Origin: a virus | IMG/VR virus record: IMGVR_UViG_3300046355_000226 | Location: 1-28,432 of that record | Length of the DNA: 28,432 nucleotides | Reading direction: 5' to 3' (one strand) | Shown: one piece after another, positions 1 through 28,432 of the stretch | How the letters are laid out: every line of letters begins with the position of its first letter | Position numbering within the stretch: position 1 is the first letter of the stretch | Notes under the pieces: generated by a model | Told to the model about the DNA's origin: nothing | Database searches by the model: none | The model's input: the letters and a program-made list of their open reading frames with translations, nothing else | Program-made: the position numbers and the translations under genes

Positions 1-1087
1 TGATGTATGATACAACATCGTGCGCTGTATATGCATTCTCTAGGAAAGACATGTGACGCTTCATATCTACACCAGAATCAAGAACATTACTTTTGTAGCT
101 TTGATCTGTATTGTATAAAGAACCATCGTTTGGAATACCATCTACCATGTATCTAGCAGAACGTGCAGGGTGTAATAACTCAAGAGACTCTAATTGTTCC
201 TCCGTCATCAAATACCCAAACTTATCAACTACATCGGCAATAGTCATCATGTCAATATAACCAGCCCAGTTCCCTTGGGAAATGTATTGTGTGTTTGGTG
301 ATTTGTGGTAAAATGTTAAAGCGGGATTTAACAATTGAATATCATAATCATCTTCTAACATTTTGAAATGCCAGAACTCACTGTCAGTAACAAGTGAATC
401 TCTAAATGCAACTTCTTCCATTTCATCCATTCTGAAACGGTTAGTGTCAATAGCGTGTTGTTTAACAGCCCACTTTTCTCCTAAAGTTTGGTATTTTTTA
501 GAATAGAACTCTTCAATCTCAGGAAGTTTTTTTAATGCTTCCGGGTCCATTTGCTGTTGCGCTTCTTGTGAATTAGGATCCATTCCCATTTCCAACATGT
601 GCGCGAGTAATTTTTGCTGTGCGTACTCAACTAATACTTTACTGATCTCTTCAGTTTTCTTAGACATGATTTCATTGTAAGAATACTCATCAATTGCGCG
701 ATAGTCAATCTTAGTGTTTCTTTTTGCAAATTCAGAAACCAATGTGTTAATCACATTAGGAATGATTGGATAAAACTTTAACTCAAGTGCTTCATTCTGC
801 CCTTCAGTTAAAACTTCTAAGACTTCATTCATTTCATTCTCTACTGCTGGAATGTAATCACTTTTATCAATTGTCCCTTTTGCAAGTTTATAATTCTTCA
901 TTATACGTCTTGCTTTAGCCTGGATCTGTTTAATTCCTTGCCACTCTAACCAATCCATATTGTGTTTGCTCCACTCATCATCCTTTTCAGTTGCAGGAAT
1001 GAATTGAATTGGTTGAGTAAAAACACCAAATTTATTTTTTTTGGTCTTTTTACCTTTTTTTATGTCCATTGCATTTAATAGCTCCAT
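1..1087 (-). CDS. Phage portal protein, N-terminal part (cut by window edge)
   Basis: Open frame of 362 codons from an ATG at 1085-1087 that runs off the left edge without a stop. The product begins with a Lys-rich stretch (MELLNAMDIKKGKKTKK), then a long acidic and helical region with many Glu/Gln residues, including a Gln-rich segment around NSQEAQQQMDPEALKK. Its ATG overlaps the terminase stop by one base (TAATG), so the two are translationally coupled. In tailed phages, and in crAss-like phages in particular, the gene next to the large terminase usually encodes the dodecameric portal through which DNA enters the capsid. The call rests on this position, the size and the helical character. 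No catalytic motif is expected. Another head protein is possible but less likely. Confidence 0.75.
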   Translation of the reverse strand, partial: MELLNAMDIKKGKKTKKNKFGVFTQPIQFIPATEKDDEWSKHNMDWLEWQGIKQIQAKARRIMKNYKLAKGTIDKSDYIPAVENEMNEVLEVLTEGQNEALELKFYPIIPNVINTLVSEFAKRNTKIDYRAIDEYSYNEIMSKKTEEISKVLVEYAQQKLLAHMLEMGMDPNSQEAQQQMDPEALKKLPEIEEFYSKKYQTLGEKWAVKQHAIDTNRFRMDEMEEVAFRDSLVTDSEFWHFKMLEDDYDIQLLNPALTFYHKSPNTQYISQGNWAGYIDMMTIADVVDKFGYLMTEEQLESLELLHPARSARYMVDGIPNDGSLYNTDQSYKSNVLDSGVDMKRHMSFLENAYTAHDVVSYI

Positions 1088-3312
1088 TATCTAAAATTTT
1101 TAAAGGGGTTCCTTGGTTTTTGCATAGAAAGTGATTGATTTGCACCTCCTATGTGTCTAAAGGGACTCCTATTTAATTTATACAAATTTTCTGACTTTTC
1201 CAAATGTTCTTCATTATCATATTCAGTTCTCTTCTTTAATCCGCGACTAGCTTCCTGAATTCTAACAAAAGCAATTAAAGCACCCAAAGATATAAGTCTA
1301 TCCACATTGACACCCGGTTGGTAATGTTCCATCTCAACGAGAGCCATGTAATCCGGTATTCTACTAATACCATAATACTTCTTATATACTTTGCCATTGT
1401 CATCTGTTTCTTCATCTAATTCTTCTCTTAGGTACTCAATTAAATAACTGAGCATTATGCTTTTAAATATTGTTGATACGTTTCTCCAACCGTATTGCTG
1501 GAACTGTGTTTTTGATTGTTGTATTTCTTTTGAAAACAACATCTGTGTAGAAGGAACTAAATACTTTTGCTTTCTTTTAAACTGCATGTATTGAATGAAT
1601 AAAGGCACGTTGTTCTCTACAATAGTCCAAGCCGCATACCATTCAATCATTAACTCCAATCGCTCATGTGTTTTGTTAATGTCATCAAAACGACCACACC
1701 ATGCAGCAACAATTTTGTCTCCTTCAATAAATGTTTCTACTTCACCGTTTACTTTAACTCTTTGTATTTGGACAGGGTTTTTATAGATGTGAATAGAACA
1801 AAGTGAATCTGAAGTTACAGTTTTACCTTCAGACACGGGATCGACTGATGCAAAATATGTTGTGCAAAAATCTTTTTCTTCATCAGGTTCTTCCCATACT
1901 TGTATAGCTCCTGTTTTATCTTCAGCTGTTTTATCTACAGGAAAAATTAATATTGGCTTTTTTGTAGTGGGTTTAGAAATTATTTGACCTTTATTGTCAT
2001 ACTCAAGATTGATACATCTGTAAGGGTAATCTCCTTCTTCAATATCTCTCTTCATAGATTTAACTAATTCTATAGGGAAAAGACTTTCTCCTCTAAATGC
2101 AAATGCTTCTTCTAAGTTTGTTGGATGCTGTGAAATACGAATTTGATATTGCTCTGGAGCCAAATCTTTTTTCCACTGTTTTCTTTTTTCTTCAATTGCT
2201 GCAAGTGCGGCTTCAATTTGACTATTTCCAAACTCATCAATGTATGGAGGCATTGACCATTGTTCTGGAATAAATAAACCTGTTGTAAGAATAGTTCCTT
2301 TTGGATCACACCATTTATTACGCACACCATAGAAACCATTTCCTTCTGGTTTGTACATGAATAATTTAAGCGGTTCACATTGTTTCAAATCACCTACGGA
2401 TCCTGCTGCAATAAAGTATCCAGTTGTAATATCTCCAGACTCCATGGCAGGACGCATGAACTCGTAAGTTTTATCCATTGATTTGGCAATTCCAGCCTCT
2501 TCATAAAAAAACAAAGTACATAAACCCCCTACACCGGCTGTATCTGATTGCTCAAAAGATAATGACTGCAATACTCCTTTTCTACCTTTTTCAGTTTTTC
2601 GTCCATTTTCAACATACTCAATTTTCTGTTGCCACTCACCAACACCACCTGGGTTCATTGGTCTATACCATGCAGTGTGCTTATTTAAGAATATACGATA
2701 AGCTTGTAGAATTTTCCAAGTACCAGTTACACCTGTAATGTATGCAGAAAGAGATGCTCCAATTTTTAAGATTGGTGATTGTTCAAACCAAAGAATATTT
2801 AAAAGCTTGGCTGCATGATATAAAGAAGAACCAAATTGACGTTTCTTTAAAACAACACCATGCTTGTAATCCAACTCACCAATAAACTCATAAAGAGCCA
2901 TGTGCATTTGAGAATCCCAAATATCAGTAAAGTCATCTTCTTTTTTTACTTTATCTGGAATTTGCAAAAAGTTAATCCAGAAATAGTAATCACGTGGCAA
3001 ATACCATTTTTTTTTATTGTTCCAAAAGAAACAACCTTTTCTTGATCTTAGTTTTTGCGCATCCCAGTAGTTTATAAAATCACGACTACCTTCAGGTTGA
3101 TCACAATAGTAACCATGCTGTCTAAAGTAATTACCTTCTTTTTGCCATTCTAAAACAGTTTCATCTAATTGGTATTCACCAGGTTCTTTAAAGTAATTTT
3201 TTTGTAAATCAAGTTTAAATTCTTCTCTGGTGTTGTATGAAACAGTTGTCCAAACCCCGTTATCATAACAAGGTATTTCTTCATAAATTGGTCCTAGTTT
3301 GTCGTGTAGCAT
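1087..3312 (-). CDS. Terminase large subunit (TerL), crAss-like type
   Basis: 741-aa DNA-packaging motor: an N-terminal ATPase pumps DNA into the procapsid and a C-terminal RNase H-fold nuclease cuts the concatemer. Visible parts are a Walker A-like segment KKRQFGSS (residues 156-163, a degenerate P-loop), Walker B TLFFYEEAG (266-274, hydrophobic strand then EE), and a nuclease acidic strand FASVDPVSEG with Asp491, followed by the ENN segment and a late Asp (VDRLIS) that probably complete the metal site. The length exceeds the roughly 450-600 aa of most TerL proteins and agrees with the long crAss-like form. It lies 10 bp downstream of the 170-aa gene and overlaps the portal ATG. The start at 3312 fits that short gap. 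Confidence 0.92.
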   Translation of the reverse strand: MLHDKLGPIYEEIPCYDNGVWTTVSYNTREEFKLDLQKNYFKEPGEYQLDETVLEWQKEGNYFRQHGYYCDQPEGSRDFINYWDAQKLRSRKGCFFWNNKKKWYLPRDYYFWINFLQIPDKVKKEDDFTDIWDSQMHMALYEFIGELDYKHGVVLKKRQFGSSLYHAAKLLNILWFEQSPILKIGASLSAYITGVTGTWKILQAYRIFLNKHTAWYRPMNPGGVGEWQQKIEYVENGRKTEKGRKGVLQSLSFEQSDTAGVGGLCTLFFYEEAGIAKSMDKTYEFMRPAMESGDITTGYFIAAGSVGDLKQCEPLKLFMYKPEGNGFYGVRNKWCDPKGTILTTGLFIPEQWSMPPYIDEFGNSQIEAALAAIEEKRKQWKKDLAPEQYQIRISQHPTNLEEAFAFRGESLFPIELVKSMKRDIEEGDYPYRCINLEYDNKGQIISKPTTKKPILIFPVDKTAEDKTGAIQVWEEPDEEKDFCTTYFASVDPVSEGKTVTSDSLCSIHIYKNPVQIQRVKVNGEVETFIEGDKIVAAWCGRFDDINKTHERLELMIEWYAAWTIVENNVPLFIQYMQFKRKQKYLVPSTQMLFSKEIQQSKTQFQQYGWRNVSTIFKSIMLSYLIEYLREELDEETDDNGKVYKKYYGISRIPDYMALVEMEHYQPGVNVDRLISLGALIAFVRIQEASRGLKKRTEYDNEEHLEKSENLYKLNRSPFRHIGGANQSLSMQKPRNPFKNFR

Positions 3313-3322
3313 TTTTTAAGAA

Positions 3323-3835
3323 TTAGTCATCATAAGAAAGTCTACTTCCCCCACGCGCCCTAGAAGATTGCTCCTCTTCTAAATCTTTTGCAACTCCTTT
3401 GAATGATTTACGTATAGCATCAAAGTTTTTTGCAGCTTGTATAATTGCACTAATATTTCCATCTCTACCATCAGTAATAGTTTGAGTCTCCATATAAAAT
3501 GCTAGTTTTTCAAGCATGTTTGCAATACCATTGTATGCGCGTACTGTTGGTGTTTCATAAAGCTCAGCGCATCTATCTTTTGCCATTCTGATTAATCTAT
3601 CTTCTGGATCAAAAGTAGCTTCTAAATCCCTTAATATTTCTTCTTGAATTTCATCTTGAGGGCGATTGTAATAAGGATTCTCTGAGCTTCTACATGTCAT
3701 GTAAAAAAGATATGCATAAATCTGCATGTGTTTTTCAGGATACTCATCCATAATTCGCTTTAGGAAAGGAATCGTGTGGCAGTGTTCTGTTGGTATTACA
3801 GCGCTACCTTGCAAGTCAAATAATTTAATGGCCAT
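3323..3835 (-). CDS. Conserved head-module protein next to TerL; small-terminase candidate
   Basis: 170 aa, mainly helical and acidic, ending in a short basic and polar tail (SSRARGGSRLSYDD). I see no enzyme motif. The middle, around 100-150, is a helical pair (YNGIANMLEKLAFYMET and NISAIIQAAKNFDAIRKSF) that could form an oligomerising bundle. The gene overlaps the end of the nuclease gene by 11 bases and sits directly before TerL, the usual place of the small terminase that recognises the genome end. That function is inferred from position only. A portal- or head-associated structural role is equally possible. Its identity as a real gene is secure from the tight packing and length. Confidence 0.8.
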   Translation of the reverse strand: MAIKLFDLQGSAVIPTEHCHTIPFLKRIMDEYPEKHMQIYAYLFYMTCRSSENPYYNRPQDEIQEEILRDLEATFDPEDRLIRMAKDRCAELYETPTVRAYNGIANMLEKLAFYMETQTITDGRDGNISAIIQAAKNFDAIRKSFKGVAKDLEEEQSSRARGGSRLSYDD

Positions 3836-4664
3836 GGTTCAATATTTTTTCTCTATTTTCTTGCACATATTTAAACATGGCAATTACTTCTTTTTTCATG
3901 TATGGTAACTCATAAGGTGTAACTTTTTTTACCATTGGATCACCTTTTGCATCATGTGCTACAACAGGATACCCGTTTGCGTCTATGCTTTCAATCTCAA
4001 ACTCCACATGGTCTAATTGAATCTTTCCTGGATTCAAATTATAATTGTGTTTTTGTATAATGTACATGTATGTACTTAATTGCAAAACATACTCATTATA
4101 GTTACATTCATCTAAATGAGAAAGAGGACCTAATAGTTTTTTTGACTTGCCGTTTTTTCCTACAAAACCCTCCATTTTAATTTCTTTGTTGGTCTTGTAA
4201 TCATAAACATTGACAGTGTCATTTACAATTTCAATTCTATCAGCTTGCCCGCAAATTCCTACAGACTTTAAATATACTAAATGTTCTGGATATATTCCTT
4301 CAGCTAGTTGTTGTTCAGGTGCAAGTTTGACCATACCATCCATTAATGGATTGATTATAGTTAACTCTCTGCCTTCTCTTGTAATTGTATTACATGAAAG
4401 CAAATCACGTTCTCTTTGGTCATGATACCATGAACCTAAATTGACAGCTCTTTTGTTTTCAGATGCCCACAATGCAATAATTTCATCAGGCTTCATTTTA
4501 TTGTACTTGGGGTTTTTTCCTTTAGAACAAACCTCTGCCATTTTAACTGTATCAAAAGGCTCTTTGAAAAAGTGTATAAGTCTAGTTACACTAATCCAAT
4601 CAATTGGATCACGCTCATCAATACTGATGTACTTATGATCATCTGCATAAAATTTTACACTCAT
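3825..4664 (-). CDS. PD-(D/E)XK nuclease, RecB/Cas4-like
   Basis: 279 aa with the ordered motifs of the Cas4/RecB-like exonuclease branch: HDQRE (His81), Glu127 in IYPEHLV, GQADRIE (Asp142), VYDYKTNK (Asp155 and Lys157, the D-xK core) and a downstream QLSTYMYIIQ segment equivalent to the QxxxY motif. No cysteine set for an iron-sulphur cluster like that of Cas4 is evident. Related phage nucleases process recombination or packaging ends. Being embedded in the packaging operon (4-base overlap with the gene before, 11 with the gene after) suggests a role in genome maturation or end trimming, which is inference. The family call is strong and the substrate is unknown. Confidence 0.85.
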   Translation of the reverse strand: MSVKFYADDHKYISIDERDPIDWISVTRLIHFFKEPFDTVKMAEVCSKGKNPKYNKMKPDEIIALWASENKRAVNLGSWYHDQRERDLLSCNTITREGRELTIINPLMDGMVKLAPEQQLAEGIYPEHLVYLKSVGICGQADRIEIVNDTVNVYDYKTNKEIKMEGFVGKNGKSKKLLGPLSHLDECNYNEYVLQLSTYMYIIQKHNYNLNPGKIQLDHVEFEIESIDANGYPVVAHDAKGDPMVKKVTPYELPYMKKEVIAMFKYVQENREKILNHGH

Positions 4665-4990
4665 ATTTCTAATTTAGATTTTTCTGATATAAACTTTAAA
4701 GCTGTTTGTTTTACTTCTGAATCAGTTGAACGCAATAAGGCTTTTAATTTAAAATAGGAATCAGAACTAATTATATTTGCTGCTAACAAATCCGCAGCTA
4801 TTTCAATTTGCATAGAAACATCTATATATATACCTGAAATTCCCGGATCACCTGATGGACCTACTGGTCCGTTAGTACCAGCAGACCCCATATTAATAAG
4901 TGTGTTTGCTGTAGTCATAGGTACAACCACCGTACCATTTTGACCAGAAGCTGTTGCCCATGGTGAATTTATGTTATTGGTTGTCTTCAT
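4661..4990 (-). CDS. Small protein with a short collagen-like patch
   Basis: 109 aa. A polar, Asn/Thr-rich N-terminus (SPWATASGQNGTVVVPMTT) is followed by five or six Gly-X-Y triplets that contain proline (GTNGPVGPSGDPGISG, about residues 37-52) and a helical C-terminal half rich in Leu, Lys and Ser. Collagen triplets in phages normally make trimeric stalks on the virion, so this may be a minor structural or decoration protein, but its place between a zinc-ribbon gene and a nuclease gene is unusual for that. It overlaps the upstream gene by 17 bases and the nuclease start by 4, which supports it as a real gene. Function unknown. Confidence 0.7.
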   Translation of the reverse strand: MKTTNNINSPWATASGQNGTVVVPMTTANTLINMGSAGTNGPVGPSGDPGISGIYIDVSMQIEIAADLLAANIISSDSYFKLKALLRSTDSEVKQTALKFISEKSKLEI

Positions 4991-5294
4991 TTTTTAAGTT
5001 TTGCTGTAATAAATAATTTTCCTCATGTGATAACACAGCATCCCATTTTCCTAAAGGACAGTCTGCACCTAATGATCGCAATTTTAATTTCATACTACAA
5101 CCACATTCTCCACAACAAGGATGTGTTCCGGGAACTAAACATTCAGATCCTTCAAGATCTAACTTGTCACATTTTTGACAAATATCATATCTACCTGCGG
5201 CAATTTCTTCAACATGTTCAGTCTTAAACACATTGTTTTTTATACCTTCAAGGATTGCTCCTTTATTCTTCCATATTTGGATAACGCTGTTCAT
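4974..5294 (-). CDS. Zinc-ribbon protein with CPLGKW motif
   Basis: 106 aa. Cysteines at 39 and 42 (CQKC), 52, 60, 61, 64, 66 (CCGECGC) and 79 (DCPLGKW) can bind one or two zinc ions. The pattern of CxxC, then CGC, then CPLGKW is a recurrent small phage-protein architecture, found in many tailed phages and of unknown exact function; adaptor or nucleic-acid-binding roles are usually proposed. The N-terminal 30 residues form a basic amphipathic helix. It overlaps both neighbours (32 bases with the HU-like gene, 17 with the collagen-patch gene), so it belongs to the same transcript as the packaging genes. Confidence 0.8.
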   Translation of the reverse strand: MNSVIQIWKNKGAILEGIKNNVFKTEHVEEIAAGRYDICQKCDKLDLEGSECLVPGTHPCCGECGCSMKLKLRSLGADCPLGKWDAVLSHEENYLLQQNLKNEDNQ

Positions 5295-5628
5295 AGATCT
5301 CTTTATAATAAGTGTTACAAATTTCTAATGCTTTAATTTTTTTTTCAAGTAAAACTTTAGACAGATTATACTTGACAACTTTTTTAAAATCTTCTTGGTT
5401 ATTACTTGCTAAAAGTTTTTCTAAACCTGCAATATCTCTATACAGTTTTTTTCTACTTAACCTTAGCGTTCCTAGACCATGTAGGAAAATAGTAGGATGC
5501 TCTAACGATTCTATTTTTTGCTTTACACAACTGTAATAGAAGTTTACAACATCAGCTACCATTTCTTCAGAAATGTTTAAATCCTGTGCAGTTTTTTTAA
5601 TTAACTCTTTACCTTTAGTTGGCCTCAA
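5263..5628 (-). CDS. HU/IHF-like DNA-binding protein
   Basis: 121 aa. The N-terminal 60 residues follow the HU/IHF pattern: two helices (GKELIKKTAQDLNISEEMV and VADVVNFYYSCVKQKIES) and then the beta-hairpin start HPTIFLHGLGTLRLSRKKL, where the family has an F-x-G-x-G-x-F/L strand. The DNA-embracing arms are shortened and replaced by a helical C-terminus. IHF-like subunits are a recognised component of crAss-like genomes. Likely job: bending DNA during packaging or recombination. It sits in the packaging operon, overlapping the following gene by 32 bases and the preceding one by 14. Confidence 0.7.
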   Translation of the reverse strand: MRPTKGKELIKKTAQDLNISEEMVADVVNFYYSCVKQKIESLEHPTIFLHGLGTLRLSRKKLYRDIAGLEKLLASNNQEDFKKVVKYNLSKVLLEKKIKALEICNTYYKEIYEQRYPNMEE

Positions 5629-5980
5629 CGTGATACACTTTTAAGTTAAGTAAAATTGTGCCTTCGGTCAGAATGTTTAATTCTTTTTGAAGACTTACCA
5701 CTTTGTTTCCTAAACCGCTTCTAGTAACTAGACCGTCTTTTACACATTTAGTAATAAAGTTTCTGGTTGTCTGCACATTTCCAAAAATTTCATTAATCAC
5801 CACTTGTTCACAAAAATCTGACATGTTCATATCACCATACATTCCAAGTAAAGCCAAGCAATCCATTTGCGCTGGACTCAACCTTATTTTTTCTGTAAAG
5901 CAATGCATGTTAATCTGAAACTTAATCACATCAAATAAAGACAACGGCACTTGTTTATTTATTACTTTTGCCTTTGCCAT
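5615..5980 (-). CDS. Winged-helix-like small protein of the packaging operon
   Basis: 121 aa. The segment LSPAQMDCLALLGMYGDMNMSD, followed by a second helix (FGNVQTTRNFITKCVKDGL) and a hairpin (VTRSGLGNKVVSL), reads like a winged helix: a helix-turn-helix in which the second helix follows a conserved Thr/Arg pair, then a wing. A regulatory or DNA-recognition role in packaging (including a small-terminase function) is possible but not shown. The start at 5980 lies 1 bp after the stop of the 87-aa gene, and the end overlaps the HU-like gene by 14 bases. Conserved-looking but not firmly identified. Confidence 0.7.
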   Translation of the reverse strand: MAKAKVINKQVPLSLFDVIKFQINMHCFTEKIRLSPAQMDCLALLGMYGDMNMSDFCEQVVINEIFGNVQTTRNFITKCVKDGLVTRSGLGNKVVSLQKELNILTEGTILLNLKVYHVEAN

Positions 5981-5981
5981 T

Positions 5982-6245
5982 TTATTCAGATTTAGTTTCT
6001 TCTTTATCAGTTTCTTCTTCTTCCCGCTGCTCTTTCATTGATGAATCAAGTTGCATAAAGCGCAATGCATATTCTAATGATTCATACTTTGCTTTATTAA
6101 TGCGAGCTCTTAACTCTTCAACTTGACATTGTGCAGTCAACATTTTTGTTTGTTGAGCGTAGAATTTTAAAGTCTTGTCGCGCATAGCTTGTAACTCAGC
6201 ATCTGTGTATTCTCTGCCTGCGTCTTGGTTGGTTTGTTCTGACAT
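5982..6245 (-). CDS. Acidic coiled-coil protein, first gene of the packaging operon
   Basis: 87 aa, strongly predicted helical: residues 14-75 are nearly all helix formers with heptad spacing, and the C-terminus is a very acidic tail (EEEETDKEETKSE). No catalytic or metal motif. It is the first gene after the TATATTTG promoter at 6266-6273, with about 20 bases between box and ATG. Small acidic helical proteins at this place in phage operons are often scaffold or chaperone partners, but nothing in the sequence proves that. Function unknown. Confidence 0.7.
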   Translation of the reverse strand: MSEQTNQDAGREYTDAELQAMRDKTLKFYAQQTKMLTAQCQVEELRARINKAKYESLEYALRFMQLDSSMKEQREEEETDKEETKSE

Positions 6246-6265
6246 AACATTTTTTATTTATTGGT

Positions 6266-6273
6266 CAAATATA
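6266..6273 (-). promoter_or_regulatory. Bacteroidota-type promoter -7 box (TATATTTG) for the packaging operon
   Basis: Minus-strand TATATTTG, a full match to the TAnnTTTG consensus of Bacteroidota primary sigma factor promoters, 20 bases upstream of the ATG at 6245 and directly downstream of a terminator. It is the only such box seen between the terminator at 6306-6335 and the genes running to the portal. Confidence 0.65.
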
Positions 6274-6276
6274 ATT

Positions 6277-6303
6277 AAAAATGTTTAACTAAAAAATGTT
6301 TAA
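6277..6303. repeat. Two 12-bp direct repeats upstream of the packaging promoter
   Basis: AAAAATGTTTAA occurs at 6277-6288 and again at 6292-6303, a 15-bp period, immediately upstream of the -7 box and covering the expected -33 region. The position fits an operator or activator site for the late (structural) genes. AT-rich DNA makes chance repeats easier, so confidence is moderate. Confidence 0.5.
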
Positions 6304-6305
6304 AC

Positions 6306-6335
6306 AAAAAAAGCACTTATCTCTAAGTGCTTTAG
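6306..6335 (-). terminator. Rho-independent terminator after the lysis block
   Basis: Perfect 10-bp stem (6310-6319 with 6324-6333) and a 4-base loop, followed on the minus strand by seven T residues. It lies 28 bases past the stop of the small basic protein gene at 6363 and separates the lysis/virion transcripts from the packaging operon. Confidence 0.9.
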
Positions 6336-6362
6336 CCAATGAAATAAAATTCAAAGGGGGAT

Positions 6363-6656
6363 CTATTTTCTTTTTGGGTTATTGCCTTTACCGTTTCTAG
6401 CTCTATTTGTAGAAGCTTTTTCACTAACTAATTTTCCAGATTTGGTATGTGATTTATCTTTACCATCTTTGTTACCATAAGTTCCTGATTTACGGTTGGC
6501 TGCATTTAATTCTTCGCGGTACTTAACACGTGAAGGGCTTGCATGATACTCAGTGTTATAAGCATTCTTTTTCTTACGTGCTTCTGGATGAGAAGCAAAA
6601 TACTTAGCTGATTTACTTGTGCCTGTGGATTTTCCCGCTAATGAATTTCTAGCCAT
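6363..6656 (-). CDS. Small basic phage protein (KSTGTSKSAKYF / YGNKDGKD type)
   Basis: 97 aa, very basic (Lys/Arg/Asn/Ser-rich, almost no hydrophobic core). It carries the recurring segments GKSTGTSKSAKYFASHPEA, YHASPSRVKYREEL and TYGNKDGKD, then a tail of TNRARNGKGNNPKRK. Proteins with this set of motifs are widespread in environmental and Bacteroidota phages and have no assigned role. A nucleic-acid-binding protein carried in the virion or acting on the host nucleoid would fit the charge. The ATG overlaps the endolysin stop by one base (TAATG), and the gene is the last before the terminator. Function unknown. Confidence 0.8.
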   Translation of the reverse strand: MARNSLAGKSTGTSKSAKYFASHPEARKKKNAYNTEYHASPSRVKYREELNAANRKSGTYGNKDGKDKSHTKSGKLVSEKASTNRARNGKGNNPKRK

Positions 6657-7459
6657 TACGCAATATCTTTTGATTCAATTAATGTGTATGTGAAAGCTTT
6701 GCTTCCAGATTTCACTGCTAATCTAACAATATCCATGAAAGATTCAAAATCTTTTTGTCTTTTAAATACTTGACACCCTTCAGACCAGTTTTCTACAAAT
6801 GTAGAATCTACGCCTGCTTTATGGATGTTAATACCAAACACACCTTCCTGGATACTGTCTTCATCATATTCCAAATCTCTGTCTGCATCACGGTAAACTT
6901 TAACATTGTTGAATTGCTTCAATGCTTCATACTTACCTTGGTGTAAACCTAAACCATGAGAATTGATGTATTGTCCTGGAACTAATCTAGCAACACCTTT
7001 TGCATTATGGAACTCTTTAACGCCTTTTTTACCAGGATCGGTAGTATTTGTCCACTCATGGTAAAACCATGCGCCAGCTTTCATGTAAGACACTGTAATC
7101 TTATCATCAAATACATTTGTTACAGATTTTCCTGTGTCCGAATTTCTAACTCCCACAATGTTTAAGATAAAATCTTTATCTCCAAACCATTTGTAACCTT
7201 TTGCTTTTACTGCAGCTTCGATCTTATCTTTGCTGTATTTGGTAGATACTGTAGGAGCAGGTTTAACTGCATCAACAACTATCCCCATTTTTGCTAAAGT
7301 ATTTGGGCCAACTACACCATCCGGTTTTAAACCATTTTTAACTTGCCAAGCTTTAACAGCTTCTTCAGTTTTTGGTCCAAAGTTACCAACTTGCTCTACG
7401 CCTAGTACAGCTTGAATTTTTTTGACAATCTCATTGTTGTCTCCTTTTTTTAAAATCAT
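6656..7459 (-). CDS. Endolysin: peptidoglycan-binding domain plus L,D-transpeptidase-like catalytic domain
   Basis: 267 aa. Residues 1-58 are a PG_binding_1 domain (GDNNEIVKKIQAVLG, GNFGPKTEEAVKAWQ, GLKPDGVVGPNTLAKMG). After a Pro/Lys linker the C-terminal domain carries GINIHKA (His213) and WSEGCQVF (Cys229). The His followed by a Ser-x-Gly-Cys is the signature of cysteine L,D-transpeptidase-type (YkuD-like) or related cell-wall enzymes. The family match is distant, and a carboxypeptidase-type fold cannot be excluded. No signal peptide, so release needs a holin, which is encoded next door (the ATG of this gene overlaps the holin stop by one base). Substrate: host peptidoglycan. Confidence 0.8.
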   Translation of the reverse strand: MILKKGDNNEIVKKIQAVLGVEQVGNFGPKTEEAVKAWQVKNGLKPDGVVGPNTLAKMGIVVDAVKPAPTVSTKYSKDKIEAAVKAKGYKWFGDKDFILNIVGVRNSDTGKSVTNVFDDKITVSYMKAGAWFYHEWTNTTDPGKKGVKEFHNAKGVARLVPGQYINSHGLGLHQGKYEALKQFNNVKVYRDADRDLEYDEDSIQEGVFGINIHKAGVDSTFVENWSEGCQVFKRQKDFESFMDIVRLAVKSGSKAFTYTLIESKDIA

Positions 7460-7743
7460 TATCCTAGTTCTTCTGGGTTATTAACTTCTTCTTCTTCTTT
7501 TGGCTCAGCCTTTTTCTTTAAAGACATAATTCTTCCTGCAGTTGTAATACCAAATGCACCAAGTGTAAGAATCATAAAGCCATCAAAGATAAATTCTTTA
7601 ATCACCAATTCTTTGCTCAAAATGCCAGTAACGACATCTACTAACAACACAAATACCATTGCAAAAAATGATATTACACCAACAAACGCTTGCTCATTAA
7701 TGTTGTTGTTATCACTGATTAATTCTCTAAAAAACTTTTTCAT
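7459..7743 (-). CDS. Holin-like membrane protein
   Basis: 94 aa with two hydrophobic segments, about residues 19-41 (FVGVISFFAMVFVLLVDVVTG) and 50-72 (FIFDGFMILTLGAFGITTAG), and a highly charged C-terminus (KKKAEPKEEEEVNNPEELG). Size, two membrane helices and a charged tail match class II holins, which make the inner-membrane holes that release the endolysin. It is coupled to the endolysin by a TAATG junction. No specific holin family is recognised. Context makes a lysis role the best explanation. Confidence 0.7.
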   Translation of the reverse strand: MKKFFRELISDNNNINEQAFVGVISFFAMVFVLLVDVVTGILSKELVIKEFIFDGFMILTLGAFGITTAGRIMSLKKKAEPKEEEEVNNPEELG

Positions 7744-7746
7744 AGT

Positions 7747-8295
7747 TTACATTTTTATTGGGACCACTTTTACAGTTGGTCTTTTGGGTTTAATAAAATC
7801 AGTTTCCCATCCTTTATGGGGTTCCTCCTGATTATTTTCTGGATCAACAGGCTCTTCACTTCTGTAAAAGAAAATATCGCCTGTATGATCATCTTTTCTA
7901 ACATAATACTGACTAAGATCAACTGAATAAATTAATGAGTCTTTCCAAGAATAATAAATCCAAGCATTGTTAATTGAAGCGTGCAGCATCCAATGCTCAA
8001 GAATATCTAATCTTTTTGCTAGATCTTCATTGTAAACATAGCTTTCAATAATATTTGTTTGCTGAATGATTAAGGTATCAAAAGCATTAATCAAACTATC
8101 TTTATAATTTATTTGAGCCTTGTATTCTGCTATCTTAGCTTTTTGACTTTCAAATATATCATTGATATTTTTTGCCTGTGCTTTTGTAAGAATAACAACT
8201 GAGTCACCTTTAATTACCGTCTGAAGCGGGTAATTTGATTGGCTGAAAATCAAATTGCTCACCAGTAGACTGCTTAATATTAGTAGCTTTTTCAT
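7747..8295 (-). CDS. Exported protein with coiled coil; possible outer spanin-like subunit
   Basis: 182 aa. A clear signal peptide (MKKLLILSSLLVSNLIFSQS, cleavage probably after Ser-Gln) is followed by a helical coiled-coil segment (AKNINDIFESQKAKIAEYK and LINAFDTLIIQQTNIIES, about residues 38-85) and then a Trp/Tyr-rich, beta-type domain to about 150 ending in a Pro-rich tail. The gene starts inside the 129-aa gene and overlaps it by 86 bases in another frame, the architecture of Rz/Rz1-type spanin pairs. Against the outer-spanin call: there is no lipobox cysteine, and the protein is longer than known o-spanins. So periplasmic and lysis-related is likely, the exact role open. Confidence 0.65.
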   Translation of the reverse strand: MKKLLILSSLLVSNLIFSQSNYPLQTVIKGDSVVILTKAQAKNINDIFESQKAKIAEYKAQINYKDSLINAFDTLIIQQTNIIESYVYNEDLAKRLDILEHWMLHASINNAWIYYSWKDSLIYSVDLSQYYVRKDDHTGDIFFYRSEEPVDPENNQEEPHKGWETDFIKPKRPTVKVVPIKM

Positions 8296-8599
8296 CTGAC
8301 AATTCTTTTTTAATATCTTTTACTACACTTTTTGTACTATCTAAGTCACCAATTACTTCAGCAACCATTTGCTCCAAACTAGCTTTATCTTCAACCAAAG
8401 CTTCATTTTTTGCTTTCAAAGATGAAACACTTTTTTTCAATCCGCTATTTTGTTTGGTCAAAGTTTTGTTTGCTGTAGTTAAAGTATCATTTTTTTTAAC
8501 TACAACTACATGACCATGTCCGGTTGTAAATACTTGTAAACACACAAGTAATATAAAACCTAAAGCAGATAAACCAATGATTCTTTTTTTCTTTTTCAT
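8210..8599 (-). CDS. Membrane-anchored coiled-coil protein, inner spanin candidate
   Basis: 129 aa. A basic N-terminus (MKKKKR), one membrane helix at about 7-26 (IIGLSALGFILLVCLQVFTTG), then a long coiled coil with Leu/Val heptads and many Lys/Glu/Thr residues (about 38-108), ending in a polar tail. One N-terminal membrane anchor with a periplasmic coiled coil is the layout of Rz-type inner spanins that link to an outer-membrane partner. Its last 86 bases overlap the start of the exported-protein gene in another frame, as in spanin pairs. The start at 8599 overlaps the stop of the 81-aa gene by 4 bases (ATGA). Confidence 0.65.
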   Translation of the reverse strand: MKKKKRIIGLSALGFILLVCLQVFTTGHGHVVVVKKNDTLTTANKTLTKQNSGLKKSVSSLKAKNEALVEDKASLEQMVAEVIGDLDSTKSVVKDIKKELSDEKATNIKQSTGEQFDFQPIKLPASDGN

Positions 8600-8841
8600 T
8601 TTTTCTTACCAAACAAAGTCAACACTGTTTCTTTTAAACTTTTTGCGTGCTCAGTACTTTCCTCTAGCTTTTTTTCCAGATCTTCTCTGTATTCACCTTC
8701 CAGTTCTTCAACTCTTTGACGATACTCATCTTCACTTTTCATAAGTCTATTGAGAAAAATCCAGCACAAGTACCCAAGTGCCAAAACAGCAAATCCCAGT
8801 ATACCATATTGTGTAAGACTTTCAAATATTCCAAATGACAT
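8596..8841 (-). CDS. Small membrane protein, paralogue A (TQYG/VLALGY type)
   Basis: 81 aa. An N-terminal membrane segment (GILGFAVLALGYLCWIFLNRL, about residues 13-33) is followed by a charged coiled coil (SEDEYRQRVEELEGEYRED). It is a close relative of the next upstream gene product: both share a Tyr-Gly pair, the block AVLALGY and a WIF motif, indicating a tandem duplication. An amphipathic cytoplasmic or periplasmic tail after one helix fits pinholin or antiholin partners. No family recognised. It ends 4 bases inside the start of the spanin-like gene. Confidence 0.7.
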   Translation of the reverse strand: MSFGIFESLTQYGILGFAVLALGYLCWIFLNRLMKSEDEYRQRVEELEGEYREDLEKKLEESTEHAKSLKETVLTLFGKKK

Positions 8842-8843
8842 GA

Positions 8844-9047
8844 CTATTTAGTTTTAGAAGTTCTTTTTTTCTTTTTTGCAGCTGCTTCTTCTTGTTTTAG
8901 TCTATCTTTTTCAGCAAGGTGTCTTTTAATAAAGATCCATGCTACATATCCTAAAGCCAAAACTGCTAAGCCTGCCGGGCCATAATTACCCAATTGTGCA
9001 AATACTCCAAAGTCAGGAGTTCCTGTTGCTACCGCTGTTGTATCCAT
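8844..9047 (-). CDS. Small membrane protein, paralogue B (NYGPAG/VLALGY type)
   Basis: 67 aa. A polar N-terminus (MDTTAVATGTPDFGVFAQL), one membrane helix (PAGLAVLALGYVAWIFIKRHL, about residues 24-44) and a strongly basic tail (KKKKRTSKTK). It aligns with paralogue A over the membrane part, but the acidic coiled coil there is replaced by a basic tail here, so the pair has opposite charge and could associate. Two bases separate the genes. The ATG overlaps the preceding stop by one base (TAATG). Confidence 0.7.
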   Translation of the reverse strand: MDTTAVATGTPDFGVFAQLGNYGPAGLAVLALGYVAWIFIKRHLAEKDRLKQEEAAAKKKKRTSKTK

Positions 9048-9346
9048 TACTTAGTTATTAATTGTTTTACAGTATCAGTTAAATCACCAACATTCTTTGC
9101 AAGATTTTTAATTTCCAACTGTGTTTGTTCTTGAATTGCTTGATACTTTAGTCTAGCTTCTTGCTCTACTAATTCAATTTTACCTTTTAGTTTGCCTAAC
9201 TCTTCAGCGCGTTTATGATCATTATCAAATAAAAGATCCAAGTCTCTTCTTGCATCATTGTATGCAGTCTTTAGGAAGAATCCAAATACAGTCAAAACTG
9301 TACCTGCAATAAATAAAACTATTGTAATTGTTGCGTTATCCATCAT
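9047..9346 (-). CDS. XhlA-like membrane protein with coiled coil
   Basis: 99 aa. An N-terminal membrane helix (ATITIVLFIAGTVLTVFGFFL, about residues 5-25) is followed by about 70 residues of charged coiled coil (ELGKLKGKIELVEQEARLK, then NLAKNVGDLTDTVKQLITK). This order resembles the small holin/haemolysin-type XhlA proteins, although those usually have the helix at the C-terminus. Its role in lysis is inferred from the cluster. The first codon ATG at 9346 lies 4 bases inside the end of the 164-aa gene. Confidence 0.65.
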   Translation of the reverse strand: MMDNATITIVLFIAGTVLTVFGFFLKTAYNDARRDLDLLFDNDHKRAEELGKLKGKIELVEQEARLKYQAIQEQTQLEIKNLAKNVGDLTDTVKQLITK

Positions 9347-9837
9347 TTTAAAATTAAAGCGCCTGTTAATATTCCATTTAAAATAAAAGACCAGTTTCTT
9401 TGTCTTTTAATATTTTTTATGTCTAGTTGCAATGTTGAAATGATGGTGTCTTTAGAATTGATTATGTAACGCTGTGCATTAATAATTGTATCCTGACTAG
9501 CTATGATGAGATCTTTTTCTCTGTCTCTTTTGTAAAGAGTATGAATCATTGTATCTTGGATCTGTACAATGTTGAATGTATCTCTTGAGTTTTTTACAGC
9601 ATTTAACTGAGCTTGTAAATCAAACAGGCCGTGATTAAGTTCATTGATGATAAGCTTACTGTTATCAATTACTTTTCCCTTTTCCCTAATAAGAGTTTCT
9701 TTACCTTCTATTCTGCGTTCAATTGTTTTTTGATTGGACACTGGGTATACATTGGTCTCTTCCTTTAGGAAAAGAAATACCAATCCAACAACCAATAAAA
9801 TCTGGATAACAAAAGATATGTTCTGCTTACTTGGCAT
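9343..9837 (-). CDS. Two-helix-anchored coiled-coil protein, spanin-like
   Basis: 164 aa. A hydrophobic helix at about 8-24 (FVIQILLVVGLVFLFLK), a long polar coiled coil rich in Lys, Asp and Ile/Leu heptads (about 30-145) and a second hydrophobic helix at the very C-terminus (WSFILNGILTGALILK, about 149-164). Anchoring at both ends is like unimolecular spanins, which bridge inner and outer membranes, but an outer-membrane lipobox is absent. It may also hold a shape-giving periplasmic rod. It starts the run of small membrane genes after the beta-rich virion protein, whose stop lies 2 bases before its ATG. Confidence 0.6.
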   Translation of the reverse strand: MPSKQNISFVIQILLVVGLVFLFLKEETNVYPVSNQKTIERRIEGKETLIREKGKVIDNSKLIINELNHGLFDLQAQLNAVKNSRDTFNIVQIQDTMIHTLYKRDREKDLIIASQDTIINAQRYIINSKDTIISTLQLDIKNIKRQRNWSFILNGILTGALILK

Positions 9838-9839
9838 TA

Positions 9840-10439
9840 TTAAACAGCTCTGAAATTAAATGAAGGTACATTACCAACACCACCTAATAGATATTGAGGA
9901 TCTATAGTTGCAGGTTCCGTAGCCGGTTCTAGTACAACATCGTATCTCCATAAATTTTGAGGAGCATCAGTGCCATTTGAATTTAACCATGCAAACTGGT
10001 AACTCCAATTGTAACTAATGACTTTATATTCAATTACAGCAGAACTTGAATTAAAACCAATCCAATATGTTTCACCTGCAGTAAATGTAAAATTTAACGG
10101 TGTAACAATATAACCCGGAGTAGATGCATCTATTTGATTTGATACATATAATCTATTGTTTGGTTTTCCATTTAAGTCATCATAAATAGAAATAGATAAT
10201 TTTCCTGTTGAAAAACCTGTTACAACTTCAAGAACAACCTGATCAATTGCAAATGTATTGTTTGGAATAAATGGCCATAAAGCTACTTGTTTTTCCATAG
10301 TAACATGCTCATATCCAGAATGAAATGCGGCATTTAATGATAAACCAATACCAGCTCCTGAATATGGTTTAACCATTGCATGTATTCCACCTTTAGTAGA
10401 AGCAGATGCTGTTTGTGCAATTTGAATTGAAGTACTCAT
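9840..10439 (-). CDS. Small virion/tail-fibre protein with beta-sandwich domain
   Basis: 199 aa, beta-rich and Asn/Ser/Thr-rich. A polar N-terminus of about 60 residues with Gly/Ser segments is followed by a jelly-roll-like region, about 65-170: GKLSISIYDDLNGKPNNRL and FTFTAGETYWIGFNSSSAV have the strand pattern of carbohydrate-binding-type domains found in phage adhesins. Trp and Tyr residues near 145-165 may contact ligand. The gene lies between the lysis genes and a larger structural protein and was probably transcribed with the fibre genes. Structural role inferred, no enzyme motif. Confidence 0.7.
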   Translation of the reverse strand: MSTSIQIAQTASASTKGGIHAMVKPYSGAGIGLSLNAAFHSGYEHVTMEKQVALWPFIPNNTFAIDQVVLEVVTGFSTGKLSISIYDDLNGKPNNRLYVSNQIDASTPGYIVTPLNFTFTAGETYWIGFNSSSAVIEYKVISYNWSYQFAWLNSNGTDAPQNLWRYDVVLEPATEPATIDPQYLLGGVGNVPSFNFRAV

Positions 10440-10443
10440 AACA

Positions 10444-11250
10444 TTAAGAAATATAAGTGATTACAAATACTGTTCCTGTAGCATCGTAAGTCATACTAGC
10501 TAAAGTATTATTTAATGAACCTGCATCAAAACTTACAGTAACGCCTGCTGGCAAATGTTCACCATCTAAATCCCCAACTGCACTACCAATGTTAGCTACA
10601 GAAAAACTGTAAACACCTGCAGGAGTTGAACCTGCTGTAGTAGTTGTAAAATAATTAGGCGTTCTTGATTGAGACGCTAAAGCAAGCACGGTATTTTCAG
10701 TATTTGACTCAATAGCTGTAGCTTGAGTTAAAATATCAGCAATGCCTGATAGAATGCTTTGTTGTGTAGCTTCTAATGAAATACCTGTAGTATTTGTAAT
10801 GATAGATGCGCTGTTTGTGATTATATCACCCAATGCTGCTAATACCAACTGCTGAGTAGCTTCTAAACTAATGCTAGTTGTATTACTTACTATTTGTGCC
10901 AAATATACATTTGGATTAATGTAAGTTAAAGCGCCTGTTGGTGTTCCTGGTACATTTGTTCCTGCCGCAAAATAAATTGGCGCATTAAAAGTTTGTGTAT
11001 CTGGATTATAAATTCTAACTTCTAACCAAGTAACATTGTTAGCATCTACAACAAGAGAAGCTTCAAAGTCTTGACCGTCTTGTAATGTAGCTAAGATTTG
11101 TGTTAATAATGCATCTGCATCTATTAATAATTTTTCTACATCATCTGTATTAGCTGCAATTTCTTTTAAGTTATCACAGTTGCATTGCAACCCTTTTAAC
11201 ATATTTAATTGCCAGTTGGCATTTAAACCGTCTGAATTTATAATTGACAT
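10444..11250 (-). CDS. Virion structural protein with internal LEATQQ repeats
   Basis: 268 aa. The N-terminal 75 residues are helical, then a beta segment (VTWLEVRIYNPDTQTF, APIYFAAGTN) of the type seen in many phage tail or fibre proteins, then two or three copies of a helical repeat (SISLEATQQLVLAALGDI, GISLEATQQSILSGIADIL), and a beta C-terminal domain with GVYSFSVANIGSAVGDLDG. Acts as a fibre or tail component in the virion by context. The AT-rich gap before it, 11251-11327, is the probable start of its transcript. Confidence 0.7.
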   Translation of the reverse strand: MSIINSDGLNANWQLNMLKGLQCNCDNLKEIAANTDDVEKLLIDADALLTQILATLQDGQDFEASLVVDANNVTWLEVRIYNPDTQTFNAPIYFAAGTNVPGTPTGALTYINPNVYLAQIVSNTTSISLEATQQLVLAALGDIITNSASIITNTTGISLEATQQSILSGIADILTQATAIESNTENTVLALASQSRTPNYFTTTTAGSTPAGVYSFSVANIGSAVGDLDGEHLPAGVTVSFDAGSLNNTLASMTYDATGTVFVITYIS

Positions 11251-11327
11251 AACATCTTTTTTTTATTGCACCAAAAAGCACATCATTTTATATAATATAC
11301 ACAAAAACTTTTACTTATCCAAAAAAA
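11251..11327 (-). promoter_or_regulatory. Short AT-rich gap upstream of the LEATQQ-repeat gene
   Basis: 77 bases between the 739-aa gene and the structural gene. On the minus strand it reads GTGTATATTATATAAAATG with a T-rich leader, so a promoter is plausible, but no full TAnnTTTG box is present. A single TTGCACC half-site (11266-11272), identical to the operator half-sites near 24619, also lies here; one 7-mer can occur by chance. Confidence 0.35.
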
Positions 11328-13547
11328 TTAGATTATTCCCAACATGTATTTTTCAGCATTTTTTATTGAGTCATCATTGGCTAACATTATTTCAAATATC
11401 TTAGGACTAACATGTTCTGGATGAATCCACCAATCTTCATAAGGACATGAATCATTAGGAGCAATGTTGCTTACTACAAGTACATAACCTTTAGCAAGCA
11501 AAAACTCTCTTGACTTTTCCCTATAGAGTTTGGTGACATCAGTATAAAAGTCATGCTCATAAGTAATTACACCAAATGTACATTTGTCCCAAGGCAGCAT
11601 TGTAAGAATGTCATACGTTGTTTTTGGCGGTTCACAATCTACTTGTAAATAATCTATATGCCCTTCAAGAACAGAGTAATCAAATTTAGTTGCATCACAC
11701 AAAATAATTTCATTATGTCTAGCTACTTTAAATTTTTCAACTTCATGTGGAAGAATTTCCAATGATGTTCCAGTCCAACCAAATTCTTCTAGCAATGCTG
11801 TATTACTTCCATGAAAAGGATCTGCTGCACCAATTTCAAAATATTTACCATTTCTTTTACCATCCAGCATTGACAAAGTAAACATGTCTTGATAAGTTTG
11901 AGAATAATTTTTCTCAATGTTTTCTGCTCCAGGGAACTTATATCTAAGATTTTCATAAAAACCTTTATGGTATCTTAAAAACGGATCTGGTCCAGAACCA
12001 AGAGATGTAATATTAGTTTGAACTAAGTCTTTATATTTTTGTGATAATTTTTCTCCTTTGTTCACAAGTTTAATGAAACAGTCGCGTGATTCTTGAGATC
12101 TACCAATCCACCATGCTGAAACTGCTTGTTGAAATTCAAGTTGATATTTTCCAAGATAACCAACATTACTTGTGATATTATCAGCATGTTCTGCATTTGC
12201 TAATCCTGCAATTGCATAAGAATATGCTTCATGGTATTGTTGATTTGATTCAGCTATTTCACTTAGAAACAAATAAGCTTCTGGTCTTTCTGGAGCAAAT
12301 GCCATAGCATTTAACCACAAACCTTTTTCAGTAGTTCTTCTACGACCTTGTACACTAATGCATTTAGCAACCATTAATAATGATTCATACACATTTTCAT
12401 AAAAGTTTCCATACTCAGCTGCACGCAAATAAAAAGCTAATGCAGATGCAGTGTGACCTTGTTCAAAATAAAATTCAGCTAGTTTAAAATTATTAGCAGC
12501 ATGGAATGGATCTTTGATGAAATTTTCTAATTTACTTGGCGTTATTCCTTTAGACTTATATTCTTGATCATACTCTAATATTATATTTGTCATTGATTCA
12601 AACACATGTCTCGGTAGTCTTAAAATAAAGGCCGTAGAGTCTTGGAAACCAAAAGGAATGATAAAGTCATTGCCATCAAAAGCTAAACCGCAGGAGAACT
12701 CAATATTTGCAGTCATGAACTTAAATTCTTCTGAGTGCGCAACTATGTTCCAGTTTCTGTCCCAAACAATAAATCTATGGTAATAATGAGCATCTTTTTT
12801 ATCTTGCTCATTTTTCCATAAATCTACTTCATGTGTAATAGCTATTCTGTAATCACCTACTGTAATTACTTGTGACCCACCGCGTATATCTCTTGGGATA
12901 TTAAGATTTTGTTCAACAAGCTTTACTGTTTCGGAAGTGTTTGTTCCTGGGATGTGTTTAACAATTTCTGTAGGAGAAGACCATTTGACATAATGAAACG
13001 GCATATCAAGAATTGGCATCCAGTTCTTTTCACAATAAGATGTAGTAGGTGGTTCAATTCTTGTTCTTTTAACTTCTGCATTGTCTTCAATTAAAGACAA
13101 TTCCATTCTACCTTCACCATTTGTTTTAGTATCTCTTCTAACACCTGTAAGGTATAAATTGTTTTCCCAGTTAACAACGCGGGCATCTTCTAATCCAATA
13201 AATTCCCAAACAGGTTTTACATCTAATTTTGATGTATCAACTTTATGTACTATGTCAATTCCAAGTGTGTTAGAATCTAATTTACACAAATAGTTTGTTG
13301 TTCTCAATGTAACATCATCTTCTGGATTTAAGTAAGCCAGAGGACCCCAAAGAGTTTGGAATTTTTGCTTACCTTCACTATGATACAAAGTATATTGCAC
13401 ATGTCTTAGGTTAAGCAAATACTCGCCATTATTATAAACAAGAGAAGGATTAGTAAGTCCTAATCCTTCAGTTATATTTGCGGGAATTAAAAGATAATTT
13501 ACAGAGCCTCCGTTTTCTAAAGCTCTCTTACACAAGTTATTATTCAT
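11328..13547 (-). CDS. Three-part fusion: GH130/GH43-like propeller, TPR region, FkbM-type methyltransferase
   Basis: 739 aa. Residues 1-330 look like a five-bladed beta-propeller of the GH130/GH43 clan (NPSLVY at 33-38, GLEDARVV at 118-125, LYLTG at 131-135). Residues 345-525 are helical repeats of TPR style (AEFYFEQGHTASALAFYLRA and similar units). Residues 555-739 carry an FkbM-family SAM-dependent methyltransferase: GKYFEIGAADP at 567-577 (SAM-binding strand), GSNTALLEEFGWTG at 580-594 and later acidic residues (DYLQVDCE). FkbM enzymes methylate sugar hydroxyls, and propellers of this type bind or cut glycans. The combination suggests modification of a surface glycan on the virion or host, which is inference. 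It has its own TATATTTG promoter (13567-13574) and is the only large predicted enzyme in the fibre region. Confidence 0.75.
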   Translation of the reverse strand: MNNNLCKRALENGGSVNYLLIPANITEGLGLTNPSLVYNNGEYLLNLRHVQYTLYHSEGKQKFQTLWGPLAYLNPEDDVTLRTTNYLCKLDSNTLGIDIVHKVDTSKLDVKPVWEFIGLEDARVVNWENNLYLTGVRRDTKTNGEGRMELSLIEDNAEVKRTRIEPPTTSYCEKNWMPILDMPFHYVKWSSPTEIVKHIPGTNTSETVKLVEQNLNIPRDIRGGSQVITVGDYRIAITHEVDLWKNEQDKKDAHYYHRFIVWDRNWNIVAHSEEFKFMTANIEFSCGLAFDGNDFIIPFGFQDSTAFILRLPRHVFESMTNIILEYDQEYKSKGITPSKLENFIKDPFHAANNFKLAEFYFEQGHTASALAFYLRAAEYGNFYENVYESLLMVAKCISVQGRRRTTEKGLWLNAMAFAPERPEAYLFLSEIAESNQQYHEAYSYAIAGLANAEHADNITSNVGYLGKYQLEFQQAVSAWWIGRSQESRDCFIKLVNKGEKLSQKYKDLVQTNITSLGSGPDPFLRYHKGFYENLRYKFPGAENIEKNYSQTYQDMFTLSMLDGKRNGKYFEIGAADPFHGSNTALLEEFGWTGTSLEILPHEVEKFKVARHNEIILCDATKFDYSVLEGHIDYLQVDCEPPKTTYDILTMLPWDKCTFGVITYEHDFYTDVTKLYREKSREFLLAKGYVLVVSNIAPNDSCPYEDWWIHPEHVSPKIFEIMLANDDSIKNAEKYMLGII

Positions 13548-13566
13548 ACAGTTGGTTTTTGTCCAA

Positions 13567-13574
13567 CAAATATA
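13567..13574 (-). promoter_or_regulatory. Bacteroidota-type -7 box before the propeller-TPR-FkbM gene
   Basis: Minus-strand TATATTTG, 20 bases upstream of the ATG at 13547. Between box and ATG is a hairpin with stem GTTGG/CCAAC and a 6-base loop (ACAAAA), a possible operator or attenuator. The gene has its own promoter rather than depending on upstream read-through. Confidence 0.6.
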
Positions 13575-13577
13575 AGA

Positions 13578-13904
13578 TTAATTTTCAAACGGTGGAGGCA
13601 GTGTTACATCCAAAGGTGTGATTTGTAAATTAACTTGTTTAGTTAAATTTTCCTGCAGGGCTGATACATCTAAAGTTGCTTCTAACCATCCTACTACTTG
13701 CTCTTTAGTTAAACTGTTGTAGTTTGTAAAATTTGCAGGTGTTGGAACACCTACTTCTTGAGCTCCGTATGCTTCAGCAAAATATTCTTTTTCACCAACC
13801 GTTTCTTTAGCAGAATATCTCCAGTGTACAGTTTTAACTACATCAGTTAATCCTTCTAGTTCAACAATGCAGTCCATTGCTGATATTGTCCAATTAAATA
13901 TCAT
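13578..13904 (-). CDS. Conserved phage protein with VHWRYSA / LTKEQVVGWL pattern
   Basis: 108 aa. An N-terminal beta part (FNWTISAMDCIVELEGL, then VVKTVHWRYSAKET), a middle region with a Tyr-Gly/Ala stretch, and a C-terminal helix (NYNSLTKEQVVGWLEATL) followed by a Pro-rich end. I recognise this as a common small phage protein of the VHW type (annotated as a domain of unknown function). It is thought to be structural or assembly-related, from its neighbours. It begins within the ATGA junction with the preceding 55-aa gene. Confidence 0.75.
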   Translation of the reverse strand: MIFNWTISAMDCIVELEGLTDVVKTVHWRYSAKETVGEKEYFAEAYGAQEVGVPTPANFTNYNSLTKEQVVGWLEATLDVSALQENLTKQVNLQITPLDVTLPPPFEN

Positions 13905-14068
13905 GGTTTATCTTTTTTATCAACCTCTGCAGGTTTAGGTTTAATTGCTTCTTGTAAAGTTGCTAATGCAGCTATACAGTTGTTTACATCTTGTAAGCTA
14001 AAAGCTCCGCTTTTTGTAGCTACATTTATGGCTTGCTCAATTACTTGATATGCTTGTTCTGGATTCAT
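13901..14068 (-). CDS. Small helical phage protein (55 aa)
   Basis: 55 aa. MNPEQAYQVIEQAIN, then VATKSGAFSLQDVNNCIAAL, ends in a charged tail (KPKPAEVDKKDKP). Two amphipathic helices joined by a GAFSLQD turn resemble a recurrent small phage protein family of unknown role. It is placed between the VHW-type gene (ATGA overlap) and a TATATTTG promoter, with a 17-base gap from box to ATG. The gene is real by its promoter and coupling; function unknown. Confidence 0.7.
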   Translation of the reverse strand: MNPEQAYQVIEQAINVATKSGAFSLQDVNNCIAALATLQEAIKPKPAEVDKKDKP

Positions 14069-14085
14069 AATTTTGTTTTTTTTTA

Positions 14086-14093
14086 CAAATATA
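14086..14093 (-). promoter_or_regulatory. Bacteroidota-type -7 box before the 55-aa gene
   Basis: Minus-strand TATATTTG, 17 bases upstream of the ATG at 14068, in the short gap after the stop of the 668-aa fibre gene. The leader is A-rich. It would drive the 55-aa and VHW-type genes. Confidence 0.6.
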
Positions 14094-14098
14094 CTATT

Positions 14099-16105
14099 TT
14101 ATACATACATTACACTTCGCCAACCTTGTGACTGAGTGTAAACATTTAATTCTTCTCTATCAACATTAAATACAACTAAACCATTAGCTGGTGATACAAT
14201 ATTATATATATCTCCTTGTGACATTCTTGGAGGTAAAAATCCTTTTGTTATTGATTCAAGATGTAATAGCGCACTTGCATCTGGTGCATTTATTCCAATG
14301 CCTACATTTCCACTTGGATCTAGTCTCATGACTTCATTTCCATTTGTACCAAAAAGAATTGATTTTGTTGCACCATATTGAATAAAATAAGTGTCTTTGC
14401 CGTATAGTTCAATTCGGTTATTTACACCATCCCAATGTCCAATTGTTATGTTTCCAGTTCCATCACTAATATTAACTGCTTGTGTAGATGCAGCTCCAGT
14501 TCTAACAGCAAACATATAGCCGGGTGAAGTTGTTCCAATTCCAATATTTCCATTTCCAGGGAAATACATTGTGTTTCCTGCTATGCTTACTAAGTCAGTT
14601 GTATTATTTCCAATAAATGAAAAACTTGAATTTAGATAAAAGTTTGTGCCATTAAAATAAGCATCTCCTCCTGAATGAAATGTTCCATTTACATCCAGTT
14701 TGTAGTTTGGTGATATAGTTCCTATACCTACATTACCACTTCCAGATAAAGTCATTGCATCATACATTGCATATGACCCAGTTTGATTTCTGAATACTTG
14801 AAAGTTTAATCCACCCGCATAAGGCTGATAACCTGAATCCCAAAACCCGTATATTTTTCCACCTATATCTGAACCATTATCGTGTGCGTAAAATATTCCT
14901 TTCCCAACTTGGATTGATGATCCATAATAAACATTACTACTACCAACACCAATTGTTCCAGCAAAATAAGTTACTCCAGTTGTACCTCCATTAATTTGCA
15001 AATATGCGTTTATATCATTTGAAATAATGTTTCTGAATCTAACTTCATTTTGAAAATATGATCCACCAGAAGCTGTGACATAAAAATATCCATTACCAAC
15101 AACGGCCATTCCGGCATTTCCATCACCTGTGATGTATGTATCATTTGAATTATATGGATAAATTCTTGACCCACCAATAAAACCGTTTACATCAAGTTTG
15201 TAATTTGGACTTGTTGTTCCAATACCTACATTACCTAATGCCTTTACAACAAATAATGTACTAGCCCCATTTACAACTTTAACAAAATTATTATTTGCAG
15301 AATTTAAACCTTGGCTTCCATTTGATTGAAATACAAAAGCATCTGGTGCATCTGCCCAACTTCCACTTGTCTGATTAATTATACGATAGCCATCCAATTG
15401 CATATAAGATGCAGCATAAGTGGGGCTTATAATTTTTGTAATTGTAAGCGGTAAGTTTGAACCAAAAGAACCATCTGTTCTATAGGTAATAGTTCCAATC
15501 AAAGTACCTCCTGGGTTATCAGTTCTACATATAGATAATCCACCAACACCTACTTGAACATTACCGGCATTATTTACTTTTAAATGATAACCTGTTACAG
15601 CACTATTGATAATTCCAAAAGCATTATCTGTTGCTAAAGCACTTTTAGCAAGTACTTCTAGTTGTGCATAATTAGCATCAAAGTATGAAAAATTTACACT
15701 TAATGTATTACCAGGTGTAATTCTTGATGAAGATAGATTTAATTTACCATTATAACCAAAAATAGAACCCTGTGCAGAACCACCATTATTACTGAATGAT
15801 AATGTTGGATAGTATTGTCCAGCAGGTTGCGCAATTGACATACCTGGGCTTGTTACACCTGCCGCAGTAAGTGCTCCGGTAGATGTAACTTTAAACAAGG
15901 TACTTGAATTTGCTGCATTATTTATTATAAATGCATCACTGGCTCCATTTACCAAAATTTTTAAACCAGTACCAAATGTCAAATTTGAACTTTGCTGAAG
16001 TTTGCCTGCACTTTCAAAATAAATTCCATTTGTAACAGCAGATTGCGCAACTGTTGAACCTGTTATTATTGGGGCTGTTATTGAAATACCATTAATTATT
16101 GCCAT
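14099..16105 (-). CDS. Tail fibre/adhesin with four GNVGIG repeats
   Basis: 668 aa, Ser/Asn/Gly/Thr-rich and beta-structured, like long phage fibres. The motif GNVGIGTTSPNYKLDVNG appears in four variant copies (near 15185-15240, 14690-14745, 14510-14555 and 14270-14315), the form common to fibre and adhesin tips in Bacteroidota phages. The C-terminus (residues about 590-668) contains LHLESITKGFLPPRMSQ and LNVYTQSQGWRS, an end found in similar proteins. No intramolecular chaperone (peptidase S74) domain is visible. Likely a receptor-binding fibre or its shaft. The repeat blocks give the DNA short direct repeats. Confidence 0.75.
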   Translation of the reverse strand: MAIINGISITAPIITGSTVAQSAVTNGIYFESAGKLQQSSNLTFGTGLKILVNGASDAFIINNAANSSTLFKVTSTGALTAAGVTSPGMSIAQPAGQYYPTLSFSNNGGSAQGSIFGYNGKLNLSSSRITPGNTLSVNFSYFDANYAQLEVLAKSALATDNAFGIINSAVTGYHLKVNNAGNVQVGVGGLSICRTDNPGGTLIGTITYRTDGSFGSNLPLTITKIISPTYAASYMQLDGYRIINQTSGSWADAPDAFVFQSNGSQGLNSANNNFVKVVNGASTLFVVKALGNVGIGTTSPNYKLDVNGFIGGSRIYPYNSNDTYITGDGNAGMAVVGNGYFYVTASGGSYFQNEVRFRNIISNDINAYLQINGGTTGVTYFAGTIGVGSSNVYYGSSIQVGKGIFYAHDNGSDIGGKIYGFWDSGYQPYAGGLNFQVFRNQTGSYAMYDAMTLSGSGNVGIGTISPNYKLDVNGTFHSGGDAYFNGTNFYLNSSFSFIGNNTTDLVSIAGNTMYFPGNGNIGIGTTSPGYMFAVRTGAASTQAVNISDGTGNITIGHWDGVNNRIELYGKDTYFIQYGATKSILFGTNGNEVMRLDPSGNVGIGINAPDASALLHLESITKGFLPPRMSQGDIYNIVSPANGLVVFNVDREELNVYTQSQGWRSVMYV

Positions 16106-16115
16106 TGTCTTTTTT

Positions 16116-19100
16116 TTAAATTACCACCCAGGTATTATCTGGATTAAATCTTATTATACATGCGCCATTTGTTTGTGTAGCAGATTCCCAATAACAATGT
16201 CCAACTAATCTTGCTATATATCCGCTGGTAGTTGGAACATTTTCTGAAACATTTCCTGCAACAGTATCTGAAATATATAATGGTTTAGCAGCACTTTCCG
16301 ATCCAAATTGATCATGAGATTCAGTTGAATAAAAACCATGCAATAAAACTTGAATTGTTTGATCAGCTCCCCCTGTATCATTTAACACAACCCCCAATAA
16401 CCATACGGAACCTCCATTACTAGCACCTGCTCTAAACCATTTTCTGGTAGTTCTGTCCATATACACTACTTGAGTTTTAACTAAAGCTTCTCCAGAAGTT
16501 TCTGCTATTAATATTTCACCAGTTGCGTATAAAACACTCCAATCAGCTAATTCACTAAGTGTATTAGTAATTCCAGAATTTATTGTTACAGAAAATAAAG
16601 AAGGATCACCAACTCGTCCTGCAATCATTGTTCCAGTTCCACTGTCAAATTGAGCTCTATATTCAGCAACCATTCCTCCAGAACCATCTGAAGTTAAAAT
16701 TTCATTATTGTTACCTGGAACAACAGAATAACCTGTTGTACCTTGTGGTCCTTGTATTCCTGTAGTTCCGGTTGTTCCTTGAATACCTGTAGTACCTTGT
16801 CTTCCCTGAACTCCTTGAACCCCTTGCGAACCAATAGCGCCTTGAGAACCCGTTGCCCCAGTAGCTCCAATAGCACCTTGACTGCCAGTTGTTCCTTGGC
16901 TACCTGTACTTCCAATTGAACCTTGCGAACCTGTTGTTCCTGTAGCACCTTGTGCTCCGGTTGCTCCAATAGATCCTTGAGATCCAATAGCACCTTGCGC
17001 ACCAGTTGAACCCGTATTACCAGTAGTTCCTTGACGACCTTGGACACCTTGCGCACCCTGACTACCAGTTGACCCAGTAGCACCGATTGCTCCTTGTGCG
17101 CCAATAGAACCCTGTGCTCCAGTTGAGCCCGTTGTTCCTTGACTGCCGGTTGCTCCTATAGATCCTTGACTACCTACAGCACCTTGGGAACCTGTGCTTC
17201 CAATAGCACCTTGGGAACCAGTCGCGCCCGTTGTACCTTGGCGACCTTGCACACCTTGAACCCCTTGTGTACCTTGGCTACCTATTGCACCAGTTGATCC
17301 GGTTGATCCTTGACTTCCTGTAGCTCCTATCGCACCTTGGCTTCCCGTAGCTCCAGTGTTACCTGTAGCACCTTGTATTCCTGTAAGTCCTTGCGAACCT
17401 GTGCTACCTTGAGCACCGGTTAATCCTGTATTTCCTGTAGATCCTTGAGATCCTGTATTTCCAGTTATACCTTGGGAACCAGTCGCTCCTTGACTACCGG
17501 TTGAACCTGTGCTACCTTGACTTCCCGTTGCACCAATAGCTCCTTGTGAACCAATAGTTCCTTGTATTCCTTGAATACCTGTCAATCCTTGTATGCCGTT
17601 TGTTCCTTGTCTACCTTGCAGTCCTTGTATTCCCTGGATTCCTTGCGTTCCCTGAGAACCGGTTAATCCTGTAGCACCAGTAGAACCTTGCGCTCCTGTA
17701 ATTCCTTGACTGCCAGTTGCACCTGTAGAACCCTGTGATCCAGTATTTCCTGTTGTACCTTGTGAACCTACCGCACCTTGTGAACCTGTAGATCCAACTG
17801 AACCCTGACTACCAGTAGCTCCTGTTGAACCTTGTATTCCTATTGCGCCTTGAGCTCCAGTATTTCCTAACAATCCTTGAATTCCTTGAATTCCTTGAGC
17901 TCCTGTATTTCCAATTAAACCTTGTATTCCTTGTATACCAGTTAAGCCTTGTATACCTTGAATCCCAATAGCTCCTTGTATTCCGGTTACACCTTGTAAT
18001 CCAGTTATACCTTGAATACCTTGCGGACCGGTTATATTTCCTACATCATCCCATTCGGCACCGTCCCAAACCCATAAGTGTCCAGTGTCAGTGGTAATGT
18101 AACCATCTCCTACAGAACCAGTATATGAATTTGGCCAACCTGGTAATGCTGTTGATGTAGAAACACTTCCAATTATTGTTACAGATGTTCCTGATGTACC
18201 TTGAGATCCAATAAATCCTTGGATTCCTTGCGTACCCTGCACACCTTGTAAACCTGTTATACCTTGAGACCCAACTAAACCTTGTGAACCGGTTGACCCC
18301 TGCATTCCAGTAATTCCTTGTGTGCCCTGAAGACCTTGAACTCCTTGTGTGCCTTGAGAACCTTGCGATCCAATTGCACCTTGAGAACCGGTTTGTCCAA
18401 TTGCGCCTTGAGAACCTGTTGAACCTTGAGAACCTGTTGAACCAGTTGTACCTTGGGACCCTGTATCACCGGTTGTTCCTTGTGTACCAGTTGTTCCTTG
18501 AGATCCGGTACTGCCAGTTGTCCCTTGTGCTCCAGTTAATCCAAGTACGCCTTGGGTTCCTTGTACACCTTGTGTTCCTTGCGCACCCGTAGCGCCCGTG
18601 GCACCTTGACTACCAGTCACACCTTGTTGACCAACAGAACCTTGAAGTCCAACTAATCCTTGGATGCCTTGAGATCCTGTTAATCCAGTTGTTCCTTGAA
18701 TTCCATTTGTTCCTTGGCTACCTGTAGAACCCGTTGTTCCTTGGCTACCAATTTCTCCAGTTGTGCCTTGTACACCCTGTATGCCTTGAATGCCTTGTAA
18801 TCCATTTAAACCTTGCGTACCTTGAACACCTTGAAGTCCTTCTAAGCCTTGAATTCCCTGAATACCCTGTAATCCAATCAAACCTTGCAAGCCTTGTATT
18901 CCTTGTGTACCTTGACTGCCTACTAAACCTTGAGTTCCTTGTAAACCTACTGACCCTTGTGAACCAGTATTACCAGTTAAACCTTGAGGGCCTGTTGTAC
19001 CTTGGATTCCTTGTGAACCCAATATACCTTGAGATCCTGTAGCACCAATTGAACCTTGGATGCCTTCGGTTCCTTGTGCGCCAGTACTACCAACAGAACC

Positions 19101-19904
19101 TTGAGATCCTATGTTTCCTATAGTTCCCTGAATACCTTGGGTACCGACAGCGCCTTGAGTACCTGTTTGTCCTTGAGAACCAACTGTACCTTGAGCACCA
19201 ACCGTTCCTTGGCTACCAGTTACACCTTGTGCTCCAGTAATTCCTTGTGTTCCTTGGTTTCCAGTAATACCCGTAGAGCCTTGCATACCAATTGCTCCTT
19301 GTGAACCTGTAGATCCAGTACTTCCTTGTGAACCGGTATTACCCATTGTTCCTTGCACACCTTGATTTCCAACGGAACCTTGTATACCTGTATTTCCTTG
19401 CGCGCCTTGAGCACCAATGATTCCTTGAGAACCTTGACAACCCATTGCACCTTGTATTCCTTTTCCTCCTTGAATTCCTTGGATACCTTGCGGTCCTTGA
19501 ATTCCTTGGATGCCTTGAGCACCACAACAACCCTGTACACCTACATTACCTTCAGTTCCCTGAATTCCTTGAGTTCCTGTTTCACCCAATGGGCCAATAG
19601 TTCCTTGGATTCCTAAAGAACCTTGTAGTCCTTTTAAACCTTGAGCGCCTTGATTACCAGTTACACCTTGATAACCTAAATTTCCTTGAATTCCGTCAAT
19701 TCCTTGTACACCTTGCGGACCTTTATATCCTTGAACACCAGTGTTACCTTGTACACCGGTTGTACCCTGAATACCTTGAGCTGCAAATAAACCGTCAAGA
19801 CCTTGAATACCTTGAATACCAAGATCGCCTTGAATACCTGTAGTACCTTGAGGACCTCTAAGTCCTACGGTCTTTAGATAACCATTTTTGTCTACAACTT
19901 CCAT
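16116..19904 (-). CDS. Giant collagen-like fibre protein, nearly proline-free triplets
   Basis: 1262 aa. Gly-X-Y triplets run from about residue 14 to 568 and from 625 to 1055, about 330 triplets in all. Y is mostly Gln or Thr and X is Ile, Ala, Ser, Val or Leu, so the helix is not stabilised by proline as in animal collagen. The break at 568-625 is a compact beta segment with [11 protein letters not shown] and a Gly-Asp-Gly turn, like small phage fibre modules. Residues 1057-1262 are a non-collagen C-terminal domain, probably the trimerisation or receptor-binding head. A thin, very long (about 280 nm if fully extended at 0.29 nm per residue) trimeric fibre is the likely form. ATG overlaps the preceding stop by one base. 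The GC-richer triplets explain long spurious frames on both strands. Confidence 0.85.
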
Positions 19905-20203
19905 TATTCAATTCCGCTTATATAGTAACTTGTTGTGGGAGATGTTGTTTCAACAATAAACTCATCACCTTGATTAAATATAAAATCAATTGTATCAGTC
20001 AACGTGTCACCGCCATCTAATTCTTTTTCATAGAGCAAAGTGGTTGTTTTAGTTCCCCAATCAAAAATACTAACAGACAAAGTATATCCGTTAGGATCAT
20101 TAACCCTAAAATCTAAAATTTTACTTATGCTGGTTCTTGAAAGATTTCTATGCAAGACATTGCGTCCTGTGTTTAAAACTCCTTCGCTACAAAATTCACC
20201 CAT
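19904..20203 (-). CDS. Small beta-sandwich virion protein, 99 aa
   Basis: 99 aa using ATG 20203 (MGEFCSEG). A longer frame to 20251 is rejected because its first 16 residues read through the terminator that lies just upstream. The main body shows beta strands ([20 protein letters not shown], then [19 protein letters not shown]) in a pattern of small adhesion or head-decoration proteins. It is coupled to the giant collagen gene through TAATG, so the two are probably made together, e.g. as base and stalk of one fibre. A weak TATATTAA box at 20209-20216 may start its transcript. Function inferred. Confidence 0.65.
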
Positions 20204-20251
20204 AGACTTTAATATACAAAAAAAGATCAAGGTACACAAGTATATGTACAT

Positions 20252-20282
20252 AAAAAAAGGCCTTACTAGAGCAAGACCTTTT
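20252..20282 (-). terminator. Rho-independent terminator after the second collagen gene
   Basis: On the minus strand the stem AAAAGGTCTT/AAGGCCTTTT (10 pairs with one T-G wobble; loop 8) is followed by a T run (20252-20258). On the plus strand the same pair would be a C-A mismatch, so it is oriented leftward, as expected 18 bases past the stop at 20301. Confidence 0.85.
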
Positions 20283-20300
20283 ATAAACTTAAACAGTTAG

Positions 20301-21287
20301 TTATGAGTGCTCAATCATTCTAACTCTATTTATTGTTGCTGCATCCGCATTAGATGTGCGCAAAATAGCAAAAATAAAATATAAATCAACTGTTGGGTCA
20401 ATAGTAACTTCATCTCTTGTGTTAGATGTCGTAGACATATCTAATGCAAATTGCTGAAGGAAATTATAACCATAAATTTTGTTACCTACTTTTTGGAAAT
20501 CTCTTGCACATCGCATCCATCCGCCATCAGCAGCTTGATTTGCACCTGTTGCAATTCTAGTTGCACCAACCAAAGAGTTGGTTGTATTTACATAAATTTG
20601 AGATTGGACAATGCCAGTAAAGTTACTTCTAAAAATACCCCAAGATGTTTCAAGTATAGCATTTGTTGCTAATGTGTTTGCAGGAACTAAAATACTTCCT
20701 GAAATGTATGGAGTTCCACTAACACCACCTGTAAGAGTGTTACCTTCTACAATAGTTCCAAGATTTTTAAGTCCTGCTAAACCACCGCCTGATGCTCCAG
20801 CTGGACCTTGTGGTCCTGTAGCTCCTTGCGCAGCCAATAAAGCCCAATGCGTTGTATCTAAATTTGGAGCAATTGTTCCATTGGTAGCTAAAATACAAAA
20901 GTAAGAAGCGCCACCATATCCAACAGCATCATCTGCTACATAATTTGTACCAGATGTCCATAAACCTTGCCAGTTTAATCCTGCTGGTCCTACTGCACCG
21001 TTTAATCCTGGTGTTCCTTGTGGTCCAGTTAATCCTGTTGCCCCAGTTAAACCTGTTGCACCTGTTGCACCTGCCGGGCCTTGTTGTCCTGGTGGAATAA
21101 CAATAACATCTAAAACATTTGCAGTTATACTATCTACAAAATCTTCACCTGTAATTGCTACTGGTTTGTAATCACTTGTGTAGTTTTTATCACGTACACC
21201 AATTGCAATTAAATCTGATTTGTCAATTGTTTTTTTGACCATCTTGGATTTGATCAAATTGAAGAAATTAATGTTGTTATTTAACAT
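20301..21287 (-). CDS. Collagen-like fibre protein with CBM5/12-like module
   Basis: 328 aa from ATG 21287; the longer TTG-started frame to 21335 is disfavoured because it would start upstream of the promoter-like box, and ATG 21242 (MVKKTIDKSDL) is a further option. Layout: N-terminal anchor, IDKSDLIAIG and SDYKPVAITGED (about 20-55); proline-containing collagen triplets 67-103; a segment WQGLWTSGTNYVADDAVGYGG (about 106-126), the pattern of chitin-binding CBM5/12 modules; a second short collagen stretch 155-168; and a beta-rich C-terminus of 160 residues. Likely a trimeric fibre with sugar-binding part, on a separate transcript (promoter at 21313-21320, terminator at 20252-20282). Confidence 0.75.
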   Translation of the reverse strand: MLNNNINFFNLIKSKMVKKTIDKSDLIAIGVRDKNYTSDYKPVAITGEDFVDSITANVLDVIVIPPGQQGPAGATGATGLTGATGLTGPQGTPGLNGAVGPAGLNWQGLWTSGTNYVADDAVGYGGASYFCILATNGTIAPNLDTTHWALLAAQGATGPQGPAGASGGGLAGLKNLGTIVEGNTLTGGVSGTPYISGSILVPANTLATNAILETSWGIFRSNFTGIVQSQIYVNTTNSLVGATRIATGANQAADGGWMRCARDFQKVGNKIYGYNFLQQFALDMSTTSNTRDEVTIDPTVDLYFIFAILRTSNADAATINRVRMIEHS

Positions 21288-21312
21288 GTCAATAATTTTA
21301 AAGTCTTTACAC

Positions 21313-21320
21313 TCAATATA
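21313..21320 (-). promoter_or_regulatory. Promoter-like -7/-33 pair before the second collagen gene
   Basis: Minus-strand TATATTGA (one step from TAnnTTTG) with an upstream TTTG (21341-21344), spacer 20 bases, the spacing of Bacteroidota promoters. The ATG at 21287 is 25 bases downstream. The -33 TTTG is made from the T-tract of the terminator just before it. Confidence 0.45.
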
Positions 21321-21341
21321 CGCAATTAAAACCAATAAAGC

Positions 21342-21375
21342 AAAAAAAAAGCTCTGAAAAATATCCAGAGCTTTT
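21342..21375 (-). terminator. Perfect-stem terminator ending the ten-gene operon
   Basis: 10-bp perfect stem AAAAGCTCTG/CAGAGCTTTT (21347-21356 with 21366-21375), 9-base loop, T-tract on the minus strand at 21342-21350. It lies 17 bases past the stop of the GroES-like gene and closes the operon that begins at 24590. Confidence 0.9.
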
Positions 21376-21392
21376 AATGAGGTTTTATGAAA

Positions 21393-21677
21393 TCAATAAA
21401 TCCCAATAATGTGAGATTCCTGAGCAACAAATTTAATTTTTCCATCAATCTCTACAGTGTCACAATAAGACAACTGACGAGGTGTGATTAAAACTTCATC
21501 TGCAGCTTTACAGAAAGTAACATCTTCTCCTACAGCATGCACTTTAAGACGCGTGTAGTGTTTTACTAAATCTGCTTCCATTGAAGCTTGTGCATCCGGA
21601 CTTAATTCTAATCCTTTAATTTTTGATTCATAAGTTGGTTTGTCCAACAATACAATCTTACCTTGCCATTTTTGCAT
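21393..21677 (-). CDS. Small beta-barrel protein, GroES-like candidate
   Basis: 94 aa. An N-terminal strand (WQGKIVLLDKPTY), then a loop region with acidic residues, then RLKVHAVGEDVTFCKAADEVLITPRQ, with the V-x-AVGxDV...K..DEVLI pattern typical of the GroES barrel, and an end VAQESHIIGIY like the 'E.DIlAi' strand. Many phages encode a co-chaperonin that helps fold capsid proteins. The mobile-loop region (residues 15-40) is longer and more helical than usual, so the match is suggestive only. Last gene of the operon, 10 bp after the preceding gene. Confidence 0.55.
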   Translation of the reverse strand: MQKWQGKIVLLDKPTYESKIKGLELSPDAQASMEADLVKHYTRLKVHAVGEDVTFCKAADEVLITPRQLSYCDTVEIDGKIKFVAQESHIIGIY

Positions 21678-21687
21678 AACTTTTTTT

Positions 21688-22002
21688 TTAAAATAATTTG
21701 TGTTGAATGTGGCGAGCTATAACTTCACCATTCTCTTTAATTTCTACTATTTCTGCATTTTCAACAGCAGTCAATGCTTCTGCTATAGAATAAGTTCCAT
21801 CCTGATTGCGTTGTTGTGTTGTAACTTGGACTATTACTGAACGCCCAGCTTGCATTGCTTTTGTTGACTTCATCCATCCTTCTGATTCAGAAGAAGCTTT
21901 AGAAATAAGTTTGAACGTGTCGCCATCTCCCCAAAACTTAATATCCTTGACATTTTTTCTAGCACCGTTGGCTGTGGTGTTGTGTAATGATTTTTCTTCC
22001 AT
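21688..22002 (-). CDS. Conserved phage protein of unknown function (FWGDGDTFKLISKAS type)
   Basis: 104 aa. It opens with SLHNTTANGARKNVKDIKFWGDGD, then SESEGWMKSTKAMQAGRSVIVQVTTQQRN and a C-terminal ENAEIVEIKENGEVI. The beta-strand alternation and the WMKSTKAM segment resemble a small, widely conserved phage protein without assigned role. It is coupled to the Acb2-like gene by a TAATG junction and lies 10 bp before the GroES-like gene. No catalytic residues are visible. Function unknown. Confidence 0.7.
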   Translation of the reverse strand: MEEKSLHNTTANGARKNVKDIKFWGDGDTFKLISKASSESEGWMKSTKAMQAGRSVIVQVTTQQRNQDGTYSIAEALTAVENAEIVEIKENGEVIARHIQHKLF

Positions 22003-22244
22003 TATTTCAAACCCTTAGCGATTCCTTTTACTCCGTACATCTGCGCTGTTTCCAATTCAGTCATTGCCAAAGCAAAAACACGTTTAGCTTCAGGATCAGT
22101 TGTTGCATTTGATTCATTGTTCATGTAATCAATAGCATCAGCCATCATACGTTTAAATGTTCCAATCTTATCATCTGCTGATGGATTGAATCCAATGTGA
22201 CATCTTTTTTCTCCAAGTGTCATTTCTCTTTCTGTGTTTTCCAT
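22002..22244 (-). CDS. Acb2-like protein: candidate anti-CBASS cyclic-nucleotide sponge
   Basis: 80 aa. It shows the pattern of the phage Acb2 (anti-CBASS 2; T4 Vs.4) family: an N-terminal charged stretch, then CHIGFNPSADDKIGTFKRMM (conserved FNPS turn with an adjoining helix) and a second helix KRVFALAMTELETAQMYGVKG (the A-x-T-x-LE-x-A-x-M-x-x-V/KA pattern). Known Acb2 proteins assemble into hexamers and bind cyclic di- and trinucleotides so that CBASS effectors are not activated. The match is by eye; the binding residues cannot be mapped here. It is in the operon led by the winged-helix regulator, coupled to the following gene. Alternative: a fold relative without sponge activity. Confidence 0.6.
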   Translation of the reverse strand: MENTEREMTLGEKRCHIGFNPSADDKIGTFKRMMADAIDYMNNESNATTDPEAKRVFALAMTELETAQMYGVKGIAKGLK

Positions 22245-22256
22245 TGTGTTGGTTTA

Positions 22257-22400
22257 TTAAAATTTACTAATTGCTACTCCAATTGCATATCCTACAAAAA
22301 TTAAGATCATTGCAATGATTGAAACTGATACAGCAGCCATAGAGAACTCATAGTTCTCCTGGCCTTTGTAATCATATTTCTTTTTATCCTCTTGCGACAT
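22257..22400 (-). CDS. 47-aa single-pass membrane protein
   Basis: 47 aa; below the size of a usual ORF call. A charged, Tyr-rich N-terminus (MSQEDKKKYDYKGQENYEFS) is followed by one membrane helix (VSIIAMILIFVGYAIGVAI). It starts 17 bases inside the end of the 195-aa gene and ends 12 bases before the Acb2-like ATG, so it is most likely a translated member of the operon. Small membrane proteins next to defence-related genes are sometimes superinfection or effector proteins, but nothing in the sequence decides this. Confidence 0.6.
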   Translation of the reverse strand: MSQEDKKKYDYKGQENYEFSMAAVSVSIIAMILIFVGYAIGVAISKF

Positions 22401-22971
22401 TTTCCAAACGGTTTAAAACATCTTGTGCCGTATGACCATCATACGGAAACTTCACAATCTCTTCTTCTGGACATTGGAATAAATCCCAGTCCTCCATTTT
22501 GTAGTGATTGGACACTTGACCTGTAGGAAGAACAGCCATCACGATAAACCAACCGCCTCCAAAACATTCCATGCCGTCATTGTGACGTTTTGATTTATGC
22601 ACATTGTACAATCCATCTTTAGTCCATGCATTAAATGCAGCAGCATTGTACATTTTTCTAAAGTTATACAACTCATCAAAAGTATGGTAGCCGTCAGACA
22701 AAGTACCAATTTGATCTTCAGAAATGTAAGTCTTTTCAAAAATATCTGGCTTGCATGGATAGAACTCACCATTAACACCTTTGATAATAAAATCACCAAG
22801 TGACGCTGTCATTACACCTTCAAGTGTAGGAATCTCAATTTTTGGTTCACCTGATGTATGTAATACAGATTGTTTACCCTGCATGAATTCTGCAATCTTG
22901 TCTACTGTTTCTAAACTTGCATCTTTAAATTGAACTGCTTCAATAGCAACTGTTTTTTTGATGTACTTCAT
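22384..22971 (-). CDS. Two-domain phage protein of unknown function
   Basis: 195 aa. Residues 1-85 contain a beta-rich domain with GDFIIKGVNGEFYPCKPDIF (a recurrent phage segment, usually a stand-alone protein), and residues 90-195 a second domain with AAFNAWTKDGLYNVHKS, KRHNDGMECFGGGWFIVMA and a Trp-Asp-Leu end. Each half resembles separate small phage proteins; here they are one chain. No known active site. First-named function none. The stop overlaps the 47-aa gene by 17 bases, and the start is 1 base after the 34-aa gene's stop. Confidence 0.7.
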   Translation of the reverse strand: MKYIKKTVAIEAVQFKDASLETVDKIAEFMQGKQSVLHTSGEPKIEIPTLEGVMTASLGDFIIKGVNGEFYPCKPDIFEKTYISEDQIGTLSDGYHTFDELYNFRKMYNAAAFNAWTKDGLYNVHKSKRHNDGMECFGGGWFIVMAVLPTGQVSNHYKMEDWDLFQCPEEEIVKFPYDGHTAQDVLNRLENVARG

Positions 22972-22972
22972 C

Positions 22973-23077
22973 TTAATTCTCTTTAATTTTGTCCATTACA
23001 TACTCTGCAGCATAAATTAATCCTACTGCTACTAAAATCCCAAGGCATGTGCCTGTTGCAACTGTTAAAATAGTCAT
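22973..23077 (-). CDS. 34-aa membrane mini-protein
   Basis: 34 aa: MTILTVATGTCLGILVAVGL, then IYAAEYVMDKIKEN. One hydrophobic helix (about residues 3-23) with a short charged tail. It fits exactly between the DUF1599 gene (1-base gap) and the 195-aa gene (1-base gap), and no other feature is there, which supports translation. Function unknown; the size and helix suit a small membrane modulator. Confidence 0.55.
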   Translation of the reverse strand: MTILTVATGTCLGILVAVGLIYAAEYVMDKIKEN

Positions 23078-23078
23078 G

Positions 23079-23435
23079 TTATTTGTTTTTTTGGTTAATA
23101 TACGATTTCAAAATTGCCAAGTAATTGATAGCATCCTCAATTGTGTCTGTGATTGCTTCATCTTTTACCATGGCTTCTTTATCCAACAAAGTGGATATAC
23201 GAGACATCTTGTCCATTAAACGAACTAAGATGCCTCTTTCTACGGTAACACCTGCTATTGTTGCATTTTCAAAATTTGCAAATGGGTTTCTGATAGTTCC
23301 CCCGTAGTCATTGTTTTTTTTAACGGCTACTTTCATGCAGTTATCAAATGTTTGTACCATATCCTGTAATAAAGGATTGTTCATAATATCCGAATCTTCT
23401 GGTGAAACACAACGGTCTCTCTCTACTTGTTCCAT
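23079..23435 (-). CDS. DUF1599 protein (nucleotide-modification associated domain 1)
   Basis: 118 aa. It contains the family pattern KKNNDYGGTIRNPFANFEN, then GILVRLMDKMSRISTLL (Arg/Asp-Lys set of the helical MazG-like fold) and AITDTIEDAINYLAILK (Asp-Thr pair). DUF1599 proteins belong to the all-alpha NTP-pyrophosphatase-like group and are often encoded near DNA base-modifying or dNTP genes; the exact reaction is not established. Here there is no recognisable thymidylate- or hydroxymethyltransferase in the window. Zero-gap neighbour of the SegE-like gene (23436), in the ten-gene operon. Confidence 0.75.
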   Translation of the reverse strand: MEQVERDRCVSPEDSDIMNNPLLQDMVQTFDNCMKVAVKKNNDYGGTIRNPFANFENATIAGVTVERGILVRLMDKMSRISTLLDKEAMVKDEAITDTIEDAINYLAILKSYINQKNK

Positions 23436-23873
23436 TTATTTTTGTTTATAAAATTTACCTAATATGTTGCCATTCAAAAACTCATCACTTTCAAGCACAC
23501 CCAATGTAAACTGGTACTTGCACTCAAAATAAGACAATTCTTGTTTGCCAAAGCAGATGTGTAAGATTTCTCTTCTAATCAACACGCCATCTTTTTTGGC
23601 TTGCTTTAATGTTTCATTACTACTATAGTAGTTTTGATATGTAGACTTACGCACACGCTTGTAAGTTTTAAGCCTTTTGTCTGTAGGAAGATCCTTCTTT
23701 GCCAATTTGGTTTTCACATCAGCATAGAAATTCTTTTTTCCAATATAGCGAACAGCCTTGCCATCAATGATCGCCATCATCTCATAAACAAATCCAACAG
23801 CTCCTTCCGGAATCATGTCTTCAGTAAATTCTTTTCCATCAAGTATCCACATATCAATATTTATTTTTGGCAC
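23436..23873 (-). CDS. SegE-like GIY-YIG endonuclease-like protein
   Basis: 145 aa. The N-terminal region has the GIY-like strand GFVYEMMAIIDGKAVRYIGKK (about 27-47), where Y-I-G matches the YIG part, followed by a basic helical stretch and YYSSNETLKQAKK (about 82-94), then RREILHICFGKQELSYFE with the conserved Arg and Glu of the family, and a C-terminal end FLNGNILGKF. This matches the SegE-type branch. SegE in T4 is a homing-type nuclease, but such proteins in phage genomes may be domesticated. Its place inside an operon (0 gap to the DUF1599 gene) argues against a simple free-standing homing element. It overlaps the next-upstream gene by 20 bases. Confidence 0.75.
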   Translation of the reverse strand: MPKINIDMWILDGKEFTEDMIPEGAVGFVYEMMAIIDGKAVRYIGKKNFYADVKTKLAKKDLPTDKRLKTYKRVRKSTYQNYYSSNETLKQAKKDGVLIRREILHICFGKQELSYFECKYQFTLGVLESDEFLNGNILGKFYKQK

Positions 23874-24099
23874 GCTTATTATAATTCTTTGTTTGGAGAC
23901 TCTTGCCGTTCTCCTTTATGTTTTTTACCTCAGCTTCTTTCCTGTGGTTGATAATTTCTTGTTTCAAAGAACCAATGATTCTGTGATTTTTAAATTTGTA
24001 GTATTCTGGAGTCAACTGATCAATACTAATTCCAATGCAAAAGGTTACTCTGTAAAACTTTACTCTTAACCCATTAATGATTCTTACAAAACTTATCAT
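23854..24099 (-). CDS. 81-aa basic protein of unknown function
   Basis: 81 aa, basic (many Lys, Arg, Asn). Strand-like N-terminal half (RVKFYRVTFCIGISIDQLT) and a helical, Lys-rich C-terminal half (EIINHRKEAEVKNIKENGK). It starts 6 bases downstream of the RepL-like gene and overlaps the SegE-like start by 20 bases, a compact arrangement that supports a real gene. No family recognised. A nucleic-acid-binding role would suit the charge but is not shown. Confidence 0.6.
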   Translation of the reverse strand: MISFVRIINGLRVKFYRVTFCIGISIDQLTPEYYKFKNHRIIGSLKQEIINHRKEAEVKNIKENGKSLQTKNYNKRAKNKY

Positions 24100-24104
24100 G
24101 ATCT

Positions 24105-24590
24105 TTATTCATTAATACCTAGTCTGTCAAAATAACCAAGACATGTTTTGTCAATGGTTTTTCTTTTGCGCGCCAAGTTAGGGTTCAACATAATGTACTT
24201 GCACTCCTTACCATCAATTACTGTATGAATGTAACTGATCACACTCTTCTTGTACAAACGCTTCATGAAGTCAGCATACTTGTTACGCGTATACTTTAAC
24301 TCAGCCATAAGTGTTGCGTCTGTGTGTGGAAATTTACGATCCTGGTACAAGATGTTGAAAGTACCATTTGTCATATCAGCCATTTTTAAAATGCGACCAT
24401 AATCAACATGACTGAAATTTGTAAGAATGTATTGAAGTGCATGACTGTCAATTATAACATATTCATTGCTGCTAACAATCACTAAATTTTCATCCTTGAT
24501 ATTGACTGTGGTTTCTGGAGAAAACATCTCCCCAGTTTCCATGTCTACCAAATTAGACATCTTCTTTTTAGTTACTACCGGTTTTGTCAT
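24105..24590 (-). CDS. RepL-like winged-helix protein: replication initiator or regulator
   Basis: 161 aa. Read by eye it matches the RepL plan: an N-terminal D-x-ETGE turn (LVDMETGEMF, residues 15-24), a winged-helix region in the middle (LMAELKYTRNKYADFMKRL, then a wing SYIHTVIDGKECKYIMLNP), and the C-terminal LNPxL ... xFxxL end. RepL proteins initiate replication of phage-plasmids and small plasmids. Alternative: a wHTH repressor. It is the first gene of a ten-gene operon. Its promoter (24595-24602) and three dyad operators (24619-24700) lie immediately upstream, so self-regulation or origin binding are both attractive explanations. Confidence 0.6.
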   Translation of the reverse strand: MTKPVVTKKKMSNLVDMETGEMFSPETTVNIKDENLVIVSSNEYVIIDSHALQYILTNFSHVDYGRILKMADMTNGTFNILYQDRKFPHTDATLMAELKYTRNKYADFMKRLYKKSVISYIHTVIDGKECKYIMLNPNLARKRKTIDKTCLGYFDRLGINE

Positions 24591-24594
24591 GAAA

Positions 24595-24602
24595 CAAAGG
24601 TA
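24595..24602 (-). promoter_or_regulatory. TACCTTTG -7 box of the RepL-like operon
   Basis: Minus-strand TACCTTTG, an exact match to TAnnTTTG, only 4 bases upstream of the ATG at 24590, so the mRNA would be nearly leaderless. The first of the three operator dyads begins 16 bases beyond it and covers the -33 region, so a protein bound there would block the promoter. Confidence 0.6.
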
Positions 24603-24618
24603 GCATAATTATTCAAAC

Positions 24619-24700
24619 TTGCACCATTTTAGGTGCAAAAAATGCGTTTTTTCTTGATTTTTGCACCTTTTTGGGTGCATGTGAACCTTATAAGGTGCTC
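24619..24700. promoter_or_regulatory. Three operator-like dyads TTGCACC-N6-GGTGCAA on one DNA face
   Basis: Dyad 1 (24619-24638) is perfect: TTGCACC, 6 bases, GGTGCAA. Dyad 2 (24661-24680) has the same halves and same 6-base spacer with one mismatch. Dyad 3 (24681-24700) is weaker (5 of 7 per half). The centres are at 24628.5, 24670.5 and 24690.5; the distances of 42 and 20 bases are near whole turns of the helix (4 and 2), so three bound dimers would face the same way. The set lies in the gap between the RepL-like gene and the 46-aa gene. Candidate site for the wHTH protein; could also be an origin. The binding protein is not proven. Confidence 0.7.
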
Positions 24701-24722
24701 TTTATTAGTTAGTTAAGTAGTT

Positions 24723-24746
24723 CCCCCTATATTATATATTAGGGGG
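24723..24746. other. CCCCCTA/TAGGGGG hairpin after the 46-aa gene
   Basis: 7-bp stem of CCCCCTA and TAGGGGG with a 10-base AT loop, just downstream of the stop of the 46-aa gene (24752). It lacks a T-tract on the minus strand, so an ordinary terminator is not certain. It might be a transcription boundary or a protein site beside the operator cluster. Confidence 0.5.
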
Positions 24747-24751
24747 ATATA

Positions 24752-24892
24752 CTACCTGCCTTGTCCTGCGTATGCTTTTTTGTAGTTTTTACTACTCTTA
24801 GACTTAGATGTCTTAGTCTTTGAGTGTACACCTGGACGGGATACTTTAGGAGAAACTATCTTCCCTAAAGCGTTTGTGTTTATTTTTGCCAT
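24752..24892 (-). CDS. 46-aa very basic protein (RPGVHSKTKTSKSK type)
   Basis: 46 aa: MAKINTNALGKIVSPKVS, RPGVHSKTKTSKSKSSK, NYKKAYAGQGR. Extremely Lys/Ser-rich. The RPGVHSK and YKKxYxGQG endings are familiar from very small basic proteins in Bacteroidota and their phages, with no known function. A TATATTTG box 22 bases upstream supports its expression as an independent unit. A nucleic-acid or ribosome-associated role is a guess from charge only. Confidence 0.7.
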   Translation of the reverse strand: MAKINTNALGKIVSPKVSRPGVHSKTKTSKSKSSKNYKKAYAGQGR

Positions 24893-24914
24893 TATATGTA
24901 AGTGTTAGTTTTCA

Positions 24915-24922
24915 CAAATATA
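24915..24922 (-). promoter_or_regulatory. Bacteroidota-type -7 box before the 46-aa gene
   Basis: Minus-strand TATATTTG, 22 bases upstream of ATG 24892, just before the stop of the PRTase-like gene (24924). Its -33 region lies in that gene's 3' end. Confidence 0.6.
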
Positions 24923-24923
24923 A

Positions 24924-25406
24924 TTAATTCCAATTCTTGTTATATCGTTCCCAGTAAAATTCTGGCATTCGGTCTATGTATTCCCCAACAAAGTCAGACT
25001 TGAATACACTAGTTTCCATTTCCAGCAATGCTACAGTGATAATATCTTCACTTTTGTAACCATACTCCAACAATGTTTCTTTGATCCACGTATAGTTTTT
25101 TCCAGAGAGAACAGCAGCTTCACAAAGCACAACCTTATTGTATTTTGGAATACGTTCTTCAAACTCTTTTTTAAACTTGTGCAGATATGGCTCTTTAGAC
25201 TCACCGGGATAAGGCACATCTAACTCAAACAAATCTAACATTTTACCATGATCAGAAAGATAATGAGCAATTTGCATTGCCACAGTAGATGAGTAATCAG
25301 GAGAGACGTTAATAACTAATGTTCGGTAAGGATCCACATTAGGTAGTTTTTGCATTAAACTTTGCAGCAAACTATATTCTTTTAAATGATCTATGTATAT
25401 ATCCAT
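24924..25406 (-). CDS. Phosphoribosyltransferase-like protein
   Basis: 160 aa. Alternating strands and helices in Rossmann style: RTLVINVSPDYSSTVAMQIAH (about 28-48), then KVVLCEAAVLSGKNYTWIKE (about 91-110), where VVLCEAAVLSGKNY sits in the place of the PRPP-binding loop of type I phosphoribosyltransferases (usually VLVDDVxxTGxT), then ALLEMETSVFKSDFVGEYID, like the flexible-loop and C-terminal part of the fold. The loop is not canonical (no double-Asp), so nucleotide-binding without catalysis is possible. A TATATTTG box is placed 5 bases upstream of the ATG (25406). Moderate confidence in family. Confidence 0.55.
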   Translation of the reverse strand: MDIYIDHLKEYSLLQSLMQKLPNVDPYRTLVINVSPDYSSTVAMQIAHYLSDHGKMLDLFELDVPYPGESKEPYLHKFKKEFEERIPKYNKVVLCEAAVLSGKNYTWIKETLLEYGYKSEDIITVALLEMETSVFKSDFVGEYIDRMPEFYWERYNKNWN

Positions 25407-25411
25407 GGTAA

Positions 25412-25419
25412 CAAATATA
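25412..25419 (-). promoter_or_regulatory. Bacteroidota-type -7 box at a near-leaderless start
   Basis: Minus-strand TATATTTG, 5 bases upstream of ATG 25406, and just downstream of the terminator at 25422-25456. Confidence 0.6.
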
Positions 25420-25421
25420 AT

Positions 25422-25456
25422 AAAAAATCCCCAGCCTGTACTGAGGATCCTTTTTA
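25422..25456 (-). terminator. Terminator between metallopeptidase-like and PRTase-like genes
   Basis: On the minus strand, AAAAGGATCCTCAG pairs with CTGGGGATTTTT (about 14 bp with three G-T wobbles, 6-base loop TACAGG) and ends in six T residues. It lies in the gap 25407-25511 past the stop of the metallopeptidase-like gene. Confidence 0.75.
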
Positions 25457-25511
25457 CCTAAACTGTTTTTGAACTTTTGTTACCAGGTCAAAGATATAAA
25501 TTCTTTTCTTC

Positions 25512-25991
25512 CTATAGAAAAAGCGTATATATTTTTTCAACTATGTGTGAATGAAAATATGCTTCAGCTTCCTTTTCCACATCTCTATTTAGAAACTTAG
25601 GTAAGAATTCTTGACACAGGTGCAGCACTTCATGACATAGCGTAGTCATATTACTTGGATCAGTTGGATCAAATCCATACTTGAGAATGATCATTCTAAA
25701 CATAGATCTGGGATAAGTTTTAAGTTCCTCCCATGCGTACATTCCATGACCAGCAGATTCACCATCTTTATCCATTCCGGCTAAATCTTCTCTACAATCC
25801 TCTATTTGCTCAATAATCTCATTGAACCATGCAAAATGCTTTTTGATTTTTTTAAGATTGTTGCTTTCAGGATTGCTATTATTTTCTTTGAACCACTCAA
25901 TTACCTCATCTGCGTTGTAACCACACACTACAATCACTCTGTCATTTCCGTAAGGCTGTAATTCTACGGTGTCAATTACACATACACTCAT
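25512..25991 (-). CDS. Zinc metallopeptidase-like phage protein (HEVLH)
   Basis: 159 aa. The C-terminal third has TLCHEVLHLCQEFLPKF (HExxH at 119-123: His119, Glu120, His123) and a downstream acidic helix NRDVEKEAEAYFHSHIVEK (Glu in the third-ligand position). This is the layout of small zincin-like phage proteins of unknown substrate. The N-terminus is a beta-type domain (VELQPYGNDRVIVVCGYN). The ATG overlaps the preceding stop by 4 bases (ATGA). Whether it is an active protease is not shown. Confidence 0.65.
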   Translation of the reverse strand: MSVCVIDTVELQPYGNDRVIVVCGYNADEVIEWFKENNSNPESNNLKKIKKHFAWFNEIIEQIEDCREDLAGMDKDGESAGHGMYAWEELKTYPRSMFRMIILKYGFDPTDPSNMTTLCHEVLHLCQEFLPKFLNRDVEKEAEAYFHSHIVEKIYTLFL

Positions 25992-26320
25992 TTGGTTTTT
26001 TCCATTAGATTGGTGATCATCATTTTAGTTAGCTTTTGAGTTTCTTGATCATCACTTGTTGCCATTTTGTAAAGACTGGTTAGCTTTTCTACAGTAATAA
26101 CTTTTCTCATCTTTAGGAATGTAAGCTTTCTTACAACTTCAGAGGTATCCTCAAATTTGAACACACCAGGTGAAGGAAGATTATACTTTTTACAAAAGGT
26201 ATGTACTCTTGAAAAAGCACTAATAAATTCATTGTGGGCTTGTTGCTTCCCTAGGTTAGGATCAGTGTACCAGTAATCACAGTTATCCATTGTATGTTTC
26301 AGCAGTTCAGAATATTCCAT
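25988..26320 (-). CDS. 110-aa helical protein of unknown function
   Basis: 110 aa from ATG 26320. The longer frame to 26353 is rejected because a TATATTTG box (26324-26331) lies inside its first codons. Mainly helical: EYSELLKHTMDNCDYWY, then KQQAHNEFISAFSRVHTFCK, and an end of short helices (RKVITVEKLTSLYKMATS). Cys/Tyr/Trp near the N-terminus could be a binding site but no motif is recognised. It is the last leftward gene next to the structured island, so its promoter is among the first leftward ones. It is coupled to the metallopeptidase-like gene (ATGA). Confidence 0.65.
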   Translation of the reverse strand: MEYSELLKHTMDNCDYWYTDPNLGKQQAHNEFISAFSRVHTFCKKYNLPSPGVFKFEDTSEVVRKLTFLKMRKVITVEKLTSLYKMATSDDQETQKLTKMMITNLMEKTK

Positions 26321-26323
26321 ACA

Positions 26324-26331
26324 CAAATATA
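26324..26331 (-). promoter_or_regulatory. Bacteroidota-type -7 box of the rightmost leftward gene
   Basis: Minus-strand TATATTTG, 3 bases upstream of ATG 26320, which would make the transcript leaderless or nearly so. Confidence 0.6.
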
Positions 26332-26367
26332 CAAATCTAAAACATATTACCAAAGAATAGTACAGGT

Positions 26368-26412
26368 AAAAACCCCTAGTAGTTTCTGTTGATCAAGCAG
26401 GCTTGCTAGGGG
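26368..26412 (-). terminator. Terminator-like hairpin at the left border of the structured island
   Basis: On the minus strand, stem CCCCTAG/CTAGGGG (26373-26379 with 26406-26412) followed by five T residues (26368-26372). No gene lies upstream on the minus strand, so it would stop transcripts from the gene-free island before the leftward gene at 26320, which implies a non-coding transcript there. The loop of 26 bases is long, so confidence is moderate. Confidence 0.5.
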
Positions 26413-26907
26413 GGTGTTAATGGTTATAAGTCCATTCAGAGAGGCAACGTCTTGCACCAAAGAATTGGTTGCTATTTCCCAGTAACGAGAAGACCAGAGG
26501 CTGGTGCGCAGTGCTTATGAGATGCGTCCCTGGTTCTATAGCCTATGTAATGAAATACACAGGGGGGTACACAAATGTAAAAACATTTACACAAACAACA
26601 ATACCATCCACTGGGTAAATTGGATTTCTTGTGTATAAGGGTGTGAGAGAGTCCCACTGCTTCGCAGCCCCCCACCCTTCGGGTTTGGGTGGGTACCCCC
26701 TGGTCAAAAAAGTCTGTCAACTTTTTTTCCCAAGGGTTTTTGGGAGTTTTTTTCACAGGGAGAGGGTGCTTGCACAGCACTCTGCTCGTGAATCATCTGG
26801 ACCAGAGCAAGGGGAGGGAGGGAGCAAGGAGATGACATCTGCAAGCAGGGTGTCTTCAAAGAAAGTCTACATAGTATAATGGTTTGATATAGATGACCTG
26901 ACAAAGA
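26413..26907. other. Gene-free, GC-rich, highly structured island at the transcription divide
   Basis: About 500 bases with no credible gene. Several parts: nested stem GGCT...AGCC and GCGCA...TGCGT (26499-26543); hairpin AAATGT/ACATTT at about 26574-26589; CCCACCC/GGGTGGG (26671-26677 with 26687-26693) inside a stretch (26641-26700) of 67% GC by count, far above the surrounding AT-rich DNA; an A/T-tract stem (AAAAAAGT/ACTTTTTT, 26706-26727) and three nearby T-tracts; stem AGGGTGC/GCACTCT (about 26764-26784); a G-rich GGGGAGGGAGGG run (26811-26822). It marks the switch between leftward and rightward genes. Candidates: origin of replication, structured non-coding RNA or a packaging site. No known RNA was recognised. 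Confidence 0.65.
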
Positions 26908-26941
26908 ACCTCATACATAAACTAAAATCACAAGTGATTTT
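26908..26941 (+). repeat. Shared leader element, copy 1: ACCTCATACATAAA plus covarying hairpin
   Basis: ACCTCATACATAAA (26908-26921) is followed by hairpin AAAATCAC-AA-GTGATTTT (26924-26941), 24 bases before the first plus-strand ATG. The same motif and hairpin occur at 27801-27833. The paired change in the stem (T-A here, A-T there) favours a conserved structure. Promoter, attenuator or terminator are all possible. Confidence 0.65.
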
Positions 26942-26965
26942 TATTAACCCTTTAAACTCATTGTT

Positions 26966-27175
26966 ATGAACAAGATTAAATTAAACCCGTTGAAGTTCCA
27001 CATAGTTGCGATTATGCTGGTTGGATTCTCTATTGCCTTCTCAGGAATGGTAGTGTTAAGCATTGCAGTGTATCCGTTACACGCATACTCATTAGCTCGC
27101 ATTGTTGTGGCATTGGTGGCAATGTTAATATTCATTCTGTTGTCAAAAGGATTCTTAACTAAATACACATACTAA
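26966..27175 (+). CDS. 69-aa two-helix membrane protein
   Basis: 69 aa, two hydrophobic segments (about residues 12-34, FHIVAIMLVGFSIAFSGMVV, and 42-62, SLARIVVALVAMLIFILLS) and a basic N-terminus (MNKIKLNPLK). It is the first plus-strand gene after the structured island and copy 1 of the leader element. One base separates it from the next ATG. Early small membrane proteins of phages often alter the host envelope or exclude other phages; here that is inference. No family recognised. Confidence 0.65.
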   Translation: MNKIKLNPLKFHIVAIMLVGFSIAFSGMVVLSIAVYPLHAYSLARIVVALVAMLIFILLSKGFLTKYTY

Positions 27176-27176
27176 T

Positions 27177-27338
27177 ATGAATGGATTATTCGCCTTGTTA
27201 CTTACAGCCATGTGTGGTGTAAGTGCGTATGAAGCATGCTTTGCTACAAACATGGAGTCCTTTGTGCTTGGTTCAACAGCTATGATATTGTCATCTGTTA
27301 TATTTATTATTCATGCCAAGTATCCATTATTCAAATGA
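27177..27338 (+). CDS. 53-aa membrane protein
   Basis: 53 aa. Hydrophobic N-terminal helix (MNGLFALLLTAMCGVSAYEA), a polar Cys/Phe/Asn turn and a second helix (FVLGSTAMILSSVIFIIHAK). Located 1 base after the previous stop and overlapping the following gene by 4 bases (ATGA), so it belongs to the same cluster of tiny membrane genes. Function unknown. Confidence 0.6.
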   Translation: MNGLFALLLTAMCGVSAYEACFATNMESFVLGSTAMILSSVIFIIHAKYPLFK

Positions 27339-27409
27339 ACACATTATTAATCACGGCATTGCTCATGGTATTAATCTATGGGCAATACCTTTTAAATCAA
27401 AAGAAATGA
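27335..27409 (+). CDS. 24-aa membrane peptide
   Basis: 24 aa: MNTLLITALLMVLIYGQYLL, then NQKK. A single hydrophobic helix with a basic end. It overlaps the preceding stop and the next ATG by 4 bases each (ATGA at both ends), which strongly suggests translation by re-initiation despite the tiny size. Function unknown. Confidence 0.55.
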   Translation: MNTLLITALLMVLIYGQYLLNQKK

Positions 27410-27708
27410 AGAAGTCAGATCAAACACGTGGTGCATCAGTAGGTATGTACTACTTATACACAATGATTGTTGTAGTAATATTAGCAGCATTGGTGTCATC
27501 ATGTGGCACAAGTAAACATGGTGGGTGTAACTACCAGAAAGCACAGAAGTATAACCAGCGCCAACAACGTAAGGCTGCGCGTTACTACAGAAGTGAGAAC
27601 TCTATCAACAACCCTGAGAACAGAGAGTATGTGGAAGAGATAGCATTCAATGAAGGCATTCAAACAAGTGAGGTAACTCAGCAGATGTTTGATGCACGAT
27701 ATAATTAA
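27406..27708 (+). CDS. Putative lipoprotein of 100 aa
   Basis: 100 aa from ATG 27406, chosen over an in-frame start at 27313 because the ATGA junction with the preceding gene and the lipoprotein signal both need the shorter form. An N-terminal helix (MYYLYTMIVVVILAALVSSC) ends in a VSSC lipobox, and the next residues are GTSKHGG, after which comes a basic helix (QKYNQRQQRKAARYYRS) and an acidic C-terminus. A lipid-anchored, surface- or periplasm-facing protein is likely. Outer spanin, immunity or exclusion lipoprotein are candidates. A terminator follows directly. Confidence 0.65.
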   Translation: MKKSDQTRGASVGMYYLYTMIVVVILAALVSSCGTSKHGGCNYQKAQKYNQRQQRKAARYYRSENSINNPENREYVEEIAFNEGIQTSEVTQQMFDARYN

Positions 27709-27734
27709 AGGGTGGGCTTCGGCCCTACTCTTTT
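27707..27734 (+). terminator. Terminator after the small membrane-protein cluster
   Basis: Plus-strand stem AAAGGGT-GGGC with GCCC-ACTCTTT (11 bp with one bulged T and one G-T pair), UUCG tetraloop (27718-27721) and four T residues. The stem begins within the stop codon of the lipoprotein gene, so it closes the cluster. Confidence 0.85.
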
Positions 27735-27752
27735 CCTAAAGCATAACGCAAA

Positions 27753-27785
27753 GGTGTAAGGGTAGTAGTTTACTATCACTACACC
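27753..27785 (+). other. Two-level hairpin in the leader of the right-edge gene
   Basis: Outer stem GGTGTA/TACACC (27753-27758, 27780-27785), internal loop, inner stem TAGTA/TACTA and loop GTT. Part of a hairpin-rich leader of the next gene; no T-tract, so not an ordinary terminator. Could be a riboswitch-like or attenuating structure, without a recognised family. Confidence 0.5.
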
Positions 27786-27800
27786 ACCACCTCGCCAACC

Positions 27801-27833
27801 ACCTCATACATAAATCAAAAACACAAGTGTTTT
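27801..27833 (+). repeat. Shared leader element, copy 2: ACCTCATACATAAA plus covarying hairpin
   Basis: Same 14-base core as at 26908, then AAAACAC-AA-GTGTTTT (27818-27833). It precedes the second rightward unit, 93 bases before its ATG. See copy 1 for the stem covariation. Confidence 0.65.
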
Positions 27834-27838
27834 CTTTC

Positions 27839-27870
27839 GACAGGTTCACTATGGTTTCATAGTGCTTGTC
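27839..27870 (+). other. Long hairpin GACAGG...CTTGTC with inner CACTATG/CATAGTG stem
   Basis: Outer 6-bp stem (one G-T) and inner 7-bp perfect stem with loop GTTT, in the leader of the right-edge gene; a very stable structure for AT-rich DNA. Possibly RNA stability, translation control or a protein site. Confidence 0.55.
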
Positions 27871-27881
27871 AAAGCGGTTAA

Positions 27882-27907
27882 ATGCTACGGCCGTAAAAAT
27901 GTAGCAT
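27882..27907 (+). other. ATGCTAC/GTAGCAT hairpin close to the start of the right-edge gene
   Basis: 7-bp perfect stem (27882-27888 with 27901-27907) with a 12-base loop containing GGCC, ending 19 bases before ATG 27927. Candidate translational control element. Confidence 0.5.
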
Positions 27908-27926
27908 CAATTTTAAATTTATTAAG

Positions 27927-28432
27927 ATGAAAGCACAAGAATTAAAAGCGATTTGTAAATCAAACGCAGAGTTGTTAGACACAACAGTTGGAAAAATTAA
28001 TGTAGCAAAAGCTGAGCAATTACAAGCTTGGTATGATACATTGTTAGTTACACCTGGTGCAGTCTTGCCAAGCTCAACACCAGCTGATGAAACAGCTGAA
28101 GAAATTACAGCTGTTGTAACAGATGCTGATGCGGATACTAAAGTGTTGTTTGACACTAACGGTAAACCATACACAGTAATTGGATTGCCATTCACAGGTT
28201 TGACTGAAAACGGTAACTTCAAGTTCGCGTTCAAAGACAGCCATGTGGTATCAACAAACGACGGTTTGCTTACATTGAGAAATGCAGGTAGATTATCTGA
28301 AGGTACTGTAATGTATTTCAGTGTTGATTCATTATCTTACAGCACACGCTACTCTTCTTACTTAGGTAATGTAGTTGCTTCTGCAAATGCTGATTTAATG
28401 AAAATCATTGAACACCGCAAAGAGAACAAACT
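27927..28432 (+). CDS. Unknown protein, N-terminal 168 residues (cut by right edge)
   Basis: The frame from ATG 27927 stays open to the window end, 168 codons. The N-terminal helical part (LKAICKSNAELLDTT, VAKAEQLQAWYDTLLVT) is followed by an Asp/Thr/Glu-rich linker (about residues 45-72) and a beta-rich domain (VLFDTNGKPYTVIGLPFTGL, FKDSHVVSTNDGLLTLRN). No motif that I recognise. Its promoter region has five hairpins and a copy of the shared leader element, which suggests high or tightly controlled expression. An early gene or a replication-associated binding protein is conceivable but not supported by motifs. Confidence 0.7.
   Translation, partial: MKAQELKAICKSNAELLDTTVGKINVAKAEQLQAWYDTLLVTPGAVLPSSTPADETAEEITAVVTDADADTKVLFDTNGKPYTVIGLPFTGLTENGNFKFAFKDSHVVSTNDGLLTLRNAGRLSEGTVMYFSVDSLSYSTRYSSYLGNVVASANADLMKIIEHRKENK

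What the first reader, a model, noticed from the sequence alone, without database searches (positions are those of the whole stretch)
11328..13547. One phage protein joins a glycoside-hydrolase-like propeller, TPR repeats and an FkbM methyltransferase
GLEDARVV/LYLTG propeller signatures, a helical repeat region and an FkbM SAM-binding block (GKYFEIGAADP, SNTALLEEFGWTG) are in one chain under its own TATATTTG promoter, among virion genes. Such a combination on a virion or expressed late would permit glycan recognition and methylation, perhaps to mask phage or host surface sugars. I do not know a described equivalent.
Basis: partly seen in the sequence, partly recalled or inferred. Interest (0 to 1): 0.7.

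Follow-up and report, generated by a model that had tools for sequence, protein, structure and literature searches.

The report
Phage propeller-TPR-methyltransferase glycan-building enzyme
A phage carries one protein that joins a mannosyl-transfer-type enzyme domain, a protein-binding arm and a methyltransferase; hundreds of related phages carry the same set, often near collagen-like tail fibres, which suggests that phages build and cap sugars on their own fibres.

Summary
Window 11328-13547 (-) encodes one 739-residue protein with three well-modelled domains (AlphaFold2 pLDDT 92, pTM 0.85): a five-bladed propeller whose best structural matches are GH130/GT108 beta-mannoside phosphorylases and mannosyltransferases (Z up to 22), a TPR arm, and a class I methyltransferase that is FkbM-like by motif. 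The three residues that hold mannose in GH130 (Asn73, Asp131, Asp344 of BfMGP) map to N33, D121 and D303, invariant across the family.

It is no one-off: at least 597 phage matches in IMG/VR, almost none in cellular genomes. Propeller and TPR are fused or adjacent in 99 of 100 distinct loci; the methyltransferase is present in 82. Neighbours are glycan-building genes. Collagen-like genes lie upstream in 30 of 68 testable loci, downstream in 3 of 90. In 13 loci a PKHD-type hydroxylase gene abuts the propeller, and these phages have proline-rich collagen-like fibres (0.36 versus 0.02 Pro per triplet).

Most likely reading: a cytoplasmic enzyme that adds and O-methylates a sugar, probably on the phage's own tail fibres. 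Substrate and activity are inferred. PBCV-1 A064R and mimivirus L230 are functional precedents. New variant of a known kind.

The parts
11328..13547 (-). propeller-TPR-methyltransferase protein, 739 aa
   Evidence: relatives
12573..13547 (-). five-bladed beta-propeller, GH130/GT108-like (residues 1-325)
   Evidence: VIA Z 22.5 to 5ay9, 22.0 to 9fj8, 17.4 to MPT-2 6q4z; Foldseek E 3e-8; hhalign to GH130 E 4.8e-8, prob 93% in global mode, prob 26% in local mode
13449..13451 (-). N33, aligns with the -1 subsite Asn of GH130 (BfMGP Asn73)
   Evidence: invariant in A2; alignment; role from PMC4264767
13179..13196 (-). GLEDAR motif; D121 aligns with the candidate catalytic acid (BfMGP Asp131), E120 with BT3780 Glu141
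   Evidence: invariant E120, D121, R123; PMC4599007
12639..12641 (-). D303, aligns with the -1 subsite Asp of GH130 (BfMGP Asp344)
   Evidence: invariant
12000..12530 (-). TPR-like helical arm (residues 340-516)
   Evidence: model; Foldseek to OGT/SPINDLY TPR enzymes; phrog_13126, named beta-1,4-glycosyltransferase, E 3e-7 over 346-502
11331..11987 (-). class I SAM methyltransferase, FkbM-like (residues 521-739)
11817..11849 (-). SAM motif I GKYFEIGAADP (E571, G573 invariant)
13567..13574 (-). TATATTTG, Bacteroidota-type -7 box, 19 nt before the start codon
   Evidence: consensus match only
14099..16105 (-). tail fibre gene upstream
   Evidence: phrog_9942 E 4e-9
16116..19904 (-). collagen-like fibre gene, 1262 aa, 331 G-x-y triplets rich in S, T, Q: proposed acceptor

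Best explanation
A soluble, phage-specific glycan-building enzyme. The propeller, of GH130/GT108 type, moves a beta-mannosyl (or similar) unit from a sugar phosphate or sugar nucleotide to an acceptor by an inverting reaction with D121 as the acid/base. The TPR arm holds the acceptor, as in O-GlcNAc transferase. The methyltransferase then O-methylates the added sugar as a cap. The acceptor is most likely the phage's own collagen-like or neighbouring tail fibre, modified in the cytoplasm before assembly; in some relatives a PKHD-type hydroxylase first hydroxylates the proline of that fibre. Shown here: folds, conserved pocket residues, near-obligate coupling of the modules, biosynthetic neighbours, position next to collagen-like genes, co-variation of the hydroxylase gene with fibre proline. 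Inferred: donor, linkage, direction of reaction, methyl acceptor, fibre as target.
For: Fold and pocket: with residue roles from PMC4264767 and PMC4599007. In hydrolases the phosphate-binding basic residues are replaced by Glu; the phage family keeps invariant basic residues in that region (R222, H239), of which H239 aligns with the GH130 His. Coupling: TPR fused or within two genes in 99 of 100 distinct loci, this methyltransferase in 82; split genes often overlap by a few bases. Anabolic company: FkbM, GT2, GT17, GT25-like, WavE, radical SAM/SPASM; cytidylyltransferase plus mannose-6-phosphate-isomerase cupin in 15 loci. Fibre link: collagen-like ORF upstream within 6 kb in 30 of 68 loci (11 of 20 clusters), downstream in 3 of 90 (3 of 23 clusters). 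Hydroxylase (hits PKHD-type hydroxylases and weakly prolyl 4-hydroxylase) abuts the propeller gene in 13 loci; Pro per G-x-y triplet 0.355 with it (n=10) and 0.02 without (n=45), p 2e-6, and 3 clusters against 17 all in one direction.
Against: No activity, donor or product is known. Sequence-only membership in GH130 and FkbM is weak. GH130 enzymes are often catabolic. Collagen-like genes are common in phage tail modules, and some relatives (contigs of L080, L058, L070, L178, L160) show no Pfam collagen match or have them 15-30 kb away, so the fibre may be a neighbour and not the substrate. The hydroxylase/proline link rests on three clusters, is not corrected for a full phylogeny, was noticed before it was tested, and does not apply to this window, whose fibre has almost no proline and no hydroxylase gene beside it.
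Confidence: 0.5

Rival explanations
1. The enzyme modifies the host's surface polysaccharide (LPS or capsule), for example to stop superinfection.
For: Neighbours include WavE-like LPS enzymes and RfaE-like cytidylyltransferase; the authors of PMC7029224 propose this for pelagimyophage glycosyltransferases.
Against: Position with fibre genes, TPR arm typical of protein acceptors, hydroxylase/proline co-variation with the collagen-like fibre. Broad conservation across phages of apparently unlike hosts suggests a phage-borne acceptor.
Confidence: 0.25
2. The propeller is a degrading enzyme (beta-mannosidase or phosphorylase) that trims or salvages host glycans.
For: Closest characterised folds are phosphorylases.
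Against: Anabolic neighbours, fusion to a methyltransferase and TPR, no secretion signal, hydrolase-type Glu pair not evident. GT108 shows that the same fold can make mannosides.
Confidence: 0.12
3. The protein is itself a virion part that binds host glycans, as the first reader suggested as one option.
For: Gene among fibre genes.
Against: Invariant catalytic-type pockets in two enzyme domains; often split into two separate genes.
Confidence: 0.06
4. It modifies phage DNA (sugar plus methyl on bases).
For: Phage glycosyltransferases are often assigned this role in the papers read here.
Against: Next to fibre genes in the window and many relatives; propeller fold is a mannoside enzyme; no link seen to modified-base genes.
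Confidence: 0.04

Closest known systems
GH130 beta-mannoside phosphorylases/mannosidases (CAZy)
   Same: five-bladed propeller, -1 subsite Asn/Asp/Asp conserved, xEDxR motif
   Different: below the Pfam PF04041 cut-off; about 10-17% identity; phage-specific, coupled to TPR and methyltransferase; activity unknown
GT108 mannosyltransferase-phosphorylases of Leishmania (MPT/MTP)
   Same: same fold (Z 16.7-17.4); a precedent for synthesis by this fold
   Different: single domain, mannogen metabolism, remote sequence
Chlorovirus PBCV-1 A064R
   Same: one viral chain with glycosyltransferase domains and a methyltransferase that caps the added sugar on the capsid glycan (PMC9614988)
   Different: unrelated glycosyltransferase folds, no TPR, eukaryotic virus
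Mimivirus L230
   Same: hydroxylates and glucosylates a viral collagen-like protein (PMC9614988), as proposed for the hydroxylase-bearing phage cassettes
   Different: GT25-like plus lysyl hydroxylase in one chain; collagen lysine and not proline
O-GlcNAc transferase / SPINDLY
   Same: TPR arm joined to a sugar transferase (Foldseek hits)
   Different: GT-B catalytic domain (own knowledge), no methyltransferase
Cyanophage genes annotated MGP protein / beta-mannosyltransferase + FkbM methyltransferase (S-SCSM2R, DSL-LC02)
   Same: same family in split form; in DSL-LC02 next to a collagen-like gene
   Different: split genes; no study of function found in the library

Membership tests
GH130/GT108 clan (propeller) | five-bladed beta-propeller matching GH130/GT108 structures above other propellers | tested here: met
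   the top 21 rows are GH130 or look GH130-like by title; the first GH43 row is at Z 17.6, GT108 at 16.7-17.4, so GT108 alone is not set apart from GH43 by Z
GH130/GT108 clan (propeller) | Asn, Asp (acid), Asp of the -1 subsite | tested here: met
   N33, D121, D303 aligned and invariant; the mapping is by profile alignment, not by superposed coordinates
GH130 (Pfam PF04041) | score over the curated cut-off | tested here: not met
   window protein no hit; 6 of 63 members at E 2e-4 to 0.05
GH130 phosphorylase subgroup | three basic phosphate-binding residues | tested here: inconclusive
   invariant R222 and H239 are candidates; equivalence not proven without superposed coordinates
GH130/GT108 clan (propeller) | beta-mannosyl transfer or phosphorolysis | not testable with these tools
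   needs enzyme assay
FkbM methyltransferases (PF05050/TIGR01444) | class I SAM fold with motif I | tested here: met
   model pLDDT 95.8, Z about 12 to many class I enzymes; E571/G573 invariant
FkbM methyltransferases (PF05050/TIGR01444) | score over the curated cut-off | tested here: not met
   window protein no hit; 8 of 63 members E 5e-4 to 0.05; no TIGR01444 hit in 38
TPR proteins | 34-residue helical pairs forming a superhelix | tested here: met
   helical pairs 338-516; TPR models hit many members, best 2e-8; weak in the window protein

The most novel reading that the evidence does not exclude
Bacterial viruses have a dedicated system that modifies their own collagen-like tail fibres after translation: a hydroxylase in some phages, a GH130/GT108-like transferase on a TPR scaffold in nearly all, and an exchangeable capping enzyme (methyltransferase, GT25-like, WavE-like, radical SAM). 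This would be a phage counterpart of animal collagen hydroxylation and glycosylation, and would give a function to some of the many unexplained 2OG-Fe(II) oxygenases of aquatic phages.
Probability: 0.4. Interest if true: 0.82.

Novelty: new variant of a known kind. Interest (0 to 1): 0.62.

Why it matters
Sugars on phage fibres would affect host recognition, fibre stability and phage competition, and few phage virion glycans are known (own knowledge). The family is very common in environmental phage contigs yet hardly annotated. [quoted passage not shown] the standing idea is control of host 2-oxoglutarate and nitrogen (PMC3037559).

Tried and rejected
Sequence search of the window protein and of the propeller and methyltransferase profiles against PDB: nothing useful. 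Local hhalign to GH130 gave only 26% probability; the global run with another match-column rule gave 93%, so structure carries the case. hhalign of the methyltransferase to six canonical FkbM domains was weak (prob 11-32%). No FkbM structure stood out in the structural list for the methyltransferase; the hits are generic class I enzymes, so 'FkbM' rests on motif and weak Pfam hits. Idea that the family is bacterial and borrowed: rejected, only 9 hits among genomes of 84,980 species, on fragmentary contigs that fall among viral rows in the tree. Idea that the three-domain fusion is a one-off or assembly artefact: rejected, 34 of 103 distinct loci have it, nearly all in one derived clade. Lysine hydroxylation: fibres contain almost no lysine in the G-x-y runs, L164 excepted. 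Literature search found no study of this family.

Full report
OBSERVATION. The reading frame is as stated: 11328-13547 on the minus strand, 739 residues, start ATG. It lies 30 bases after a small gene (13578-13904) and downstream, on the same strand, of a tail fibre gene (14099-16105) and a long collagen-like gene (16116-19904). The record is a 28.4-kb virus contig. Its terminase is distantly related (about 25%) to crAss-like and Flavobacterium phages, which suggests a Bacteroidota host. A TATATTTG box sits 19 nt before the start. TANNTTTG occurs 59 times in the window against 42.5 expected (1 of 100 shuffles reaches 59), so the box is plausible and not proven.

DOMAINS. Profile libraries see little in this single protein, so structure decides. 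AlphaFold2 with 63 related rows gives pLDDT 92.3 and pTM 0.85 over the whole chain. Residues 1-325 are a propeller. Foldseek's first 16 PDB rows are all GH130 or GT108 enzymes (best E 3e-8). VIA-align gives Z 22.5 to RaMP1, 22.0 to Teth514_1788 and 17.4 to the GDP-mannose-dependent MPT-2. Other propellers such as GH43 begin at 17.6, so GH130 stands clear while GT108 is level with GH43 by Z alone. Residues 338-516 are helical pairs that match the TPR parts of O-GlcNAc transferase and SPINDLY, and a phage family called beta-1,4-glycosyltransferase (phrog_13126, E 3e-7). Residues 521-739 are a class I SAM fold (pLDDT 95.8 alone; Z about 12 to generic class I enzymes).

ACTIVE SITE. In BfMGP the mannose in subsite -1 is recognised by Asn73, Asp131 and Asp344 (PMC4264767), and the BT3780 residues at that subsite include Asn74, Asp142 and Asp363 (PMC4599007). 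Profile alignment places N33, D121 and D303 on the matching GH130 motifs; all three are invariant in 26 diverse propellers. E120 corresponds to BT3780 Glu141, a +1 subsite ligand. GH130 hydrolases replace the phosphate-binding basic residues by glutamates. The phage family keeps invariant R222 and H239 in that region, and H239 aligns with the GH130 histidine; R222 is only a candidate. This favours use of a phosphate or phospho-sugar and speaks against plain hydrolysis. In the methyltransferase E571 and G573 of motif I are invariant in 38 rows.

FAMILY. Only 9 turned up among genomes of 84,980 cellular species, on fragmentary contigs, and they fall among viral rows in the tree. In annotated phages the gene pair occurs in Synechococcus phages S-SCSM2R and DSL-LC02; in DSL-LC02 it sits between a collagen-like gene and a tail fibre gene. 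Among 100 distinct loci with enough sequence, the TPR part is in the same chain or within two genes in 99 and this methyltransferase in 82. The states are 62 split, 34 three-domain fusions, 6 propeller-TPR and 1 propeller-methyltransferase with the TPR next. The tree puts the fusions mainly in one derived clade of 38, with a few other origins (quick tree, SH-aLRT only). So the natural unit is propeller plus TPR with a changeable partner: GT25-like (L070), WavE-like (L073), canonical FkbM (L157, L186, L075), radical SAM/SPASM (L080, L186). Predicted proteins of pithoviruses and other giant viruses resemble the model too, several of them annotated as glycan enzymes; the length of these matches suggests that it is the propeller that aligns, but the aligned range was not reported.

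NEIGHBOURHOOD. Neighbouring genes build or move sugars: GT2, GT17, FkbM, and a mannose-6-phosphate-isomerase-type cupin fused to a cytidylyltransferase (15 loci). Collagen-like reading frames (at least 8 consecutive G-x-y) lie within 6 kb upstream in 30 of 68 loci with at least 2.5 kb upstream, and downstream in 3 of 90; counted by clusters of 65% identity, 11 of 20 and 3 of 23. Of 28 larger contigs 23 have a collagen match, but in some it is 15-30 kb away and five have none.

HYDROXYLASE AND PROLINE. In 13 distinct loci a 2OG-Fe(II) oxygenase gene abuts or overlaps the propeller gene (spacing -19 to +14 nt). It matches PKHD-type hydroxylases and, weakly, prolyl 4-hydroxylase. In contigs with this arrangement the collagen-like stretches hold a median of 0.355 proline per triplet (10 contigs), against 0.02 in 45 without it (Mann-Whitney p 2e-6; G+C 0.40 and 0.37). 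By cluster it is 3 against 17 with no overlap, and within one cluster L072 (with, 0.36) contrasts with L073 and L176 (without, 0.06 and 0). Two contigs of the first group are low (L172 0.05, L164 0.17), L175 was left out because its hydroxylase lies several genes away, and L179, with a distant weak match, was counted as without. The test was made after the pattern had been seen in a first composition table and the contigs were chosen from the fetched loci, so it needs an independent repeat. It is still the strongest sign that the cassette acts on the collagen-like fibre. In this window there is no such hydroxylase gene nearby and the fibre is rich in serine, threonine and glutamine.

MECHANISM PROPOSED. 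Shown: folds, pocket residues, module coupling, neighbourhood. Inferred: (1) a sugar, most likely mannose, is moved by the propeller to an acceptor; (2) the TPR arm presents the acceptor; (3) the methyltransferase caps the sugar; (4) the acceptor is the phage's fibre. No signal-like or membrane stretch was seen (maximum 19-residue hydropathy 0.91), in keeping with action in the cytoplasm before assembly. GT108 is a precedent for synthesis by this fold (PMC8950772), A064R for a viral transferase-methyltransferase chain, L230 for modification of a viral collagen-like protein (PMC9614988), and glycosylated BclA for bacterial collagen-like proteins (PMC8968730).

NOVELTY. Each part is of a known kind; the combination on a TPR scaffold in bacterial viruses, its spread, and its tie to collagen-like fibres were not found described in the library searched. 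Most subscription papers are not in that library.

Noticed in passing
L157, L158, L161, L162, L164, L172, L077, L078, L079, L072 (gene upstream of the propeller): A PKHD-type 2OG-Fe(II) oxygenase gene abuts the propeller gene, and the collagen-like fibres of these contigs are mostly proline-rich while those of the others are not.
   Followed up: partly
L077:5095-5940, L080:9636-12491, L186:1136-3721: Radical SAM/SPASM enzymes adjacent or fused to the cassette (Pfam match in 6 of 45 scanned neighbours); a peptide- or sugar-modifying role is possible.
   Followed up: no
BFVD hits: Giant-virus proteins (pithovirus LCPAC, Solivirus, Indivirus, EsV-1) resemble the model, some in chains annotated as fucosyltransferase, LicD or pyruvyl transferase.
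   Followed up: no
cluster 4, e.g. L047:7093-7533: Small genes of about 110 aa (phrog_7802), often in two copies (32 copies in 17 loci), just upstream of the split propeller genes.
   Followed up: no
L060:2280-3071, L046:10256-11017: Cytidylyltransferase fused to a mannose-6-phosphate-isomerase-type cupin, overlapping or adjacent to the methyltransferase gene; the homologue occurs in 15 distinct loci.
   Followed up: partly
window 16116-19904: Collagen-like fibre of 1262 aa with 331 G-x-y triplets, Q at half and T at almost a third of the Y positions, proline and lysine not among the common residues.
   Followed up: partly
window 1087-3312: Terminase about 25% identical to crAss-like and Flavobacterium phage terminases; no closer match in the phage collection.
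   Followed up: no

Follow-up and report, generated by a model that had tools for sequence, protein, structure and literature searches.

Introduction

At the OR and OL operators of phage lambda (CI/Cro), near-symmetrical sites of 17-20 bp are repeated approximately whole helical turns apart over a promoter, at a distance of about 24 bp, and lie beside the gene of a DNA-binding protein with the lambda-repressor fold. MarR-type winged-helix regulators have a palindromic operator that overlaps their own promoter. In the iteron origins of the RepL (PF05732) and RepA_N plasmid initiators, repeated sites and an AT-rich element are found beside the gene of the initiator, in which a winged helix is followed by an (L/I)NPxL stretch. 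Among the crAss-like phages, two repL genes have been reported in p-crAssphage (PMC10136315, PMC7551546), and a review, which calls the replication mode of these phages unknown, ties skew inversion in their genomes to replichores (PMC10136315). No described operator or replication origin of a crAss-like phage was found in the literature searched.

In the present study, we analyzed IMG/VR virus record IMGVR_UViG_3300046355_000226, the entire 28.4-kb sequence of which (28,432 nt) is referred to as the window. The window contains crAss-type TerL (phrog_6681) and portal (phrog_6547) genes, and a tblastn search with TerL revealed Crassvirales and Flavobacterium Fpv phages at 23-26% identity; judging from these two genes, the phage appears to fall among or beside the crAss-like phages, either as a distant member or as a sister group. 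A locus in the window was found to be similar to lambda OR and OL, in that near-symmetrical dyads of comparable length are repeated about whole turns apart over a promoter, beside the gene of a candidate DNA-binding protein. As at OR, at least two copies of one dyad overlap the promoter, and the spacing is near whole turns, with the related loci L036 (64 bp) and L009 (23 bp) as exceptions. In contrast to lambda, the locus has a single promoter, which is predicted to be leaderless and carries a Bacteroidota -7 box, its sites are 42 or 54 bp apart, the candidate protein is a winged helix whose binding is predicted, and neither an integrase nor a second, opposing repressor was seen.

Results and discussion

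Dyads upstream of the first gene

The features of the locus are collected in Table 1. The proximal dyad D1 and the distal dyad D2 share the core TGCACC-N6-GGTGCA, their centers are 42 bp apart, and they are located at -48 to -29 and -90 to -71, respectively, relative to the start of the first gene. An earlier note on this DNA had described three copies with identical 6-base spacers. Two strong copies, D1 and D2, were confirmed, but D3, which reads GAGCACC-TTATAA-GGTTCAC on the operon strand, deviates at 4 of 14 positions and had no counterpart at the same place in the relatives compared; likewise, the spacers are equal in length (6 bases) but differ in sequence. The half-sites reported as isolated at 11266 and 26453 are in fact two of many, as the window contains 17 exact copies of TTGCACC versus 4.6 expected. 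Nearly all of them are on the plus strand, opposite minus-strand genes, and most are therefore read as codon usage. A search of the window alone for dyads with up to three mismatches found 2 versus 1.25 expected, which is unremarkable; the significance of the feature thus lies in the two near-perfect adjoining copies and in their conservation.

Table 1. Features of the dyad locus in the window and dyad arrangement in related loci.
Feature	Position or loci	Strand	Description
Following putative-operon genes	21393-24099	-	81 aa; GIY-YIG endonuclease; 118 aa; WDGH-domain protein; Acb2/Tad1-hairpin protein; 104 aa; 94 aa
First gene	24105-24590	-	161-aa predicted winged-helix protein, candidate dyad binder; ATG at 24588-24590
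-7 box	24595-24602	-	TACCTTTG (TAnnTTTG), Bacteroidota type; -12 to -5 from A of ATG
D1, proximal dyad	24619-24638	.	TTGCACC-ATTTTA-GGTGCAA, perfect; kept in relatives
D2, distal dyad	24661-24680	.	TTGCACC-TTTTTG-GGTGCAT, one outer mismatch of 14; kept in relatives
D3, degenerate third dyad	24681-24700	.	Doubtful; 10/14 bases matching
Element E	24725-24742	-	Contains TAATATAG (24727-24734) and GG
Group A	Window, L001-L008, L013		Two dyads, 42 bp apart (43 in L006)
Other loci	L034, L056, L077, L080		Dyad spacing also 42 bp
Half-site	L077, L080		Between the two dyads (22 + 20)
Group B	L009-L012		Three dyads, 54 + 32 to 34 bp
Group B exception	L009		54 + 23 bp; dyads degenerate
Distant locus	L036		Spacing 64 bp; distal dyad degenerate

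Conservation among relatives

An IMG/VR scan with the window protein revealed 13 relatives with 66-74% identity, and a profile to which more distant members had been added gave 20 loci in total (45-74% identity), all found by protein alone. The earlier note had regarded the dyads as specific to this phage and had proposed non-conservation in close relatives as a refutation; the search among related phages showed that 19 of the 20 loci have dyads in front of the homologous gene. When the 13 related records were searched with the 12-base core at no more than one mismatch, 28 of the 29 forward matches were at the dyad promoter, the remaining one being an imperfect match in record G005, and the reversed control pattern gave 0. 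Among six further records, five had the core at the dyad locus only, and a single match to the control pattern was seen. The exception among the 20 loci was L082, in which the protein is present in another gene context; neither dyads nor a -7 box were found within the 1.4 kb of upstream sequence present on its contig.

Four distant relatives were reached first by a DNA scan for the dyad and then independently by the protein search, so the association between dyad and gene holds in both directions. The other dyads from the DNA scan were rejected as sites of the same regulator, most of them being inside ORFs of unrelated contigs. The window protein and those of L034, L036 and L077 had no relatives in an annotated phage collection, where the L082 protein gave weak partial matches only (E 0.03 or worse). 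Relatives of the window protein were absent from the bacterial and archaeal genomes searched, and the family profile detected no homolog in Fpv20, crAss001 (first 50 kb), phi14:2 (first 50 kb) or cr124_1. The dyads, their spacing, their conservation, their overlap with the promoter region and their restriction to one locus per genome are apparent at the level of sequence, and the feature is almost certainly a genuine, conserved cis-regulatory module.

Spacing and variation of the dyads

The spacings were near whole helical turns, at 42 bp in most two-dyad members and at 54, 32-34 and 23 bp in group B. The linker between the dyads was 24 bp long in all eight representatives compared, and its similarity was often at the shuffled background (0.38 versus 0.36 for the window and L077; 0.17 versus 0.30 for L056 and L080). 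As the 42-bp spacing was kept while the linker diverged, selection appears to act on the spacing.

A comparison of 36 dyads revealed a nearly invariant CACC/GGTG core and an A/T-rich spacer. Each repeat could also form a hairpin with 6-7 bp in the stem and 6 nt in the loop, and the repeats might accordingly be RNA hairpins in a longer transcript, namely a terminator, an attenuator or sites of an RNA-binding protein. However, 12 of the arm changes break the pairing and none is compensatory, which is the pattern of a DNA-binding site and not of an RNA stem, and on this basis we rejected the RNA reading. A T-run after the repeats is absent on both strands, Rfam gave no match, and the dyads are upstream of the predicted transcript start, leaving RNA hairpins a highly improbable explanation.

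The first gene product

The first gene is present in a single copy, and searches of Pfam, PHROG and NCBIfam with its 161-aa product gave no match of meaningful score; the protein represents a new family without a Pfam or PHROG match. A first AlphaFold2 model built with close relatives only was unusable (pLDDT 46). With 16 diverse relatives, the mean pLDDT was 58 and that of the core was 70-85, and the model contained helices at residues 49-58, 61-72, 91-98 and 102-114 followed by a hairpin at 118-135, which together form a winged helix. The earlier claim of a winged-helix protein is upheld by the core, although the model is moderate overall. The top Foldseek matches were MarR-type regulators (E about 0.01), and further structural similarity was found to the RepA_N initiators 4pql, 5kbj and 4pt7 (Z 7.3-7.9) and to the ORC2 winged helix (Z 8.7); Z-scores of 7-9 are common for the winged-helix fold. 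In the viral structure library BFVD, a phage RepL (rank 18) and a replicon initiation protein were among the matches, and a PDB sequence search gave no meaningful match. Taken from a model of moderate confidence and matches to a very common fold, the assignment as a winged helix is likely.

The similarity to MarR-type regulators extends to the palindromic operator over the protein's own promoter. In contrast to these regulators, no family member matched the MarR models in Pfam and NCBIfam scans, the identity was about 8-20%, and the dimerization region is not resolved in the model. With RepL and the RepA_N initiators, the protein shares a predicted winged helix followed by an (L/I)NPxL stretch, and the earlier note had called it RepL-like. 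This was found to be a resemblance only, as PF05732 did not match the window protein (P0001), the 13 A1 members, L034, L036 or L056 at E values up to 10. The records of eight relatives contained one PF05732 protein, encoded by a separate gene in G014, and a profile comparison of this true RepL with the winged-helix family gave a weak alignment (E 0.12). Since no family member scanned matched PF05732 and the true RepL is a distinct gene, membership in RepL is unsupported. The genuine RepL is located at L105:1369-1851 (PF05732, E 1.4e-9), on the same record as the winged-helix family member of G014.

Promoter and predicted regulation

The sigma-A box TAnnTTTG of Flavobacterium psychrophilum spans positions -12 to -5 relative to the start site (PMC9723704). 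The -7 box of the window has the same position relative to the A of the ATG, and a leaderless mRNA of the first gene, starting at the ATG, is therefore predicted. The distance from the end of the box to an ATG is 3-4 nt in groups A and B. Boxes ending 3-5 nt before an ATG also precede the minus-strand genes at 24924-25406 and 25988-26320; such boxes at several genes by the divergence point suggest leaderless early transcripts, whereas genes further along have leaders of ~20-40 nt. In most members, TAnnTTTG was found 16-18 bp downstream of the proximal dyad (20 bp in L034 and 27 bp in L036), and none was found downstream of it in L056.

In L001, L012, L077 and L080, a small ORF separates the homologous gene from the dyad promoter, with dyads and promoter staying together. 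These ORFs are located before L001 3001 (225 bp), L012 996, L077 2474 and L080 2477; one type is common to L001 and L012, and another to L077 and L080.

D1 covers the -33 region of this Bacteroidota-type promoter, in agreement with the earlier note. A TTG at the usual -33 spacing was absent, and the right half of D1 occupies its place. One reading of this position is that the dyads are activator sites, at which dimers of the 161-aa protein or of another phage or host factor would bind D1, centered near -39 from the predicted start, and D2, and recruit RNA polymerase in the manner of class II plus upstream CRP-type sites. The position near -39 does resemble that of a class II activator site, which is well established for CRP. 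However, other promoters in these phages likewise have no TTG at this spacing, and we rejected the missing TTG as proof of activation. In L036, 27 bp separate the proximal dyad from the nearest -7 box. The proximal dyad of L056 is located at -21 to -4 from the ATG, ending 4 nt before it, and this position is more easily reconciled with a repressor than with an activator. We consider activation improbable.

We instead favor a repressor. Each TGCACC-(A/T-rich N6)-GGTGCA would be the site of one protein dimer, and dimers placed about whole turns apart would cooperate through direct contact or through a short DNA loop. The first gene encodes the most likely binder, and since the -33 region is covered by the proximal dyad, this protein may repress, and thereby autoregulate, its own and probably leaderless promoter. 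We infer from this arrangement binding by the first gene product, dimerization, cooperativity, and repression over activation. Conservation in cis alone is insufficient to prove that the 161-aa protein is the binder; we regard its binding to the dyads as likely. Of the classical cooperative operator described in the earlier note, the phased dyads on a promoter, their conservation in 19 of 20 loci and the kept spacing were confirmed, but the cooperativity is a prediction. Observations that speak against such an operator are the L082 protein without dyads, although the L082 contig shows no promoter there either, and the 64-bp spacing of L036 with its degenerate distal dyad.

Element E

We also noticed a second conserved element, E, which is absent from the earlier note and extends the module beyond a simple operator. 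Its AT-rich consensus, TAATATAGRG, was invariant in nearly all relatives (TAATAAAG being a variant in L034), and almost every member had it 54-55 bp upstream of its distal dyad, the distance in L056 being 77 bp. A simple operator does not account for this fixed distance. A position-weight scan of the window, G001 and G003 found no comparable second copy, and element E was rejected as a multi-copy phage promoter, being unique in the genomes examined. It was also rejected as an intrinsic terminator, since it is without a T-run and the CCCCCTA/TAGGGGG arms that flank it in the window are not conserved. A melting element or the site of a helper protein were considered as readings.

Genome context and a possible origin

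An unbroken run of minus-strand genes makes a ten-gene operon plausible, co-transcription being predicted from contiguity. An 80-aa Acb2/Tad1 hairpin protein in this run (22002-22244, minus strand; PF24729, E 2.4e-8) is a possible counter-defense sponge. Directly upstream of the module, the minus strand encodes a small basic protein of 46 aa ending in KKAYAGQGR (24752-24892), which is also found upstream in L002-L008 and L013. The neighboring 160-aa protein (24924-25406, minus strand; phrog_29004) had relatives in the phage collection only among Synechococcus cyanophages, at 35-39% identity.

Two long relatives, of 117 and 114 kb, have their genes in two diverging arms, and their dyads are no more than ~1-2 kb from the point of divergence. 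The arm that starts at the dyads in the window leads through tail fiber, endolysin, terminase and portal. The arms are separated by a non-coding stretch of ~600 bp with several inverted repeats (26360-26960, or about 26.4-26.95 kb).

This context bears on another reading, in which the module is a phage replication origin or part of one. By analogy to plasmid Rep systems or lambda O, the 161-aa protein would be a Rep-type initiator with the dyads as its iteron-like sites; the AT-rich element E would act in melting or as a helper, and autoregulation would be secondary. The winged-helix matches to RepA_N initiators, ORC2, phage RepL and a replicon initiation protein are consistent with this reading, as are the AT-rich element E at its fixed distance, beside repeated sites and the gene as in RepL/RepA_N iteron origins, and the closeness of the dyads to the arm divergence and to the cumulative GC-skew minimum, which is 1.7 kb away in the window and up to 4.8 kb away in G001 and G003. 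However, the Z-scores are in the range common for the fold, and GC skew follows gene strand here and is confounded as an origin signal. The skew minimum of the window (26375) is inside the non-coding stretch between the arms, which is nearer to it than the dyads are and is a candidate origin at least as good. In contrast to iteron origins, there are two dyads, or three in group B only, and no row of at least three directly repeated initiator sites; a TTATNCACA box (DnaA) adjoining the dyads was not found in any of 8 records. An origin at the dyads is possible, though unlikely. The operator and the origin or activator readings overlap, as an initiator may also autoregulate.

Implications for crAss-like phages

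As a kind of system, an autoregulated, phased operator is ordinary. Overall, the locus is fairly likely to be such an operator, located beside the divergence of two gene arms. At the head of the structural-gene arm, it would probably determine when or how strongly a small regulatory operon is expressed. A more far-reaching and rather doubtful proposal is that the composite module of ~140-190 bp, consisting of element E, the 54-55 bp interval, two or three phased dyads and a leaderless promoter, serves a new winged-helix initiator-regulator family that both starts replication of these crAss-like phages and turns off its own expression. The value of the locus is that of a precise, conserved control site in a phage group with little-known regulation. 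The sites and their candidate binding protein are on one fragment, and the questions of operator and origin can be reduced to less than 200 bp of DNA.
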